DNA of 64,000 nt from Apilactobacillus quenuiae (GTDB lineage Bacteria > Bacillota > Bacilli > Lactobacillales > Lactobacillaceae). A program made the translations under genes and the position numbers. Positions within the stretch are counted from its first letter, which is position 1; every line of letters begins with the position of its first letter. This document shows, one piece after another, positions 1 through 64,000 of the stretch. The DNA lies in assembly GCF_002994005.1 (NCBI RefSeq), contig NZ_POSN01000003.1, forward strand, positions 96,446 through 160,445, in the 5' to 3' direction. The notes under the pieces were generated by a model that was not told where the DNA came from, made no database searches, and was given only the letters and a program-made list of their open reading frames with translations.

Positions 1-161
1 CCATTTGCTGCACTTGCAGAATTGGGCGCAATATTTGTTGCGGCTTCCGCTTTAATAGGTGTAGGCCCATTAGATAAAAAGTAAAATCCTATGACCGAAA
101 GCATAGAAACAGAAGCAATCACCCATTTTTTATTATTAAATTGATTTTCTCTATATTGCAT
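1..161 (-). CDS. secreted surface protein, N-terminal fragment (cut by window edge)
   Basis: The gene runs off the left edge, so only the first 53 codons are visible, starting at ATG 159-161. A weak AAAGGG ribosome site lies about 11 nt upstream. The start MQYRENQFNNKKWVIASVSM is a charged, aromatic-rich stretch leading into a hydrophobic segment and an AEA-A signal peptidase site near residue 40, then an Ala/Asn/Ser-rich region. This resembles the long KxYKxGKxW-type signal peptides of large lactobacillar surface proteins, but the motif is not exact. The mature domains are outside the window, so the function is unknown. It is co-oriented with the surface-protein genes to its right. Confidence 0.6.
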   Translation of the reverse strand, partial: MQYRENQFNNKKWVIASVSMLSVIGFYFLSNGPTPIKAEAATNIAPNSASAAN

Positions 162-263
162 AATAATACATACCCTTTCATATTAAGGTTATTTAATTAA
201 GTATAATAACATAAATTTAATTTATATATTTAATAAGATTTACATATATTAAACCAATAAAGA

Positions 264-296
264 ATTCTCATGTCTATGATAACATGAGAGTTTTTT
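264..296. terminator. hairpin downstream of the BspA-like gene
   Basis: TCTCATGT (266-273) and ACATGAGA (282-289) form an 8-bp stem with an 8-nt loop. The T-run is best on the + strand (291-296). Read on the - strand, behind the BspA-like gene, the tail is ATTCTTT, a weaker terminator. It separates that gene from the truncated one at 1-161. Confidence 0.6.
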
Positions 297-305
297 AATT
301 AATAT

Positions 306-2564
306 TTAATGTACTTTAATTACCAATCGTTTATTAGCTGTAATGTATGAATGATCTGACAACTTTAGTCTATAAACTGTACCATTTTTTATTACAGATT
401 TAACAATTAATATTTTACCTTTTTTAAAAGTCTTAATTTTTTGTTTAAGAGTTGGTTTCCTATAAGAAATAATTTTATTGGCAATTACTCTTACTTTTCT
501 AACATCTTTAGAGTAATACAAAGGTTCAACATAATTATCTTTAGCGGTAATATAACCAATATTATGTTTTCCCATAATACGACCAGTTTTACTGTCAATC
601 ATAACTACTTTGTATCTGAGATCTCCTTTAGATGAAAATACATATCCCAGTATCTTAAACATAGGACGATTAGTTCTTTTTTTATAACTAAAATGCATTA
701 TTTTATATTTAGGAGAAAAATAATTTTTACTATATAGATTCAATCCTTTAATAGCATAAATTCTAGACCCAATGAGTGTTTTTTTATTGATTATGTTATT
801 GGTACTGTCACTGTTGTTATGATCACTATTATTGTTGGTATTGCCACCGTTATTATGATCATTATTATTGGTATTACCGCTGTTATTATGATCATTGTTA
901 TTGTTGGTATTACCACCGTTATTATGATCATTATTATTATTGGTATTACCACCATTATTATGATCATTATTATTGGTATTACCGCTGTTATTATGATCGT
1001 TGTTATTGGTATTACCGCTGTTATTATGATCGTTGTTATTGGTATTACCACCATTATTATGATCATGTAATTTTAAATAATTAGTTGCAAAATCATAACC
1101 GTTTTTATATCCGGAATTTGAAAAATCAGTATCCACTTTTTCTTTATTAAATACTTTTTTAGCATCATTAATTCCTCTAATAAAGTCACTAACTCCACTA
1201 TTAAATGAATCTTTATATATTTTAGATTTTTCATTAATGTCTGGCAAAACAAACTTAGTAGGATCAATATCTTTTTGCCCAATCATAGATTTTATAGCAT
1301 CATTATATCCTAATTGACTCTCTGCTTTGTCTGTTAATTGCGCATAATAAGTTCCCGAATGATTTTTACCATCAGATAATTCATCGCTACTAAAAATCTT
1401 ATTATTAGAATCAAGAAACTTGCCGGTATAATCATTGCTTGGAACTGGTAATTGTGCAAATCCAGAATTTGAATTAATTTCAACATTAGAGCCTAATATA
1501 ATTTTCTCTGGTTGTGCTCCTAATGGATAATTTGGAGAATAATGATCATAATTACTATAGTTATTATCATAACTACCATCATAACCTCCATCAAAAAATA
1601 ATCCTGTCTGATCATAATTACCACTTAGACTGAAACTACCTCCCAAATTAAGCGATTTAAATAAGCCTCGATAAAACATATAAGTGAATTTATTATTATT
1701 ACTTGAAGTATCAAAATTTGAAACATCTAAATTATCAAGACTAAGTAATTCGTAAAACATCGCCGTCATATTTTTTACTTTACTAGTGTTAAAACTACTT
1801 ACATTCAAATATCTCAAATTAGGTAAAACATAAAACATAAAACTCATATCATTAACCTTAGAAGTATCAAAATGTGATAAGTCTAGACTCTTTAAATTAT
1901 AAAGATTGTAAAACATCGCAAACATATTTGTAACATTAGAAGTATCAAGATTTGATAGTCCATTTATTTCAGAAAGTTCATTAGATGTAATATTAACTTT
2001 ATCAGAGTCAGGATTGCTTGTTACAAATAATCCATGACTGTCAGCTGGAGCTACTACCTTATCTGTCAAATTAATTGATTTCACATTTTGGTATTCATAA
2101 TTGTTATTAGCATCTGTAGGTATATCTTTAAATAGTTTTGAATAAGCAAACATATAATTTAAATTTCCACTACCAACATATGCTTTATCATCTTCAGTAA
2201 TCAGAAGTGGCGCAGTTCCCCAAACACCAAGACCTTTAATATGTTGACCATTTACTGTTGCTTTTGAAATATCTATATGAGTAGAACTAGCATTAGGATT
2301 TACACTTGGATCATCAACCGTACTCCTAATAGCATTTTCTAAATCATTATCAAAATGATTCGGATTTATTTCACCACTAACAACAAGTGTTTTAGTTTGT
2401 GAGTTATAGTTCCATTGACCATTACCCCATTTATGAATATTGGTATCAGTATTAACAGAATCATTAGTCATATTGGCAGAATTAGCTGAAGCATCAATAA
2501 TGGTTAATGTTGAAAGCATTCCAGATAATAATATAGTGATAATTAATAATTTTTTATTTAACAT
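306..2564 (-). CDS. BspA-type leucine-rich repeat surface protein with DUF5776-like C-terminus
   Basis: A 752-aa secreted protein. A signal peptide covers about residues 1-28. The N-terminal module (HKWGNGQWNYNSQTKTLVV) is typical of BspA-like proteins. At about residues 195-330 there are repeats of the type LDLSHFDTSKVNDMSFMF (DUF285/BspA leucine-rich family), which in other species mediate adhesion. A linker at about 430-500 follows, then eight low-complexity Asn-rich units (about 501-592). The C-terminal 150 residues repeat the GYITA...YVEPLYY / KVRVIANKI pattern of DUF5776, a probable cell-wall-binding module. The ATG follows AGAAGG at 9 nt. Adhesion is inferred from the family; the ligand is unknown. 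Confidence 0.8.
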   Translation of the reverse strand: MLNKKLLIITILLSGMLSTLTIIDASANSANMTNDSVNTDTNIHKWGNGQWNYNSQTKTLVVSGEINPNHFDNDLENAIRSTVDDPSVNPNASSTHIDISKATVNGQHIKGLGVWGTAPLLITEDDKAYVGSGNLNYMFAYSKLFKDIPTDANNNYEYQNVKSINLTDKVVAPADSHGLFVTSNPDSDKVNITSNELSEINGLSNLDTSNVTNMFAMFYNLYNLKSLDLSHFDTSKVNDMSFMFYVLPNLRYLNVSSFNTSKVKNMTAMFYELLSLDNLDVSNFDTSSNNNKFTYMFYRGLFKSLNLGGSFSLSGNYDQTGLFFDGGYDGSYDNNYSNYDHYSPNYPLGAQPEKIILGSNVEINSNSGFAQLPVPSNDYTGKFLDSNNKIFSSDELSDGKNHSGTYYAQLTDKAESQLGYNDAIKSMIGQKDIDPTKFVLPDINEKSKIYKDSFNSGVSDFIRGINDAKKVFNKEKVDTDFSNSGYKNGYDFATNYLKLHDHNNGGNTNNNDHNNSGNTNNNDHNNSGNTNNNDHNNGGNTNNNNDHNNGGNTNNNNDHNNSGNTNNNDHNNGGNTNNNSDHNNSDSTNNIINKKTLIGSRIYAIKGLNLYSKNYFSPKYKIMHFSYKKRTNRPMFKILGYVFSSKGDLRYKVVMIDSKTGRIMGKHNIGYITAKDNYVEPLYYSKDVRKVRVIANKIISYRKPTLKQKIKTFKKGKILIVKSVIKNGTVYRLKLSDHSYITANKRLVIKVH
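795..1068. repeat. in-frame tandem repeat encoding (DHNN[G/S]GNTNNN)n
   Basis: Eight units of 33 or 36 bp encode DHNNGGNTNNN variants that alternate G/S at position 5 and 3 or 4 Asn at the end. All lengths are multiples of three, so unit gain or loss keeps the frame. The stretch is also open in other frames on both strands, which is a by-product of the repeat. It is a flexible, hydrophilic spacer between the repeat domain and the wall-binding end of the BspA-like protein. Confidence 0.85.
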
Positions 2565-2763
2565 TTAATACCTTCTTAAATAAATTCATTGTTTTCCCAC
2601 ATTTCTTTAAAATGTATTAATTTGAATATACCATTTTTTTATTACTATAAGGATAATTATGCTCAATAATTATTTAATTAAATAGATAATTAGCTTTAAT
2701 TTATTAAAGAAATAATCATATAAAATAAGCTAGGAATTTTATTATATAAAACAAATATTAAAA

Positions 2764-3374
2764 TTAACCTTTTTCAATTAAATGTTGAGTAATTATAGAG
2801 TAGATGTATTTAACTCCATAATTCTTAATAATTTCACTACTAGCCAAATCATTATTTACATACTTAATTTCATCAACTAGAGCTGTATAAATATAAAGAT
2901 TGTTTTATCAAAATATTTATTGCTAGAAAGATAGCCATGAGCTTTAAGTTAACTTTTAGCATTTTCAATTTTGCTATCTATAAATTTTTCCATCCAAAGT
3001 TACAGAACTATAAGGTTGAGTAAATATATTATTCATATCTGGTTGCCAACTAGCTTTTAATATATTTTCTTTTAATCCTAATGGATTTCTAAAATTAGCT
3101 ATATAAACTAATTTAGAATAATATTCTTTTGTTATATTAATAGTATTAATTAATGTATTCATAGCTAAAGAAGCTGTACTATTATTTTATTATCCACCGT
3201 TTTTTGTTTTGCTTTTACTTGTATATACTATGACTCTTTATTTGTAAAATATAATTCAATATCTTATGTGTCCCCCTCAACCTCAATTCTAGATAACTCT
3301 TTTATATTATTTATCGATAGTATTATTCCAGATATTATTTGAAAGTTCCATCCAAATACCGTTGGAGACACATC
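2764..3374 (-). pseudogene. decayed nuclease-like gene (Cap4/DUF4297-like PD-(D/E)xK core)
   Basis: No intact frame exists, but the - strand keeps coding fragments in order. From 3374 downward one frame reads VSPTVFGWNFQ ... RIEVEGDT, stop, DIELYFTNKES, stop, YIQVKAKQKTVDN. A frameshift leads to STASLAMNTLINTINITKEYY ... (3162-2974), and another frameshift plus a stop lead to KFIDSKIENAKS and finally EIIKNYGVKYIYSIITQHL ending at 2764. The order EGD-x-DIEL ... YIQVKAK is the D-xE / QxK core seen in restriction-type nucleases of the DUF4297/Cap4 (dsDNA endonuclease) kind. The family call is inference from that core and the N-terminal GWNFQ block. At least two in-frame stops and two frameshifts are present, with a stop just upstream of 3374. 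Confidence 0.5.
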
Positions 3375-3600
3375 TATATTTTTTCATATTTTTGTCTAGG
3401 TTTTAATTCTTGTTTCTAAAATTATTTTATTTATCATAAATTAACACATCAAACTAATAAATTTTTTCTATATAAATAACCGATGAATCACTTATTGTAT
3501 AGACTACTTTAACCTATTTCAATGATATTTCCTAATAATGTTAATTTTTGAATACAATAAAATGTATTTTCTACGTATTATTTTTTAAATTATAACGCTT

Positions 3601-6132
3601 CTAAGGAGTACCATTATCTTTAATACTCCAATTTAATTCTGCATTATAACCAGTTGTCCCTTTTTGTATACTATAATTATGTTCATTAAAATTAGTATTG
3701 TTGCCTAATTTTAATTCATTTTGATTATCCCAATTTATATTATAAATAGTATCATTATCATCATCATTAGTTACATTATTATTAAATACGTCTATAGGTT
3801 CACTATTTGGATTCAAAATATTGTCATTATTATTTTTAAAATAATGTAAAATAAATGGAGATTCTTTAGATCCAATTTCATTTACTGAGCTATCATTTAT
3901 CGGTATCTGAGATAAATACACGCTATAAGGGATTTTATACCTACGTGAGTCATAAATTTGAGCCATATTATAAACTTTATTTTTATCAACATTATAATAA
4001 TTATCTTGTCTTTTTGTAGTTACCGGAGAAAGTAATCTATTTATATAAAAATTACTCTTTATTCCATAATCAATATCATTTATATAATTAAATGATAAAT
4101 TTCCATTATCAAAATTATAGTTTTCTTTTTCACCAGTATAATAATTACTTCCCTCATTAAATGTAGGAGTAGATGAAAATGATGTTGGATTTTTATTATC
4201 TAGTTTTATTGTAGCTAAAATATTCACATCATTATTAACACTAATAGGTGGTAAATTATAAATAGTAACAAGTTTTCTTTTACTATCATTAGGATCTTTA
4301 TTCAAAGAATTTCCTATAGAATTATCATAATCATAATTATCACTAATTTTATAGTAAGGTGAACTATTAGTAGAATTGGATGATATATTTTTATTATTGA
4401 CTAATATATTGGCTTTATTTTCATTTAAACTTGGAACCCAAAAACTATAAGTACCATTATTTCTTGTTTTAGAACCATCAATAATATTTTTTAAATTAAT
4501 ACTATACTTAATAGAATTATAACTAGATACATCTGAAAGATTATCAGATTTCAATGAATCATTTTTATTAAAATTAGTCATCTTATTATCCACTAATATC
4601 CTACTATTAATTGGCGGGGGTGTTTTATTAACATATACATTAGCTATACTTGAACGATTAGCATTATTTCCCTCAATACTATCACCATAAAAATTACTTC
4701 CATTAGCAACAACTATGTTACTTCTTGGGTTAGAAATATTTTTATTAGAATTAATTATTGTTCTTATTCCAACGGAAGATGGTTGCACATCACTACTAGA
4801 ATTAATATCAATAGGTGGAATATCTTCATAAGTAGCATCAATATTGTTCCGATTATCTAACGAAGTCATTCCTTTATCAGATAAATTATCATCAGCCACC
4901 TTAACATTAGTCCAATCATTCCCAATTCCATCAATAGTCTTATAATTATAAATACTTACTTTATAAAGTATAACATCACCAACATTAGCGTTTTTAACGG
5001 ATGCTGAAAAATATTCTGAGGGAATTAAAGATACAAGCATGTTTGATAAATCTGCATCAGAAGATGATGAATTAGGATTATATATACAATCCGTTAATTC
5101 CTTCTTTGTTAATTCTGATTGATTAGAATTATCTATATTGTCTTTTATTTGTTTCTTCTTATCATCTGACAAATTCGATATATCTAAAGCCAATTTAGTT
5201 ATACCAGGGTCTCCCGTAACTGCAGTATCAGCAATAGCAGAAATCATTGTATATAATCCTGTTGAACCTGTAAATCCCCACCATACATATGGGTTATTAT
5301 CGTTAGCACCTAATATTTGGTTAATATCAACTACATGAGATTGATGAATACTACTATCATCAATCTGAACATCAGCTGTTGCTGTCCCATCACCATTTGG
5401 TGTCCAATTATAAATAAATTTATGCCATTTAGGAAGTAAAATTCCAGGCCAGTCTGATAAAGAATGAGCATCATAATGATTTTGGCTGAATCCATTAATA
5501 TTACCATATGAATCGCTTAGACCATTAATACCAGTAGAATCTGTTGTAGTAAATGCAGTATGTTGGCCTGTTATTGGATTTCCAAATTCATCTTGTAAAT
5601 TTCTATCACTATAGTCACCATTATAATATGGATCAAATTCATATGAAAAATCATTTTTTATATAGTCTCCATCATAATAATCATTACTTCTTACATCACC
5701 ATAAGCACCCATAGACTCACCATTATTACCAATAGCATTACTTTTAATAGGGTTACCATTATTATCATTAATCTGTTTTCTATCATCATTTTGTAATGAA
5801 AATGTTATACCATCAGCAACATTATTTAAATCTGGTGCTGTAATATAAGCATAGAATTTAATTGTAAAAGGCTTATTAACATTAACTTTGTTTTTCCACC
5901 ACATTGCCTGCTTAGTTCTTCGTGAACCGTTAGTAATGATTTGGACATTATCATATTTATCATATATTTGTTTAGGAACATTGGAACCAACAACATTAAA
6001 ATTACCTTGCATTGATGGACCACCTGAAGGTGGTGCTGGAATGTTTACATCTGCATTACTTTTAATATTTAAATTTAGACAGAAAAATACTAAAAATAGA
6101 AAAAAAGGTAATAAATTCTTACAAAATTTCAA
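3601..6132 (-). CDS. WxL-domain surface protein with L-type lectin domain
   Basis: An 843-aa secreted protein starting at TTG with GGAGATGA upstream. A signal peptide covers about residues 1-27. Residues about 40-310 look like a bacterial L-type lectin fold: FTIKFYAYITAPDLNNVADG then ITFSLQND, an aromatic/acidic YEFDPYYNGDYSD stretch, and ALDISNL after the fold. A central 400 residues of Asn/Ser-rich sequence follows. The last residues (YNAELNWSIKDNGTP) are the closing strand of a WxL wall-binding domain. WxL domains bind peptidoglycan non-covalently and work with DUF916 proteins, which are encoded just upstream in the same operon. The lectin ligand is unknown. Confidence 0.8.
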   Translation of the reverse strand: MKFCKNLLPFFLFLVFFCLNLNIKSNADVNIPAPPSGGPSMQGNFNVVGSNVPKQIYDKYDNVQIITNGSRRTKQAMWWKNKVNVNKPFTIKFYAYITAPDLNNVADGITFSLQNDDRKQINDNNGNPIKSNAIGNNGESMGAYGDVRSNDYYDGDYIKNDFSYEFDPYYNGDYSDRNLQDEFGNPITGQHTAFTTTDSTGINGLSDSYGNINGFSQNHYDAHSLSDWPGILLPKWHKFIYNWTPNGDGTATADVQIDDSSIHQSHVVDINQILGANDNNPYVWWGFTGSTGLYTMISAIADTAVTGDPGITKLALDISNLSDDKKKQIKDNIDNSNQSELTKKELTDCIYNPNSSSSDADLSNMLVSLIPSEYFSASVKNANVGDVILYKVSIYNYKTIDGIGNDWTNVKVADDNLSDKGMTSLDNRNNIDATYEDIPPIDINSSSDVQPSSVGIRTIINSNKNISNPRSNIVVANGSNFYGDSIEGNNANRSSIANVYVNKTPPPINSRILVDNKMTNFNKNDSLKSDNLSDVSSYNSIKYSINLKNIIDGSKTRNNGTYSFWVPSLNENKANILVNNKNISSNSTNSSPYYKISDNYDYDNSIGNSLNKDPNDSKRKLVTIYNLPPISVNNDVNILATIKLDNKNPTSFSSTPTFNEGSNYYTGEKENYNFDNGNLSFNYINDIDYGIKSNFYINRLLSPVTTKRQDNYYNVDKNKVYNMAQIYDSRRYKIPYSVYLSQIPINDSSVNEIGSKESPFILHYFKNNNDNILNPNSEPIDVFNNNVTNDDDNDTIYNINWDNQNELKLGNNTNFNEHNYSIQKGTTGYNAELNWSIKDNGTP

Positions 6133-6136
6133 ACTA

Positions 6137-7033
6137 TCATCTCCAAATAATAATTAATAAAGCAAGCAACATAATAATCAATATAGTAAAGATTAGTGGA
6201 TTATAGGACATCCAAGAACATTTACTAAGTTCTTTGTTTAGATTCAATTTATGATTAACGATAATAGATATATTCTTTAATGATATGTGTTTATTATCGC
6301 TTGGTAAAATTAAGTAAAAACTACTTTTAGGGGCAACATTAACACCAGAAAAAGATTTTTTTAACAAACCATCATTGCTTCTTAAATCAAAGCTTAAATA
6401 TCTATATAAAATATTATTTGGATTTTTAATTTGTATCATGTATCCATGATTTTTGTCAGAATATAAATAATTTCCAATGGATAATTTTTGTAAATCAGGT
6501 TTTAAACTATTCTCATTTAAAGAAATGCCATTAATATAACTAACCTCATTCATTATTGTTTTTTTTTGTCCTACATCATAAAAAGTTGTAATTAAGCCTC
6601 CAAGTTTACTTCCATAAAACAATTTACTTTTAGTATAAAAATTATAACTTACAACTTTTTGAGTAAATGGCTTTAATGTATTATATTTCAAATTTTTGTC
6701 TATTAAATTAGACAATAACATGTCATTATTATGGTTTAAATTATTATAAACTATGTTACCGTTATCAGTTGTACTTGCATTTCTAATAACAGATTTAAAA
6801 AGCACTTGTTTACTAGTATTATTCGTTACCATTAATGAAACAACATAATGCTTATTTGGCTCAACAGATAGATTAAAATAATGGCTATTTTTGATAATTG
6901 GAAGTCCACTTAACATTGGTTTAACTGATACATGATTTTTTTGTTTAGCACCAACATTAACCTTAAAAGAAAGTATACAAAAAAATATTATAAAAATAAT
7001 AATATTTTTTTTCATAAAACATGACTTCTTCAT
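6137..7033 (-). CDS. DUF916/DUF3324 WxL-interacting membrane protein (short form)
   Basis: About 298 aa. The ATG at 7033 is preferred over the in-frame ATG at 7039 because GGAGG lies 9 nt upstream of it and only 3 nt from the other. A signal/anchor segment is followed by an Ig-like domain (KPMLSGLPIIKNSHYFNLSV then SLMVTNNTSKQVLFKSVIRN) typical of DUF916, a DUF3324-like half, and a C-terminal membrane helix (LIFTILIIMLLALLIIIWR). The family tethers WxL proteins at the surface. It lies 4 bp from the lectin-WxL gene, its likely partner. It is the second DUF916 protein of this operon and is more diverged than the one at 7333-8370. Confidence 0.75.
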   Translation of the reverse strand: MKKSCFMKKNIIIFIIFFCILSFKVNVGAKQKNHVSVKPMLSGLPIIKNSHYFNLSVEPNKHYVVSLMVTNNTSKQVLFKSVIRNASTTDNGNIVYNNLNHNNDMLLSNLIDKNLKYNTLKPFTQKVVSYNFYTKSKLFYGSKLGGLITTFYDVGQKKTIMNEVSYINGISLNENSLKPDLQKLSIGNYLYSDKNHGYMIQIKNPNNILYRYLSFDLRSNDGLLKKSFSGVNVAPKSSFYLILPSDNKHISLKNISIIVNHKLNLNKELSKCSWMSYNPLIFTILIIMLLALLIIIWR

Positions 7034-7046
7034 TATCATATGCCTC

Positions 7047-7316
7047 CTATTTTTTTATCTTATTAATAATTATTTTTAATAATAAAATTAAAACAATTAT
7101 CAATAAAATAATTATTATTGTTTTACAGATGTCTATTATTGGAGGAAAGAAGTCATTTAAATTAGGTTCAATTCTGACCATTGGTTGAGGTTTATTTGTC
7201 CTAGTAATAATCCTAGATTTTCTATCATCATAATAATCTGCAAAAATATTAATATAAAAATTATTAATTATTAAAATGATCGTTGATAACATAATCAAAA
7301 ATTTTAGTTTAAACAT
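7047..7316 (-). CDS. small membrane-anchored protein of the WxL operon (CscD-like position)
   Basis: An 89-aa protein with an N-terminal signal-like helix (about 5-26), a short polar proline-containing linker (NKPQPMVRIEPNLNDFFPP) and a C-terminal helix of about 25 hydrophobic residues ending in KIIINKIKK. Small anchored proteins are regular members of csc/WxL gene clusters, where they often carry an LPxTG signal. No LPxTG is visible here, so anchoring must be by the C-terminal helix. Gaps to both neighbours are under 20 bp, supporting one operon. The molecular role is unknown. Confidence 0.65.
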   Translation of the reverse strand: MFKLKFLIMLSTIILIINNFYINIFADYYDDRKSRIITRTNKPQPMVRIEPNLNDFFPPIIDICKTIIIILLIIVLILLLKIIINKIKK

Positions 7317-7332
7317 TTATATCATCTTAAAG

Positions 7333-8370
7333 TTAATACTTATTATCTAAATTTTTATGTTTTTTATGTTGCCTATATATTATACACATCAGCAAAATTA
7401 TCAAAATTAATAGTAATATTATTATTATTAACCACCACCATATTTTTTTAGCATTATATTCAAGAGCCTGTTCAAAGCTTACATTAAAGTCTTTATCGAT
7501 TTTCCAATGATTATTATTGCCATCTTTTGCATCAATATGAATATGATAAACTCCAGGAATCATTAGATTACTATTTACATAATTATCATAAGTGAAATTA
7601 GAATTGGGTGCTAAACTCATACCAGTCTCTTTTGCACTACTTAAAATGTGAGAAGAATCACCTTTTCTATAAATTTTATTACTCATTGTAATATTAGTAG
7701 ATGTAGTTGGTTTCTCATTGTAAAGATGACTATAAATAATTCCATTCCTGTTTTGTTGCTTAAATCCCACTTTTCCCAAAGTTAATTTAGGTACAACTTT
7801 TATATTTCTATCTCTTAAATATACAGGCATCGCAACAGCAAATTTATTAGTTATACTTGCACCGTTTTGTTTATAATATGACTCGTCTAATTTAGGCTTA
7901 ACATATAAAGATCCAAGTATAATACCTTTATAATGTTTTTTAGGTATACGAACTTGAATTTTCACAGTCGTCGCTTTGTTGGGTTGTAAAGTAACACGAT
8001 ACTTCTTTTTGATACTTAAATCAGAAAATTTATATTTAAGACTATAATCTTTGGGAAATTTTTTTGTATTATCAAAACTAATTGCCCCACCATTAGTGGT
8101 ATATGCAGTAGTTGGATAAATAACCATATCTTGTTTTTCATTGGATAAATTTATCAAGCTTAAGTCTAAATTTTGTAAATCTCCAGGCTTAGTATCCACA
8201 AAAAACATTCCATTTTTAACTATTTGATTATTAGGATATATAGGCTTTAATGCCAATGCAGGTGCATTAGTAGCATAGACATTTGATTTGTTAAAAAATA
8301 AAGTTAATGAAGAAAATAGTGTTAGTGAAAAAATTAGAAATAAAAAGTTCTTCTTTGACAACTTGTTCAT
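7333..8370 (-). CDS. DUF916/DUF3324 WxL-interacting protein (CscA-type)
   Basis: A 345-aa protein with a signal peptide (about 1-33), DUF916 signature (MFFVDTKPGDLQNLDLSLIN, then TTKFP-like and YRVTLQPNKATTVKIQVRIP), DUF3324 (AVAMPVYLRDRNIKVVPKLT through AKDGNNNHWKIDKDFNV) and a C-terminal transmembrane helix followed by a basic tail (IYRQHKKHKNLDNKY). Known members bind both peptidoglycan and WxL partners. It is encoded directly after the operon's first WxL gene, with a strong hairpin between them (8401-8427). The ATG is preceded by CGGAGAGAG. Family assignment is secure; the surface ligand is unknown. Confidence 0.85.
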   Translation of the reverse strand: MNKLSKKNFLFLIFSLTLFSSLTLFFNKSNVYATNAPALALKPIYPNNQIVKNGMFFVDTKPGDLQNLDLSLINLSNEKQDMVIYPTTAYTTNGGAISFDNTKKFPKDYSLKYKFSDLSIKKKYRVTLQPNKATTVKIQVRIPKKHYKGIILGSLYVKPKLDESYYKQNGASITNKFAVAMPVYLRDRNIKVVPKLTLGKVGFKQQNRNGIIYSHLYNEKPTTSTNITMSNKIYRKGDSSHILSSAKETGMSLAPNSNFTYDNYVNSNLMIPGVYHIHIDAKDGNNNHWKIDKDFNVSFEQALEYNAKKIWWWLIIIILLLILIILLMCIIYRQHKKHKNLDNKY

Positions 8371-8400
8371 AAAAATAGCTCTCTCCGTTTAATATGTATT

Positions 8401-8427
8401 AAAATGGATATTATTAATATCCATTTT
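8401..8427. terminator. intercistronic hairpin between WxL and DUF916 genes
   Basis: AAAATGGATATT and AATATCCATTTT form a 12-bp stem with a 3-nt loop. On the - strand the tail is short (TTTTAATAC), so it is probably a partial terminator or an mRNA-protecting structure. It could make the first WxL gene more abundant than the four genes behind it. Confidence 0.6.
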
Positions 8428-8472
8428 GAAATGATAAAAAACTACTATACTAAAGTGGATGGTCTATATGTT

Positions 8473-9264
8473 TTAGTGACCTGGAGTATTAGTTGTTTTT
8501 TGTTGAGCTTGAGTATTAGTTGGTGTTCCAGGTGTTGGATCAGGAGTTGATCCAGCTCCCAATGACCAATAAACGGGGGCATTATAAGTACCAACTTTTA
8601 AATTACCTGGCATATCAAGAGTGGCTTGACTACTATTACTTGCATAGTCTAATGTTGTCTCACCCTTGTTTTTTCCAGGACTTGATTGCATTACTGTCTT
8701 TGCATTAGAATTACCATCATCGCTTCCCTTTAAACTTACAGGATTAGTTTGAATAATGTTATTCTGATTATTCTTAGAATTTGTATTATTTAAGTTTAAA
8801 GTCCAATCCCCAGCATTTGCATTATTATCAGTATATCCTGCATCAGGTGAAGTAAACTTACCAAGAGAAGCATTTAAAGTCCAATTATTATTACCTCCAT
8901 TTCTACTATCAGATACCGCAATTTCACCATTACTTGAGCCATTACCAAATAAGTTTGCTCTCATAGCACTACTATTGTCAGTTTGAATACCAAAATCAAA
9001 ATCAGGTACTGCTTCTAAAACTAGATAACCATTTACAACTTTCACACTTGCTTTAGAAGTCTTTTTAGCATAATCAGTTGAACTATTTTTACTATTATTA
9101 GGGTCAATAGGGCTACCGTTATTATAAACACTAGTATCTGGAACTGAACCATTAGTACTGTGAGTATCAGCAGCATGAGCCATAACATTGTTTGTAGATA
9201 AACCTAATCCCAATAAAGTAGAAAATAAGACACTATATGACATTATTCTCTTTTTCTTTAACAT
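8473..9264 (-). CDS. WxL-domain cell-surface protein
   Basis: A 263-aa protein with a signal peptide ending at AHA-A (about residue 31). A Ser/Asn-rich region precedes the C-terminal WxL domain. Two WxL-type motifs are visible, NNWTLNASLGKF (about 126-137) and APVYWSLGAG near residue 235. A short Pro/Thr/Gln tail (PDPTPGTPTNTQAQQKTTN) extends beyond the usual domain end, which is unusual for the family. It is the first gene of the operon that continues to 3601. The start ATG has AAGGAG upstream, and a second, perfect Shine-Dalgarno sequence lies about 65 bp further upstream. Confidence 0.85.
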   Translation of the reverse strand: MLKKKRIMSYSVLFSTLLGLGLSTNNVMAHAADTHSTNGSVPDTSVYNNGSPIDPNNSKNSSTDYAKKTSKASVKVVNGYLVLEAVPDFDFGIQTDNSSAMRANLFGNGSSNGEIAVSDSRNGGNNNWTLNASLGKFTSPDAGYTDNNANAGDWTLNLNNTNSKNNQNNIIQTNPVSLKGSDDGNSNAKTVMQSSPGKNKGETTLDYASNSSQATLDMPGNLKVGTYNAPVYWSLGAGSTPDPTPGTPTNTQAQQKTTNTPGH

Positions 9265-9325
9265 ATAAATACACTCCTTACTAGTTAATTATTTATAGAT
9301 TATTAATGTAAAATTAATGTAGTTT

Positions 9326-9357
9326 AAAACAATCACCTCCTTTTTAGCTTGTGTCAA
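9326..9357 (-). promoter_or_regulatory. outward -35 in the IS end and an orphan strong ribosome site
   Basis: On the - strand, facing the WxL operon, a consensus TTGACA lies at 9357-9352 inside the IS terminal region. It is followed by AAAAGGAGGTGATTG, a near-full complement of the 16S rRNA 3' end. The best candidate -10 at the right distance (GATTGT) is poor. The ribosome site has only a 15-codon frame behind it. It may be a relic of the sequence displaced by the IS. Confidence 0.4.
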
Positions 9358-9363
9358 ATATTT

Positions 9364-9381
9364 TGTGTAAATAGATAATAT
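9364..9381 (+). repeat. left inverted repeat core of the IS
   Basis: TGTGTAAATAGATAATAT, identical to the reverse complement of 10618-10635. It lies between the transposase stop codon and the WxL operon. Confidence 0.85.
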
Positions 9382-9398
9382 CTAATAAAAAATTCATT

Positions 9399-10541
9399 TT
9401 AAATTTGTTTAAAAATATTCTTAACTTGTTTTCTGTTTTTATTGTTGTAATCATATATTACATTAATAAGAACACGTTCAAATGAATTTATATTGGGGAA
9501 TTGTTCCCTTTTTTTAATTTGACGTTTTAATTTTTTATTAAAGCTCTCAATCATATTATTACTATAAATACTTCTTCTTATTGAAGATGGAAACAAAAGC
9601 CAATTTAAAAGATCTTCATGTTCATTAAGAATAGAACCTATTTTTTTATATTTATAAGACCAATCATCTACAATCTTTTCAAGAAGGTTTTTGCCATTAT
9701 TATAGCTATCAATACTATATATTTTATTGAAATCATTAATTATTAATTTTCTGTCTTTTCTTGATACTATTTTTAAAATTGATCTAGAAGTATGTATCAA
9801 GCATTTCTGATGAAGAGCATTAGTAAAATTTTTCTTAATAACTTTAGATAATCCATTTAGCCCATCTGTAACAAATAAAATAACATTAGATAATCCTCTA
9901 GACCTTAAGCTATTTAAAAATTTATCCCAAATATCTGAAGATTCTTTGTAATAAGTATAATAACCAAGTACTTCTCTATGACCCATAGAATTAACCCCAA
10001 TTGCAAGATAAACTGTTTCTTTTTGAACTCTCTTTCTTCTAACTTTAATATATGTTGCATCTAGATATACAACAACATAATTATCATTAAAAAGACGATT
10101 TTTAAAAGAAAATACTTTCTTATTAAAAACTTTATTTATATTTGATATGGTCTGTGGTGTATAATTTTTTCTATAAATTTGCCTAATTTCTTCAGAAATT
10201 TCACTAGTACTCATGCCTTTTTTATAAAGACTTGTAATAATATTATCAAAATCTAAAGTTCTTCTTTTATAAGCATGAATTACTTTTGATTGAAACAATC
10301 CTCTTCTATCTCTAGGTATAGTGAGATTAAGAACACCATATCGTGTAACTAATTTTCGTTTATAAGATCCGTTTCTATAGTTTTTTAATTCACTACGATT
10401 ATATTTCTCATACCCTAAAAAATGATTCAATTCATGTTTCATATATTCATTAATATTTTCTTCTAATGTTTTTCTAAGGCTTTCTCTCACATCAATTTCT
10501 TTATCAAAATATTTAATTACGTTATAACTTGAGTTATCCAA
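9399..10541 (-). CDS. IS256-family (mutator-type) transposase
   Basis: A 380-aa DDE transposase. It carries the N-terminal YRNGSYKRKLVTRYGVLNLTIPRDR block typical of IS256, then the catalytic residues in order: D in VVVYLDATYIKVRR, D in ILFVTDGLNG, and E in SNNMIESFNKKLKRQIKKR. Start is TTG with AAAGG upstream. Length and all three acidic residues appear intact, so the element may be active. It catalyses cut-and-paste or circle-forming transposition of its own element. Confidence 0.92.
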   Translation of the reverse strand: MDNSSYNVIKYFDKEIDVRESLRKTLEENINEYMKHELNHFLGYEKYNRSELKNYRNGSYKRKLVTRYGVLNLTIPRDRRGLFQSKVIHAYKRRTLDFDNIITSLYKKGMSTSEISEEIRQIYRKNYTPQTISNINKVFNKKVFSFKNRLFNDNYVVVYLDATYIKVRRKRVQKETVYLAIGVNSMGHREVLGYYTYYKESSDIWDKFLNSLRSRGLSNVILFVTDGLNGLSKVIKKNFTNALHQKCLIHTSRSILKIVSRKDRKLIINDFNKIYSIDSYNNGKNLLEKIVDDWSYKYKKIGSILNEHEDLLNWLLFPSSIRRSIYSNNMIESFNKKLKRQIKKREQFPNINSFERVLINVIYDYNNKNRKQVKNIFKQI

Positions 10542-10617
10542 TGAATAAACATACCTTTCTTAAATAAAAGTTCACATCTTTGCTATTTTATTTTAGGAGG
10601 GTATGGTTTTCAATCAC

Positions 10618-10635
10618 ATATTATCTATTTACACA
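10618..10635 (-). repeat. right inverted repeat core of the IS
   Basis: The reverse complement of the left core at 9364-9381, perfect over 18 bp. It lies upstream of the transposase start. Confidence 0.85.
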
Positions 10636-10807
10636 ATTTTATTTAAACACCCATATATCCTAATACTTACATATGTATTTATATTTCTTTGAAAAACTAA
10701 GATACATTCCGATATCTCGTCACAAAATATACAAAGAATAAATTTGTGTTCCCGTATAGCATTTATACATTAAGCATATAGACTAATTACAAAAAATATA
10801 AAGTAAG

Positions 10808-10850
10808 AAAAAAGCCAATCAACTATTATTAGTAGCTGATTGGCTTTTTA
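10808..10850. terminator. bidirectional rho-independent terminator
   Basis: AGCCAATCA (10813-10821) pairs with TGATTGGCT (10837-10845), flanked by A-run and T-run on both sides. It isolates the IS region from the gene at 10956. The 160 bp between the IS end and this hairpin show no further structure. Confidence 0.85.
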
Positions 10851-10902
10851 TTGTCTGGTTATGATAGTGATGATTATGTATTAATATTTGTATTTAGTTT
10901 AT

Positions 10903-10941
10903 AAAAAGAGAGTAGTTCATTTATAAAACTACTCTTAAAAA
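10903..10941 (-). terminator. terminator of the zinc-ribbon-like gene
   Basis: AGAGTAGTT (10909-10917) pairs with AACTACTCT (10927-10935). Read on the - strand the stem is followed by CTTTTTAT. It lies directly behind the stop codon of the gene at 10956. Confidence 0.8.
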
Positions 10942-10955
10942 ATTATTTATAAATA

Positions 10956-11828
10956 TTACCATTTTGGAATGTAAAAAGTCCTTGCAGAAGAAAAGAACTC
11001 TTTATTTAAATTATATGATTTGTGTTTCTTATTATAAATAACATCTCCAGCTGCAAAAATTAATTCTGGATACTTTTTCTTAGATAATTGTTCTAGTTGT
11101 TTTCCCAGAGAAGTCCTTGATAAACTCTTATCTTCAGCATTAATAAATGTGACAAGTCTACTACCATTTTCATCAGACTTAGCAGAACTTATTTTATAAA
11201 ATGTAGGATATTTATCCACAAAAGCTACAAATTTAAAATAATAAAATCTACTTTCTGTCAATTTAAAATTATCATCAAGTTCTTTTATTAATTCTTCAAC
11301 TTTTCTCTGTCCATCTTTACCATTAGCATTATTTCTTATATCATCATATTCAAAATGAACAGGTACAATATAATCCTTTCGAATAGATCCAAAATGAATT
11401 CTGTCCAATAAAGTCTGCATAGAAGATATATGGGTTTTATTAGATTTATTTTTTATATTTTTTGTCCCATTACTTTTTGTTATCTTACGTTTTGATTTAC
11501 CTTTTTTAATAGTCCTAGATGTAAGAACTATATTGTCCTTTGGAATTAATGAGGACATTTTTTTAATTCCATTTATTTTATTATTATTATGATTTTTAGA
11601 TAATTGTTCTTCTAATACTGATAGACATTCTTTAATATGTGGACTATTATGGTGACTTTCAGTAAAATGATATAAATTATTTTTAGGAGAAGTGTACAAA
11701 GTTAAAGGTATATCACATTTACTATCCAAGCATTTATAGTTATATTTATTTTCTGGATAATATAATTCATAAGCAGTATTTGCATCAACTTCCTCATTAT
11801 TCTCAGTATTAATTGCTCTTTGAACCAT
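10956..11828 (-). CDS. hypothetical protein with N-terminal zinc-ribbon-like motif
   Basis: A 290-aa protein of unknown function. The ATG at 11828 is chosen because AAAGGAG lies 9 nt upstream; the frame is open further up. The N-terminus holds YKCLDSKCDIPLTLY ... YHFTESHHNSPHIKEC (about 25-70), a Cys/His pattern resembling the zinc-ribbon head of CoiA-like competence proteins. A basic Lys/Asn-rich linker follows, and then a C-terminal globular part (VPVHFEYDDIRN ... SLGKQLEQLSKKKYPELIFAAGD) I do not recognise. It is flanked by terminators and is probably monocistronic. A link to competence or nucleic-acid binding is speculative. Confidence 0.6.
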   Translation of the reverse strand: MVQRAINTENNEEVDANTAYELYYPENKYNYKCLDSKCDIPLTLYTSPKNNLYHFTESHHNSPHIKECLSVLEEQLSKNHNNNKINGIKKMSSLIPKDNIVLTSRTIKKGKSKRKITKSNGTKNIKNKSNKTHISSMQTLLDRIHFGSIRKDYIVPVHFEYDDIRNNANGKDGQRKVEELIKELDDNFKLTESRFYYFKFVAFVDKYPTFYKISSAKSDENGSRLVTFINAEDKSLSRTSLGKQLEQLSKKKYPELIFAAGDVIYNKKHKSYNLNKEFFSSARTFYIPKW

Positions 11829-11907
11829 TGAATTCATCTCCTTTAAAGATAAGTTTAACACGAATTAGTTATACCTTTATAAACAATATTAAATTACAAA
11901 AACCTCA

Positions 11908-12387
11908 TCACTTATGGTACGGACTACCTTCATTAATCATAAATGCTCGATAAACTTGTTCAGTTAAGACTAAGCGCATTAATTGATGAGGCAAAGTAAA
12001 CTTTCCAAAAGAAATTTGGGTATCAGCTCTTTTTAAAACTTTGGGTGATAATCCCAGTGATCCTCCAATCACAAAAGTAATATCTGAATTACCATATGTA
12101 GTTAACTTATCTAATTCTTTTGCAAATTCTTCAGAAGTTCTCTCTTTACCTAAAATGGCTAAAGCATAGACGTATTCACGATCTGAAATTTTAGCAAGAA
12201 TGCGATCTCCTTCCTTATCCATCACATTATCCATTTGTGATTGACTAAGTGATTCTGGAGCTTTCTCATCTGGAACTTCAATAATCCGAAATTTACAAAA
12301 ACGTGATAAACGCTTAGCGTACTCGGCAATTCCAGCTTTAAAGTACTTTTCTTTTAATTTTCCCACAACAACTAATTTAATATTCAT
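11908..12387 (-). CDS. rlmH: 23S rRNA pseudouridine1915 N3-methyltransferase RlmH
   Basis: A 159-aa SPOUT-class methyltransferase of the usual family length. It modifies pseudouridine 1915 in helix 69 of 23S rRNA with S-adenosylmethionine. The N-terminus [20 protein letters not shown], the SAM-binding trefoil-knot loop [11 protein letters not shown] and the C-terminal [19 protein letters not shown] ... GSPYHK are all present. AAAGG lies upstream of the ATG. In many lactobacilli rlmH sits near the replication origin; the DnaA boxes directly upstream agree with that. Confidence 0.97.
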
Positions 12388-12480
12388 TTGTGAAATTTTC
12401 CTTTCGAATATATGTTCGTACCATATTTAGTGTTAAATATTTTTTTGTATACCACCATTATGGTTAGTTAAATGTCAAGA

Positions 12481-12609
12481 CTATCCACAGAGTTATCCAC
12501 AAGCTGTTACTAATTATTTTTTTGTGTAACAGCTATTAATCACTATTATATCAACGATACAATACTGATATTTTTTCGTGGAACATTTTTATCCACAGAG
12601 TTATCCACA
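12481..12609 (+). promoter_or_regulatory. DnaA-box cluster (two pairs of TTATCCACA)
   Basis: CTATCCACA (12481-12489) and TTATCCACA (12493-12501) form one pair. TTATCCACA (12589-12597) and TTATCCACA (12601-12609) form a second. Boxes in each pair are separated by 3 bp and lie in the same orientation. Three of four match the DnaA consensus exactly. Between the pairs a 9-bp perfect inverted repeat occurs (AGCTGTTAC 12502-12510, GTAACAGCT 12526-12534). A strongly AT-rich stretch follows to about 12960. No dnaA or dnaN gene is in the window, so this looks like an accessory DnaA cluster near the origin. Confidence 0.75.
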
Positions 12610-12720
12610 AGCAAATTAAAATCATTAACATAAAAAATAAAATACGTATCAATCCCTTTTATAACAGTAAAAAACATTATATCAAATAATTATATTTAAC
12701 ATATTTATAATGTCATTCTT

Positions 12721-12757
12721 AATTTGTGAAATATAAGTCAAAATAATTTCACAAATT
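12721..12757. repeat. perfect 12-bp inverted repeat upstream of catalase
   Basis: AATTTGTGAAAT (12721-12732) and ATTTCACAAATT (12746-12757) are perfect inverted copies separated by 13 bp. There is no T-run, so it is not a terminator. It may be an operator, or part of the DnaA-box region. The rest of 12610-12960 is AT-rich without genes. Confidence 0.5.
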
Positions 12758-12988
12758 AATTGCTCATGATAATACTTAATGTTCGGTATTTTATATATTA
12801 ATTTAACATTATATCAATAATTATTATATTAACCAAAAGTACAATTTTTTACATCAATTGGTATGGTAACATCAATAATTTAAATTTAGCTATTAAATGT
12901 TTATCAAAATTAAGCCCTTTTATTTGTTTATTAATAATATATATACAATAATATATTTGTAGTAAAAGTGATAAGGAGGAAATATTTT

Positions 12989-14440
12989 ATGACTGATAAA
13001 TTAACCACAGATGAAGGCCAACCCTGGGCAGATAATAACCATTCATTAACTGCTGGTAATCGTGGACCTGTTTTATTACAAGACTATCAATTAATTGAAA
13101 AGTTGGCTCACTTTAACCGTGAACGTATCCCTGAACGTGTTGTTCATGCTAAGGGTGCTGGTGCAAAGGGTGTATTTAAATTAACTCGTGATATGAGTGA
13201 ATACACCAAAGCTGATTTATTTAATGGTAAAGGTAAAGAAACTCCAATGACTATCAGATTTTCTGAAGTTGCTGGTGAAATGGGATATCCAGATACCCTT
13301 CGTGATGTCCGTGGATTTTCAATGAAGTTCTACACTAAACAAGGAAATTACGATATTGTTGGTAATAATACTCCTATTTTCTTTGTTAATGATCCATTAA
13401 AGTTCCCTGACTTTATTCATTCACAAAAACGCGATCCTGCTACTCACCTAAGATCACAAGATATGCAATGGGATTTCTGGGCACACTCACCTGAATCATT
13501 ACACCAAGTAACATATTTAATGGGTGATCGTGGTAATCCAGCTAGCTATGCTAATATGAATGGATATGGATCACATACATTCAAGTGGGTCAATGAAGAT
13601 GGTAAACCTTGCTGGGTTAAATATCATTTCATCTCCGAACAAGGTGTTAAGAATATGACTGAAGCACAAGCTAACAAAACTGCTTCAGAAAACACTGATT
13701 ACTTAATCCAAGATTTATATGATCGTATTAAAAAAGGTGACTATCCTAAATGGAAAGTTTGTGTTCAAATTATTCCTTATGAAGAAGGTTTAAATTACAA
13801 ATATGATATTTTTGATGTTACCAAGACCATTTCACACAAAGACTATCCACTTAAAGAAATCGGTGAATTTACATTAAATGAAAATCCAGCTAACTACTTT
13901 GACGATGTTGAAGAAGCTGCTTTCTCACCTGCCAATATGGTTCCAGGAATTGAACCATCAATGGATAAATTATTGCAAGGTCGTTTATTTGCTTACAAAG
14001 ATGCTGAAAGATATCGTCTTGGAGCAAACTACGAAAAGTTACCTATCAATCGTCCTAAGAATGAAGTTCATAATTATGCTCGTGATGGATTCATGGCACA
14101 AGGACAAAATGGTGATGTAAATTACGAACCTAATGGTGAAAATGGTCCAACAGAAGATCCACATGCAAAAATTAAGCCTTACAAGGTAGATGGTGAAGCT
14201 GGAAATTACAAGACTTACGATGATGATCCATACTCACAAGTTGGTGCTTTATACAATGTATACTCTGATGCTGAAAAAGATCGTCTAATTGAAACTCTTA
14301 AGAATACTTTAGGTACAATTAAGAGTCATGAAAACAAAGTCTTAGAAACTCGTATGTTCTACAAGGCAGACCATGATTATGGTATTCGTGTAGCTAAAGC
14401 TCTTGGTTTAGACATGGATGAAATTACCAAAGAAGACTAA
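12989..14440 (+). CDS. katA: heme-dependent monofunctional catalase
   Basis: About 483 aa. The ATG at 12989 has AAGGAGG 8 nt upstream; an in-frame GTG at 12968 would put the ribosome site inside the gene. It decomposes hydrogen peroxide to water and oxygen in the cytoplasm. The distal catalytic His lies in RIPERVVHAKGAG, the catalytic Asn in DIVGNNTPIFFVND, and the proximal heme-ligand Tyr region is RLFAYKDAERYRLG. Length matches the small-subunit (clade 3) catalases. No heme biosynthesis genes are in the window, so heme may have to come from the environment. The long AT-rich upstream region may hold a PerR-like site, but I could not show it. Confidence 0.95.
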   Translation: MTDKLTTDEGQPWADNNHSLTAGNRGPVLLQDYQLIEKLAHFNRERIPERVVHAKGAGAKGVFKLTRDMSEYTKADLFNGKGKETPMTIRFSEVAGEMGYPDTLRDVRGFSMKFYTKQGNYDIVGNNTPIFFVNDPLKFPDFIHSQKRDPATHLRSQDMQWDFWAHSPESLHQVTYLMGDRGNPASYANMNGYGSHTFKWVNEDGKPCWVKYHFISEQGVKNMTEAQANKTASENTDYLIQDLYDRIKKGDYPKWKVCVQIIPYEEGLNYKYDIFDVTKTISHKDYPLKEIGEFTLNENPANYFDDVEEAAFSPANMVPGIEPSMDKLLQGRLFAYKDAERYRLGANYEKLPINRPKNEVHNYARDGFMAQGQNGDVNYEPNGENGPTEDPHAKIKPYKVDGEAGNYKTYDDDPYSQVGALYNVYSDAEKDRLIETLKNTLGTIKSHENKVLETRMFYKADHDYGIRVAKALGLDMDEITKED

Positions 14441-14460
14441 ATAAACATAAATATTTTTGA

Positions 14461-14487
14461 AGATTGCCGATATGGCAATCTTTTTTT
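14461..14487 (+). terminator. terminator of katA
   Basis: AGATTGCC (14461-14468) and GGCAATCT (14474-14481) form an 8-bp stem followed by seven T. Confidence 0.9.
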
Positions 14488-14658
14488 ATGCATATGTATG
14501 ATACTTTTGTACACAATATGTCAGAATTGTAATATTAAATAATATAACTGTAATTATCTAATAACGTTACTGATACATTTCCCATGTATAGTTATAAATA
14601 TAAATTAAACGAACGAAATAAATTTTAAATAATTTAATACAAGGAGAAATGTTATATT

Positions 14659-15033
14659 TTGAATAGTCTTAAAAAATCAATTATTAAATACACAGTAATC
14701 GCGTTAGGTACATTTGCTTTATTATTTGCGTTTAACCTATCAACTAACAACCAAAATAATGCTCAAGCTGCTACTAACTGGCAAACAGTTGCTGAAAAAG
14801 GTTTATCAAAATCACAAGTTGCTGCTAGACGTTGGGTTTCATTTCATGAATCAACTAACAGATACTATGCAAGAAATGGTAGCTGTTATGGTAAGTTCCA
14901 ATTAAGTATTGGTTACTTACATGGTAACTATTCACATAAGAATCAAGAATTAACTGCTAATCGTTATGTTAAAAGCCGTTATGGTACATGGACAAATGCT
15001 AAACATTTCTGGCAAACACATCATTGGTATTAA
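14659..15033 (+). CDS. secreted Apf-like protein with lysozyme-fold C-terminal domain
   Basis: A 124-aa protein. TTG start with AAGGAG 12 nt upstream; the nearby ATG at 14649 runs into a stop after five codons. A signal peptide ends at AQA-A (about residue 37). The remaining 85 residues (AARRWVSFHESTNRYYARNG ... YGKFQLSIGYLHGNYSHKNQ ... ANRYVKSRYGTWTNAKHFWQ) match the C-terminal domain of aggregation-promoting factors, a lysozyme-like fold with a glutamate in HES. Usual Apf proteins carry a LysM or linker region before it; none is present here. A role in cell-wall remodelling or surface binding is inferred. Confidence 0.8.
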   Translation: MNSLKKSIIKYTVIALGTFALLFAFNLSTNNQNNAQAATNWQTVAEKGLSKSQVAARRWVSFHESTNRYYARNGSCYGKFQLSIGYLHGNYSHKNQELTANRYVKSRYGTWTNAKHFWQTHHWY

Positions 15034-15036
15034 AAT

Positions 15037-15077
15037 CAAAAAAAGCTCATCGACTATTAAGTTGGTGAGCTTTTTTT
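15037..15077 (+). terminator. terminator of the Apf-like gene
   Basis: AGCTCATCGACT (15044-15055) and AGTTGGTGAGCT (15060-15071) form a 12-bp stem with two G-T pairs, followed by seven T. Confidence 0.9.
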
Positions 15078-15118
15078 GAAATAGTGATAAAATAGTTTTA
15101 ATAAATAAAAGTTTTGAG

Positions 15119-15559
15119 GTGTTAAGTATCAACAATTATTATATAGTTGATAAATCACTATTACCGGAGTCTTTTAGTCGAGTAATAAATGCAAGAAAAT
15201 TATTAAGTACCGGTAAAGTTAAAAATGTTAGTGAAGCCGTCAAAAAAGTTGGTATTAGTCGTGCCAGTTATTATAAATATAAAGACTTTGTATATGAAGC
15301 TGAAAACAATCAACAACGTAAGGCTGTAATTTCATTTTTATTAAATCATAAAAGTGGTATCTTATCTGAAGTACTAAATAGAATTTCAAAAACTAATGCT
15401 AATATTTTAACCATTAATCAAAATATTCCTATAAATAATATGGCCAATGTAGTAATTTCCTTGGACATCAATAAAATGAATATTTCAGTTGATGAAATGA
15501 TGAATAAAATAAGACAATTTAAGGATACAAGTAAAGTTAGATTAATTACTATAGAGTAA
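15119..15559 (+). CDS. pheB: ACT-domain protein, PheB/UPF0735 family
   Basis: Up to 146 aa. The N-terminus YYIVDKSLLPESFSRVI and the helix-turn-helix-like KNVSEAVKKVGISRASYYKYKDFV are typical of PheB-type ACT proteins. The ACT domain is about residues 68-145 (FLLNHKSGILSEVLNRISKT). These proteins are thought to sense amino acids, probably Phe or other aromatic ones. The start is uncertain. The only standard in-frame start is GTG 15119, which lies inside the ribosome site GAGGTG (15116-15121). The codon at ideal spacing, and matching the family N-terminus, is ATC at 15128. It stands alone between two terminators. Confidence 0.85.
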   Translation: MLSINNYYIVDKSLLPESFSRVINARKLLSTGKVKNVSEAVKKVGISRASYYKYKDFVYEAENNQQRKAVISFLLNHKSGILSEVLNRISKTNANILTINQNIPINNMANVVISLDINKMNISVDEMMNKIRQFKDTSKVRLITIE

Positions 15560-15590
15560 AAAATAGAAATCCAAACGGATTTCTATTTTT
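15559..15590. terminator. bidirectional terminator between convergent genes
   Basis: AAAAATAGAAATCC (15559-15572) and GGATTTCTATTTTT (15577-15590) form a 14-bp stem with a 4-nt loop. It serves both pheB and the GPP34-like gene. Confidence 0.9.
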
Positions 15591-16282
15591 TATATGATTG
15601 TTTGTGATTTTGTATTATATGAAGCTGGTGATTCTTTAGCAACTAAAGTTGAAACTTTTTGCATATGATCACCAAAATCACGAATTAATTTTTGAATTTG
15701 TAAATATTCATCATGTGTTTCTAAAAGATTCATTCTTTTGATAATTGCACGACGTTCACGATTACGAAAACATAGTTTAAGTTGACGACTTACATTCAAT
15801 ATTTCAGTTAAACAAAAAACATTAACTGACATAGGTGCCGTTCCTAACATCTGGCTAGCAATATGATCAATAATTTCTTGGTTAGTTTGATGCTTAGGAA
15901 CAAAAGTTCTAACTTTGTGTAGAAGACCTTTCTTCTTTTCAACTACGTGTCCATACTCAGCAAATTGTTCGCCTAATGCCATATAGGTATGTTTCATCAC
16001 ATCTATATTTTGCAATAATTTAGCAATAACTGTATCAACATCAGAATCCTTATTTCTCTCAATTAAATCCATAAATGAATTTAAGAAGTACAATTGATGT
16101 GGTAAATTATTAGAAATTTGAATCTTATTATCCTCACCTATACTAATAACATCTGCAGCTGCTAAATCTATCAAACAGCTATCGACTAGGTATGCACGTG
16201 AACGAATATTTTTTAACATTACTCTACTATCTTTTGATTTACTAGTAATCAAAAAATACATTTCAGCAGTTGTAAGTGCCAT
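15590..16282 (-). CDS. GPP34 (GOLPH3)-like protein
   Basis: About 230 aa. The ATG at 16282 (MALTTAEMYFLIT) is chosen because GGAGG lies 7 nt upstream; the frame opens at 16321 without a ribosome site. The opening LTTAEMYFLITSKS, then SRAYLVDSCLIDLAAADVISIG, follows the GPP34 pattern of an LxLAEE-type helix and a winged-helix-like segment (LxxALLxELxxxGRI). In eukaryotes these proteins bind phosphoinositides; bacterial homologues are uncharacterised. It is soluble, with no membrane helices. It is followed downstream by a shared terminator and preceded by a GDPD gene on the same strand. The family call is moderate. Confidence 0.6.
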   Translation of the reverse strand: MALTTAEMYFLITSKSKDSRVMLKNIRSRAYLVDSCLIDLAAADVISIGEDNKIQISNNLPHQLYFLNSFMDLIERNKDSDVDTVIAKLLQNIDVMKHTYMALGEQFAEYGHVVEKKKGLLHKVRTFVPKHQTNQEIIDHIASQMLGTAPMSVNVFCLTEILNVSRQLKLCFRNRERRAIIKRMNLLETHDEYLQIQKLIRDFGDHMQKVSTLVAKESPASYNTKSQTII

Positions 16283-16349
16283 GATGTAGCCTCCGTGAAA
16301 AGAATAGCAATATTTTACCATTTAAACATAACTTTTGCAGTAATATTTG

Positions 16350-17036
16350 CTAGCTTTGTATTTCATTTTTTATTTTATTAGCACGCTCAAAATTATTGGT
16401 GAATAGTCCTTTTATGTGTTTCTTTAATAAAAAGCGCAAACGTAAAATGTGATTAACAGTAAATATTAGTTCTTGATTCTCAATTTCTTCTTGAAAGAAT
16501 TTCAAATGTAGTGAGTCAAGATGATGTTTTTGCATAAACATTTGCGGATGCTTAATTTTTCTTACTGATAAAAAGCAAAACTTTTGGCTATTATCCAACT
16601 TTTGGGCAATCTTTAAAGAATCCATATTAAATGATGAATAAATAACTGGATGACACAAATGATATTCACCCATCATTTTAATCACAATATTTTCAATTCC
16701 ACGATAATGAATTTTATTAGTTTTAAATTCTAAGTTTAGATAAATATCCTTGTTTTCAACCAAATCTAGTAATTCGCTTAAAGTCGGAATAGGTTCATAG
16801 TTATCCAAAGAAAACTGTCGAAGTTCATCTAAATTATAATCTTTAACAAAGCCACGACCATCAGTGGTTCGATTAATTTTTTCATCATGAATTATTACTG
16901 GAATATTATCTTTTGTTAAATGCACATCAAATTCAATACCATCAATATGATGATTAATAGCATATCGAAATCCCTGAATTGAATTTTCTGGATATTCAGC
17001 AGGAAATCCACGATGCCCGAAAATCAAAGTCTTCAA
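16350..17036 (-). CDS. glycerophosphodiester phosphodiesterase
   Basis: About 228 aa. The TTG start at 17036 (MKTLIFGHRGFPAEYPENS) has GGGGGGTGG 5 nt upstream and matches the family start. It hydrolyses glycerophosphodiesters to an alcohol and glycerol-3-phosphate. Catalytic and metal residues are visible in GHRG, IEFDVHLTKD and IIHDEKINRTTDG. No signal peptide is present, so it is cytoplasmic and of the UgpQ type. It lies 67 bp upstream of the GPP34-like gene on the same strand and may be co-transcribed with it. Confidence 0.92.
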   Translation of the reverse strand: MKTLIFGHRGFPAEYPENSIQGFRYAINHHIDGIEFDVHLTKDNIPVIIHDEKINRTTDGRGFVKDYNLDELRQFSLDNYEPIPTLSELLDLVENKDIYLNLEFKTNKIHYRGIENIVIKMMGEYHLCHPVIYSSFNMDSLKIAQKLDNSQKFCFLSVRKIKHPQMFMQKHHLDSLHLKFFQEEIENQELIFTVNHILRLRFLLKKHIKGLFTNNFERANKIKNEIQS

Positions 17037-17158
17037 GATAACCACCCCCCTATATAAATTCATTTACTTTTAATGATAAATCTATTTTAGAATTTTGCAA
17101 ATAATCAATTTATAGAATGTTATAATAATATTAACAAATTTTTTATTAGGAGGATACT

Positions 17159-17650
17159 ATGATTTATGCAATTATCAGTTTCATAGCTGGATACATAATG
17201 TTTGTTTTTTGTTTGTTTCAAGGTGTTTTGGATATGTCTGCCCAAATAAATGAAATTCATAAAGCTGAAAATTCATCCAAAAAATTTAAAGCTATTAGAA
17301 CTGGACTATGGATGATACCACCCCTAAAAATTATACTTGAAAGAAACCGCTTAAGAAATATTGTTAAAAGCAGTGGTAACTCCAAAGAGGATGCTGAACG
17401 TTTCAAAAAATTTTATGATATTTCCAATCAATCTACTGCTTGGGCATATATTTCATTTGCTTGTATGTTAGATTCAATTGTTTCTATCAAAACAGTTTTT
17501 GATGCTTTTAGATGGCATCTAACATTGCCACTATTCAGTGTATTATCTTTAATAGTAATTATTGCTGGCTATGCACAAGTTATGTATCGTGCTTCAGACG
17601 ATCGTGAAGAAAAACTAAGCGCTAAGATTAATCGATTAGGAAAACAATAA
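17159..17650 (+). CDS. hypothetical membrane protein
   Basis: A 163-aa protein with about three hydrophobic segments (about 1-24, 98-115 and 122-142) and a basic, charged middle part. AGGAGG lies before the ATG. I do not recognise the family. It is 17 bp upstream of the ArsR-type repressor gene and probably in the same transcript, which hints at metal homeostasis, but nothing in the sequence itself shows that. Confidence 0.7.
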   Translation: MIYAIISFIAGYIMFVFCLFQGVLDMSAQINEIHKAENSSKKFKAIRTGLWMIPPLKIILERNRLRNIVKSSGNSKEDAERFKKFYDISNQSTAWAYISFACMLDSIVSIKTVFDAFRWHLTLPLFSVLSLIVIIAGYAQVMYRASDDREEKLSAKINRLGKQ

Positions 17651-17667
17651 TTTAATTGGAGGAAATA

Positions 17668-17949
17668 ATGAATATTAACGACAAAAAACTACATATGATT
17701 ACTAAGGCATTAGATAATTCAACAAGAATTAAAATGCTATATTATTTAGTTGAACATAAAAGTAGTAACGTTTCCAATTTAATTAATATTTTTAATATAT
17801 CTCAACCCAACATTTCTAGGCATTTAAAAATATTAGCAGATGCTAACTTAGTTTTTAGTACTAAAGATGGTAAAGAAAGAATCTATCAACTTAGCGATGA
17901 ACATGTTTATCAATTATTAATAACTTTAAAAATTCATATTAATGATTAA
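17668..17949 (+). CDS. ArsR/SmtB-family repressor with zinc-type alpha-5 site
   Basis: A 93-aa winged-helix repressor. The ATG at 17668 follows GGAGG at 5 nt; a TTG at 17656 is rejected because the ribosome site lies after it. The recognition region is NIFNISQPNISRHLKILADANLVF, with a wing at TKDGKERIYQL. The C-terminal helix DEHVYQLLITLKIHIND has the arrangement D-x-H-x10-H-x2-D. That is the alpha-5 zinc/cobalt site of CzrA/SmtB-type sensors, with Asp replacing the final His or Glu. No alpha-3 cysteines are present. It probably represses neighbouring metal genes until zinc binds. The gene downstream encodes a metal-binding lipoprotein. Confidence 0.88.
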   Translation: MNINDKKLHMITKALDNSTRIKMLYYLVEHKSSNVSNLINIFNISQPNISRHLKILADANLVFSTKDGKERIYQLSDEHVYQLLITLKIHIND

Positions 17950-17966
17950 ATATTATTAATTGACAT

Positions 17967-18028
17967 ATATCTCTTTTTGTTATATAAATATATTTGATAT
18001 ATATAACAAAAAGAGATATTTTTATTTT
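17967..18028 (+). terminator. 20-bp perfect hairpin with T-run before the metal lipoprotein gene
   Basis: Arms 17967-17986 and 18000-18019 are perfect inverted copies (ATATCTCTTTTTGTTATATA and its complement) with a 13-nt loop, followed by TTTTTATTTT. It is a terminator between the arsR and znuA-like genes, or an attenuator if the two are co-transcribed. It could also hold an ArsR operator. Confidence 0.7.
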
Positions 18029-18040
18029 ACGGAGGAACAT

Positions 18041-18940
18041 ATGAATAACCTAAAAAAGATAAGCATATTTTTAATAATCAGTAGTATTCTATTACTTATT
18101 ACTGGATGTTCAAACAAAACTAATAATCCTAAAAGAAACATTAATGTGACCACTTCATTAAACTTTTATGGTGAAGTTGCTAAAGATGTTCTAGGAAATC
18201 ATGGTTCGGTAACATCTATCATTAATAATCCCAATATTGATCCACATGATTTTGAACCTAAAAGTAGTGATGCCAGAAATGTTTCTAAAACTAATGTGAT
18301 GGTATCAAATGGTTTAGGCTATGATAGCTGGGCTGAAAATCTAACTAGCAACAATAAAGATATTACAAAAGTTAATGTTGGAAAGTTAATGGGAAAAAAT
18401 AGCGGTGATAACCCTCACATTTGGTACAACATTGATACTATGAAAAAATTAGCATATGAGCTAGCTAATCAATTTGGTAAATTACAACCACAAAATAAAA
18501 AAGCATTTGAACAAAATGCTAAAGATTATGTTAATAAATTAAAACCAGTTGAAGATAAAATCAACAATATTAAGAAGAGTAAAATTGATAAACCAGTTGC
18601 CGTTTCAGAACCAGTTTTTGACTATTCATTAGATAAATTAGGCTACTCAATCGCAGATAAAAGCTTTGAGGAAGCAATTGAAAAAGGCAATGATCCTGCT
18701 CCTGCCGACATCCGGCAATTACAAAATGATATTATTCATCATAAGCTAGCATTCTTTGTAGTAAACAAACAAGTTAACAGTAAAATTGTCACTAACTTAG
18801 CTAACCTAGCCAAAAAGAATAAATTGCCTATTGTATATGTTACTGAAACCAAGCCAGTAAATATGAGTAATTATATTAAATGGATGGACAACCAATATGA
18901 TCAAGTATTGAAAATACAAAAAAATAACCGTTTGAAGTAA
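18041..18940 (+). CDS. zinc/manganese-type ABC transporter substrate-binding lipoprotein
   Basis: A 299-aa protein. ATG at 18041 with GGAGG 5 nt upstream. The lipobox LLLITGC makes it a membrane-anchored lipoprotein. The cluster A-I fold of metal-binding proteins is clear: metal ligands are expected at the His of NIDPHDFEPKSSDAR and the His of DNPHIWYN, then SEPVFDYSLDKLGYSI and an acidic site near the end. A Glu stands where ZnuA proteins usually have a third His, and there is no His-rich loop. Unlike usual operons, no ATPase or permease gene follows. It may feed a transporter encoded elsewhere. Confidence 0.88.
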   Translation: MNNLKKISIFLIISSILLLITGCSNKTNNPKRNINVTTSLNFYGEVAKDVLGNHGSVTSIINNPNIDPHDFEPKSSDARNVSKTNVMVSNGLGYDSWAENLTSNNKDITKVNVGKLMGKNSGDNPHIWYNIDTMKKLAYELANQFGKLQPQNKKAFEQNAKDYVNKLKPVEDKINNIKKSKIDKPVAVSEPVFDYSLDKLGYSIADKSFEEAIEKGNDPAPADIRQLQNDIIHHKLAFFVVNKQVNSKIVTNLANLAKKNKLPIVYVTETKPVNMSNYIKWMDNQYDQVLKIQKNNRLK

Positions 18941-19012
18941 ATAACTTAAAATATTAGTATATAATATAGATATATTAATATAAGATATTTTAAGTTAAGA
19001 GGTTCGAACAAT

Positions 19013-19468
19013 ATGGCAATTGCGTTAGTTAAAGAAATGTTCAATGAATTTAATGATCCCGACTTAACCTATATTGAATCCAGAGATGGTAATACAGAGT
19101 GGTTTAAGTTATCTTTTCTAGCTGATGATAAATATCACACATATAAAGATGGAAAAAGACAATTTATTGAAAAATACAATGATGAACTAAATGATGTTAT
19201 GAGCAATTTTCTAAATAAATATCAAAAAGAATTTGAATCATCATTCATTGATGAAAACGAATTCGAAGTATTAGATCGCACTAAAGAAATCGCAAAGGAT
19301 TTAAAAGAAACTCTTGATAAAGAATTCTTAGTTCCCGATGGAATTGTGCTATTTAGTATTGATTTAGTAGGTAGTTGGCAAGCATTTAAGAGTTCTGGTA
19401 AATCTGATTTGGAAAAACGTTTTTATCAAAATATTTCTGAACACGTTAAGGAACAACATGAAAAATAA
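19013..19468 (+). CDS. hypothetical cytoplasmic protein
   Basis: A 151-aa acidic protein with no signal peptide or membrane segment; AGAGG lies upstream of the ATG. It is rich in charged helices (FIEKYNDELNDVMSNFLNKY and ERFYQNISEHVKEQHEK). I do not recognise the family. It is followed by a strong bidirectional terminator and separated by 72 bp from the lipoprotein gene, so it may be transcribed alone. Confidence 0.65.
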   Translation: MAIALVKEMFNEFNDPDLTYIESRDGNTEWFKLSFLADDKYHTYKDGKRQFIEKYNDELNDVMSNFLNKYQKEFESSFIDENEFEVLDRTKEIAKDLKETLDKEFLVPDGIVLFSIDLVGSWQAFKSSGKSDLEKRFYQNISEHVKEQHEK

Positions 19469-19501
19469 AAAGAAGCAACTTTTTAAAAGTTGCTTCTTTT
19501 T
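19467..19501. terminator. bidirectional terminator
   Basis: AAAAGAAGCAACTTTT pairs with AAAAGTTGCTTCTTTT. It serves the hypothetical gene on the left and the polyphosphate operon on the right. Confidence 0.92.
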
Positions 19502-19506
19502 ATTTA

Positions 19507-20457
19507 CTATTCTTGCTTGATTTTGCCAGAACTTCTTAAATTGTCTAAATGTTCATAAAGAACACCGTATCTTAAGCCTTGTTTACCAAAAATCATTCGA
19601 TCAGAATTTAATCTTCTCATCATTTCCATGGCCGGACAAAGACCTCCAACAATAATATCAGCACGTTCTTTAGCAACACCTGGAACTAATTTACGTTCTT
19701 CTAGAGTATCATTTAATAACATTAAGAAAATATCTTTAGCTTCGCGATTAGATAAATGAAAGCCATGAATGTCATCCCAATGTTTACGATCTTTATCACG
19801 ACGACGCTTAATCTTAGCTAATGTGCGGTTTGAACCACCTAAACCAATAATTGGTAAATTAGTTCCTCGTGATAACCACCAAATATCATTAAAAATTTCA
19901 TTTAGATAATCCAGTGTTTTAAACATCTGACCAGCAGTTGGCACATCAGGATCAATATTTCCTTCTGAAAGGGTTACGGAACCAAATGGTAAACTAATCA
20001 TATTAACAGCTTGTCTATTTTGAATTAATACCAATTCAGTACTAGCACCACCTGTATCCATGATAATCCCATTGACCACTGGTAAGGAGTTAATAACTCC
20101 TAAATAATCATAATATGCTTCAGTTGTTCCTGGAATCACTTCTAAATCGATATCAGTTTTATCCTTAACCTCTTCTAAAAAATCTTTTTGATTCTTTGCC
20201 ATTCTAGTAGCAGCAGTTGCCATTGCTCTTAAATGAACATTCTCTAAATCTTTGAAATCTTCTTTAAATGACTTCAAAGTGCTAATAGTTCGATCAATTG
20301 CCGGTTGTTTTAATATCATTTCAGATCCAATATTTTCAGAAAGCCTTACTGGTTCTTTTCTTTCAACAATGTTCTTAAATGAACCGTCTTCTTTAATTTC
20401 CGTAACAGCTAATCTTACTGAATTAGAACCTAAATCAATTACTGCTAAATGTTGCAA
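19507..20457 (-). CDS. ppx: exopolyphosphatase, Ppx/GppA family
   Basis: A 316-aa protein. The TTG start at 20457 is preceded by AAAGGAAG and lies 2 bp after the ppk stop. The ASKHA ATPase motifs are present: phosphate-1 AVIDLGSNSVRLAV, phosphate-2 GIIMDTGGASTELVL, and a GLGGSNRTLAK adenosine-type loop. It removes terminal phosphate from inorganic polyphosphate or the gamma/5'-phosphate of pppGpp. It is the last gene of a three-gene operon with ppk and a longer Ppx, so polyphosphate is the likely main substrate. It lacks the C-terminal HD-like domain found in the operon's first gene. Confidence 0.93.
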   Translation of the reverse strand: MQHLAVIDLGSNSVRLAVTEIKEDGSFKNIVERKEPVRLSENIGSEMILKQPAIDRTISTLKSFKEDFKDLENVHLRAMATAATRMAKNQKDFLEEVKDKTDIDLEVIPGTTEAYYDYLGVINSLPVVNGIIMDTGGASTELVLIQNRQAVNMISLPFGSVTLSEGNIDPDVPTAGQMFKTLDYLNEIFNDIWWLSRGTNLPIIGLGGSNRTLAKIKRRRDKDRKHWDDIHGFHLSNREAKDIFLMLLNDTLEERKLVPGVAKERADIIVGGLCPAMEMMRRLNSDRMIFGKQGLRYGVLYEHLDNLRSSGKIKQE

Positions 20458-20459
20458 AA

Positions 20460-22595
20460 TTAACGCTTCCTTTCATTGGGTTTACGCATTGGAGTAAATT
20501 TTGTTTTTTGCTGATTAATATGCTTCTTAGGGAATAACTTTTTAAATAAATTATCGGATATTTTTTTACGATTATCAATCATATACTTTTGTGAATTCAA
20601 AGGTTTCTTGTCATTTCTAACGTGTGTCCAAGTATCATCAGAATGTAATTGTCTAGATTTAACATTATCATTCCATAAGATTTTGTAAACGTTAATTAAG
20701 TGTTCTCTAATATAATTATTTAATACTGGAAACATTAATTCTACACGACGACTTAAATTTCGATTCATTAAATCAGCGCTTGATAAGAATACTTTTTCAT
20801 CCCCATCAGCATAGAAATAATAGAAACGACGATGTTCCAACAATTGACCAACAATTGAATGAACCGTAATATTATCGGACACTCCTGGAATTCCTACTCG
20901 TAGATTACAAATTCCTCTAACAATTAAATGAATTTCTACTCCAGCAGCACTGGCTTCATATAATTTTTCAATCATCTGGGTATCAGATAAAGAATTCATT
21001 TGCATTTGAATTAGTCCCTTTTTACCCATTTTTACGTTTTCAATTTCTTTGTCCGTCATATGCATCAAATAATTGCGAATACCATCGGGAGAAATTGATA
21101 ATTCATTGAAATATGGGGGTTGAGAAAAACCAGATAACATATTAAAAATGTTAGTAGCATCTACTCCCATTTGTTGATTACAAGTAAATACACCCATATC
21201 GGTATAAAGCTTAGCAGTAACATCATTATAGTTACCAGTTCCCATATGCATGTAACGTTTAATACCATTCTCTTCTTGTCTAACAACCATTGCCAGTTTG
21301 CAATGAACTTTTAATCCTACCAGTCCATAAATAACATGACAGCCAACTCGTTCTAATTCATCAGCCCAATGTAAATTATTAGCCTCATCAAAACGTGCTT
21401 TTAATTCGACTAAAACAGTAACTTGCTTACCATTTCGTGCAGCTTCTTTAAGTGCTTTAATGATTGGTGATTTAGCAGAAACTCGATAAATGGTCATTTT
21501 AATAGCTAAAGTTTGTTTATCATGCGCTGCTTGACTAATGAAATCCATAACAGGTTGGAATGAATCATAAGGATGACTAACAAAAATATCATTCTTAGAA
21601 ATGGCCTCAAACATCGTTTGGTTACGCAATACTTTGGGCATATATGGTATGAATTTTTCAAATAACAAGTCTTTATGACCATTAACTTGTTTAATTAGCT
21701 TATTAACACAATTTAAATCAATTGGACCATCAACTACATATAAGCCTTCTTTATCGATTTTATATTCACTTAACAATAAATCTAAAATTTGATGGCTCAT
21801 TCCGGCTTCAACTTCCAAACGCATTACTGGTCCAAATTCACGTTTTCTTAAGTCTTGCTTAATTTCTTTCATTAAATCAGATGTATCTTCATCAGCTTCA
21901 ACATCCATATCACGTGTAATTCTAAAGCAAGCCATATCATGAGCTCGATAGCCAACAAACAGTTCATTTATGAAATATTTAATGACTTCTTCTAATAAAA
22001 TAAAATCATTTTCTGCTCCTGGCAGTTTAATAACTCTTGGACAAGCATCCGGAACTTGAACTGTAGCAAATGATTCATCTTTTATATCATCATTTTTAGT
22101 AATCATTAAACCAATATTCAAAGTATTATTAGCTAAGAAAGGAAATGGCCTTGATGAATCAACAGCTAATGGAGTTAATACTGGATAAAGATTTTGATGG
22201 AAGTATTCATCTAAAAAGTTTCTTTGTCGTTGATTAACTTGACTTATTTTTAAGACATTAATATTTTCACGTGAAAGTTTAGGTAACAAATCATTAAATA
22301 GGATTGAATATTGATTTCTAACTAATTCATGAACTTTATGTGAAATACCACTTAACTGATCAGCAGCAGTTAAGCCGGCTGAATCAGTTCCGTCATAACC
22401 TACCGAAATTAATTTATGCAGCGAAGCAACTCTAATATTAAAAAATTCATCAAGATTACTTTGGGTAATCCCAAGAAATCTCAGCCTTTCTAATAATGGA
22501 TTAGTCGAATCATTGGCTTCTTCAAGTACTCTTTTATCAAAATCAACCCAACTTAATTCGCGACTATTAAAGTATTCAGGTTTGTTGAAACTCAT
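20460..22595 (-). CDS. ppk1: polyphosphate kinase 1
   Basis: A 711-aa membrane-associated kinase that transfers the gamma-phosphate of ATP to polyphosphate. The N domain (NSRELSWVDFDKRVLEEA), head domain, and two phospholipase-D-like C domains are present. The first catalytic His motif is YMHMGTGNYND, with VGLKVHCKLAMV just before it. Length is normal. The ATG overlaps the stop of the upstream ppx by the ATGA arrangement, showing translational coupling. The basic tail (MRKPNERKR) is extended. Polyphosphate supports stress survival and acid or oxidative tolerance in lactobacilli. Confidence 0.97.
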   Translation of the reverse strand: MSFNKPEYFNSRELSWVDFDKRVLEEANDSTNPLLERLRFLGITQSNLDEFFNIRVASLHKLISVGYDGTDSAGLTAADQLSGISHKVHELVRNQYSILFNDLLPKLSRENINVLKISQVNQRQRNFLDEYFHQNLYPVLTPLAVDSSRPFPFLANNTLNIGLMITKNDDIKDESFATVQVPDACPRVIKLPGAENDFILLEEVIKYFINELFVGYRAHDMACFRITRDMDVEADEDTSDLMKEIKQDLRKREFGPVMRLEVEAGMSHQILDLLLSEYKIDKEGLYVVDGPIDLNCVNKLIKQVNGHKDLLFEKFIPYMPKVLRNQTMFEAISKNDIFVSHPYDSFQPVMDFISQAAHDKQTLAIKMTIYRVSAKSPIIKALKEAARNGKQVTVLVELKARFDEANNLHWADELERVGCHVIYGLVGLKVHCKLAMVVRQEENGIKRYMHMGTGNYNDVTAKLYTDMGVFTCNQQMGVDATNIFNMLSGFSQPPYFNELSISPDGIRNYLMHMTDKEIENVKMGKKGLIQMQMNSLSDTQMIEKLYEASAAGVEIHLIVRGICNLRVGIPGVSDNITVHSIVGQLLEHRRFYYFYADGDEKVFLSSADLMNRNLSRRVELMFPVLNNYIREHLINVYKILWNDNVKSRQLHSDDTWTHVRNDKKPLNSQKYMIDNRKKISDNLFKKLFPKKHINQQKTKFTPMRKPNERKR

Positions 22596-24130
22596 TGTCT
22601 AATTTCTCCTTTTAAAATAGGTTTGATACCAAATACCGATTCAAAAAAAGCACCTTTTCTCTTTAAATTAAGGCTTTCTAATGTCAGTTCATCATCAGTA
22701 GTTACATAAATAATTAACTTAGTTGGATCATCCAAATTAATATCAATAGTCCTAATTTTTTGTAATCGACTAGCATCTAGTGAATCAGCAATTCTTAAAA
22801 TTGCTGCCAACTTAATAACAACCATTCGATCTGAAATGCTAAGCTTATCTAACATTTTAAATATCGATGCAGTTGCCGAATGATCATGATATCTAGAAAT
22901 CATCGCAACCATTATTAATTCAATGTTAGATAAACCTAGGATTTCTGAGTTCTTAATTACATATTCAGAATGGGTATAATGATTATAGCTGTTTACAAAA
23001 TTTCCAACATCATCAACAATTGATGAAACCTGTAATAATAATCTTTGACGATCATCTAATCCATGAATATCTTCTAAGCCATCAAAAAGTTTTAAAGCAA
23101 ATTTTTCAACCATAGCTTGATGATTAGGTTCAACATTATATTGCTTGGCCATGTTTCTGGCCGAAACTAACGTCTGGTTATTTAACATCTGTTTAATATT
23201 ATTCTCTTGTTTATCTTCAATTAATTCACAAGTTAAACCATCAATAAACTTTAAACTAGATAACCAGATTTTTTTCACAGATAATCTATCTAATAATTCA
23301 TGAATAATTGTAACTAATGGCACAACTTGTGATAAATCATTTTCGTCTATTTTATAACGACGAGTTAGTTCTTGATTATTTACTCGGCGCATCTTGTGGT
23401 ATAGATTATCAAAATCATCCATCGTTAATTTATCAGTATCTTTGTAAGTTCCAAAAAGTAGTTTCAAAATGGCAACAGAAGAACCTAATAAAATAACATT
23501 CTTAGTTGATTCAATATTAGGTAATAACCTAACAAATTCTAACAATTGACTATCAATATAATCATGAAGGACTTCATTAAAATTAGAAATATCCGGTTTT
23601 ACATCACTCATAGCTTCATAAACTCTTAAAGGACCTAAGTTCAAAGTTTTAGAGTACATAAAATTTCCATTTCTATATCCCATTAGTTCAATATTTCCTG
23701 AACTAATATCGATTAATAAGGTATTACTTTTAACAATCTTTTTAAAATCTTTCAAATAAAAATTAGTGGCTAAATTTCGATATAAAGATTCTTGACTTTG
23801 ACTAATCCAATTAATTTCAAAATTAGTTCTCTTCTGTAGCTGATCACGCACAAATTCAGAATTACGTGCTTCATGGAATGCATTAGTTGCAAAAAATTGA
23901 TAATCAGATACCTGATAATCCAGTAATAAATTTTTTACAACTTCTAATGAAGAAACAATTTCATTCACTGTATCACCAGCAATGAAGCGATCAGAGAACA
24001 CATCTTCTCCTAAATCAATATCATAATGAGCATTTTCAATTAATGATGCATGATTAATATCAACAATTTGCACATAAATATTTTGAGACCCCATCACTAT
24101 TACCGCTGAAAAATTATATTCGTTTGGCAT
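22592..24130 (-). CDS. ppx2: Ppx/GppA phosphatase with C-terminal HD-like domain
   Basis: A 512-aa protein with AGGAGG upstream of its ATG. The ASKHA motif is diverged at the start (SAVIVMGSQNIYVQIVD instead of the usual DxGSNS), with a second motif NTLLIDISSGNIELMGY. Residues about 320-500 form an HD-like helical domain, but the expected His-Asp pair reads SSIVDDVGNFVNSYNHYTHSEYVI, so the first His is Asp. This is the first gene of the operon and is coupled to ppk. The diverged active sites suggest a regulatory or altered-specificity role, but this is inference. Confidence 0.88.
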   Translation of the reverse strand: MPNEYNFSAVIVMGSQNIYVQIVDINHASLIENAHYDIDLGEDVFSDRFIAGDTVNEIVSSLEVVKNLLLDYQVSDYQFFATNAFHEARNSEFVRDQLQKRTNFEINWISQSQESLYRNLATNFYLKDFKKIVKSNTLLIDISSGNIELMGYRNGNFMYSKTLNLGPLRVYEAMSDVKPDISNFNEVLHDYIDSQLLEFVRLLPNIESTKNVILLGSSVAILKLLFGTYKDTDKLTMDDFDNLYHKMRRVNNQELTRRYKIDENDLSQVVPLVTIIHELLDRLSVKKIWLSSLKFIDGLTCELIEDKQENNIKQMLNNQTLVSARNMAKQYNVEPNHQAMVEKFALKLFDGLEDIHGLDDRQRLLLQVSSIVDDVGNFVNSYNHYTHSEYVIKNSEILGLSNIELIMVAMISRYHDHSATASIFKMLDKLSISDRMVVIKLAAILRIADSLDASRLQKIRTIDINLDDPTKLIIYVTTDDELTLESLNLKRKGAFFESVFGIKPILKGEIRQ

Positions 24131-24763
24131 CTATAATCCTCCTATTACTGCTAAATATACAATATATTTTATCATATTATTTTTAAGATTATATAAAAAA
24201 TAGATTATCCTTGATTAAAAGACTAATAGCGATTAAAACAATGGAGTCAAAATAATTGTTTTTAAATTTTCAACATTTTTGTCAATAATACTCAGAGGTT
24301 CTAATAATTTATTTTTAAAATGATAAGTATCGCAAAGCCTATTAATATAGTCTTTTTTAATATACATAAAAAAATAAATAAACATACTTATAAGTAGAAA
24401 TAATATTAATAACATCAATTATATTAAAAGTGCTTTAATGAATTCAATCTAACCTTTTTACCGCTTTTTAACTTACAAACTATGTTGAAGATAATCATTT
24501 TTCATTAAAACATCTAAATTTGAAAAATTTTCATTCATAAATAATTCATTATTAAAGCTTTTTACTACTGTTTTATTATCAATTTTCAGAATTCTTCTTT
24601 ACATTAGTGTTACGTAAATAACATAACTGAAAAAATAATTTATGTAAGTAAAAATATTTTTCATTATGATTAAGGTTATGTTACATCAATTGCCATTAAT
24701 AAATAATGCTTGTAAGATAAATCTAATTATTAAATACGTCGATAATTAGTAAAGGAGTTAAAT
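24131..24763. other. non-coding or decayed region
   Basis: This 630-bp AT-rich stretch has no convincing gene. A 61-codon frame at 24233-24418 (-) with one hydrophobic segment has no ribosome site. A further - strand fragment at about 24474-24600 reads RILKIDNKTVVKSFNNELFM ... MKNDYLQHSL and is preceded by a stop, which suggests a short remnant of a lost gene. The right end carries the promoter region of the SGNH hydrolase. Confidence 0.4.
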
Positions 24764-25513
24764 ATGAAAAACGGATTAATTAAAACAGCTATTTTTACAT
24801 TTGCCAGTGCAATCTTATATAAACTTTCCAAAAAAAGTATGCAACTCAGAAAAGCCAATAAAGAAATCTACATGCCATCAAAAGAATTCTTTGTTGACAG
24901 TAATATTAACGGTAAAAAAATGGTTTTTCTAGGTTCATCAATTACTCATGGACTAGCATCTAAAGGAAAGTCATTTGTTGACTTCTTAAATATTGAACAT
25001 GGAGTTAATACTATTAAAGAGGCTGTCAGTGGTACTACTTTAGCTGGTGAAGAAGCTTCATCATATGTTTCAAGAATGAGAAACAACTTAAATACTGACG
25101 AAAACATTGACTTGTTTGCTTGTCAATTATCAACCAATGATCAACGAAAGAAAAAAGATATTGGACAAATTAGTAATTCATATAATTTAGAGGATTTCGA
25201 TACTAATACCACAATCGGTGCAATTGAATATATCATCGAATATGTACAAAAGCATTGGGATTGTCCTATTGTATTTTATACATGCTTAAGAAAACCTGAT
25301 CCTGGATATGAATTATTACGTGAAAAACTCTTTGAATTACAAAAGAAATGGCATTTTGCAATTATTGATGTTTGGAACAACAAAGAAATCAAAAAAATGA
25401 ATCATGATAATCCATACTTTATGGCAGATGATGCACATCCAACGTGTGCTGGTTATCGATATGGATGGACACCACTTTTTGTTAAGAACTTAGATCAAAT
25501 GTTTGCACTATAG
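24764..25513 (+). CDS. SGNH/GDSL-family hydrolase
   Basis: A 249-aa protein with an N-terminal hydrophobic segment (about 5-20) that may anchor it. Block I is MVFLGSSITHGLAS with the nucleophile Ser, block III LSTNDQR with the oxyanion Asn, and block V DDAHPTCAGY with the catalytic Asp and His. These enzymes are esterases, lipases or carbohydrate deacetylases; the substrate is not evident. AAAGGAG lies upstream of the ATG. It is transcribed alone and ends in a strong terminator. Confidence 0.88.
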   Translation: MKNGLIKTAIFTFASAILYKLSKKSMQLRKANKEIYMPSKEFFVDSNINGKKMVFLGSSITHGLASKGKSFVDFLNIEHGVNTIKEAVSGTTLAGEEASSYVSRMRNNLNTDENIDLFACQLSTNDQRKKKDIGQISNSYNLEDFDTNTTIGAIEYIIEYVQKHWDCPIVFYTCLRKPDPGYELLREKLFELQKKWHFAIIDVWNNKEIKKMNHDNPYFMADDAHPTCAGYRYGWTPLFVKNLDQMFAL

Positions 25514-25546
25514 AAAAGGAAACGATATAAAATATCGTTTCCTTTT
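25514..25546 (+). terminator. terminator of the SGNH hydrolase gene
   Basis: AAAAGGAAACGATAT (25514-25528) pairs with ATATCGTTTCCTTTT (25532-25546) around a 3-nt loop. Confidence 0.92.
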
Positions 25547-25575
25547 ATTTTAATTAAAAAATAATTAAAAAACAC

Positions 25576-25603
25576 TTGCATTTAAATTAAAATATAGTAA
25601 TAT
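25576..25603 (+). promoter_or_regulatory. promoter of the tRNA-Asn pair
   Basis: TTGCAT (25576-25581), 16-bp spacer, TAATAT (25598-25603), about 40 bp before the first tRNA. Confidence 0.6.
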
Positions 25604-25642
25604 ATTATCCAAGGAGATAAATAACAATCTTCTAAAAATTAT

Positions 25643-25714
25643 TGCTCCATGGTTCAATGGTAGAACAGCGCACTGTTAATGCGAAGGTTGCTGGTTCGAG
25701 TCCAGCTGGAGCAG
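25643..25714 (+). tRNA. tRNA-Asn (GTT), copy 1
   Basis: A 72-nt cloverleaf. Acceptor TGCTCCA/TGGAGCA is fully paired; D stem GTTC/GAAC; anticodon loop CTGTTAA with anticodon GTT; T stem GCTGG/CCAGC with TTCGAGT loop; discriminator G; CCA not encoded. The top anticodon-stem pair is G27-A43, a mismatch. Position 26 is A. Confidence 0.93.
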
Positions 25715-25753
25715 TTAGAGATATTTTTCTCTAAATATTTTAATATGATTAAT

Positions 25754-25825
25754 TGCTCCATGGTTCAATGGTAGAACGGCGCACTGTTAATGCGAAGGTT
25801 GCTGGTTCGAGTCCAGCTGGAGCAG
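25754..25825 (+). tRNA. tRNA-Asn (GTT), copy 2
   Basis: Identical to copy 1 except for G instead of A at position 26. The same G27-A43 mismatch is present. It is co-transcribed with copy 1 across a 39-nt spacer and followed by a terminator at 25838. Confidence 0.93.
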
Positions 25826-25837
25826 CTATTTATAAAT

Positions 25838-25872
25838 AAAAAAGACTAGTCTAATTATGACTAGTCTTTTTT
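25838..25872. terminator. bidirectional terminator between tRNA pair and GH25 gene
   Basis: AAAAAAGACTAGTC (25838-25851) pairs with GACTAGTCTTTTTT (25859-25872), with a 7-nt loop. Confidence 0.92.
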
Positions 25873-25878
25873 ATATTC

Positions 25879-27150
25879 TTATTCAAATACTGATTGATAA
25901 GTCCATCCCATTGTTTTACCTTCATATTGCACAAGATAATAATGAGTATTCCAACCAACCTTTTTAGCTTGTCCAATAATCTTAACTTTTTTACCAGCTA
26001 AATTTTGGATGTTACCTAGTACTTTATTTTCCGCAAAATGACTACCCTTTACATGTTCATTGAATTCACCAGTAGCATCTGCCTTAATGGTTTTTTCATT
26101 ATCAGTATTCTTATAATCAATATAGTTTTCAACTGAATTAGACTTAATCCAACCCATGCTCTTACCATGACGAGTTACACGATAATAAACATCACCATTT
26201 TTAGTAACTCCCTTTTTGTTAGCAAAAAGAGTAGCAGCTTTATAGTCTTTAACTAAATGTAGTCGTTTTCTAGAGCTATAAGTTTTATCCTCGCCTAAAT
26301 GATTGTAAAAGTTAAAGTTAGCATTATCTTTAACAGTAAGTTTTAAATTACTATTATAATATTTTACACTACCTTGAATTTTAACAGGTCTACTTTTCTT
26401 TTTACTATCGGGTACTAATGTGTTTGTTGATTTACTACTCGCATTATCGTCTTTGTTAGCAACTGGCAATTCAACATTACCAATAAACCAACCTTTACCT
26501 TTACCTAATAAACTTGCGTCAATCTTTTTACCTAATGCACTTGAATAGTGACGATCAGTATATTGCCACATTACACTATTTACCGAAGGTTTTTTACTTT
26601 GATATGCTGCCACCCAATATCCATCATAATATTTCAATGCTTTAGCTGCATGTTGCAACATAAAATGTTGATAGGAATAGAATAGGATTTTTTTACTACC
26701 TACCAGTGGACGTAGTGCCCTAACCCATGCCTTCGTAGCATTGTTAGAACTACCGTGTTTTACTGAAGCCATTTCATAGTCATTAACATAAAACTTAGCA
26801 TTAGGTGCTAATTTATATAAATGCTTAGCTTCATTTTTAGCAGCACTTGAACTTGAATATCTACTAAATGAGTAAACACCATAAGGTAATCCATACTTTT
26901 CTAATAGTCTACGATTATTATTAAAAGTTTTATCATGATAAGAACTACCATATTGAACTCTTAAAATAACAAATGGCACTTCATGTTTTAATTTCTTAAC
27001 TTTGTTAGCAGTAAAATTTCCTTGCCATTCGGACAGATCATAAACTCGATTACTATTTGCATGTACTTTATTTGTATTAGCAAAACTTACACAAAATAAA
27101 AATGCAAATAAAGTTGCCAACATTAAAAACATTGACCTCTTTTTAATCAA
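25879..27150 (-). CDS. secreted GH25 lysozyme (N-acetylmuramidase) with SH3-like repeats
   Basis: A 423-aa protein starting at TTG with AGGGGTG upstream. A signal peptide covers about residues 1-31. GH25 domain at about 35-225: VYDLSEWQGN with the first catalytic Asp, FVILRVQYG, YVNDYEMAS holding the D-x-E pair, and VMWQYTDRHY near the end. It cleaves the beta-1,4 link of peptidoglycan. The C-terminal 170 residues contain two copies of a bacterial SH3/GW-like module (YRVTRHGKSMGWIKSNSV and YLVQYEGKTMGWTYQSVF), which bind the wall. A role in cell separation or wall turnover is likely. Confidence 0.92.
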   Translation of the reverse strand: MIKKRSMFLMLATLFAFLFCVSFANTNKVHANSNRVYDLSEWQGNFTANKVKKLKHEVPFVILRVQYGSSYHDKTFNNNRRLLEKYGLPYGVYSFSRYSSSSAAKNEAKHLYKLAPNAKFYVNDYEMASVKHGSSNNATKAWVRALRPLVGSKKILFYSYQHFMLQHAAKALKYYDGYWVAAYQSKKPSVNSVMWQYTDRHYSSALGKKIDASLLGKGKGWFIGNVELPVANKDDNASSKSTNTLVPDSKKKSRPVKIQGSVKYYNSNLKLTVKDNANFNFYNHLGEDKTYSSRKRLHLVKDYKAATLFANKKGVTKNGDVYYRVTRHGKSMGWIKSNSVENYIDYKNTDNEKTIKADATGEFNEHVKGSHFAENKVLGNIQNLAGKKVKIIGQAKKVGWNTHYYLVQYEGKTMGWTYQSVFE

Positions 27151-27410
27151 TATAATTCACCCCTATTTATACTTCTCTAATATCAATACTAATTACTAGT
27201 ATAAAGGCTAAATGTTGCAAGAATGATATGACAATATTACAAAATATAACAATTTTGTTATTTTAAATAAATTTATATTATAAAATCAATGTTAAATTAC
27301 TATTAAATCAACATTTAAAAGAGAATCTTAAGTTTTTACAATACTAATAATATATTTGAACGTATTATATAAATTTATATAAAATGCAACACTTTTCTTC
27401 ATTTTGATGA

Positions 27411-27438
27411 TTGTATATTTTTGTTTTCTTAATATAAT
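27411..27438 (+). promoter_or_regulatory. promoter of the MacB-like ABC gene
   Basis: TTGTAT (27411-27416), 16-bp spacer, TATAAT (27433-27438), 45 bp before the start codon. The rest of the 330-bp divergent region (27151-27482) is AT-rich with no clear operator. Confidence 0.65.
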
Positions 27439-27482
27439 AGTTGGTACAATCTTTTATATAGAAACATGAAAGGAGTATTAAA

Positions 27483-29396
27483 ATGTCCTTCTTAGAATTA
27501 AAAAACATTCAGAAGTCCTATTACTTAGGAAAAGATGAATTCAAAGTCTTAAAGGGTATTGATTTAGCATTCAATAAAGGTGAAATGATTTCCATCTTAG
27601 GTGAGTCTGGTGGTGGAAAATCAACTCTAATGAATATTATTGGTGGTCTAGATAGTAAATATTCTGGTGATGTTTTATTAAATGGTAAATCCTTAAAACA
27701 TGAAACTGATAAACAACTAGATGAATATCGTCGTAATACAATTGGTTTTATTTTTCAAAGTTTTAATTTAATTAGTCATTTAACCCTTCTAGATAATGTT
27801 ATGGTTCCATTGGAAATGACAACATTATCAAAAAGTGATCAACGTAAAAGAGCTGAAGAATTATTAACAAAAGTTGGTTTAAAGGAACACATGCATAAGC
27901 ATCCTAACCAATTATCTGGTGGACAAAAGCAACGTGTTTCTATCGCCCGTGCATTAGCTGGTGATCCAGAAATGTTAATTGCTGATGAACCTACTGGTGC
28001 ATTAGATCCACAAAACACTGAAGAAATTCTTCAAATCCTAGAAGATATTGCAAAAGAAGGTAAATTGGTTTTAACTGTTACTCATTCTGATAAAGTGGCT
28101 TCCTATGGAACTCGTATTGTCCATATGACAGACGGAAAAATTGACCAAGATAAAAACCTTCGTGATAAATTTCCTGAACAAAAAGATGAAACTCTAGAAT
28201 CTAAGTCATTAGCATTTAGTTCCACCTTAAAAATGACCTGGGACAATTTAAAGTACAATGCAAAGCGTAATTGGCTAATTATTTTTGGTGGAATGATTGG
28301 AATCTTTTCAGTTATTTTCATGCTTGGTTTAGGTAATGGAGTTCGTGGTTATATTAATCATGAAATTTACTCACAAGTAAATCCTAATAGTGTACAAATT
28401 CAACATAAAGATTCTAATGATCATTCATCATTCAAAGCTTCTGATATTAATAAGATTAAAAATGTAAAAGACATTTCTTCTGCTGAAAAAGGTTATGCCT
28501 CAAGCGGGATTCAATTTAAATACGGTAAGAAGACTGCTCAAAGTCAAATGTTGACTACCAGTGCTTCTACAATTAACAGTAATAATATTAAAAAAGGAAC
28601 TACTCCTAAAGATAATGAAGTATTGATTAATAAGACAACTGCTCAAAGTTTAGATAAAAAGAATTATCGTTCTGTAGTTGGCAAAAAAGTTCAAACTACA
28701 TTTACCGCACAAAAAGATGGTCGTCCTTTCCCTGTTACTAAAACATTTAAGATTGCTGGTGTTTATGACTCACAATCACCATTAGTTATTACAACTTACA
28801 ATACTGTAAAGAATGCTTTAGCTGATAACAAGATTAAGATGACTACCACCTTCATTGATGCCAAAATTAAAGGTGGTGTTGGTAATGTCACACCTGTTCA
28901 AAATAGTATTAACAATATGAAAGTTAATGGAAAGAACACATATAGTGTTTCAGGTGCTGGATCCATTGTTTCTACTTTAAATACTTACATTAATTTAGCA
29001 GTTTATGTCCTAGCTGCAATTGCTGGAATATCATTATTAGTATCAGCAATTATGATTATTGTTGTATTATACATTAGTGTTTCAGAGCGTACTAAAGAAA
29101 TCGGGATTCTACGTGCACTAGGTGTAACTAAAGGAAGCATTAGAATGCTATTTGTTTCTCAAGCAGTATTACTAGGACTATTCTCATCAGTATTATCAGT
29201 TTTAATTGGTTATCTATTACAATTTGGTATTAACGCTGCTGTTGATAATGCAATCGGATATTCAATTATTCAAATTACTCCTAGCAATGCAATTTTTGGC
29301 ATTATCATTTCAATTATCATTAACTTGTTGGCTTCAATTCTACCTGCAAATAAAGGTGCTAAGTTAGATCCAATTGAAAGTTTAAGTGCTGAATAA
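27483..29396 (+). CDS. MacB-like ABC exporter, fused ATPase and FtsX-type permease
   Basis: A 637-aa single-chain half-transporter. ATPase at residues 1-225: Walker A GESGGGKST, Q-loop FIFQSFNL, signature LSGGQKQRVSIARAL, Walker B MLIADEPTGALD, H-loop VLTVTHSD. A membrane helix at about 260-285 starts the FtsX/MacB permease, followed by an extracellular domain (about 290-495) and three more helices at the C-terminus, with the conserved SVSERTKEIGILRALGVTKGSI. Such proteins export or sense antimicrobial peptides in Firmicutes. No histidine kinase pair is next to it, so the substrate is open. Confidence 0.92.
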   Translation: MSFLELKNIQKSYYLGKDEFKVLKGIDLAFNKGEMISILGESGGGKSTLMNIIGGLDSKYSGDVLLNGKSLKHETDKQLDEYRRNTIGFIFQSFNLISHLTLLDNVMVPLEMTTLSKSDQRKRAEELLTKVGLKEHMHKHPNQLSGGQKQRVSIARALAGDPEMLIADEPTGALDPQNTEEILQILEDIAKEGKLVLTVTHSDKVASYGTRIVHMTDGKIDQDKNLRDKFPEQKDETLESKSLAFSSTLKMTWDNLKYNAKRNWLIIFGGMIGIFSVIFMLGLGNGVRGYINHEIYSQVNPNSVQIQHKDSNDHSSFKASDINKIKNVKDISSAEKGYASSGIQFKYGKKTAQSQMLTTSASTINSNNIKKGTTPKDNEVLINKTTAQSLDKKNYRSVVGKKVQTTFTAQKDGRPFPVTKTFKIAGVYDSQSPLVITTYNTVKNALADNKIKMTTTFIDAKIKGGVGNVTPVQNSINNMKVNGKNTYSVSGAGSIVSTLNTYINLAVYVLAAIAGISLLVSAIMIIVVLYISVSERTKEIGILRALGVTKGSIRMLFVSQAVLLGLFSSVLSVLIGYLLQFGINAAVDNAIGYSIIQITPSNAIFGIIISIIINLLASILPANKGAKLDPIESLSAE

Positions 29397-29400
29397 AAAT

Positions 29401-29430
29401 AAAGGATGCTCATTATCGAGCATCCTTTTT
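29401..29430. terminator. bidirectional terminator between convergent genes
   Basis: AAAGGATGCTC (29401-29411) pairs with GAGCATCCTTT (29418-29428). It serves the ABC exporter and the TetR gene of the ECF operon. Confidence 0.9.
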
Positions 29431-30001
29431 ATATTACATACCACATGTCTTTATTTATAAACTTGTATATATAATCTTTTGAATAGTCATCAAAATTATG
29501 AACCCAAAAAGAAATTAATCCAATTGCTTCAACTGCACAATAAAAAGAAAATATTTTATTTCTTTTACTATCAAAGTTGTCTGGACTTTTATCTAAAGAC
29601 TTTCTAATAATTGATTCAAAGAAACGGACTAATTGAAAATGAAATTCAAAATCACCTTTTTCACTCAATAAAAAAGACAATAATTGATGATTTTTTTCAA
29701 TTATGTTTAATAGTGATTTGATAAAAATATCTTGCGGTTTACCTTGTTCCAATTCCTCATTACTACAATTACTAAAAACATTATATTTAATTTTTATTTC
29801 ATTTAAAATACTGGATTCAATAAAATTAACTAAATCAAATTTGTCTGCAAAATGACGATAAAAAGTACTACGATTAATCCCAGTAATTTTTATAATATCA
29901 CTGACCGTTACTTTTTCTAATCCTTTTTTTCGGGCAATCATAATTGTATTATCAATAATATCTTGCCTTGTGCGTTGCCTTTTGGCTTCATAAATAGCCA
30001 T
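29429..30001 (-). CDS. TetR/AcrR-family regulator
   Basis: A 190-aa protein with an N-terminal helix-turn-helix (RQDIIDNTIMIARKKGLEKV then DIIKITGINRSTFYRHFADK). The C-terminal ligand domain is diverged and helical, of the TetR_C_7-like type. It is the last gene of the ECF operon, 15 bp after ecfT, so it probably regulates that transporter or responds to its substrate. The ATG follows AAGG at a long spacing. Confidence 0.88.
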   Translation of the reverse strand: MAIYEAKRQRTRQDIIDNTIMIARKKGLEKVTVSDIIKITGINRSTFYRHFADKFDLVNFIESSILNEIKIKYNVFSNCSNEELEQGKPQDIFIKSLLNIIEKNHQLLSFLLSEKGDFEFHFQLVRFFESIIRKSLDKSPDNFDSKRNKIFSFYCAVEAIGLISFWVHNFDDYSKDYIYKFINKDMWYVI

Positions 30002-30016
30002 TACTAAATCACGACC

Positions 30017-30844
30017 TTAGATAAACGGATTATAGAATCTGCCACCATCCATTTTCATAAATAAAATTCCTAAAATAACAATGAAAATTGACAACAATAT
30101 TATAGAATAATCCTTTTTATTAAAATTACGGTTCATATACCAAGTGCGATGTTTATTTTTACCAAATCTACGTAGTTCCATCGCCTGACTTATCGTTTGA
30201 ATTTTATCTAAACTAGATAAAATTAACGGAATTAAAATTTGTGTAGTGCCCTTCAATCGACTAAATAATTTTCCTTTTTTAGAAATTTCATATCCACGAG
30301 CTTGTTGGGCTAAGCTAATTTCTTTAAAGTCATTTTGCACATCCGGTATATATCTTAATGATAATGAAAGAGAATAACTTAAACGATAAGATACACCAAT
30401 TTTATTTAAGCTAGCAGAAAACTCACTAGGATTAGTAGTAATTAAAAAGATTAACGATATCGGAACCGTAACTAAATATTTTAATCCTAAGTTCAATTCG
30501 TAGAACAATTGTTCCTTAGTAATTGTAAAATATCCTAGATTAATAAGAACATGCCTAGTGCCATATAAAGCTGCACCATGATTAGGTGAAAATACAAAGA
30601 CCATTACTAAATTTAATACTGCAAAAATAAAAATTAACTTAACTACAAATTTAATTTGTACCCATTTAATTTGTGACTGCTTAAAAGCAAAAATAGATAA
30701 TAATAAAACCAAGATGATGAAACGATAATCATAGCTAATCATTGCAATAATTGATACTAAGATAAAAAAGATTAATTTACTGGTACCAGTTAATTGATGT
30801 ACCCAAGTGTTATTGTGATCGTATCCAAATAAATTACTGTTCAT
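30017..30844 (-). CDS. ecfT: ECF transporter transmembrane component EcfT
   Basis: About 275 aa. The ATG at 30844 (MNSNLFGYDHNNTWVHQLTG) overlaps the end of the ATPase gene by 11 bp and carries the family N-terminus. Five to six membrane helices are evident. The coupling helices carry the two Ala-Arg-Gly-type motifs: AQQARGYEI is clear, and AMELRRFGKN is the second. EcfT links the ATPases to the substrate-binding S component. Dedicated operon placement implies a group I ECF transporter rather than the shared housekeeping module. Confidence 0.92.
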   Translation of the reverse strand: MNSNLFGYDHNNTWVHQLTGTSKLIFFILVSIIAMISYDYRFIILVLLLSIFAFKQSQIKWVQIKFVVKLIFIFAVLNLVMVFVFSPNHGAALYGTRHVLINLGYFTITKEQLFYELNLGLKYLVTVPISLIFLITTNPSEFSASLNKIGVSYRLSYSLSLSLRYIPDVQNDFKEISLAQQARGYEISKKGKLFSRLKGTTQILIPLILSSLDKIQTISQAMELRRFGKNKHRTWYMNRNFNKKDYSIILLSIFIVILGILFMKMDGGRFYNPFI

Positions 30845-32540
30845 ATTGATTATCTCGCTCCTTGCCAATTAAGTAATTTGAAAAATCATTATATTTAACG
30901 TTAAAGCGCTTGGCTAAAATACTTAAACTAGTTCTTCTTAAGTTCGCCTTAGCAAGCAGTTGTTCATCATCCAATACTTTTGCTGGGGTATTATCACGTA
31001 AAATATTATGATCACCAATAACTAAAGTTCGTGTTGAATATTCAGCCATCAAATGCATATCATGAGTAATAAAGATCATCGTTAAGGCTTGTTCATGATT
31101 TAATTTTCTTAGGAAATTCATGATTTCAGTATAGTGATAGTAGTCTTGTCCAGCAGTTGGTTCATCCAAAATTAACAATTTCGGCGATAAGACTAACATA
31201 CTAGCTATGGTTAATCGTTTCTTTTGTCCATAGCTTAATGCTGAAATTGGCCAATTCCTAAATGGATATAAATTACATATTTTTAATGCATGATTAACTT
31301 TTGCCTTGATTTGTGCTTTAGGATAATGTCGTAATTTCAAACCTAGAGCCACTTCATCATAAATCATAACCTTGCTAATCATTTTATCTGGATCTTGCAT
31401 AATATAACCAATATCATCAGCGCGCTCTTTAATGGATTTGTTTAATAAGCTTTCACCATTGAACTTAATTTCTCCAGCATTGGGTGTCAAAAATCCAACA
31501 ATGAGTTTACTTAAAGTTGTTTTACCTACTCCATTTTTACCCACTAAAGAAACCATATCACCTTTTTGAATGTCAACATTCAGGTTATCAAAAATTTCTT
31601 TTTTACCATATGAAAAGCTTAATTTTTTAATTGATAAAATGTCATCTGAATCATTGTAATTACTAATTGGCTTGACATTAGCGCTAACCTTTTTTATGCG
31701 ATCTGCAACTTCTGGGCCATTAACCTTTTCAACTGAATCAATCTCATTTAGTGTGTTTAAACTCACACCCATCTTTTTAAGAGCTTCTATATATAATGGT
31801 TCTCTGATTCCATATTTATTCAAAATATTCTTTTTTAAAAGTTCTGCTGGATGATAAATACCAACAATTTCACCGTCATCCATTAAAACTATTTTATCAA
31901 TATCTTGAGTTAAGGATTCTTCTAAACGATGTTCAATAATAACAATCGTGTTTTTCAATTCATTATGTAAATCTTGTAGTAACTGAATTGATTCATGACC
32001 TGCCATTGGATCTAATGCAGCTAAAGGCTCATCTAATAATAATATTGGTGAATCATCAACTAACAGACCAGCTAGTCCAGTCCGTTGCTTTTGACCGCCA
32101 GATAAATTATTAGGTGCTTGTTTCAATAAATTATTAATTGATAATTTATTAGACCATTGGTTAACCTTAGCGCGCATAGTTGGGTTATCAAAACAATCAT
32201 TTTCCATCCCAAAAGCAATGTCTTCAGCCACTGTCAATCCTACAAACTGGTCATTGGAATTTTGTAATAAGGTACCGACTTTTAATGAAGTATCAAATAT
32301 CGACATATCTTTGGCATCCTTACCATCAATATATATTTCACCAGATAAATCACCACGAAAGTTTTCTGGAATTATTCCATTGATTAAGTTACCTAGTGTT
32401 GATTTACCGGAACCAGAAGGCCCCACTACTAAAACCTTTTCGCCCTCATTAATTTGCAGATTAATATTTTTTAAAGTAGGTTCTGCCTGCGCATTATAAC
32501 GAAAAGTAACGTTCTTAAATTCAATCATTGTTTTGGGCAT
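30834..32540 (-). CDS. ECF transporter fused double ATPase (EcfA-A')
   Basis: A 568-aa protein with two ABC ATPase domains. First: Walker [11 protein letters not shown], signature LSGGQKQRTGLA, Walker B LLLDEPLAALDP. Second (from about residue 300): Walker A VGKNGVGKTT, signature ALSYGQKKRLTIA, Walker B LLILDEPTAGQD. A fused pair of this type is common in YkoD-like ECF systems. It energises uptake of the substrate bound by the S component at 32544-33098. AAAGGAG lies before the ATG and overlaps the stop region of the S component gene. Confidence 0.94.
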   Translation of the reverse strand: MPKTMIEFKNVTFRYNAQAEPTLKNINLQINEGEKVLVVGPSGSGKSTLGNLINGIIPENFRGDLSGEIYIDGKDAKDMSIFDTSLKVGTLLQNSNDQFVGLTVAEDIAFGMENDCFDNPTMRAKVNQWSNKLSINNLLKQAPNNLSGGQKQRTGLAGLLVDDSPILLLDEPLAALDPMAGHESIQLLQDLHNELKNTIVIIEHRLEESLTQDIDKIVLMDDGEIVGIYHPAELLKKNILNKYGIREPLYIEALKKMGVSLNTLNEIDSVEKVNGPEVADRIKKVSANVKPISNYNDSDDILSIKKLSFSYGKKEIFDNLNVDIQKGDMVSLVGKNGVGKTTLSKLIVGFLTPNAGEIKFNGESLLNKSIKERADDIGYIMQDPDKMISKVMIYDEVALGLKLRHYPKAQIKAKVNHALKICNLYPFRNWPISALSYGQKKRLTIASMLVLSPKLLILDEPTAGQDYYHYTEIMNFLRKLNHEQALTMIFITHDMHLMAEYSTRTLVIGDHNILRDNTPAKVLDDEQLLAKANLRRTSLSILAKRFNVKYNDFSNYLIGKERDNQYEQ

Positions 32541-32543
32541 AAA

Positions 32544-33098
32544 CTACTCCTTTTTTAAACTACCTTTTTCGACTTTAGTTGAAGCATACATTACCAATAA
32601 AATAGTTCCAATTACTCCAGTTGAAATACTATTAGTAATTGCTGAAATAATCCCTTGTAAATAAACTTTATTGCTGGGCTCTGAATAAATTAATACATCT
32701 CCAGTTGGCGCAAGTAAAACCCAGCCAATAATATTAATAAAAATTTGATAAATGTTATATACCACTAATTTTTTTAAACCAATTTTACCATCCGCTAATA
32801 CAATGTATCTTTTTAGTAATCCAATAGCAAAGCCAATAAAACCAGTTGTAAATACCCAGGTCCACCATGGAGCTCCAAATTGAGTGAAATCAGATAAGGA
32901 ATGACCAAAGAAACCAACAAAAAAGCCAACAATCGGACCAAACATAATTGATATAAAGCCTAAAAATCCATAAGAGGTATCAATATTAGTATTAGGTATT
33001 CCTGAAGGAATCGAAACATATCTTTTTAGTAAAAATAAAATTGCAGTTCCAATACCGATTGCAACCACACTTTGAACACTTAATTTTTTTCTATGCAT
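32544..33098 (-). CDS. ECF transporter S component, UPF0397 family
   Basis: A 184-aa integral membrane protein with about five to six helices. The N-terminal VVAIGIGTAILFLLKRYVSI and PNTNIDTSYGFLGF, then FGHSLSDFTQFGAPWWTWVFTTG, are hallmarks of UPF0397 S components. It binds the small-molecule substrate, predicted to be a vitamin or related compound; the sequence does not say which. It is the first gene of the operon S component-ATPase-EcfT-TetR. No riboswitch was seen in the 170 bp upstream. Confidence 0.88.
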   Translation of the reverse strand: MHRKKLSVQSVVAIGIGTAILFLLKRYVSIPSGIPNTNIDTSYGFLGFISIMFGPIVGFFVGFFGHSLSDFTQFGAPWWTWVFTTGFIGFAIGLLKRYIVLADGKIGLKKLVVYNIYQIFINIIGWVLLAPTGDVLIYSEPSNKVYLQGIISAITNSISTGVIGTILLVMYASTKVEKGSLKKE

Positions 33099-33275
33099 AT
33101 TTCATACCTCATTTTATGTGTATTTATGTAAACATTATAACAGCTCTACTTACAAAAAATTGTTAATTTTAGTGTATCATTTTTAAAATGCTTGCACAGT
33201 AGTCTATTTGCTATCATTATTAAATGTATAAATGTTATTATTATATTTAATTAAAATATTTAGGGAGTGAATCAA

Positions 33276-34148
33276 ATGCTTGCACAAGCTGACAATCCTA
33301 GTGTATTTACTAAATATCTTGAAGGATTTAAATGGGATGAAATTCTACGTAACATCACAGACATAGTGATTGACCTAGTTTTAATTTCCATTTTCTTTTT
33401 AATTATAAGAGCTATCGGTAAGGCCATTATTAATCGTTTATTTAGTAATTATGCACACAAGGAAAATAGTAATATTTCATCTAATCGAATGAAAACTTTA
33501 CACTCATTATCAATGAATGCATACATTTATATGTTAGTATTCTTTTGGATTTATTCGGCGTTAACCATTATCGGGGTTCCTATCGGTACTTTATTAGCTG
33601 GTGCTGGATTATTTTCAGTAGCAATTGGTCTTGGTGCACAAGGCCTTGCTAGCGATATTATTAATGGATTTTTCATTTTATTTGAAAAACAAATAAATAT
33701 TGGTGACTATGTAACAATTGGTGATGTTACTGGTACTGTTTCTGAATTAGGATTAAGAACTACTAAGATTAGAAGTAATAATGATGCTTTGAATTTTATT
33801 CCTAATCGTAATATTACAGGTATTAGTAATATGTCTAAGGAACGCATGAAAGCTGAAATTAATATTCGTGTTAATCCTGATACTCCAATTACCAAGGTAA
33901 TTAATGTTATGAAAGATATTAACAAAGAATACGTACCAAAAACTAAAGGAATTATTGATACTCCTCAATTGTTAGGTACCGTTGATATGGGTGATGGCAC
34001 CATTGCTGTTAAAGAATATATTCCAACAACTGATGAAGCTAGATTCGATGTTCAATTTGAATTCCTACAATTATATCTAGAAGCTATTAAGGCTGCTGGG
34101 ATTACATTACCTAATAACAAAGTTATCTCAGATATTTCAAAAGGATAA
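33276..34148 (+). CDS. mscS: MscS-family small-conductance mechanosensitive channel
   Basis: About 290 aa. The ATG at 33276 has AGGGAG at 8 nt; the in-frame GTG at 33267 overlaps that ribosome site. Three membrane helices: about 27-47, 70-95, and the pore-lining third helix ALLAGAGLFSVAIGLGAQGLASDIINGFFI, rich in Gly and Ala as in MscS. The beta domain follows with FEKQINIGDYVTIGDVTGTVSELGLRTTKIR. It releases solutes on hypo-osmotic shock. Confidence 0.95.
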   Translation: MLAQADNPSVFTKYLEGFKWDEILRNITDIVIDLVLISIFFLIIRAIGKAIINRLFSNYAHKENSNISSNRMKTLHSLSMNAYIYMLVFFWIYSALTIIGVPIGTLLAGAGLFSVAIGLGAQGLASDIINGFFILFEKQINIGDYVTIGDVTGTVSELGLRTTKIRSNNDALNFIPNRNITGISNMSKERMKAEINIRVNPDTPITKVINVMKDINKEYVPKTKGIIDTPQLLGTVDMGDGTIAVKEYIPTTDEARFDVQFEFLQLYLEAIKAAGITLPNNKVISDISKG

Positions 34149-34150
34149 AC

Positions 34151-34187
34151 AAAAAAGGAATGCCTATTTTATATGGCATTCCTTTTT
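34151..34187. terminator. bidirectional terminator between mscS and mleR
   Basis: AAAAAAGGAATGCC (34151-34164) pairs with GGCATTCCTTTTT (34175-34187). Confidence 0.92.
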
Positions 34188-35064
34188 ATTTAATTGATTT
34201 TCTAATGTTATCCAGCACCTTTTGCTGCAATTCATTGAAATAATGTGATTTTAAATAAACTAGATTGGTAACGAACTTGGGCATGTTATCATCTTCTAGC
34301 TTCAATCTAACTACATTTTCAGGATAGCTAACAAATGAGTTAAAAAAGCCTACTCCAACGTTATTAGAAATTAGATTCATAATGTTATTGGTTTCATTCG
34401 AACGTAAAATGATGTTGGGATGCATCCCATTTTTCTTCGTTAATTGACGAAATGATTCGTTTTGGACAAAACCTTGTTTAAATAAAATGAAATCTTCATT
34501 TTTTAAATCACTAAATTTGATTGAATCTTGCTTAGCTAAATGATTTTCTTTCGATACATATACATAAAAAGGAATCTGATCAATCTCCTCAGTTTCAATG
34601 CGTGCATCTTCCATCGGATTAATTGATCCTAATAATGCTAAGTCTAATTCTCCACTCTTCAATGCATCTAAAGTGGTTTCAGAACCATACTCAAAAGTAG
34701 TAATATTATTTAATAGATTTTCTTCCTTCAAATGTTGGGCAATTTTAGGAAAATATTTAGTTTCAATAATTGGTGGCAAGCCAATTGAAATTTTATTTGA
34801 TTTTAGATTTTCGATATTTTGCTTAGCTACTTCAAAATGGCGAATAATTGCTCGAGCATGTTTTAATAACTGTTTTCCACTATCGGTAACAATTAATTCA
34901 CCATGTGTACGATGTCTAATAATAAGTTTAGAATCCATTTCTTTTTCTAATCTTTTTAATGCAAAAGTAATGGTGGGCTGACTCACATTAAATTCTTCTG
35001 CTACTTTCGAAAAAATTTTTATTTCGGTTAAGCTTATAAAATATTCAAGATCTCTAGTATTCAT
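34186..35064 (-). CDS. mleR: LysR-family regulator, MleR type
   Basis: About 292 aa. ATG at 35064 with AAAGGTGG 5 nt upstream. The N-terminal helix-turn-helix reads NTRDLEYFISLTEIKIFSKVAEEFNVSQPTITFALKRLEKEM, and the effector domain follows from about residue 90. It is divergent from the malolactic enzyme gene, the standard arrangement for MleR, which activates mleA in response to L-malate. The shared intergenic region carries an inverted repeat of LysR type. Confidence 0.9.
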   Translation of the reverse strand: MNTRDLEYFISLTEIKIFSKVAEEFNVSQPTITFALKRLEKEMDSKLIIRHRTHGELIVTDSGKQLLKHARAIIRHFEVAKQNIENLKSNKISIGLPPIIETKYFPKIAQHLKEENLLNNITTFEYGSETTLDALKSGELDLALLGSINPMEDARIETEEIDQIPFYVYVSKENHLAKQDSIKFSDLKNEDFILFKQGFVQNESFRQLTKKNGMHPNIILRSNETNNIMNLISNNVGVGFFNSFVSYPENVVRLKLEDDNMPKFVTNLVYLKSHYFNELQQKVLDNIRKSIK

Positions 35065-35135
35065 TTTAACCACCTTTAATTATTGAAATAACGGCATTTA
35101 TTTTTTACATATAAATTATTTTTATTATAACACTA

Positions 35136-35156
35136 AGTTTTGACTATCAAAAAACT
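35136..35156. promoter_or_regulatory. candidate MleR operator
   Basis: AGTTTT (35136-35141) and AAAACT (35151-35156) form an inverted repeat with 9 bp between arms, in the 137-bp divergent mleR-mleA region. The form suits a T-N11-A LysR box. An assignment from position and shape only. Confidence 0.45.
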
Positions 35157-35201
35157 ATGTATTATTATCTAATATATTAATTAAGAAAAGAGGTATGTAC
35201 T

Positions 35202-36830
35202 ATGACTATGGGATACAATATTTTAAATGACCCATTCAAGAATAAGGGTACTGCATTTACTAAAGAAGAACGTAAATCTTTGGGATTAGAAGGATTACTT
35301 CCTCCATATGTACAAACTTTACAAGAACAAGTAGATCAAACATACGCACAATTTCAATCAAAACCATCTGATTTAGAAAAACGTGTTTTCTTAATGCAAA
35401 TTTTTAATGAAAACAGAGTATTATTCTACAAACTATTTTCACAACATGTTGTAGAATTCATGCCAATTGTTTATGATCCAACAATTGCTGAAACTATTGA
35501 AAATTACAGTGAACTATTCGTTCAACCACAAAACGCAACTTTCTTATCAATCGATGATGATTTAGATACTATCAAAACCTCATTAAAGAACGCTGCTGAT
35601 GGTCGTGACATCAAGTTAATTGTTGTTTCAGATGCTGAAGGTATTTTAGGAATTGGTGATTGGGGTACTAATGGTGTTGACATCGCTGTTGGTAAACTAA
35701 TGGTATATACTGCCGCTGCTGGGATTGATCCTAGCCAAGTTCTTCCAGTTGTTTTAGATGCTGGTACTAATAACAAAGAACTATTAGATGATCCTATGTA
35801 TCTAGGTAATCGCCATGAAAGAGTTTATGGTGAAAAATACCATAAATTTGTAGATACTTTTGTTGAAGATGCTGAGGAATTATTCCCAGAAATGTACTTA
35901 CATTTTGAAGATTTTGGTCGGGGAAACGCTGCCGAAATTCTAGATCGTTATAAAGACAAATACACTGTCTTTAATGATGATATCCAAGGAACTGGAATTA
36001 TTGTTTTAGCTGGTATTTTGGGTGCATTAAATATTTCTGGCGAAAAGATGACTGACCAAGTTTATCTTTCATTTGGTGCTGGTACTGCTGGAACTGGAAT
36101 TGTTTCTCGTGTTTATGATGAGTTCATTCAGCAAGGAATGGATCCAGAAGAAGCTAAAAAACACTTCTATTTAGTAGATAAGCAAGGTCTACTATTTGAT
36201 GATGATGAAACATTAACTCCTCAACAAAAACCATTTGCTCACAAACGTGATGAATTTGAAAATCCTGATGAATTAACAAATCTTGAAGCAGTTGTTAAAG
36301 CTGTTCACCCTACTATCTTAGTTGGTACATCAACTCAACCTGGTAGCTTTACTCAAGATATTATTAAAGAAATGGCTGCTCATACTGAACGCCCAATTGT
36401 CTTCCCAATTTCTAACCCAACTAAGTTGGCAGAAGCTAAAGCTGAAGATTTACTAAAATGGACTGATGGAAAAGCATTAATCGGTACTGGTATTCCAGTT
36501 AAAGATGTTGAATACAATGGCACCACCTACCAAATTGGTCAAGCTAATAACGCATTAGTTTACCCAGGTCTAGGTTTAGGTGCAATTGCATCCACTGCAA
36601 CCGTACTAGACGATGAAATGATTTCCGCAGCTGCCCACTCACTTGGTGGTATTGTTGATACTGACAAACCGGGTGCTGCTGTCTTACCTCCAGTTTCTAA
36701 ATTAGATCAATTCTCAACTACTGTTGCTAAGGCTGTGGCTGATAGTGCTGTAAAACGTAATTTAACTCGTAAAAAGATTGATGATGTTGTTAAAGCTATC
36801 GAAAATACTAAGTGGGATCCTGAATACTAA
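35202..36830 (+). CDS. mleA: malolactic enzyme
   Basis: A 542-aa NAD- and Mn-dependent enzyme that decarboxylates L-malate to L-lactate and carbon dioxide, raising pH and giving proton-motive force. The family start [29 protein letters not shown], the malic-enzyme core [19 protein letters not shown], the metal-site [16 protein letters not shown], and the Rossmann [10 protein letters not shown] are present. Length is typical. AGAGG lies upstream of ATG. No malate permease gene (mleP) follows, unlike most clusters, so malate uptake must be encoded elsewhere. Confidence 0.95.
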
Positions 36831-36840
36831 TATATAAATT

Positions 36841-36890
36841 AAATAAGCATCGAATGAATTTTAATGAATTCACTCGATGCTTATTTTTTT
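36841..36890. terminator. terminator of mleA
   Basis: AAATAAGCATCGA pairs with TCGATGCTTATTT, with an inner TGAATT/AATTCA helix, then T-run. It also lies behind the convergent Rrf2 gene. Confidence 0.88.
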
Positions 36891-37326
36891 ATCCATCAAC
36901 GATATCTTTTAAACTAATATTCTTCAAACTCTTTTCCATATCTAGTTCTACTTTGCTTAAAGCTCTTTCCTGTTTATCTAAAATATTTTCTACTTTAGAT
37001 TTATTTTCTTCGAAATTTTTAAAATCAAAATCCTTATAGATTTTAAACAGTGGATTATTAATTCCCTCAATTGCATTAAAAATATCAAAAAGAGATATTT
37101 TACTATCATCATTGCTTAATGCAAGTCCACCATCCACACCTGCTTTAGTATCTAGTAAACCATTTCTTTTTAACATTGAGATTAGTCTTTTAATACTAGG
37201 AACTGGAATAGACAATTGTTCAGAAATATTTTTAATTGATAAATATTTACAGTCTTCTTTTGTAGAACTGATGTCTATATACGCCAAAATAGCAATAGAC
37301 TGAGAAAATGCAGCAGAATAAGCCAA
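36889..37326 (-). CDS. Rrf2-family transcriptional regulator
   Basis: A 145-aa winged-helix protein. TTG start with AGGAGATGA upstream. The recognition region is YLSIKNISEQLSIPVPSIKRLISMLKRNGLL, followed by DTKAGVDGGLALSNDDSKISLFDIFNAIEG, the characteristic Rrf2 wing and helix. No cysteines of the IscR/NsrR cluster type are evident, so it is probably a redox- or ligand-sensing member without Fe-S. It is the last of three co-oriented genes with an AKR and an MFS transporter. Confidence 0.88.
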   Translation of the reverse strand: MAYSAAFSQSIAILAYIDISSTKEDCKYLSIKNISEQLSIPVPSIKRLISMLKRNGLLDTKAGVDGGLALSNDDSKISLFDIFNAIEGINNPLFKIYKDFDFKNFEENKSKVENILDKQERALSKVELDMEKSLKNISLKDIVDG

Positions 37327-37382
37327 TCACTCTCATCTCCTAATATAGCTTTAATAATATAATAAAATTATATCATATATCT

Positions 37383-38267
37383 TTAAATGTTAGTGCTCAA
37401 GTTATTAGCTACATTTAAATATTTAATAATATTTTCTGAATCATCATCACTTAGTTTTCCACCTATTTTTTCTGTACTTCCATAGTTTTTATTCAAATTA
37501 CTGATATTCTTCATATCTAAATTATCCAAATTAAAATCATAAATATTAAAGTTTTCATTTATTCTATTAAAATGAACACTTTTACATAAAGAAACAATTC
37601 CAAGCTGAAATTCCCAACGTAAAATAATTTGAGCAATTGTCTTGTTATACTTTTTAGCAATCTTCTTTAATACTGAATTATGAAAAAGATTATTACTACC
37701 TTCAGCAAAAGGTGACCACGATTCTACTTGTACATCAAGGTTATTTAAATTATTAATACTATCATGTTCTTGTCGCCATGGATTGATTTCTATTTGATTA
37801 ATTACTAGCTTCACTTTATTAAAAGCATCCAAATCAATTAAATTACGTGTTGTAAAATTAGAAACTACAATTGATAAGATTTTACCTTGTTTTTGAGCAT
37901 CTTCCATTGCTCTCCATGCACCATAATAATCACCAAAGGGTTGATGTAATAATAATAAGTCTAAATAATCTGTATTCAAGCGTTTTAAAATATCATCAAT
38001 AGATTTACTAGCTTTTTCGTATCCATAATGATTAACCCATAGTTTAGAAGTAATAAATAGTTCATCCTTTGAGACATAGGAATTATTTATTCCTATCCCA
38101 ACTGCTTCTTCATTCCCATAAATTTCTGCTGTATCATCAATTAATCTGTAACCAGCGTTAATAGCTTGTGTAACTGAATCAACACATTTTTGTGTGTTTG
38201 GTATTCTAAAAGTTCCAAAACCATTAGCTGGAATTTGATTGCCATCATTTAATGTAAAATATTTCAT
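37383..38267 (-). CDS. aldo/keto reductase
   Basis: About 294 aa. The ATG at 38267 (MKYFTLNDGNQIPANGFGTF) has GGGGTG upstream. An NADPH-dependent TIM-barrel reductase of the DkgA/YvgN type. The catalytic residues are Asp and Tyr in DTAEIYGNEEAVG, Lys in FITSKLWVNHYG, and His in LLLLHQPFGDYYGAW. It probably detoxifies carbonyl compounds such as methylglyoxal; the true substrate is unknown. It is co-oriented with the MFS gene upstream (39 bp gap) and the Rrf2 gene downstream. Confidence 0.9.
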   Translation of the reverse strand: MKYFTLNDGNQIPANGFGTFRIPNTQKCVDSVTQAINAGYRLIDDTAEIYGNEEAVGIGINNSYVSKDELFITSKLWVNHYGYEKASKSIDDILKRLNTDYLDLLLLHQPFGDYYGAWRAMEDAQKQGKILSIVVSNFTTRNLIDLDAFNKVKLVINQIEINPWRQEHDSINNLNNLDVQVESWSPFAEGSNNLFHNSVLKKIAKKYNKTIAQIILRWEFQLGIVSLCKSVHFNRINENFNIYDFNLDNLDMKNISNLNKNYGSTEKIGGKLSDDDSENIIKYLNVANNLSTNI

Positions 38268-38306
38268 AAACAAACACCCCAATCAAAATTATCAATTTTT
38301 AGAAAT

Positions 38307-39965
38307 TTATTTTGTTCTACGCTTAAAGATGAATGAAAGTAATACTAATGAAAATACAAATGGTGTTGCTACTTTATAAATATCAATAAACGCTTTAGTA
38401 AACTGTGATTTAGTATGATTACTAATTCTAGTAGTGCTTAGATTAATTTTATTTTCAGTTTTTTGGATCTTATGTCCAACTTTTTCCTCAATTATTGGTT
38501 TAATTTTATTACGAAACTGAACTGGTACTTTTTCTAATGTTGAACTGACTATTAACTGTTTTTGATAATCAGATACTTTATATTTACTATCTTTATTATT
38601 TTTTTGATGTCTAATTCGATAAGAAACCTGATTCTTCATACTATTTGACTGTTTGGAGTTTAAATTCAAATTATCAATTTGAGTATATGCATATCTAATT
38701 GAACTATTTTTAGCGGTTGATACATTATTACTTAAAGCTGTAATAAATATCGATGCCGCTAAAGCAAAACCGACTAACCGCATAACTAAAATTACAGGTT
38801 GTGAAGAAGATAATAACTCTCCTTGAAAATCAGAAGCAGCAAGTGTTTGCATAGCCCCAGTAATAATCCCATAACCAGCTCCCAAAATTGCACAGGTTAT
38901 TCCGACATGAAATTCATTATTCATATCTATATTCCAAAGCAAGATATATGATATTCCCATCGACAAAGCTGCTAATATAACAGCAATTTTCCCACCTAAT
39001 TTATTTACTAGCATAGAAGAAATAGGTGAAAATAATACAATCATTGCTGAAGCGGGAGTAATTAATAATGCTGCTGTTAAATCACTTTTGTTTTGTAGAC
39101 TAACAAAATAAGTAGGAAGTACTGTTAAAACTCCAACAAAGAAAACTGTTCCTAACAACATTGAAAGAGCAGCTCCATTAAATTTTCGATAAGTAAATAG
39201 TTTCATTGGAATCATTGGATAATCAATGTGTCTTTCATATACAATAAAAATAATTAGACCTACTGCACTTGTCAAAAATAATCCAATTATTCCAATGCTA
39301 TTCCATCCCCATTTATTACCTTGTACCAATCCTAAAGTTAGCGAGAACAATATCAAGGCACTTAGGATACTACCAAAAATATCAATTTTATTATTAACAA
39401 CTTTTTCTTTAAGATTTAAAGAAAATACTCCTAATAAAATAGTTATGATTGCTAGTGGAATATTAATAATGAAAACCCATCTCCAGTTAAATCTTTCAGA
39501 CAAAGTTCCACCAATGGTAGGTCCAAGTGCTCCTGCTAATCCTTGAGTCATGCTGAGCAAAGCAATTACTACCGATCTTCCTTTTTCTGAAACAGAAGAA
39601 ATTCCAATTACCATAGATAAAGGAAAAACAAATGCAACTCCTAGTGCTTGAATAGAACGACCCAAAATAATCATATTAACATCAGGTGCGAATGCTGCAA
39701 CAATTGCCCCTGCTAAGAAAACAACAGTTCCACCTAAAAAGGATTTATTTACACCAATTCTTTGAGCTAATCGTCCAAATGGAATTGTTAATGCTGCAAA
39801 TATAATAGTATAAGCATTTATTGCCCAAGTCATTGAGGATAGGTTTGTATGTAATCCCCTTTGAATTTCTGGCAAAACAACGTTCATGATGGTTTCATTA
39901 ACTAAACACATAAACGTTCCAATACACATTGCTAAGATAATAGATATCCTTTTAAGTTTACTCAT
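38307..39965 (-). CDS. MFS drug/solute exporter, DHA2 (EmrB/QacA) type
   Basis: About 552 aa with the ATG at 39965 (AGGAGTG 9 nt upstream). Fourteen membrane helices are expected from length and pattern. Motif C-like GALGPTIGGTLSERFNWRWVFIINIP and an early VLPEIQRGLHTNLSSMTWAINAYTI are typical of the 14-helix DHA2 family. A long basic loop (about 420-525) lies before the last helix, which is larger than usual. It probably exports a toxic compound, together with the reductase downstream and under the Rrf2 regulator. Confidence 0.9.
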   Translation of the reverse strand: MSKLKRISIILAMCIGTFMCLVNETIMNVVLPEIQRGLHTNLSSMTWAINAYTIIFAALTIPFGRLAQRIGVNKSFLGGTVVFLAGAIVAAFAPDVNMIILGRSIQALGVAFVFPLSMVIGISSVSEKGRSVVIALLSMTQGLAGALGPTIGGTLSERFNWRWVFIINIPLAIITILLGVFSLNLKEKVVNNKIDIFGSILSALILFSLTLGLVQGNKWGWNSIGIIGLFLTSAVGLIIFIVYERHIDYPMIPMKLFTYRKFNGAALSMLLGTVFFVGVLTVLPTYFVSLQNKSDLTAALLITPASAMIVLFSPISSMLVNKLGGKIAVILAALSMGISYILLWNIDMNNEFHVGITCAILGAGYGIITGAMQTLAASDFQGELLSSSQPVILVMRLVGFALAASIFITALSNNVSTAKNSSIRYAYTQIDNLNLNSKQSNSMKNQVSYRIRHQKNNKDSKYKVSDYQKQLIVSSTLEKVPVQFRNKIKPIIEEKVGHKIQKTENKINLSTTRISNHTKSQFTKAFIDIYKVATPFVFSLVLLSFIFKRRTK

Positions 39966-40027
39966 CAAATACACTCCTATTCCAAATATATAATTCATAA
40001 ACGATTAATTATTTGTTATGTTTAAAT

Positions 40028-40044
40028 TGTTTATGATATAAACA
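40028..40044. promoter_or_regulatory. candidate operator upstream of the MFS-AKR-Rrf2 group
   Basis: TGTTTAT-GAT-ATAAACA is a perfect 7-bp inverted repeat. Beside it AGTATA ... TATACT (about 40044-40062) forms a second one, and TTGTTTATA recurs. The position, about 60 bp upstream of the MFS start, suits an operator for the operon's Rrf2 regulator. Confidence 0.45.
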
Positions 40045-40189
40045 GTATATATTGTTTATACTTTTTAATCAATATATATTATATCTAGTGGCTAAATATT
40101 AATATAAATTCCACTAAAAATTTTCTAATTGATTTTTAATAATCATTAAGATATACTTGTAATTAATCAATCTTGAGGAGGTTATTATT

Positions 40190-40261
40190 ATGTTTAACAA
40201 ACAATTTCAATGTTGTATGAATAAAACTGATTTTAATGTCTTCAAGTGGATTATAATTTAA
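40190..40261 (+). CDS. 23-codon leader peptide with Cys-Cys-Met run
   Basis: A short frame with a strong ribosome site (GAGGAGG, 40174-40180) 9 nt before ATG. The product starts MFNKQFQCCMNKTDF and ends VFKWIII. Tandem cysteine codons followed by methionine at positions 8-10, and a rho-independent hairpin starting 26 nt after the stop, are the hallmarks of a transcription-attenuation leader. The gene behind it encodes a peptide-binding lipoprotein, so regulation of peptide uptake by sulfur amino-acid supply is a reasonable inference. It could also be an unrelated microprotein. Confidence 0.6.
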   Translation: MFNKQFQCCMNKTDFNVFKWIII

Positions 40262-40286
40262 ATTATTAATTTATTAAAAATACATG

Positions 40287-40334
40287 AGGATATTATAAAT
40301 CAGCTTTTTTTGCTGTTTTATAATATCCTTTTTT
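40287..40334 (+). terminator. attenuator hairpin before oppA-like gene
   Basis: AGGATATTATAAA-t-CAGC (40287-40304) pairs with GCTG-tt-TTATAATATCCT, then TTTTTTTG. It lies between the leader peptide and the peptide-binding protein gene. A perfect 12-bp palindrome AGATGGCCATCT follows at 40339-40350. Confidence 0.75.
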
Positions 40335-40387
40335 GTTTAGATGGCCATCTGAATTTGTATTTTATTATTTAAGGGGAGCAATAATTT

Positions 40388-42004
40388 ATGAAAAAATTTA
40401 GATTATCAATATTATCGACCAGTTTACTTTTACTAGCCTTAGTATTAGTCGGCTGTGGTAACAATAATGCTGAAAATAAAAAATCAATCAATTGGATGAC
40501 CAGTGCATCACTTGAAAGTTTAGATCCATCTAAGGCCGTTGACGTTAATAGTGATCAAATTTTATTTAATGCTTTCAGAGGTTTAGTTACTCCTGATGGT
40601 GGCAATAAAGTTAAATTAGCGGTTGCCAAGGATTATAAAGTCTCAAAAGACGGTAAAACATATACATTTGATTTAAAGAAAACTAGTTGGAGCAATGGAC
40701 GTGCCCTGACTGCTAAAGATTTTGAATATGCTATCAAACGTAGTGCCAACCCTAAAACAGCTTCACAAATGGCTTATTATATGGCCAACATTAGAAACTA
40801 TAACGAAATTAAAAATAGTAAAAAGCCGCTTTCTTCATTAGGTGTAAAAGCACTTAATAACTATAAATTACAAATTCAGTTATCTAAACCACAGGCTGAT
40901 TTTATAAATATTTTAACGTTACCAATCTTCTATCCACAATTAAAATCAGCAGTAGACAAATATGGTAGTGCATATGGAACCATGAGTAACAAGATTGTTT
41001 ACAACGGTCCATTTAAAGTGACTAAATGGACTGGCAGTAATGATACTTGGAATTTAACTAAAAATAGATATTACTATGATAATGCCCAAACTAAGTTAAA
41101 CAATATCAAATACTCAGTTATTAAAGATCCTTCAACTGCCTTAAATGAATATCAAAGTGGTAAATTAGATCAAACACTGTTATCTGGAAAACAACAATAC
41201 AATAATTATAAGGATAATAAAGACTTTCATTTAAGAAAAACTTTTACTGTGAAATATCTATCACTAAACCAAATGAAGATTCCCGAGTTTTCCAATATTA
41301 AAATTAGAAAAGCACTTTCTTTAATTATCAATCGCAATCAATTAATTCATGATATTTTAGGTGACGGTTCAGTTGTTTCTCGCGGAATGGTCCCAGATAC
41401 ATTAGCTTATCATAATGGTAAAGACTTTAATGATTATGCTGGCGTTACTGATGATACTTCTACTAATGTCAATAAAGCAAAGCAATTATGGAAAGCTGGC
41501 ATGAAAGAATTAGGTAAAAAGTCAATTAATGCTTCAATTATGAGTAGTAATGATGGAACTAATAAAAATGTCGCTGAATTCTTACAAAGTGAAATGGAAA
41601 AGCTCCCTGGCATGAAAATATCATTAGAATTATTACCATCGAATGTAGCTACTCCACGTTCACTTAAATCTCAATACCAAATTTCCATCTCTGGATGGGA
41701 TCCATCAATTAGTGATCCAATTTCCCCATTAAATACTAAATATTCTACTAATCCAATTAACACTTCTAAATGGAAAAACAATGAATATGATAAATTAGTT
41801 GATCGTTCCAATGATCAAGATGCATTAAATCCGGCTAAACGTTGGGATGATTTAGTAAATGCACAAAAGATATTGCTAAATGATCAAGCAATTATTCCTT
41901 TATATCAAATTGGGCAACCTGAATTAATAAAAAGTAATATTCATGATGTTCGCTACTTAGGTAATGGCCCTGTTTGGGATTTTGCAAAAGCATATGTCAA
42001 ATAA
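40388..42004 (+). CDS. oppA: oligopeptide ABC transporter substrate-binding lipoprotein, OppA-like
   Basis: A 538-aa lipoprotein (lipobox LVLVGC at about residue 23) of the SBP_bac_5 family. Family features include SLDPSKAVDVNSDQIL near the start, YTFDLKKTSWSNGRALTAKDFEYAIKR, FSNIKIRKALSLIINRNQL, and the C-terminal AQKILLNDQAIIPLYQIGQP. It delivers peptides to an Opp-type permease. No opp permease or ATPase genes are in the window, so it is an orphan binding protein. Expression is probably controlled by the leader peptide and terminator upstream. The GGGG ribosome site is weak but present. Confidence 0.93.
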   Translation: MKKFRLSILSTSLLLLALVLVGCGNNNAENKKSINWMTSASLESLDPSKAVDVNSDQILFNAFRGLVTPDGGNKVKLAVAKDYKVSKDGKTYTFDLKKTSWSNGRALTAKDFEYAIKRSANPKTASQMAYYMANIRNYNEIKNSKKPLSSLGVKALNNYKLQIQLSKPQADFINILTLPIFYPQLKSAVDKYGSAYGTMSNKIVYNGPFKVTKWTGSNDTWNLTKNRYYYDNAQTKLNNIKYSVIKDPSTALNEYQSGKLDQTLLSGKQQYNNYKDNKDFHLRKTFTVKYLSLNQMKIPEFSNIKIRKALSLIINRNQLIHDILGDGSVVSRGMVPDTLAYHNGKDFNDYAGVTDDTSTNVNKAKQLWKAGMKELGKKSINASIMSSNDGTNKNVAEFLQSEMEKLPGMKISLELLPSNVATPRSLKSQYQISISGWDPSISDPISPLNTKYSTNPINTSKWKNNEYDKLVDRSNDQDALNPAKRWDDLVNAQKILLNDQAIIPLYQIGQPELIKSNIHDVRYLGNGPVWDFAKAYVK

Positions 42005-42048
42005 AAAATTATAGTTGATGTTTCACTTAAATTAAATATGTATTAATA

Positions 42049-42086
42049 ATGAATGTTCTATCTATTAGAACATTCATTTTTATTTT
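42049..42086. terminator. bidirectional terminator
   Basis: ATGAATGTTCTA (42049-42060) pairs with TAGAACATTCAT (42066-42077), followed by TTTTATTTT. Confidence 0.92.
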
Positions 42087-42484
42087 ATTATGTCTAATTT
42101 TTCTAAAACTGGATAGTGATACTTATAACCAAGATTAGTTTTTAAAGTACGATATGACTCTACTTTACAATGCAAGGATAGCTTTTCTTTTGGTAAATAT
42201 TGATCTTTTAATTTAACGAAGTATAAATGATTATTATTATCAGAAACCGTAGCCTCTTTACTATTATTTCTAGAAAATTGTTGATCCACATGGACATTGT
42301 TTAAATCATAAGTCTTACCTACATAAAAATTATTTTTTGCTAAATCCTGATAAGTAATTTTATGATGGGCTTCTAAATGATTTGTTTTATGTAAATACTT
42401 TGGAATACTAATAATTGTCTGCATTACAAATAAAACCGTTAAACATAACAAAAAAATAAAAAATACTTTTTTATATTTGTTCAC
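42080..42484 (-). CDS. hypothetical membrane-anchored protein
   Basis: A 134-aa protein starting at GTG with GAGGTGAA upstream. One N-terminal hydrophobic segment (about 7-28) serves as uncleaved signal or anchor. The outer part is small, with a beta-rich pattern (VDQQFSRNNSKEATVSDNNN). I do not recognise the family. It ends in the bidirectional terminator shared with the oppA-like gene. Confidence 0.65.
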   Translation of the reverse strand: MNKYKKVFFIFLLCLTVLFVMQTIISIPKYLHKTNHLEAHHKITYQDLAKNNFYVGKTYDLNNVHVDQQFSRNNSKEATVSDNNNHLYFVKLKDQYLPKEKLSLHCKVESYRTLKTNLGYKYHYPVLEKLDIIK

Positions 42485-42615
42485 TCAATTCACCTCATTT
42501 TTCATGTTTAATATTAAACAATTTTTAATGAATATGTCAAAAAGCAATTTTGACTTAAATATAGTAAAATGGTAATAAATGTTTTATCAATATGTAAAAG
42601 GAATGGTTAATATAA

Positions 42616-43539
42616 ATGAAAATCAGTAAAAAAATAACCAGTTTTTTCAATAAACATAGTCGCGCTTTAAAAAGTATATATATCATAGCAATTATTATTT
42701 TAGTTGCAATTGCCTTTAACTCCATTCGTAAACAAGTGGAATGGCATCAAGTGTTACATTCATTTGGTAGTTTAACAACAACTAAAATAGTTATGCTAAT
42801 TGTATTAGGTTTACTATCAGTGGTTCCCATGGCCATCTATGACTATGAATATGTTAAACAAAGTCATAAGAAATTTAAACTATCAACAATTTTAGTCAAT
42901 AGTTATGTAATTAATACTGTCACTAACCTAGCTGGTGGTGGTGGACTTATTGGTGGGAGTTTAAGAACTTATTTATTTGGTAAAGTCAAAGATGTTAAAC
43001 AAACCATCGTACAAGTTTCTCAAATTGCTTTATTCACTCTTACTGGATTATCAATGAATGCAATCATTGTTATAATTATGCATTTTTTCTTCGATATTAA
43101 ATTAAACTTTTTTTATTGGCTAGTGTTAATTGGATTTATTATCTATTTAATCACTTTAGTATTTTTCAGAGCTAAATCATTAAGTCGACATGATACAATT
43201 TTATTACTAACTGGATCATTTTTTGAATGGATTTGTTGTCTATCATTCTTTGTATCAATTGGTTTATTCTTAGATTATCATTTCAGTATTCCATCAATTT
43301 ATGCATTAGTTGCGATTGCTGGAATGATTGGAATTATTAGCTTCATTCCTGGTGGATTGGGCAGTTTTGATTCAATTATGATTACCGGGATGCATATGAA
43401 TGGATTAAATGTTAATCAAGCAATTACTTGGCTAATTATTTATCGAGTAACTTATTATATTTTGCCATTCTTAGTAGGAATTACATTATATTTTGCGAAG
43501 ATTATTCATAATCAGTATATAAAAAAGGTCAGATCATAA
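42616..43539 (+). CDS. lysylphosphatidylglycerol synthase transmembrane-like (UPF0104/YbhN) protein
   Basis: A 307-aa integral membrane protein with about eight helices. Family features include VNSYVINTVTNLAGGGGLIGGSLRTYLFG and GIISFIPGGLGSFDSIMITGM near the end. It corresponds to the flippase part of MprF without the synthase domain. Proteins of this kind move or help make modified lipids. The substrate is unknown. AAAGGAATGG lies before the ATG. Confidence 0.88.
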   Translation: MKISKKITSFFNKHSRALKSIYIIAIIILVAIAFNSIRKQVEWHQVLHSFGSLTTTKIVMLIVLGLLSVVPMAIYDYEYVKQSHKKFKLSTILVNSYVINTVTNLAGGGGLIGGSLRTYLFGKVKDVKQTIVQVSQIALFTLTGLSMNAIIVIIMHFFFDIKLNFFYWLVLIGFIIYLITLVFFRAKSLSRHDTILLLTGSFFEWICCLSFFVSIGLFLDYHFSIPSIYALVAIAGMIGIISFIPGGLGSFDSIMITGMHMNGLNVNQAITWLIIYRVTYYILPFLVGITLYFAKIIHNQYIKKVRS

Positions 43540-43555
43540 GATCTGGCCTTTTTTT
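43521..43555. terminator. bidirectional terminator
   Basis: AAAAAAGGTCAGATC (43521-43535) pairs with GATCTGGCCTTTTTTT (43540-43555) with one G-T pair. Confidence 0.92.
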
Positions 43556-44273
43556 ATTGATAATAGTGTTTTAGTGAATTTTTTTCGTCGGAGCCTAATT
43601 TATTCAAAAGTGTTGATCCAGTTTGCGCATTGTAAAACATCATTAATCCACGATCTTTTTGACTATATAAATCATCAAAGCCTAAAGCATGGCCTAATTC
43701 ATGAATAATAATGTGATTTTTATTATTATCTGATAATTTTGATACATCAGAATATAGAAAGATATTACTATTAGAAATATAATTCATTTTAGTTCCATCT
43801 GAAAGAACGATTAGCGAGTTATAGTCAACATAATTATTAGTATCACCCAAGTTACCCTTAATATAGTAAGGGTTATCATTATCTTCTTTTGAAGTTAAAT
43901 TACCATGCACATTAACTACCGCTGATGAATCATCTACAATTTTGAACTTAATTACACCTAATTTATTCCAAGTAGCAATAGCTGTTTGAAAATTAGCTAT
44001 TAAACTAGGATTCCCATCATATCTTACATGAATGGTTCCATCATCATTAATTTTTTGTTTAATACTTAATCCAGTTTTGTAATCTTTTATAAAAGGTAAA
44101 ACAGATGTGCTTGTGTTCTTATCATTAACTTTTCCCTTATAATTTCTATCATTAAATACCCTTTTAGTTGTTGATTGATGTTTAGAATTAGCTAGTACAT
44201 TTTGAGTCGTAGTATATACTGGGGCAAAAAGTAAAAGCATAATGCTTAATAGTACTAATAATTTTTTCTTCAT
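43554..44273 (-). CDS. secreted matrixin-like zinc metalloprotease
   Basis: About 239 aa with the ATG at 44273 (GGAGG 5 nt upstream). A signal peptide covers about 1-28. The domain contains IATWNKLGVIKFK and the zinc site IIIHELGHALGFDDL, with a Met-turn-like GLMMFYN behind it. The classic M10 motif is HExxHxxGxxH; here the third position is Asp, which in metzincins occurs in the snapalysin type. Substrate unknown; extracellular protein or peptide processing is inferred. Confidence 0.85.
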   Translation of the reverse strand: MKKKLLVLLSIMLLLFAPVYTTTQNVLANSKHQSTTKRVFNDRNYKGKVNDKNTSTSVLPFIKDYKTGLSIKQKINDDGTIHVRYDGNPSLIANFQTAIATWNKLGVIKFKIVDDSSAVVNVHGNLTSKEDNDNPYYIKGNLGDTNNYVDYNSLIVLSDGTKMNYISNSNIFLYSDVSKLSDNNKNHIIIHELGHALGFDDLYSQKDRGLMMFYNAQTGSTLLNKLGSDEKNSLKHYYQ

Positions 44274-44402
44274 ATATTCCTCCATTTTGCTAATAGTTAC
44301 GATAACCATTTAATTATTAATATTCGGAATATATTACACTATCAAATTATATAGCACAAGACATTTTTGCAATAAAATACTTTTATTTCGATGTATTTAT
44401 GT

Positions 44403-44441
44403 AAAAAAATAGAAGCTACCTTAAAGTAGTTTCTATTTTTT
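44403..44441. terminator. terminator between protease promoter region and the next gene
   Basis: AGAAGCTAC (44411-44419) pairs with GTAGTTTCT (44426-44434), with A/T runs on both sides. On the - strand it ends the gene at 44445. Confidence 0.85.
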
Positions 44442-44444
44442 ATA

Positions 44445-44957
44445 TTATTTCATTGCTGGTAAGTGGATAGTAGTTTTACCATCATTAACTTGTAATAAAA
44501 CTAATACCCAACGTTTAGCTAATGAAGAAATTTTGTTTAGATCTGAAAGCTTAAAATTCTTAAATTGTTTTGCAGCTTCACCAAACATCTTATTGCGTTC
44601 TTTAGCTGAAGTCATTTTATATTCAGGATTTGATTTCATTGATTTTTCAAATTCATTTCTGAATTGCTTTTTGCTCATTTTATCATTTAAAACTGCTAAT
44701 AAAAATTCTTTAGTTTCTTTTCCAGATTTAGTTTTAGCATTATATTGTTTAACTGTTGGTAATAAGTCTTTCTTAAAAAAGCTACTAAAATTATAAATTT
44801 CATCAGCAAATGCTGTAGTATTATTGTGCTTAGCAACTTTAACTACATGTGACTTCTTTGCACTCGCATTAACATTACTAATATTTGCACTCAATGCAAG
44901 TGGTAATAATAATGAAACTACAGCTAGTACTTTAAATAATTTTGACTTAACACTCAT
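44445..44957 (-). CDS. hypothetical secreted protein
   Basis: A 170-aa protein. A signal peptide of about 32 residues ends near VNASA. The mature part is helical and basic (FADEIYNFSSFFKKDLLPTV ... EFEKSMKSNPEYKMTSAKER). GAGGTGA lies before the ATG. I do not recognise the family. Confidence 0.7.
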   Translation of the reverse strand: MSVKSKLFKVLAVVSLLLPLALSANISNVNASAKKSHVVKVAKHNNTTAFADEIYNFSSFFKKDLLPTVKQYNAKTKSGKETKEFLLAVLNDKMSKKQFRNEFEKSMKSNPEYKMTSAKERNKMFGEAAKQFKNFKLSDLNKISSLAKRWVLVLLQVNDGKTTIHLPAMK

Positions 44958-45043
44958 ATATAATCACCTCATAATTGATATATTTATAGATTAACACAAA
45001 TAATCAAATTTTCGAATATATAACAATGTATTAACAAATTTTC

Positions 45044-46204
45044 TTATAATATTTTCAAAAATATTGATGCTATCACTACTGATGCAACCGACACAGTGGC
45101 AAAGCCTCCCACTAGCATTTTGGGCATGATATTACTTAGCAGATAGTGCTCTTCTTTTTTATTTTTAGTCATATTATGAGTAACTTCAGATGTCATAATA
45201 TAATCAGCTGGAAATCCGAATAAAGCTGTTAGTGCACAAGCAAACGACATTTGCCATGACATCTTAAATGGCTTCGATAGAATAAATGAAGTAATAAACA
45301 TCCCAAAGATTCCTAAAATAATTAGCACAAAGATTTCTCCAATTATGGACAACATACCTTGTGGAGTAGACAAACTAAGTTGCGAAAAAATGTATGCCAT
45401 CAAACCATACATTAACCAATTAGCAATTCCCGCTTTATTTAGAATATTATCTTCAAGAAAACAAAATTGATGTGCTAAAACACCAAAAACTAAATAAATA
45501 ACATTTACATTAATTACATTATGAATCAAAGTACTGAATAGTTGCGCAAATAATCCAACTAAGGACACTTTGGTAATTAAAAATGCTGAGGTTTTATAAT
45601 CAGTTGAAATTTTAGACTTGATTGGCTGAATTTTAGGAATTGGCTTTGCAACATAACTATCATCTTTACTAAAATTTTTCAATAGTCGCTTACATTCTGA
45701 TTTTAAAAGATAAGAAGTTAATGGATAACCAAAAATGGAATGTAAAACCAACATTGAAACTGGTAATGCTATAAATTGATCTAAACCTTGTGCTTTTAAC
45801 CCATTAGTCATAATTAGTACTGAAACTAAGCCTCCTGATAATGGTGGAACTGAGGCGACTACTGAGTGCCAATTAAATAATAAATGACCAAAAAATAAAG
45901 TTAAAGTTATCGTACCAATCACTCCAAATAGTGCAATACACACTGCTTTCCACTGGTTTAATAATTGTTTCAAACTCATCAAAGTGCCTAAATGCACTAA
46001 TATTAAAGCTAAACAAAGTCCCTCAAAATTAGTATCAAATGTAGCTGAACTGACAATATTTTTAGGTAAAAAAGTCCAAAAACCAATCACAAATAAAATT
46101 GCCGTTACAAATACTGATGGAATTAAAGAGCGGGTTATTTTGGAAACCCATTCACCAATCATTAAAAACAACATTACTATAAATATTGAAAACACATTTA
46201 CCAT
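45044..46204 (-). CDS. polytopic membrane protein, GltS-like transporter fold
   Basis: A 386-aa protein with about ten to eleven hydrophobic segments. Two inverted halves each contain a Gly/Pro-rich break (SVPPLSGGLVSVLIMTNGLKAQGLDQF and ALTALFGFPADYIMTSEVTHNM), as in GltS-type sodium/carboxylate symporters. The assignment to a transporter is from topology and these breaks; the substrate is unknown. Its 5' leader holds two terminator-like hairpins and a possible 44-codon upstream frame, so it is likely regulated by attenuation. Confidence 0.65.
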   Translation of the reverse strand: MVNVFSIFIVMLFLMIGEWVSKITRSLIPSVFVTAILFVIGFWTFLPKNIVSSATFDTNFEGLCLALILVHLGTLMSLKQLLNQWKAVCIALFGVIGTITLTLFFGHLLFNWHSVVASVPPLSGGLVSVLIMTNGLKAQGLDQFIALPVSMLVLHSIFGYPLTSYLLKSECKRLLKNFSKDDSYVAKPIPKIQPIKSKISTDYKTSAFLITKVSLVGLFAQLFSTLIHNVINVNVIYLVFGVLAHQFCFLEDNILNKAGIANWLMYGLMAYIFSQLSLSTPQGMLSIIGEIFVLIILGIFGMFITSFILSKPFKMSWQMSFACALTALFGFPADYIMTSEVTHNMTKNKKEEHYLLSNIMPKMLVGGFATVSVASVVIASIFLKIL

Positions 46205-46237
46205 AAATAACCCCCACCTTCAAACTAAAAAATATAT

Positions 46238-46280
46238 AAAAAGCCCATGCAGTTTTTAATTACACTGCATGAGCTTTTTT
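46238..46280 (-). terminator. leader hairpin 2 (proximal) before the permease
   Basis: On the - strand AGCTCATGCAGT pairs with ACTGCATGGGCT (one mismatch), followed by TTTTTATATATTTTTT. It lies 34 bp upstream of the permease start, so it acts inside the leader as an attenuator, or ends a separate short RNA. Confidence 0.75.
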
Positions 46281-46293
46281 CATGTATCTAAAT

Positions 46294-46341
46294 AAAAAAA
46301 TTCACACAGATAATTCGTTTAAAACGGAACTACTGTGTGAA
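46294..46341 (-). terminator. leader hairpin 1 (distal) before the permease
   Basis: On the - strand TTCACACAG (46341-46333) pairs with CTGTGTGAA (46309-46301), followed by seven T. The inner part (CCGTTTTAAACGAA) can also pair. It is a second terminator-like structure about 90 bp upstream of the permease start. Confidence 0.75.
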
Positions 46342-46436
46342 CAGGTTATTATAACAGCACGCATTAAAAAGTTGAGCATTAATAAATAATGCCAAAAATA
46401 AAAATTTATTATTGATTTATTAAAAATGCACACCAT
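46302..46436 (-). CDS. possible 44-codon upstream frame in the permease leader
   Basis: AGGAGTGG precedes ATG 46436 by 6 nt. The product starts MVCIFNKSIINFYFWHYLLM and is hydrophobic. Its stop codon lies inside the 3' arm of the distal terminator hairpin, so a ribosome finishing the frame would block that hairpin. A TATAAT-like sequence overlaps the start region, so the frame may instead be upstream of the transcript. Evidence is positional only. Confidence 0.35.
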   Translation of the reverse strand: MVCIFNKSIINFYFWHYLLMLNFLMRAVIITCSHSSSVLNELSV

Positions 46437-46536
46437 TATAATCCACTCCTATTTAAGTACATGTTTTATGTTATTTAAAATGATAAAACAATTAGAAAAT
46501 AATTACAATAACATTTGTAAATTTAATTTAAGAAAT

Positions 46537-46576
46537 AAAAAATAGCTACCTGAATTTTTTCAGATAGCTATTTTTA
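46537..46576 (-). terminator. terminator of clpL
   Basis: AAAAATAGCTAcCTGA and TCAGaTAGCTATTTTT form a long stem with A- and T-runs on both sides, directly behind the clpL stop. Confidence 0.88.
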
Positions 46577-46585
46577 TTGATTATA

Positions 46586-48691
46586 TTAAGCAGCAGCTTT
46601 GTCAGCACTAATTACTACCTTACCATCTTGCATATCAGCATCTAAGTGCTTAATGTCTTCATGGTCTAAGTAGAAGTCAGTAATCTTATCTCTGATTTCT
46701 TGTTCAACAACTCGACGTAATGGACGAGCACCCATTGCTTCATCGTATCCTTGATCAATTAAGTAATCCTTAACCGGTTCAGATACCTTAACATCCATAT
46801 TCTTCTTAGCCAATGTCTTGTTAACATCATTTAACATCAAGTTAATAATTTCTTTCAAATTATCTTTAGATAGATGTGAGAATTCAACAATTGCATTGAA
46901 ACGGTTTAAGAATTCAGGACGGAAGTATGGAGCCAAACGATCCATTAACTTCTTATCTTTGTTATCGTCACCAGTAACACTTTCATTACCGAATCCAGCA
47001 TTAGAAGTAGCGATTACAACAGTATTCTTAAAGTTAACAACGTTACCTTGACCATCAGTTAAACGACCATCATCTAAGACTTGTAGTAACAATGTTAATA
47101 CTTGTGGGTTAGCCTTTTCAATTTCATCTAGTAAAACAATTGAATAAGGATTACGACGTACTTTTTCAGTTAAAGTATTGTTATTGTCGTTGTATCCAAC
47201 GTAACCAGCAGATGCACCAATTAACTTAGATACAGCAGTTGGATCAGAATATTCAGACATATCTAATCTGATAATATTATCTTTATTACCAAACATGTCT
47301 AAAGCTAATTGTTTTGCCAATTCAGTTTTACCAACTCCAGTTGGTCCAACAAATAGGAAGGAACCAATTGGACGATTACCTTCATCAAAACCAGCACGGT
47401 TACGACGAATAGCACGAGAAACAGCAGCAACAGCTTCATCTTGACCAATAACCTTACCCTTTAGACGACTGCCCATATTCTTCAAGTGTTCAATATCATT
47501 ATTGCTCATCTTAGCAACTGGAACTCCAGTTAACCTTTCAACTGATTGAGCAACATCATTAATAGTTGCGGTAACCTTCTTAGCATCACTCTTGTTGTCT
47601 AATTGTTTGTTCAATTTATCAATTTCATTTTTGTGATTCAAAGCAGCTTCATAATCTTCTTTATCTGCAGCAGCTTGTTGTGCTTTCTTTTCAGTTTCAA
47701 TTTGGTCTTCTACTTGTTTCTGATCTAAAACTGGATGTTGAGCTGCCAAATGTGCTGCAGTCATATCAACTAAATCAATAGCTTTGTCAGGTAAACTACG
47801 TTGTGGAATATATTGAACTGAATAATCAACAGCAGCTTTCAATACATCATCGGGTAATACTACATTGTGATGTGTTTCGTAAAGCTTACGGACACCCTTC
47901 AAGATAGCTAATGTCGTTTCGGCTGAAGGAGCGTTGATTTTTACTTCATTAAAACGACGTGACAATGCAGCATCTTTCATAATAGTATTGCGATATTCAT
48001 CTTGAGTAGTAGCACCGATAACGGTAAAGTCTCCACGAGATAATGCTGGTTTAATAATATCAGCTAATCCCTTAGAACCACTTTCATCACCGGAATTACC
48101 AGCACCTAAAATTTGATGAATTTCATCAAAGAATAGGATTACATTTTTCTTTGCTTTTACTTCTTTAATTAAGTTTTGAATATTTTCTTCAAAACTACCA
48201 CGGTATTGAGTCCCAGCTTCAAGCCCAGAAATATCAATACTGATAATTTCCTTGTTCTTGATTGCTGCTGGAACATCACCCTTAGCAATTGCTTGAGCTA
48301 AGCCCTCAACAACAGCAGTTTTACCAACACCAGCATCACCAACTAGTACTGGATTATTTTTAATTCTTCTTGATAATACTTCAGCAGCTTCTTGAATTTC
48401 TTTATCTCTACCAATAACAGGATCTAATTTCCCATCACGAGCTTCTTTAGTTAAGTTACGACCTAACTTATCAAGAATGCTCTTACCATTATTACCTTGC
48501 TTTTGTTGTGGATTCATCTGACCATTTTGTAATTGACCAGATTTTCTTAATTGTTCTAATTGCTCTGGGGTGACCTCCTGACCGTTAACCATGTAGCGAC
48601 GTTGTGGGTTTGAACTCCCAGTATCACCTAAGAATTGATTGAAAATTTTATCAAAATCATCATTGAATGGATTGAATGGATCTCTAGCCAT
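46586..48691 (-). CDS. clpL: ATP-dependent chaperone ClpL
   Basis: A 701-aa Hsp100/Clp ATPase. The start [20 protein letters not shown], then [22 protein letters not shown], is typical of ClpL, which lacks the N-terminal Clp repeats and zinc finger of ClpC and ClpE. AAA-1 has Walker [11 protein letters not shown] and Walker [15 protein letters not shown]-2 has Walker [11 protein letters not shown], Walker [12 protein letters not shown] and NKTLAKKNM in the C-domain. A coiled-coil middle region covers about 320-370. ClpL refolds heat- and acid-damaged proteins. A CtsR box lies upstream. Confidence 0.95.
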
Positions 48692-48814
48692 AGTACATCC
48701 CTCGCTTTTCTTTATTATTTAGTTTTATTAATGGAGAAAGTTTCTTTATTTATTCATTCCCTTTCTTCATTACAACTATACTATAGCACCTATTTTACAT
48801 AATACAAGTAATTT

Positions 48815-48831
48815 GTTGACCTTTTTTGACC
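48815..48831 (-). promoter_or_regulatory. CtsR operator of clpL
   Basis: On the - strand GGTCAAA-AAA-GGTCAAC matches the CtsR heptad direct repeat (RGTCAAA-N3-RGTCAAA) with one deviation. It lies about 125 bp upstream of the clpL start and overlaps the likely -35 region (the -10 would be TATTAT at about 48800-48805). It predicts heat-inducible expression. The remaining 200 bp to glnPH hold no gene. Confidence 0.85.
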
Positions 48832-49040
48832 TTTAAATTAAAAGAGTTCCTCTATCCCTTTAATAGCAATGATTATCAAGGGCAAATTTTTTCAAAAAAG
48901 TTTGAATATGTAAACAATAATAACATTAGATCTTAAAAAACAGTTTTTATAATAGATAAAATATACTTTTAAATCATTTTCTGTTATCATATTTAATATA
49001 CAATGTTATAAAACATTACATATTAAAGGAGATTATGCAA

Positions 49041-50486
49041 ATGAAAAGACATACACTAGCGGTTCGTTGCATCTTAGCAATAACCTGTGGCCTTATCATT
49101 GCGTTAAGTTTATTTGCAGTGCCTGCTAAATCACAGGCTGCTGAAAAAACTTATGAAATTGGTACGGATGTTACTTTTCCACCATTTGAATACGCAAATG
49201 ATAATAATAAATATGTAGGAATTGATATGGATTTGATTAGATCCATTGCCAAAGACCAGCATTTTAATGTTGATATTAAACCATTAGGTTTTAATGCTGC
49301 AATTCAAGCCGTGCAGGCGGGCCAAGCTGATGGAGTGTTAGCTGGAATGTCAGTTACTCCTGAGCGTAAAGGTACCTTCGACTTTTCAAATCCATACTAT
49401 AATTCTGGAGTTGTAATGGGGGTTGCTCAAAATAATAACAGTACTAAGGGTCTTAATGACTTAAAAGGTAAAACCGTTGCCGTTAAAACTGGTACTACTG
49501 GTGCTCAATATGCACAATCAATTCAAAAGAAATATGGATTTAAGATTTCTACTTTTGATGATTCTAATAATGTTTATGAAGATGTTATGACTGGAAACTC
49601 AGTCGCATGTTTTGATGATCAACCGGTCCTTAAATATGGTATTAATCAAGGAACTCAATTGAAAATTGTTACTAAACCAGCTGCTGGTACCCCAGTTGGT
49701 TTTGGAGTTAAGAAGGGGCAAAATAAAGAATTATTAAATAAGTTCAATGCCGGTTTAGCTAATTTAAAGAAAAATGGTCAATACAAAAAGATTATTGATA
49801 AGTATTTAAATGCTAAAAAGAATACTAGTGATAATCATTCATTCTTTGGTATTCTAAAACAAAATCGTGTCTTCTTATGGCAAGGATTCTTACAAACATT
49901 ATGGTTAACGATTGTTTCAATTGTCTTTGCTACTATTATTGGAGTTTTCTTTGGATTACTAGGTGTGCTTCCTATGAAGTTTTTCCAAGGACTATCCACT
50001 ACTTTCATTTATGTATTTAGAGGACTTCCACTAATTGTTTTGGCATTATTTATTTACACTGGAATTCCTACATTAATTGGAACTAAGATTCCTGCATTCA
50101 CTGCTGGAGTAATTACATTAATGTTAGATGAAGGTGCTTATATTGCAGCTTTCGTTAAGGGTGGAATTCAATCTGTTGAAAAAGGTCAAATGGAAGCTGC
50201 CCGTAGTTTAGGATTACCATTTGGTAAAGCTATGCGTAAGGTTGTCTTACCTCAAGGAATTAAACTAATTGTGCCATCCTTCATTAACCAGTTCATCATT
50301 ACATTGAAGGATACTTCAATCCTTTCAGTAATTGGAATCATTGAACTTACACAAACTGGTAAAATTATCATTGCTAGAAACTTAGAAGGTTTCAAAGTAT
50401 GGGCAATGGTCGCATTGATTTACCTAATTGTAATCACCCTACTTACTTGGCTTTCTAATTGGGGTAAAAGGAGGACTAAAATTTGA
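49041..50486 (+). CDS. glnPH: glutamine/amino-acid ABC transporter, fused binding protein and permease
   Basis: About 481 aa. ATG at 49041 has AAAGGAG at 9 nt; the ATG at 49035 is only 3 nt from it. A signal peptide or anchor (about 5-33) precedes a type-3 binding domain ([32 protein letters not shown] through YKKIIDKYL, about 38-262). The permease follows with about five helices and the EAA-type loop [24 protein letters not shown]. It imports a polar amino acid, probably glutamine or glutamate, with the ATPase GlnQ downstream. Confidence 0.94.
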
Positions 50487-51217
50487 GTAAAATAAAAGTA
50501 ACTGACCTATATAAACAATATGGCGATAACCATGTATTAAAGGGCGTTAACCTAGAAGTTAAAGATAACGAAGTGGTTGTAGTTATTGGTCCTTCTGGTT
50601 CTGGTAAAAGTACCCTTTTGCGTTCACTAAACAAATTAGAAGAACCTACCTCTGGATCCATTATTATTCATGGAGAAGATATTGCTAAAAAAGATGCCAA
50701 TATCGATAAAATTCGTGAACAAATTGGGATGGTGTTCCAACACTTTAACCTATTTCATAATTTGGATGTTGGTAAAAATATCATGTTAGCCCCCGTAGAA
50801 CTGGGTAAATTAAATAAGGCTGATGCGGAAAAACAAGCTAAAAAACTGCTTAAAGTTGTGGGCCTAGAAAACAAATTCAATGCTTCTGTTGATTCATTAT
50901 CTGGTGGTCAACAACAACGTATCGCAATCGCACGTGCTTTAGCTATGAATCCTGATATTATGCTATTTGACGAACCAACTTCAGCATTAGATCCCGAAAT
51001 GGTTGGTGATGTGCTTCAAGTTATGAAGAACTTAGCTAAAGAAGGAATGACCATGGTCGTGGTTACCCATGAAATGGGCTTTGCGAAAGAAGTTGCTGAC
51101 CGTGTTGTCTTTGTTGATAAAGGTAAAATCATGGAAGAAGGTACTCCTGACGATATCTTCAACCATCCAAAGAATAAACGTCTACAAGACTTCCTATCTA
51201 AGGTTTTAGCAGTTTAA
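50483..51217 (+). CDS. glnQ: amino-acid ABC transporter ATPase GlnQ
   Basis: A 244-aa ATPase. TTG start overlaps the glnPH stop by 4 nt, with AAAGGAGG upstream inside glnPH. Walker [10 protein letters not shown], signature [15 protein letters not shown], Walker [18 protein letters not shown]-loop VVVTHEMGF. Typical of polar amino-acid importers. It couples with GlnPH. Confidence 0.95.
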
Positions 51218-51231
51218 TTAATTGATAAATC

Positions 51232-51270
51232 AAAAAGAGTTCGATAATTTTATTATCGAACTCTTTTTTT
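51232..51270. terminator. bidirectional terminator of glnPH-glnQ
   Basis: AAAAAGAGTTCGATAA pairs with TTATCGAACTCTTTTTTT around a 5-nt loop. Confidence 0.92.
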
Positions 51271-51284
51271 GCGTGTATATTGGA

Positions 51285-52325
51285 TTATTTAGAATTATGT
51301 TTATTCTTTAAGTATAGCTTAATAATAATTATTATTAATATTAGAATTATCAATAATGCTGCTAATAATAGCCATAACCATGTATAATCAGCATGCACAC
51401 CAGTAGCTTCTTTATTTGCATGATAAGCTTTAGCAAAACTCATATGGAAATCTTTTACATATTTCCAATGATGTTTTCCCCAATCAACCTTACCTACATA
51501 TACATAATCACCTGATTTAAAAGCTTGATTATTAGTAGGTACTAAGAACTTGAAACTACTGTTAGGAGCAATTGAAGCATTCCTATTAATGTTTGTATAC
51601 AATGGTTTTTCATGGTTATCATAACCATTTTTACTGTAAATAGCTCCTGACATCTTAACACTAGTCATTAAATTGGGCTGATTATTACGAAAGCGTCCAT
51701 AGAAACTATTGCTTCCATTAATAAGCTTTCCCCCAGCTTTTAATAATTTAAGATTAGGCTGTGCATCCACATTTTCACTGATTAAAACTGGCAAAGCATA
51801 AGAATAAGCATTATGGATAGTTAATTTTCCTTTAGTATTACCATTTTTATCTGGATCATTAGTAAAAGTTAAGCTTCCCAATATCTTACCAGGAAAAGTA
51901 ACAGCTGGCGCCTTTACATTAAAAGATGTTATTACAGATTGATTAGCTGGAATATGAAGATTCTTTTTATTATCTGTAACTAGCTTACTAAAAGGATACT
52001 TCATACTAGTATCAAATGTTTTAGCATTATTTTCACCATAATTAATATTAGCATTATCACTAGTAAGTGCCGTATTAGCACTAGCATGAATAGTAATATC
52101 ATGATCACTAGAATTCTTAACCGCTGCCTTTAATTGATACGTTTGATTAGGCTTAGACTTCAAATCATAATATGCAGATTGCTTTTTATTCTGCCCGGTA
52201 GAAAAAACAGGGCTGACAGAAAAATCAACGCCTGCTGCTTTAACATTTGAACCATTTAGGTTCACTAAAAAAATAATAGTAAATGCTAAAAATAATCCAA
52301 TCAAAGTATTTTTAATTATTTTCAT
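51285..52325 (-). CDS. DUF916/DUF3324 WxL-interacting protein (second cluster)
   Basis: A 346-aa protein with signal peptide (about 1-30), DUF916 (VDFSVSPVFSTGQNKKQSAYYDL then AAVKNSSDHDITIHASANTA), DUF3324 (YSYALPVLISENVDAQPNLKL ... YVYVGKVDWGKHHWKYVKDF) and a C-terminal membrane helix with a basic tail. It overlaps the WxL gene upstream by 1 nt (TAATG), which indicates a matched WxL-DUF916 pair. It is similar in order and length to 7333-8370. Confidence 0.88.
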   Translation of the reverse strand: MKIIKNTLIGLFLAFTIIFLVNLNGSNVKAAGVDFSVSPVFSTGQNKKQSAYYDLKSKPNQTYQLKAAVKNSSDHDITIHASANTALTSDNANINYGENNAKTFDTSMKYPFSKLVTDNKKNLHIPANQSVITSFNVKAPAVTFPGKILGSLTFTNDPDKNGNTKGKLTIHNAYSYALPVLISENVDAQPNLKLLKAGGKLINGSNSFYGRFRNNQPNLMTSVKMSGAIYSKNGYDNHEKPLYTNINRNASIAPNSSFKFLVPTNNQAFKSGDYVYVGKVDWGKHHWKYVKDFHMSFAKAYHANKEATGVHADYTWLWLLLAALLIILILIIIIIKLYLKNKHNSK

Positions 52326-52957
52326 TATTTACCTGAATTTTGAACACCATCACCAGATAAAGTCCATGTTAGTGTTGTGTTATAATTTGCTGTACTACCG
52401 ATACTTTGAGGAAGATTTGAATTATTAGGTATTGAAATAGAATTATTAGTTAGAGAAACATCATTTGCTCTATTGTTCATTCCTTGTTCTTTCGTTAAAC
52501 CATTATCAATTACTGTGACATTAGTTCCTGAACCTAAAGTTAAAGAGGAGCCATTCAAATTCATAGCAACATTATCAACAGTGCTATCATCTTTAGAATC
52601 ATTAGAACCTGACGACATCTTTAGTTTTGAACCTAGTACACTTATTTTATATCCTATTTGATTTCTACCAGTAGGGTTATTAAGAGCAATAGTCATATCA
52701 GATAAATTAGCACCACGTCCCTTAGATAAATCAATGCTACTATTATTGGGAAGTGATGGAACATTTTCAAATGACATAGGATGAGTTGTAATACTATTAT
52801 TGACAGTCGATCCTAATTTTGTTCCATTAGAGGTATCAGTAGGAGCAGTAGGATTACCAGTAGGAGCAGCATTAGCACTCAATCCAGTAGCACCCATCGT
52901 TAAACCTAATGACATCAAAGTCACTGCAGATAAACTTAATAAATTTCTAAACTTCAT
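52325..52957 (-). CDS. WxL-domain cell-surface protein (second cluster)
   Basis: A 210-aa protein with a signal peptide ending at ANA-A (about residue 30). The whole mature part is a WxL domain: it contains SFENVPSLPN near residue 65, and ends YNTTLTWTLSGDGVQNSG with a clear WTL motif. GGAGG precedes the ATG. It is the only WxL protein of this two-gene unit and forms the simplest possible WxL pair with its DUF916 partner. Confidence 0.88.
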   Translation of the reverse strand: MKFRNLLSLSAVTLMSLGLTMGATGLSANAAPTGNPTAPTDTSNGTKLGSTVNNSITTHPMSFENVPSLPNNSSIDLSKGRGANLSDMTIALNNPTGRNQIGYKISVLGSKLKMSSGSNDSKDDSTVDNVAMNLNGSSLTLGSGTNVTVIDNGLTKEQGMNNRANDVSLTNNSISIPNNSNLPQSIGSTANYNTTLTWTLSGDGVQNSGK

Positions 52958-53171
52958 AAAAAATCCTCCAATTAAAATTAAATTTTAAAAGGTAATTGAA
53001 TTTATGAATAATAAGAATACATTTCAATATCATTAATAAATTCAATTAAGATTTAACTATTACTATTATAAATCTTTTTAGTTTTATTTTATAATTACAT
53101 AATTAATGAATTATGTAACATTAGAAATATTTTTATTATAATTTAATAATATTTTCAATGATAACGGCTTT

Positions 53172-53185
53172 TGTAAGCGCTTTTT
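53172..53185. promoter_or_regulatory. possible CcpA cre site upstream of the WxL pair
   Basis: On the - strand AAAAAGCGCTTACA fits the last 12 positions of TGWAANCGNTNWCA and misses the first two. It is 215 bp upstream of the WxL start, in a 396-bp AT-rich intergenic region, so its use is uncertain. Confidence 0.35.
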
Positions 53186-53280
53186 TAATTTTGAATATAT
53201 TAAATAATTTTTTACTATAAATTTAATAATATTTTTTCTAATTTTTATATCTATAATCGTTTATTGCTGATATAATGCCC

Positions 53281-53324
53281 TGTCGTCTAATTGTCATGGA
53301 CATGTCGCGTTAGTGTCGTTTACA
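53281..53324 (+). repeat. four TGTC repeats phased at exactly 11 bp
   Basis: TGTC occurs at 53281, 53292, 53303 and 53314, each followed by 7 other bases; three of the four are TGTCG. The array is GC-richer than its surroundings and abuts the -35 of the XRE gene promoter. One-turn spacing places all copies on the same DNA face, as for cooperative regulator binding. Confidence 0.75.
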
Positions 53325-53346
53325 CAAACAGTATTAATAATATAAT
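53319..53346 (+). promoter_or_regulatory. promoter giving a probably leaderless XRE mRNA
   Basis: TTTACA (53319-53324), 16-bp spacer, TATAAT (53341-53346). The start codon lies only 7 nt after the -10, where transcription itself should begin. No ribosome site exists upstream of the ATG. Confidence 0.7.
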
Positions 53347-53353
53347 TATAAGT

Positions 53354-53833
53354 ATGAATAAAACATTAATACCTGAACTAAGAAAGCAACATGGATGGAC
53401 TCAGGAACATCTAGCTAGTAAATGTGGGTTAAGTGTTAGAACGATTCAAAGACTCGAAAAAGGAGACGATGCAAGTTTAGAATCTTTAAGATTAGTTGCT
53501 CAAGCACTAAATGTTAAAGTTGGAGATTTATTTGAATCTGTATCTGATACGCAAAAAGGTCGTGATATTATGGAAATGAATAGTGATCAAACTAATCAAA
53601 TTAAAAAGAGAAAAGAAGAATTTGATTTAATAAATAAAACAATAAAAATGACATACATTTTTTTAATGCTCATATGTGCATACCTTATATCTAGTTCAAA
53701 ATATGTAAGTATCCTAGGTATGATATGGGCATTTTCATGGATAATTGGTTTTTATATTATAAGATTAATTAAAATACATTGGTTAGAACCATATTTAGAT
53801 AAAAAATATCCATTAACTAAAAATCTTCATTAA
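53354..53833 (+). CDS. XRE-family regulator with two C-terminal membrane helices
   Basis: A 159-aa protein; ATG at 53354. The N-terminal HTH (residues 5-60) reads LRKQHGWTQEHLASKCGLSVRTIQRLEKGDDASLESL. A linker is followed by two hydrophobic helices (about 97-113 and 117-138) and a short polar tail. Such membrane-tethered XRE proteins are common in lactobacilli, with unknown signals. The longer frame from 53291 is rejected since it would cover the promoter and repeats. Autoregulation through the phased TGTC array directly upstream is a reasonable inference. Confidence 0.82.
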   Translation: MNKTLIPELRKQHGWTQEHLASKCGLSVRTIQRLEKGDDASLESLRLVAQALNVKVGDLFESVSDTQKGRDIMEMNSDQTNQIKKRKEEFDLINKTIKMTYIFLMLICAYLISSSKYVSILGMIWAFSWIIGFYIIRLIKIHWLEPYLDKKYPLTKNLH

Positions 53834-53838
53834 CATCG

Positions 53839-53875
53839 AAAAAGGAATCCATCCTTAAAAGATAGATTCCTTTTT
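53839..53875. terminator. bidirectional terminator
   Basis: AAAGGAATC(c)ATC pairs with GAT(a)GATTCCTTT, with A- and T-runs. It separates the XRE gene and the convergent aldehyde dehydrogenase gene. Confidence 0.85.
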
Positions 53876-53895
53876 AATTTAAGTATGATTAGATT

Positions 53896-55266
53896 TTATT
53901 TTGTAATACTAATTAATTTTTGATTTACAAATGACTTAATCCCATCAGGACCTAACTCACGGCCATAGCCAGAACGTTTAATTCCACCAAATGGAAGTTC
54001 TGGATAAGCAACTTGAGTAATGCCATTAATGAATACCATTCCAGTATCAATCTTAGAAGCCATCTTAGATGCTCTTTCATGGTTTTTAGATACAATTGAG
54101 CCACCCAAACCATAATTAGAATCATTAGCAATTCTAACTGCATCGGCATCATCTTTGGCAACATAAAATTGAGCGACTGGACCAAAGAATTCTTCATAAT
54201 ATGCAGGATTGTCTTTAGAAATATTAGATAAAATAGTTGGATTATAGAAATCACCATGCATATCAGGTATTCCACCACCATATTCTATCTTGGCACCATT
54301 TTTCACTGCATTTTGAACTTGTTGATCTAACTTAGTTTGAGCACCTTTAGATGATAATGGTGCTAAAGTAGTGTTTTCATCCATCGGATCACCAGGTTGA
54401 TATTTAGCAAATTCTGCTTTCAAAGCAGTCATAAATTTATCGGCAATACTTTGTTCAACAATGTAACGTTTGGATGATACACATACTTGTCCAGCATTCC
54501 ATAATCTAGCATATGCAGCTAATTTGGCAGCTTTCTTAATATCAACATCATCTAAAACAACCATAACATCATTGCCACCAAGTTCCATGGTACTCTTCTT
54601 TAAGTTTTTACCAGCTTCAGCAGCAATGTGAGTACCTGCTTTTTCAGAACCAGTTAAGGCTACACCTTGTACTCTTTTATCAGCAATAATGTCAGCAATT
54701 TGTTCATGACTTACGAATAGATTCTGGTATGCTGCTTCAGGGGCGCCAGATTCTTTAATAATTTTTTCAAATGCTAACGCACAACCTGGACAATTGCTGG
54801 CGTGCTTAACCATCACTGGGTTACCGGCCATAAAGTTAGTCGCAAAAACACGCATTAATTGATAATATGGAAAGTTCCATGGTTCAACACACATAACAAC
54901 ACCAACAGGATTATTTTCTATCCATGAATTACCGGCACTTGTTAGTAATGGTTTAGGTGCTAAAAATTTTTCACCGTTTTCAGCATAGTACTTTGCAATG
55001 GATGCACTTAATTTAACTTCAGCAACCGCTTCAGTATAAAGTTTTCCCATATCTTTAACAATTGTTTTAGCTAGACTATCACAATTATTTAACATTAAAT
55101 CAGCGACATTTTCCAAATAGTATTTTCTGGAAGCAACGGGCTTATTTTTCCATTCTTGATATAATTTTCCAGCCTTGTCTAAAGCTTTTTGAACATCTTC
55201 ATCACTCATTGATTTATATTCTTTTAGAACTTCATTTGTATATGGATAAGTAGTAACGTATGCCAT
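53896..55266 (-). CDS. NAD(P)-dependent aldehyde dehydrogenase, succinate-semialdehyde dehydrogenase-like
   Basis: About 456 aa. ATG at 55266 (MAYVTTYPYTNEVLKEY) with GGGGG upstream. Catalytic Cys in WNAGQVCVSSKRYIV, Glu in KSTMELGGNDVMVV, NAD-binding CVEPWNFPYYQ and LTGSEKAG. It resembles the GabD/Sad2 group annotated as succinate-semialdehyde dehydrogenase, about 460 aa. It oxidises an aldehyde to an acid; the physiological substrate is not proven. A cre-like sequence lies 39 bp upstream, so carbon-catabolite control is possible. Confidence 0.9.
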   Translation of the reverse strand: MAYVTTYPYTNEVLKEYKSMSDEDVQKALDKAGKLYQEWKNKPVASRKYYLENVADLMLNNCDSLAKTIVKDMGKLYTEAVAEVKLSASIAKYYAENGEKFLAPKPLLTSAGNSWIENNPVGVVMCVEPWNFPYYQLMRVFATNFMAGNPVMVKHASNCPGCALAFEKIIKESGAPEAAYQNLFVSHEQIADIIADKRVQGVALTGSEKAGTHIAAEAGKNLKKSTMELGGNDVMVVLDDVDIKKAAKLAAYARLWNAGQVCVSSKRYIVEQSIADKFMTALKAEFAKYQPGDPMDENTTLAPLSSKGAQTKLDQQVQNAVKNGAKIEYGGGIPDMHGDFYNPTILSNISKDNPAYYEEFFGPVAQFYVAKDDADAVRIANDSNYGLGGSIVSKNHERASKMASKIDTGMVFINGITQVAYPELPFGGIKRSGYGRELGPDGIKSFVNQKLISITK

Positions 55267-55304
55267 AATTTTAACCCCCACAAAAATTAATTTGTCAGCA
55301 TTAA

Positions 55305-55318
55305 TGAAAGCGCTTTAT
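55305..55318. promoter_or_regulatory. possible CcpA cre site of the aldehyde dehydrogenase gene
   Basis: On the - strand ATAAAGCGCTTTCA matches 12 of 14 positions of TGWAANCGNTNWCA, with the core AAAGCGCTTT perfect and palindromic. It is 39 bp upstream of the ATG. Confidence 0.55.
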
Positions 55319-55535
55319 CAACTTGACAACTAAATACTAGTTCCAAAGATTAGCAAAAGCAAATGAAAAGGTTAACAAAGTAATATTTTACTAATGAAAT
55401 GCTTAAATACATGCCCTAGTAACCAGGACTCCCTTAACCTTCAAAAATCTATATAAATATTTTTTATTATTGTTTATCTTTGCACAATAATAAAAAATAA
55501 TTCATGTTAAAATCTTCAAATGAAGGAGTTTATAA

Positions 55536-55862
55536 ATGAATAAAAAAATAATTTTCAAAGATATACTAATTGATGTACTATTATTAATTTTACCATTATG
55601 GATGATCATATACGGATTAATTGAGTTAGCCAAAGGTAGCCTATTTCATCCAGATGTATTCGTTCTTTTTGGAATCTTAATTATTGGCCCAATTAGCATT
55701 TTTAGAGTCTTTTTCTATCAAAGTAAAATTAAAGAGAATAATGGTTGGAAACATTCGATGTTTTACCAAAAATTTTTATTAATATTTTATATAACTTTTT
55801 TAATTATTAGTATCTTATTTTGGTTAATGTTTTTAGAAATTATCCCACCAATAACTTGGTAA
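55536..55862 (+). CDS. hypothetical membrane protein, three helices
   Basis: A 108-aa protein with hydrophobic segments at about 9-30, 40-60 and 80-103. AAGGAG lies upstream of ATG. I do not recognise the family; it ends in a terminator and seems to be monocistronic. Confidence 0.65.
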   Translation: MNKKIIFKDILIDVLLLILPLWMIIYGLIELAKGSLFHPDVFVLFGILIIGPISIFRVFFYQSKIKENNGWKHSMFYQKFLLIFYITFLIISILFWLMFLEIIPPITW

Positions 55863-55867
55863 AAAAT

Positions 55868-55908
55868 AAACCTAGAAAAGCTTTAATGCTTTCCTAGGTT
55901 TATTTTTT
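55868..55908. terminator. bidirectional terminator
   Basis: AAACCTAG(a)AAAGC pairs with GCTTT(c)CTAGGTTT with one mismatch, followed by ATTTTTTA. Confidence 0.85.
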
Positions 55909-55912
55909 ATCT

Positions 55913-56155
55913 TTAATTCATCTTTTGCACAAAGGCAAACACATCGGTAGCGACAGCATTATTTAGATTAAAGTCATCTTTAATCTTATCTACTGCTGTC
56001 TTATCATCACTATGTTTTTGAATGATTGAATTAACCTTCAAAACATTATCTTTATCGTTTAGGAAGTCAGTTAAAGTTTGACGTTCTCTAAATTCTCTAA
56101 CGATTCCATATACAACAACTACTACAATTAATAAAATTGAAAATATATTAAACAT
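55913..56155 (-). CDS. small membrane-anchored hypothetical protein
   Basis: About 80 aa. The ATG at 56155 (MFNIFSILLIVVVVVYGIVRE) has AGGAGTG upstream at a proper distance; the in-frame GTG at 56170 overlaps that site. One N-terminal membrane helix is followed by about 55 charged helical residues (VLKVNSIIQKH ... AVDKIKDDFNLNNAVATDV). The same design and similar C-terminal pattern occur in the protein at 60476-60736, so the two may be paralogues. Function unknown. Confidence 0.65.
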   Translation of the reverse strand: MFNIFSILLIVVVVVYGIVREFRERQTLTDFLNDKDNVLKVNSIIQKHSDDKTAVDKIKDDFNLNNAVATDVFAFVQKMN

Positions 56156-56232
56156 ATATTTAAAAATCACTCCTATATTTATATATTATACGTTAGATTA
56201 AAATATAAATAAAGCGCCATGTTCAAATGAAT

Positions 56233-56670
56233 CTATCGATAAATTAGATGAATTTTGCCTAAGATAGATAACACTGCAATCAAAAGCATAATAAATGAGC
56301 ACAATACAAATTGAACAAGAATAGCTAAGATATCAGGCGCTTGGGAATAAAATTCAATAAATATAAAACAGCTCAGTGGTAATAATCCACCTATAACCCC
56401 AATAAATAAACCAGTCTTAAAGAAAAAATGATTTTTATGATATCGATAGATTAAAATTGCATCCAAAATAGAACAAGCGATGCTTGTTAATATTAAAATC
56501 CAGGCAATTGTCAGTAAAATAACATCGCCTAAGTCTTGATTAACATTATACAATGACATTCCAATTACAAAAGAAATCGGAATCGAAACAACCATTGCAA
56601 CTCCAGTAAGAATATTTAGTAAACCAATACCAGTAAAATATTTATTAATAGTACAAAAACTCTTTTCCAA
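56233..56670 (-). CDS. hypothetical membrane protein, four helices
   Basis: A 145-aa protein with four hydrophobic segments (about 12-38, 46-68, 78-102 and 112-138). The start is not clear: TTG 56670 lacks a good ribosome site. The next in-frame Met lies within the first helix. The family is not recognised. Confidence 0.5.
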   Translation of the reverse strand: MEKSFCTINKYFTGIGLLNILTGVAMVVSIPISFVIGMSLYNVNQDLGDVILLTIAWILILTSIACSILDAILIYRYHKNHFFFKTGLFIGVIGGLLPLSCFIFIEFYSQAPDILAILVQFVLCSFIMLLIAVLSILGKIHLIYR

Positions 56671-56790
56671 ACATCATATTATCATAATCTTTTTTAGTAC
56701 AATATTTACCTATAATTTACATGCCTTTTACTTAAATCATAAGAACATTTTATATAATACATTTGTACTTAAAATAAAGGAGTGATAAAA

Positions 56791-57657
56791 ATGCATCGTA
56801 ATTTCAAAAAAATCTTTACTTTTTCTGCAACTTCATTAATTTTATTTACCAGTATGGCAACAGTAATTACTAGCAATGAAAAAATTAGTGTACAAGCTTC
56901 CACTCAAACAGGCCGACAAATAAAGCTAAAAGGCACTGTAAATATTAGAGATCTAGGTGGCTATCAAAATACTAAAGGAAAAACTATTAAGTATAAAAAA
57001 TTAATTCGAGCAGCTCAACTAAATACCGCAACTAAAGCTGATCTTAATAAGCTAAAAGATAATTATAATGTTGGCATCGATATAGACTTTAGAACCCCAA
57101 GTGAAATTGCGAAAGCAAACGATCCAAAGATTAATGGCATCAAATATGTAAAAGCGCCAGTTGTTTCTGATAAAGAAAACAAAGCAGATATTAAAGTTTT
57201 CAATAAAAATGGTGAAAAAGGAATGCTTCTTTATTACACCTACTTTATTAATCAAAACGGTCGCAAAAATTATCGTAAGTTATTTAACGAACTGTTGCAT
57301 GCGCCCAAAGATAAAGCCGTTCTTTATCACTGCAGTTACGGAAAAGATCGTACTGGTTTTGCTACCGCACTGATTTTAACCGCTCTTAATTTTGACAAAA
57401 AGAAAATTTATCATGATTATCTACTATCTAATAAATACCGTGCTAAAGCTACTAATTCCGATTTAACATCCATGAAGAAAAATGGAGCTACTAAATTAGC
57501 TATTAAAAATGAATACTACAATGATATTGTTGAGAAACAATACTTAGATCAAGCATATAAACTAGCTGAACAAAAATATGGTTCAATGATGGGATACCTT
57601 AAAAAAGGCATTGGTTTAAGTATCCATGAGCTAAAAAACTACAAACTAAATATCTAG
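56791..57657 (+). CDS. secreted tyrosine-specific protein phosphatase (DSP/Y_phosphatase3)
   Basis: About 288 aa, ATG at 56791 with AAAGGAG 8 nt upstream. A signal peptide ends near residue 36 (VQASTQ). The domain has NIRDLGGYQNTKGKTIKYKKLIRAAQL, typical of this group, and the P-loop YHCSYGKDRTGFATAL with Cys nucleophile and Arg. It removes phosphate from tyrosine or phosphoinositide-like substrates outside the cell; the natural substrate is unknown. Listeria LipA belongs to the same family. Confidence 0.9.
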   Translation: MHRNFKKIFTFSATSLILFTSMATVITSNEKISVQASTQTGRQIKLKGTVNIRDLGGYQNTKGKTIKYKKLIRAAQLNTATKADLNKLKDNYNVGIDIDFRTPSEIAKANDPKINGIKYVKAPVVSDKENKADIKVFNKNGEKGMLLYYTYFINQNGRKNYRKLFNELLHAPKDKAVLYHCSYGKDRTGFATALILTALNFDKKKIYHDYLLSNKYRAKATNSDLTSMKKNGATKLAIKNEYYNDIVEKQYLDQAYKLAEQKYGSMMGYLKKGIGLSIHELKNYKLNI

Positions 57658-57706
57658 AATAAAATTAAAACACCAAGATAATACTTGATAAATTTTGCGT
57701 TTTTAT

Positions 57707-57734
57707 TTGTATTATTATTTCTTTATGGTATATT
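57707..57734 (+). promoter_or_regulatory. promoter of the antitoxin RNA
   Basis: TTGTAT (57707-57712), 16-bp spacer, TATATT (57729-57734). Expected start near 57741, giving an RNA of about 68 nt to the terminator. Confidence 0.6.
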
Positions 57735-57740
57735 ATTGGT

Positions 57741-57808
57741 AGTTGATAAAAAATTCATTAAAGACACACAAAAAGCCCAACTACTCCCAATAGTTGAGCT
57801 TTTTTATT
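57741..57808 (+). ncRNA. antitoxin RNA (RNA II) of Fst/par-type locus
   Basis: The predicted small RNA starts AGTTGATAA..TTCATTAAAGAC. This segment (57740-57765) is repeated at 57911-57936, which is the start-codon region of the toxin gene on the other strand. So the 5' end of the RNA is complementary to the toxin mRNA around its ATG, with about four mismatches. It ends in the hairpin 57770-57808, shared with the convergent toxin transcript. This is the layout of RNA II in the pAD1 par locus. Expression has not been shown. Confidence 0.7.
57770..57808. terminator. shared bidirectional terminator of toxin and antitoxin RNAs
   Basis: AAAAAGC(c)CAACTA pairs with TAGTTG(a)GCTTTTTT, with A- and T-runs on both sides. 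Convergent sharing of a terminator is characteristic of par loci. Confidence 0.85.
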
Positions 57809-57812
57809 TTAC

Positions 57813-57929
57813 CTAATCTTTATTAAATCGACACTTGAACTTTTTAATAAAGTAATCAATAACATGATCAAATAGGTTAATTAGAATTCCTGCAATAACA
57901 GAAGTGAAAATAGTTGATAATATGTTCAT
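57813..57929 (-). CDS. fst: Fst-family type I toxin peptide
   Basis: A 38-aa peptide that starts MNILSTIFTSVIAGILINLF and ends in a charged tail (KKFKCRFNKD). One membrane-spanning helix and the SVIAGI / LFDHVIDYF pattern match Fst/Ldr toxins (compare PIxVGLxL...LD in Fst). GGAGG lies 8 nt before ATG. The mRNA upstream has CCAATCA-GGACAA-TGATTGG (57960-57941), a hairpin that overlaps the ribosome site, as in RNA I of pAD1. A TATAAT -10 lies at 57989-57984. The peptide would depolarise or damage membranes when unneutralised. Confidence 0.8.
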   Translation of the reverse strand: MNILSTIFTSVIAGILINLFDHVIDYFIKKFKCRFNKD

Positions 57930-58092
57930 TAAAGACGCCTCCAATCATTGTCCTGATTGGCTACCCAGTGCCGACTATTTAATATTATATTAAAAATCTA
58001 TAAAGATAAAGAATAATTATAAAATGACTCCATAAGGTTAATTAAAGATAATCTTACGGGTTTTAGTATGGTTTATTTTACTTTCAAATTTA

Positions 58093-58653
58093 TTAATGCT
58101 TTTTATACAAAAAGCAATTAGTTTCATGATCATTAACTAAACCAGCTGCCTGCATGAAAGAATAAATCGTAACTGGTCCAGTAAATTTGAAACCATCCTT
58201 CTTCATTTGTTGACTAATCAATTTAGCCTTTTGATCAGTTGATGGGATTTGTGAATGGTTAGTATGGTGATGATTGATGGGTTTATTATCTATAAATTGC
58301 CAAATGTAATCATTAAATGAAGCTTTCATATTGTGAATAACTTTAGCATTATTAATAATGGCCTTAATCTTTAAACGGTTTCGAATAATGCCGACATTGC
58401 TCATTAAATCTTCTACTTGATCATTCATTTTCATTGCTTTAGTAATGTCAAAATTATTGAAAGCTTTTCTAAAATTATTCCGTTTGTTTAAAACCGTTTT
58501 CCAGCTAAGTCCTGCTTGCATAATTTCTAATGACAATAATTCAAATAGCTCACGATCATCATGACATGGACGCCCCCATTCATCATCATGATATTTTTGC
58601 ATTAAGGCATTGTCGCCTACCCATGTGCAACGTTGGATATGTGTCATCTCCAT
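58093..58653 (-). CDS. tag: DNA-3-methyladenine glycosylase I
   Basis: A 186-aa base-excision enzyme removing 3-methyladenine. Zinc-binding Cys in QRCTWVGDN and His/Cys near the end (VNDHETNCFLYKKH). Family motifs YHDDEWGRPCHDDRELFELLSLEIMQAGLSWKTVL include the catalytic Glu. The reading frame overlaps the end of the NQO-like gene; ATG 58653 or 58647 (in ATGA) is used by coupling, since neither has its own ribosome site. Being in a TetR-controlled operon with an oxidoreductase suggests a response to an alkylating or electrophilic compound. Confidence 0.93.
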   Translation of the reverse strand: MEMTHIQRCTWVGDNALMQKYHDDEWGRPCHDDRELFELLSLEIMQAGLSWKTVLNKRNNFRKAFNNFDITKAMKMNDQVEDLMSNVGIIRNRLKIKAIINNAKVIHNMKASFNDYIWQFIDNKPINHHHTNHSQIPSTDQKAKLISQQMKKDGFKFTGPVTIYSFMQAAGLVNDHETNCFLYKKH

Positions 58654-59258
58654 TTTAATTTATATGTTAAATTTAATTTTAAATTATTTAACTTTTCCAA
58701 ATATCGTTTTCTTCTATTAATTTTAGAATTAGTAATACCGCCAAAGTTAAACCATTTTGCATGTTTCATGCCTAATTGTTTCAATGTTTTATTAATAAAT
58801 ATTTTTTTAATACTATTACCCATTGCCAATTTAAAATAAAAAGTTGGTGTTGTAGATGTTGTAAAAACATAAGTGTGATTTAAATTATTTAATAAACCTC
58901 TTACACCAGTTTTAGTTATTGTATGAGTTAATCCTTCTCCTTCTTTCATAACCTTATCAATAAATCCTTTTAGCATTCCAGGAATACTATTCCACCAAAT
59001 TGGAGTTATAAATATTATATCTGTAGATTCTTTAAGTAATTTTAGATATTTTACAACTAAAGTATCATGTGTTTTACCTAAATGAAATAATGATAATTCT
59101 TCACTATCATAAACTGGATTGAAATGGTCATTGTATAAATCTATAACGTTAAATTTTATATTATGTTTATTCAAATTATTTTTTATTGCCAGTAATTCTG
59201 CATGATTAAAACTATTATCATAAGGATGACAATAAACAATTAAAAAATTTTTATTCAT
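58644..59258 (-). CDS. NAD(P)H-dependent flavodoxin-fold oxidoreductase (NQO/MdaB-like)
   Basis: About 204 aa. ATG at 59258 with GGAAGTGA upstream, overlapping the TetR stop by 8 bp. FMN/FAD-binding flavodoxin-like fold: VYCHPYDNSFNHAELLA and IIFITPIWWNSIPGMLKGFIDKV are diagnostic. It reduces quinones, azo compounds or other electrophiles by two electrons. It is the middle gene of the TetR-NQO-Tag operon. Confidence 0.9.
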   Translation of the reverse strand: MNKNFLIVYCHPYDNSFNHAELLAIKNNLNKHNIKFNVIDLYNDHFNPVYDSEELSLFHLGKTHDTLVVKYLKLLKESTDIIFITPIWWNSIPGMLKGFIDKVMKEGEGLTHTITKTGVRGLLNNLNHTYVFTTSTTPTFYFKLAMGNSIKKIFINKTLKQLGMKHAKWFNFGGITNSKINRRKRYLEKLNNLKLNLTYKLKWR

Positions 59259-59808
59259 TCTTATCACTTCCAACTAATTTATTTAAAGCATCTTTAATTA
59301 TTAATAAATTTATTTCGCATACATTATTACTAATTAAATATCCATATCCTTGAATAAATGACCATAATTGAATAAAAGTATCATTAACTTTTTCTTTATC
59401 AATACACATAGAGATTATTTCTTTTGTTATCTTTAATAGTTTAAAATTCTTTTCTATATTATCGTCACTATATGCACCCAGAATATTAGGATTAAAAAAT
59501 AAAAATTCCATCAAGTTTGTTTTATCATTAAATAATTTAATTATATTTATCCCTAGATTAAGTAAAGCTTCTTTAGGCTTTACCTTATAATTACCTATTT
59601 GGTTATATATTTCTAAGTACACCCTGTTTGAAAGAATGATACCTACATTAAAAAATAAGTCATCTTTGCTTATGAATCTTTTATAAAAAGAACCAGTAGT
59701 AACATCTAACTTACTTGCAATATTACGTAAAGAAATATTTTTATATCCATAATTATCTATTTCTTTTATAGTTAAATCAATAATTTTATCCTTATCAATA
59801 TCTTTCAT
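59251..59808 (-). CDS. TetR/AcrR-family regulator
   Basis: About 185 aa. The ATG at 59808 has CGGAGG 9 nt upstream; 20 more residues are open but without signal. HTH: KIIDLTIKEIDNYGYKNISLRNIASKLDVTTGSFYKRFISK. It is the first gene of the operon, directly behind two matching palindromes, so it is probably an autorepressor relieved by the substrate of the oxidoreductase. Confidence 0.92.
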   Translation of the reverse strand: MKDIDKDKIIDLTIKEIDNYGYKNISLRNIASKLDVTTGSFYKRFISKDDLFFNVGIILSNRVYLEIYNQIGNYKVKPKEALLNLGINIIKLFNDKTNLMEFLFFNPNILGAYSDDNIEKNFKLLKITKEIISMCIDKEKVNDTFIQLWSFIQGYGYLISNNVCEINLLIIKDALNKLVGSDKNE

Positions 59809-59826
59809 AATAAAATTCCTCCGTAA

Positions 59827-59847
59827 AAAAATAACAACGTTATTTTT
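59827..59847. promoter_or_regulatory. TetR operator 1
   Basis: AAAAATAAC-AAC-GTTATTTTT, perfect 9-bp arms, 3-bp centre, 19 bp upstream of the TetR ATG. Confidence 0.75.
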
Positions 59848-59857
59848 AATCTGTGTA

Positions 59858-59878
59858 AATAATAACACTGTTATTTTT
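59858..59878. promoter_or_regulatory. TetR operator 2
   Basis: AATAATAAC-ACT-GTTATTTTT has the same form as operator 1 with one arm mismatch. Centres are 31 bp apart (about three helical turns). Confidence 0.75.
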
Positions 59879-59940
59879 AATTACAAATTTATGATTTATT
59901 AAATAATTGATATAATCGTTTAAAAATAGAGGTGAATAGT

Positions 59941-60472
59941 ATGGCTACCATAATTCTAATAAGAGGAAATTCAGGCAGTGGTAAAACTACTGTTGCAAAA
60001 AAGCTACATCAAATATTGGGAAGTAACAAACAGTTTATTAGTTTCTCAGGATTATATTAGACGCAATATGTTGCACGTAAAAGATAAGCCTGGAAATTTA
60101 TCAATAAATTTAATTGATAATATTATCCAATATGGGATACAGAATTGCACTTATATAATAGTTGAAGGAATATTTATTAAAAAAATATATGGTCATATGC
60201 TTTTTAATAACTTAGAAAGGGCCAATAAATCTTTAAGTTATTATTATAACTTGTCCTTTGAAGAAACTATCAAAAGAAATAATACAAAGAAATTAAAAAA
60301 ATTCAGCAAAACTTCCATGAAAAATTGGTTCATTCCACATGATTTCCTAGAAAATAAAAATGAAAAAATTATTAACGAAGAAATAAATCAATTTCAAATG
60401 TTAAATATTATTTTAAGTGATTTAAATCTAAATAAATTAGATATAAATACTTTTAATAAATTAAAACTGTAG
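59941..60472 (+). pseudogene. P-loop kinase (zeta-toxin/AAA_33-like), frameshifted
   Basis: The frame from ATG 59941 (GAGGTG upstream) reads MATIILIRGNSGSGKTTVAKKL, a perfect Walker A (GNSGSGKTT), and stops at TAG 60058. A second frame, one base shifted, continues with SLLVSQDYIRRNMLHVKDKPGNLSINLIDN and on to 60472, which is the expected continuation (SQDxIRR) of such kinases. The shift lies between about 60015 and 60050, possibly at the GGG of TTGGGAAG. Either a real disruption or a single-base sequencing error. The full product would be about 176 aa. It might phosphorylate a small substrate; the substrate is unknown. Confidence 0.8.
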
Positions 60473-60475
60473 TTA

Positions 60476-60736
60476 TTAATTAATTTTATGTTGTTTATAT
60501 TTGCCTAATATATCCAAACTTTCACCTAATTTTAGATGAAAGTTTTTCCTTAAATTTTTCACTTTTTCTGAATATTCTTGATCAGTCGATAATATTTTAA
60601 TAATCAATTCTTTATTCCTATCACTTCTTAAAATATATTCAATTAACTTCTTTGATTTTTTCTCGTTTCTAAAATAAACAAAAGTATTAATTATTGTAAA
60701 AGTGAAAACAAAAATATTAAAAATATTCCAAAACAT
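60476..60736 (-). CDS. small membrane-anchored hypothetical protein (paralogue-like to 55913)
   Basis: An 86-aa protein, AGAGG before ATG. One N-terminal helix (about 4-22) and a basic helical tail with ILSTDQEYSEKVKNLRKNFHLKLGESLDILGKY. The overall design and the final DxFNL/KNFHL block resemble the protein at 55913-56155. Function unknown. Confidence 0.65.
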   Translation of the reverse strand: MFWNIFNIFVFTFTIINTFVYFRNEKKSKKLIEYILRSDRNKELIIKILSTDQEYSEKVKNLRKNFHLKLGESLDILGKYKQHKIN

Positions 60737-60784
60737 TTAAAAACCTCTTCTCCATTAATGACGTTCTATCTCTAAATATATTAT

Positions 60785-60820
60785 AAAAAGACTAACTAGT
60801 AAAAATAGTTAGTCTTTTTA
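60785..60820. terminator. terminator behind the 60829 gene
   Basis: AAAAAGACTAACTA pairs with TAGTTAGTCTTTTTA around a 7-nt loop. Confidence 0.92.
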
Positions 60821-60828
60821 TTCATAAA

Positions 60829-61035
60829 TTATTTATTTTTATCAGCGTAATGTACCCATACACAAACTACAATCACAATAATTATGAGTAAAGCATATTG
60901 ACCGACTGTATCCCAGTCAACATCGTTACCACCTAATAGATTAAATAAAGCAATACAGCATAAAATGAAAAATAAAAATTTCCACATTCTAAATATTAAT
61001 CCAATACCATTACCGAGTAGTTTTAATAAATTCAT
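60829..61035 (-). CDS. small two-helix membrane protein
   Basis: A 68-aa protein with hydrophobic segments at about 13-35 and 43-63, separated by GGNDVDWDTVGQ. GGAGG precedes the ATG. I do not recognise it. It stands between a terminator and an apparently empty stretch. Confidence 0.65.
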   Translation of the reverse strand: MNLLKLLGNGIGLIFRMWKFLFFILCCIALFNLLGGNDVDWDTVGQYALLIIIVIVVCVWVHYADKNK

Positions 61036-61307
61036 ATGTATCCTCCATGATTATAAAATCCCAATAATAAATATTATTCGTGAATATACAAAAATACAAG
61101 CTCATATTGTTATTAAAAAAATTGTTAGTCAATCAATTTTTTTATATCTAAGAATTGTATTACAAGATATAATGAAAAAGGTATTGCAATAATTATAACT
61201 ATTATTATATAACAATAGTTATTCAAGATTAATGGATAGTATATTTAAAAATATACGTACAGAAAGAATTTCCTTGTATTTTATTTCCTTGTTTTCTTTA
61301 TTACACT
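61036..61307. other. no gene seen
   Basis: An AT-rich 270-bp stretch with no credible frame or ribosome site on either strand, left of the CRISPR array terminator. Confidence 0.5.
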
Positions 61308-61336
61308 AAAAGGCCACTTTAATTGTGGCCTTTTTT
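61308..61336. terminator. hairpin downstream of the CRISPR array
   Basis: AAAAGGCCAC (61308-61317) pairs with GTGGCCTTTT (61325-61334), with a T-run on + and an A-run opposite. If the array is read on the - strand this could end its transcript. Confidence 0.8.
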
Positions 61337-61416
61337 ATATACAAAAAATGTAAAAAATATAACTCATACGTATTCATGATATCCACGAAACTAAATAACT
61401 TGTATGATTTTAAATA

Positions 61417-61627
61417 GAATCATTCCCGCGCATGCGGGATAAACGGTACTAGATCGCTGTAAATACTCATTAACTCAGAATCACTCCCGCGCATGCGGGA
61501 TATACAGACTGCTCTTGGACCACTGAGAAATGAAATTAGAATCACTCCCGCGCATGCGGGATATACTTAGTGGTAATAACTCCAGACAAATTGGCACAAG
61601 AATCACTCCCGCGCATGCGGGATATAC
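61417..61627 (-). CRISPR. CRISPR mini-array, type I-E-like repeats, 4 repeats and 3 spacers
   Basis: Repeats of 28 nt at 61417-61444, 61478-61505, 61539-61566 and 61600-61627. Three are identical (core CTCCCGCGCATGCGGGAT, stem CCCGC/GCGGG). The one at 61417 has two substitutions, which marks the distal end. Spacers are exactly 33 nt each. Read on the - strand the repeat is GTATATCCCGCATGCGCGGG followed by AGTGATTC, close to the Firmicutes I-E type with a GTGATxC handle. That direction puts the leader at the AT-rich sequence above 61628. No cas gene is in the window. Confidence 0.92.
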
Positions 61628-61775
61628 ACTAAAAGATCAGCGGCAAATCAACAATCCAAAATTACAGATCAAGTATTTTCATTCACTTTTATTATGATAG
61701 CATATCCACAAATTAATTAATATAAAATTATAAATACATAAAAAATTAATTTTGAATCTACATCTAATTATCTTA

Positions 61776-61804
61776 TTTACACCCCACTCAAAAACCGCTA
61801 TAAT
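61776..61804 (+). promoter_or_regulatory. promoter of the repA leader (sense)
   Basis: TTTACA (61776-61781), 17-bp spacer, TATAAT (61799-61804). Transcription would start near 61811, about 210 nt before the repA start codon, and pass through the antisense RNA region and the attenuator. Confidence 0.75.
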
Positions 61805-61830
61805 TATAAGCATACAAAAATAAAACATAG

Positions 61831-61917
61831 AAAAAGAGCGTTGATCGACAATTATTGACAGTAATTATCGACCAGCTAACAGAGTAATCGCACTTACTTG
61901 TTAACCTTTAACGCTCC
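61831..61917 (-). ncRNA. antisense RNA to the repA leader (countertranscribed RNA)
   Basis: On the - strand a near-consensus promoter (61952-61924) would start an RNA at about 61917. The RNA begins GAGCGTT (61916-61910) and ends AACGCTC (61842-61836) followed by TTTTT, so the closing stem doubles as a terminator. Inside are two further hairpins: AACAAGTAA..TTACTCTGTT and GGTCGATAATTA..TAATTGTCGATC. The result is a compact three-way junction of about 87 nt, fully complementary to the repA leader. This matches countertranscribed RNAs that set copy number in Gram-positive plasmids. Expression is predicted, not shown. Confidence 0.75.
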
Positions 61918-61923
61918 TTAGTT

Positions 61924-61952
61924 ATTATATAAGAGCTGAGGAGTAGTTGCAA
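61924..61952 (-). promoter_or_regulatory. promoter of the antisense RNA
   Basis: TTGCAA (61952-61947), 17-bp spacer, TATAAT (61929-61924) on the - strand, 7 nt before the predicted RNA start. Confidence 0.8.
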
Positions 61953-61970
61953 TATATCTAATACATATAT

Positions 61971-62004
61971 GAGGGGACAAGTTTATTACTTGTGCCCTCT
62001 TTTT
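61971..62004 (+). terminator. attenuator in the repA leader
   Basis: GAGGGGACAAGT (61971-61982) pairs with ACTTGTGCCCTC (61988-61999) with one mismatch and a 5-nt loop, then TTTTTCT. It lies 20 bp before the repA start codon and downstream of the antisense target, the order used in antisense-controlled attenuation. Confidence 0.85.
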
Positions 62005-62023
62005 CTATCCCAAAGGATGGATA

Positions 62024-62872
62024 ATGATGAAAAAATTTATTAAATTTGATGTCGAATTGCGCAAAGATGAACGTTTAAACAATGATACCCGTTTAGCTTA
62101 TGCTTACTTATATGATCGAATGAATTCTTCAATTCAACGTCGTGAATTTTTTGATCAGAAGGTAAATGCCTACTACGTTATTTATACGGTGGAAGAAATG
62201 ATTAAAGATTTAGGCGTTAGTCGCAATACCGTAATTAATGTTTATAAGAAGTTAGCTACTTGTGGCTACATCATTAAAAAGAAAGTCTTTAATGGTGCTA
62301 CTAGATTCTTTTTACCTCATTTTCATGACGATAGTTTACATTCTAAACCCGTGAAAGTTGCAAATGACAACTCTAATCAAACTAACTTTAAACAAAATAC
62401 ATCTAAGACAGCTGTTACAGCTATTCAACAACAAAATAGAACTGTAAAAATTAGTGAATTTGATTTAATGCAAAATGTAGTTGATGGTTTAAAATCCAAA
62501 GCCGCCTTTGAATCTGATTTAATTAATACCTTAGTGAAATATTCTGAAAATGCTAGTTGCCTGTATAACTACGCTCAAATAATCTTTAAAACTAAAAAAG
62601 CCTCGCTTAATCGTTTGATTAAACGAGGCTACTGTAAAGCAACAAACGCTTTACGTTTTGAAACGAATTATTATATGCAAAGTGATTTAGTAAAGGTCAT
62701 GCTCAACTTAATTATTCAAACACGCACTAATCATAAAATTTATAATAAAGATGCTTATATTGCGAAATCACTATATAAGTTTTTTGATGATGCCGTTTTA
62801 GATTATCATGATCGAATAAATATGGATAAAGTTACCAATTTTAACATCCCTATCCGCAAATTAGACGAATAA
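62024..62872 (+). CDS. repA: RepA_N-family replication initiator
   Basis: A 282-aa protein with AAAGG 7 nt before ATG. The N-terminal domain (KFIKFDVELRKDERLNNDTRLAYAYLYDRMNSS, then VIYTVEEMIKDLGVSRNTVINVYKKLATCGYI) is the RepA_N winged-helix domain that binds origin iterons. A linker follows to about 140, and a C-terminal domain of the host-specific kind. Such proteins start theta replication of large low-GC Gram-positive plasmids, with the origin inside the gene. No parA/parB-type genes are visible to the right, but the window ends soon. Control by antisense RNA and attenuation is predicted from the leader. Confidence 0.9.
   Translation: MMKKFIKFDVELRKDERLNNDTRLAYAYLYDRMNSSIQRREFFDQKVNAYYVIYTVEEMIKDLGVSRNTVINVYKKLATCGYIIKKKVFNGATRFFLPHFHDDSLHSKPVKVANDNSNQTNFKQNTSKTAVTAIQQQNRTVKISEFDLMQNVVDGLKSKAAFESDLINTLVKYSENASCLYNYAQIIFKTKKASLNRLIKRGYCKATNALRFETNYYMQSDLVKVMLNLIIQTRTNHKIYNKDAYIAKSLYKFFDDAVLDYHDRINMDKVTNFNIPIRKLDE
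62599..62630 (-). repeat. long inverted repeat inside repA, terminator-like on - strand
   Basis: AGCCTCG-c-TTAATC-GTTT-GATTAA-a-CGAGGCT: 13 of 14 arm pairs. Read on the - strand it is followed by TTTTTT, so it would terminate transcripts entering repA from the gene at 62874. In + direction it has no T-run. It may also be part of the internal origin. Confidence 0.7.
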
Positions 62873-62873
62873 G

Positions 62874-63365
62874 TTACTGTTCATTTTTTAACTTACTTGC
62901 ATAGTAATTAACAAAATTCTTTTGTGACTTGCTATGATAATATTTGTTTACTAAATATTTGATTGAAACATGACGTTGCTTTATATAATGGCCATGAGCA
63001 ACATCTTGTTTGGATCCAACGTACCAGTATTTATAATAAGCGGTATTTCCATTATGTTTATAGTAGATAAAACTAGTTGGATCCCCGTTTCCCGTGACAT
63101 AAGAATAACCTTTCATCATAATATTGTTTTTACTATCAGCATAGGAAAGTGCACCCATTTTTGTATATGCTTTAACCCATTTTAATGGATATAGATACTT
63201 AAGAGTCATCATTATCCCTAACTTCTTATCGTTCAATTTGTAATGACTATATGTACTAACGTTAGACTTAGCATTAATCGATACATTATTCACTGCAAAT
63301 AGCATAACTGGTATAAATAACATTGTAATTAATAACGCCATTGTTGATTTCTTTGAAAATAACAT
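62874..63365 (-). CDS. hypothetical secreted protein, possibly Lreu_0056-like
   Basis: A 163-aa protein with a signal peptide (about 1-33, ending INAKS). The mature part is rich in Tyr, Lys and His (YKLNDKKLGIMMTLKYLYPLKW ... YYKYWYVGSKQDVAHGHYIK). The composition and the SIKYLVNKYYHSKSQKNFV end resemble small lactobacillar secreted proteins of the Lreu_0056 family, from memory only. It is convergent with repA, ending 1 bp after it. The long hairpin inside repA may be its terminator. Confidence 0.6.
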   Translation of the reverse strand: MLFSKKSTMALLITMLFIPVMLFAVNNVSINAKSNVSTYSHYKLNDKKLGIMMTLKYLYPLKWVKAYTKMGALSYADSKNNIMMKGYSYVTGNGDPTSFIYYKHNGNTAYYKYWYVGSKQDVAHGHYIKQRHVSIKYLVNKYYHSKSQKNFVNYYASKLKNEQ

Positions 63366-63536
63366 AATTAATGTGCTTCTTTCTAAAATAATTTAAGTAT
63401 ATTTTACACCTTATGTACTGAGCATTCATATTACATTTATAAACAAATTCTAAAAATATTGTATTGGATTTTATAAATAAAGTGCTAGAATAGCATTCGT
63501 TTTAAAAATACATAATTGAAAGGAGCATAGTAATTA

Positions 63537-64000
63537 ATGAAATTAACCAAACTTTTACTATGCATTATCGCAACACTATTATTAGGAATAAATTCATTGG
63601 AAATTAATGCCTTTGCATTTAGTACTGGTGCTCATGTTACTGAAACCACTCCCCACGAAGAAACCACAACAACTCATGAAGAAACCGAAACTACTGGTGC
63701 TGAACATGAGGATGAAACTACTAATACTAACACAAAGCACAATATGGATGATGATGAAATGTCAGATAACGCTAACGATGATGCTTCCGATAAGGATATT
63801 AATCAGCAAACTAAAATAAACCAAAATGACAACAAAAGTATTAATAATAATGACAAATATGGAAAATATAACGAAATTAAAAAGCCAAGTGATAGTAGCG
63901 CAGACGGTTTACCATATTGGTATTTTGTAAGTAATCATCATTTAGATAATAGTGATTCAAATGGTTACAACCATAATAGATTACGTGAACTAAAACGTTA
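63537..64000 (+). CDS. secreted acidic Thr/Glu-rich protein, partial
   Basis: ATG 63537 with AAAGGAG upstream; runs off the right edge after 154 codons. A signal peptide of about 27 residues is followed by FSTGAHVTETTPHEETTTTH and a long acidic Asp/Glu/Thr/Asn-rich region. The start FSTGxH..T..PHEE recalls secreted or membrane proteins coded in conjugation regions of lactobacillar plasmids, but this is recollection, not shown. The remainder would be decisive. Confidence 0.6.
   Translation, partial: MKLTKLLLCIIATLLLGINSLEINAFAFSTGAHVTETTPHEETTTTHEETETTGAEHEDETTNTNTKHNMDDDEMSDNANDDASDKDINQQTKINQNDNKSINNNDKYGKYNEIKKPSDSSADGLPYWYFVSNHHLDNSDSNGYNHNRLRELKR

Follow-up and report, generated by a model that had tools for sequence, protein, structure and literature searches.

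Antisense control of RepA_N replication initiators is known from the staphylococcal plasmids pSK41, pSK1 and pSA564, in which antisense RNAs are produced from the repA leaders (PMC8129170, PMC5703833). For pSA564, the antisense RNA provided in trans blocks replication, and ON and OFF structures of the leader have been proposed (PMC8129170). The OFF hairpin of pSA564 is also a putative terminator (PMC8129170, PMC5703833), and the system has been put forward as possibly universal for the RepA_N family (PMC8129170). Outside staphylococci, a 2017 review describes antisense systems as apparently absent from RepA_N plasmids. Small antisense RNAs are, however, described for the lactococcal theta plasmid pCI305 (PMC12470161), so antisense control of theta plasmids from lactic acid bacteria is, as such, in print.

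The locus described here lies in a window from Apilactobacillus quenuiae, i.e. the whole 64,000-nt stretch of DNA that was analyzed, which represents positions 96446-160445 of a 353-kb contig carrying tRNAs and dnaA. A sequence-only reading of this DNA had claimed a sense promoter, an antisense promoter, an 87-nt antisense RNA, a hairpin and repA in the repA leader, and each of these elements is present where it had been placed. Two predicted elements, a pre-emptor (antiterminator) and a hairpin at the ribosome site, are additions to that anatomy. Taken together, the locus is probably an antisense-controlled RepA_N gene, a former replicon settled in the chromosome, in which both RepA and the switch are kept by selection. 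The features are as follows.

61776-61804, + strand: predicted sense (repA mRNA) promoter, TTTACA-17-TATAAT, with an expected start near 61811
61831-61917, − strand: predicted antisense RNA (ctRNA) of ~87 nt, a three-way junction that has a closing stem followed by a U-run (fold, covariation, RNA model R1)
61855-61861: putative recognition loop A, sense TTGACAG (pairwise difference of 0.395 per site in seven chromosomal copies)
61887-61894: putative recognition loop B, sense ATCGCACT (pairwise difference of 0.387 per site)
61896-61907, + strand: predicted pre-emptor ACUUGUUAACCU, within the ctRNA target (nascent folds; own versus permuted pairs)
61908-61949, + strand: predicted bridging hairpin, uniting the pre-emptor with the terminator 5′ arm (nascent structures ending at 61985 and 61990)
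61924-61952, − strand (read 61952-61924): predicted ctRNA promoter, TTGCAA-17-TATAAT (shuffles; conservation in Apilactobacillus leaders)
61971-62004, + strand: predicted rho-independent terminator (attenuator), −18.4 kcal/mol, found in 23 of 23 leaders
62004-62021, + strand: predicted small hairpin UCUAUCC/GGAUGGA over the repA Shine-Dalgarno sequence (folds)
62024-62872, + strand: repA, RepA_N plus Bac_RepA_C initiator, 282 amino acids (domain matches; dN/dS)

The minus strand of 61831-61917 has a minimum free energy of −32.2 kcal/mol (z −5.8), a stability reached by 0 of 200 shuffles; its fold is a three-way junction in which GAGCGUU/AACGCUC forms the closing stem, with UUUUU after it. The z value of the sense leader fold is −6.25. 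Covariation was assessed in a set of 23 leaders, 18 from Apilactobacillus and five from Lentilactobacillus, Companilactobacillus and Nicoliella plasmids, with duplicates counted once (L001/L005/L071, all equivalent to the window; L002 = L006; L003 = L011; L004 = L008). When these leaders were aligned, 18 of the 32 pairs in the window fold had changed on both sides, compared with 6.9 in shuffled alignments and 6 to 13 pairs in a slid-partner control. A second alignment (A3; 38 rows, 34 distinct sequences) was fitted to the model and so leans toward it; here, 23 of 30 pairs had changes on both sides, as opposed to 13.6 when shuffled. A3 was used in place of A2, which contained opposite-strand and weak matches, and excludes L087 (score equal to L061), while L076 and L082 are in neither set. 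RNAalifold recovered the junction from A3, with both-side changes in 20 of 22 pairs. In the 34 sequences, the closing (third) stem was paired in 97.4% of cells and five of its seven pairs had changed on both sides; the weakest helix was arm B, which was paired in 82.7% of cells and in which one pair fails in 18 sequences and another in 19. Read on the antisense strand, the closing stem is followed by four or more consecutive T residues in each of the 38 rows of A3. In the window, only two tRNAs matched Rfam families, and in a further search none of the 12 matches at E up to 10 reached a gathering score. Covariation in the junction is strong and no Rfam family is matched; the suggestion that the three-way-junction form is distinctive is supported.

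The ctRNA is present at 18 of the 21 RepA loci of Apilactobacillus, the three without it being L018, L023/L028 and L026; scanning of 51 sources with R1 left 12 without a match (L018, L023, L026, L048-L056). Among 397 Lactobacillaceae genomes, R1 matched 23, which belong to 6 of the 40 genera sampled. An order-wide search under stricter filters gave matches in 4 of 395 genomes, a sample of unstated family share, and all four were Lactobacillaceae. At 20 of 23 loci outside Apilactobacillus, a RepA_N-like ORF on the other strand starts 74-213 nt downstream, and the three remaining loci lie near contig ends, with 130, 135 and 467 nt of DNA left. Given that five of these 23 loci were found through RepA, the fairer figure is that for loci found by the RNA model, 15 of 18 of which have a RepA_N-like ORF next to them on the other strand, several of the 18 being repeats or near-repeats of training sequences.

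Promoter-like matches in this AT-rich stretch are not above chance (12 found, 20.2 expected), and the case consequently rests on related leaders. Of the six other chromosomal-type leaders, five have TTTACA-17-TATACT as their best match, with the distance (24-26 nt) unchanged, and the sixth (L003) has a different best sense-promoter match. A first promoter count awarded a bonus to 17-nt spacers and was repeated without it. Scored in this way, the ctRNA promoter of the window was equaled by 3 of 200 shuffles, and a 17-nt spacer was present in 21 of 23 leaders overall. A near-consensus antisense promoter with a 17-nt spacer was found in all 18 Apilactobacillus leaders, and in none of them did more than 14 of 200 shuffles match it. 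For the five leaders from other genera, the corresponding numbers were 3, 22, 46, 66 and 68 of 200; since 22-68 shuffles equal the antisense promoter in four of the five, most of these are not above chance. The promoter lies 7 nt from the RNA core in the seven chromosomal-type leaders and 13 to 91 nt from it in the other 16, so that most of the latter antisense RNAs would be longer. The expectation that homologous leaders conserve the closing stem, the promoters and the terminator is upheld within the genus for the closing stem, the antisense promoter and the terminator, but not for the sense promoter, the position of which is conserved only in chromosomal-type leaders.

The repA terminator consists of GAGGGGACAAGU-UUAUU-ACUUGUGCCCUC followed by TTTTT. 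It was not listed by a simple terminator scan, probably because of one G-G mismatch. A terminator of the kind claimed before repA stands in all 23 leaders, the window included, and 0 of 20 shuffles of the downstream DNA were as strong in each. In folds of the growing transcript, the 5′ arm of the terminator (61971-61982) is predicted to pair first with ACUUGUU..CCU in the ctRNA target (61896-61907), with the hairpin at 61908-61949 between them. With 4 nt of the 3′ arm emerged, the free leader keeps the 5′ arm in the target with P of at least 0.6 in 19 of 23 leaders, the exceptions being L002, L003, L004 and L010. Pairing of pre-emptors with their own terminator arms gave −278.8 kcal/mol, compared with −237.2 kcal/mol (sd 6.8) for permuted partners (0 of 5000, kinship of the leaders being ignored). 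At the level of single leaders, only some pre-emptors beat their own shuffles, which is clearly not the case for those of L009, L010, L059 and L060.

With 7 nt of the 3′ arm emerged, blocking of the 3′ half of the target, which includes the pre-emptor, raised terminator pairing in 20 of 23 leaders, left that of L010 equal and lowered that of L002 and L003. Blocking of the 5′ half raised it in 3 of 23 leaders, by at most 0.05. The predicted switch in the window itself is weak: terminator pairing rises from 0.33 in the free leader to 0.45 when the 3′ half is blocked, and to 0.35 when the block covers the whole target. In full-length leaders, blocking of the target raised the terminator probability in 22 of 23 cases and left it equal in one. 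Given that this probability is already 0.5 to 0.98 in free full-length leaders (for the window, 0.83, rising to 0.91 on blocking), any control would need to be kinetic. The seven chromosomal copies have a weaker antiterminator than the remaining 16 leaders (exploratory Mann-Whitney test, p 0.0055). A ribosome-site stem is predicted in all 18 Apilactobacillus leaders, where stems vary (L020 has another stem) and 2 to 46 of 300 shuffles are as good; in the five leaders from other genera, 0 to 239 of 300 are as good. The proposed architecture of an antisense RNA combined with an attenuator is supported by covariation and by the antisense promoter and terminator in related leaders.

The following scheme is proposed. 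The antisense RNA would be made constitutively and would control the RepA_N initiator gene, the mRNA of which would start near 61811. In a short transcript, the pre-emptor would pair with the 5′ arm of the terminator, the bridging hairpin would hold both, and polymerase would pass. The ctRNA, extending from 61917 to 61831, would make its first, kissing contact with the leader through one or both variable loops. Pairing would then bury the pre-emptor, allowing the terminator to form and transcription to end near 62004, while the ribosome-site hairpin would lower translation of transcripts that read through. An antisense/attenuator mechanism of this kind is likely.

Domain matches indicate that RepA belongs to the RepA_N replication initiator family: the N-terminal domain scores 35.6 bits against RepA_N (PF06970, cut-off 30) and the C-terminal domain 42.7 bits against Bac_RepA_C (PF18008, cut-off 25). 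Relatives were found in 6 of 16 Apilactobacillus genomes (21 loci, 24 search rows), the other ten having none at E 1e-5. RepA relatives occur in 57 plasmid records, all less than 60% identical; no DNA-level relative of leader plus repA was found in plasmids, and no RepA relative in phages. RepA at the chromosomal site is under purifying selection: for the six intact chromosomal copies, dN/dS was 0.08-0.20 (15 pairs; A. timberlakei, with its broken repA, excluded). Synonymous differences between chromosomal copies amount to 0.37-0.61, compared with leader distances of 0.04-0.14 (the leader figures including A. timberlakei). At the orthologous site in A. timberlakei (L002:5001-5861, same as L006), repA has one in-frame TAA, as seen in one assembly only, and the leader is 96% identical to that of the window over 260 nt. 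A strong terminator hairpin also lies on the minus strand inside the repA coding sequence (window 62599-62630, −21.3 kcal/mol; −19.2 kcal/mol in A. timberlakei), and is weaker or was not found at the equivalent place in other repA copies.

No tandem periodicity above codon shuffles was detected in 23 repA genes (L002, first piece only), a test that lacks power because the plasmid-borne repA genes included gave nothing either. Neither Rep-box-like repeats nor a consistent GC-skew flip was found at repA. A second chromosomal origin at repA was also considered; the lack of a consistent skew flip and of repeats, the repeat test being equally blank for plasmid-borne repA, argues against it.

The repA locus is chromosomal. 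Its contig also carries dnaA (position 241425), 83 kb from repA, and the same neighbors flank repA on both sides in four Apilactobacillus species, namely that of the window, A. apisilvae (in which the ortholog is on a 1.47-Mb contig), A. micheneri and A. timberlakei. The distance from repA to dnaA is 72 to 83 kb in each. A. apisilvae has two further chromosomal copies, which flank dnaA at distances of 21 and 26 kb, and A. micheneri has one, on the same contig. No ParA-type motif was found within 40 to 60 kb around any of the seven chromosomal copies. The sequence-only reading had taken the locus for a plasmid replicon, but the extrachromosomal location of a RepA_N plasmid is lacking: synteny at the orthologous site in four species and the presence of dnaA and tRNAs on the same 353-kb contig rule out a plasmid, and the lack of a ParA-type motif nearby also counts against one. 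The genome of the window has a second RepA_N gene with the same kind of ctRNA on a 51-kb contig, where a parA-like ORF lies 0.7 kb from repA. Elsewhere, three repA_N genes are found on a 159-kb contig (G009:C10, L102-L104), every one of them accompanied by a separate ctRNA whose loops differ from those of the others, and a 3564-amino acid open frame lies directly downstream of the extra chromosomal repA of A. micheneri (L041, G007:C3:50212-60906).

Variation within the ctRNA target is concentrated in the loops. The seven chromosomal copies differ by 0.395 (loop A) and 0.387 (loop B) per site, compared with 0.012 in the remainder; the corresponding values for the 11 other Apilactobacillus leaders are 0.387, 0.442 and 0.129. 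The loops thus vary at about the synonymous rate, and diversifying selection is not proved by this variation alone. In each of the 18 Apilactobacillus leaders, G or C occupies two or more of the three central positions of loop A, and yet these positions are variable, which in AT-rich DNA suggests constrained variation of a recognition site. Other-type leaders share five of the seven chromosomal loop A heptamers, and the 51-kb contig, from the same genome, carries one of the five. Identical loops A were shared by 2 of 21 pairs within genomes and 10 of 132 pairs between genomes, which is no different; for loop B, the counts were 1 of 21 and 4 of 132. The two loops were jointly identical in none of 153 pairs. 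Avoidance of shared loops by co-resident copies is therefore unsupported by the pair counts for loop A and loop B.

A short CRISPR-like array lies directly upstream of repA (window 61417-61627), with three 28-nt repeats (GAATCACTCCCGCGCATGCGGGATATAC), a degenerate fourth and 33-nt spacers. Read opposite to repA, the repeat resembles a type I-E repeat. No Cas1 match was found in the genome of the window, and A. timberlakei has one such repeat at the equivalent place. No phage matched the array, the last repeat of which had three weak matches in plasmids (E 0.6), and its spacers gave only self-matches and chance 13-mers among the loci compared. In all three genus genomes having both, Cas1 lies ∼3.4 to 7.4 kb from repA_N, at four places (L106:2-9680 and 9693-11205; L038:11750-19165; L104; L105). 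It is accompanied by Cas3, Cse1 and a 61-nt-period array in G014:C9, by Cas9 in G002 and by a Cas9-like protein in G009:C10; 66-nt-period arrays occur in G002, G009:C10 and G014:C7, and L105:12416-17062 had no Pfam match. The last spacer of the Cas9-associated array of A. apisilvae (L038:19100-19129) contains AATCACTCCCGCGACTGCG, which is close to the repeat that neighbors repA both in the window and in A. timberlakei; this spacer may be aimed at another CRISPR array.

The persistence of the locus could be explained in other ways. One such explanation is a relic: an integrated plasmid would be in decay, and its switch and RepA, no longer of any importance, would persist by inertia. Decay would accommodate the stop codon in A. 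timberlakei repA, the missing ParA-type motif around chromosomal copies (the 51-kb contig having one close to repA), the missing Rep boxes and skew flip, the weaker antiterminator of chromosomal copies and the ten genus genomes without a RepA relative. However, inertia would not be expected to hold the antisense target outside the loops to a difference of 0.012 per site while repA synonymous sites differ by 0.37-0.61, nor to yield the low dN/dS of the six intact copies, and a relic is therefore an unlikely explanation. The minus-strand structure could instead be a by-product of the sense fold, the hairpin before repA being the sole regulator of the leader through constitutive low read-through. 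Both arms do fold on the sense strand as well, as complementary strands share pairs, and the preference of R1 for the antisense strand arises by construction and is not counted here. By contrast, the near-consensus antisense promoter spaced at 17 nt, which every Apilactobacillus leader has (18 of 18), and the T-run after the closing stem on the antisense strand in 38 of 38 rows would have no place in such an account, which is very improbable.

Alternatively, the chromosomal ctRNA could be a trans-acting incompatibility device that excludes plasmids by silencing the repA of incoming RepA_N plasmids with matching loops. The antisense RNA of pSA564 acting in trans both blocks replication and cures the plasmid (PMC8129170). 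The A. timberlakei leader is intact although its repA is broken, and the variable but G/C-retaining center of loop A and the recurrence of chromosomal heptamers in other-type leaders also fit. Against this stand the equal loop A identity within and between genomes, the failure of loops A and B ever to coincide in one pair, and the purifying selection on intact RepA copies, which would be superfluous, so that this reading appears rather unlikely. Distinctly unlikely, too, is a domesticated control region kept as a trans incompatibility barrier to RepA_N plasmids and phage-plasmids alike, its loops diversifying like immune specificities within a frozen frame and the CRISPR remnants at the locus belonging to the same picture. 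The most likely reading is a domesticated RepA_N locus whose switch still works. Its ancestor was most likely a RepA_N replicon that became established in the chromosome before the divergence of the four Apilactobacillus species. The amount of RepA made from the chromosome is most likely still limited by the switch, which may also act in trans on matching plasmids.

The three-way-junction ctRNA with its pre-emptor attenuator provides a testable RNA family for RepA_N elements of Lactobacillaceae, and the RNA model could help to type lactobacillar RepA_N plasmids by incompatibility group. The locus also raises the question of why a chromosome would retain a plasmid initiator and a copy-number switch whose stems are frozen while its loops vary. 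An action of the chromosomal ctRNA in trans, if it occurs, could influence the set of plasmids that these bee symbionts can maintain.

Within Apilactobacillus, the RepA relatives of A. kunkeei plasmids and phage-plasmids (L049-L056) are 26-34% identical. Their leaders have TTGATT-17-TATAAT or TACAAT on the minus strand in all seven scored (L054 excluded; 3 to 55 of 200 shuffles as good) and also bear a hairpin over the ribosome site. By contrast, these loci and one A. apisilvae plasmid (L048-L056) are without the three-way junction and have no R1 match.

The application of such control to a RepA_N initiator, as read from the sequence alone, has precedents in pSK41, pSK1 and pSA564 (PMC8129170, PMC5703833) and is not the new point. 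No description of antisense control of RepA_N outside staphylococci was found in the abstracts and passages searched (among them PMC8129170, PMC5703833, PMC3765258, PMC9648514 and PMC12470161). Within the reach of these searches, the novelty lies in the RNA architecture and in the genera, and most of all in the copy fixed in the chromosome.

The Apilactobacillus locus shares with pSK41, pSK1 and pSA564 the initiator domain family and a short antisense RNA opposite the repA leader, of similar size (∼83 nt in pSK41 and <100 nt in pSA564 (PMC8129170, PMC5703833); ∼87 nt here). As in pSK41, this RNA, predicted from structure, promoter and covariation, is located ahead of the translation start. A further common feature is a leader with mutually exclusive ON and OFF forms, which are predictions here. 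However, the RNAs of pSK41 and pSA564 comprise two stem-loops, with a single-stranded spacer in pSK41, whereas the Apilactobacillus arms are closed by a third stem; by its fold, the ctRNA is therefore not a member of the pSK41 RNA type. The terminator and the ribosome-site hairpin are also separate, and the locus is chromosomal, in Lactobacillaceae hosts. In pT181 RNAI/repC, a pre-emptor likewise pairs with the 5′ arm of a terminator, which is freed by antisense binding (PMC5703833), although the Rep_trans rolling-circle initiator is an unrelated protein. A convergent antisense promoter in the leader and an induced terminator before the initiator gene are shared with pIP501 RNAIII/repR (PMC5703833), which differs in its PriCT_1 initiator and CopR repressor. 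As in the pT181/pIP501 type, the predicted pre-emptor is complementary to the 5′ arm of the terminator and lies inside the antisense target, albeit weakly in some chromosomal copies (L003, L004). In its predicted form, the control of this chromosomal RepA_N gene is built like that of pT181, pIP501 and pSA564.
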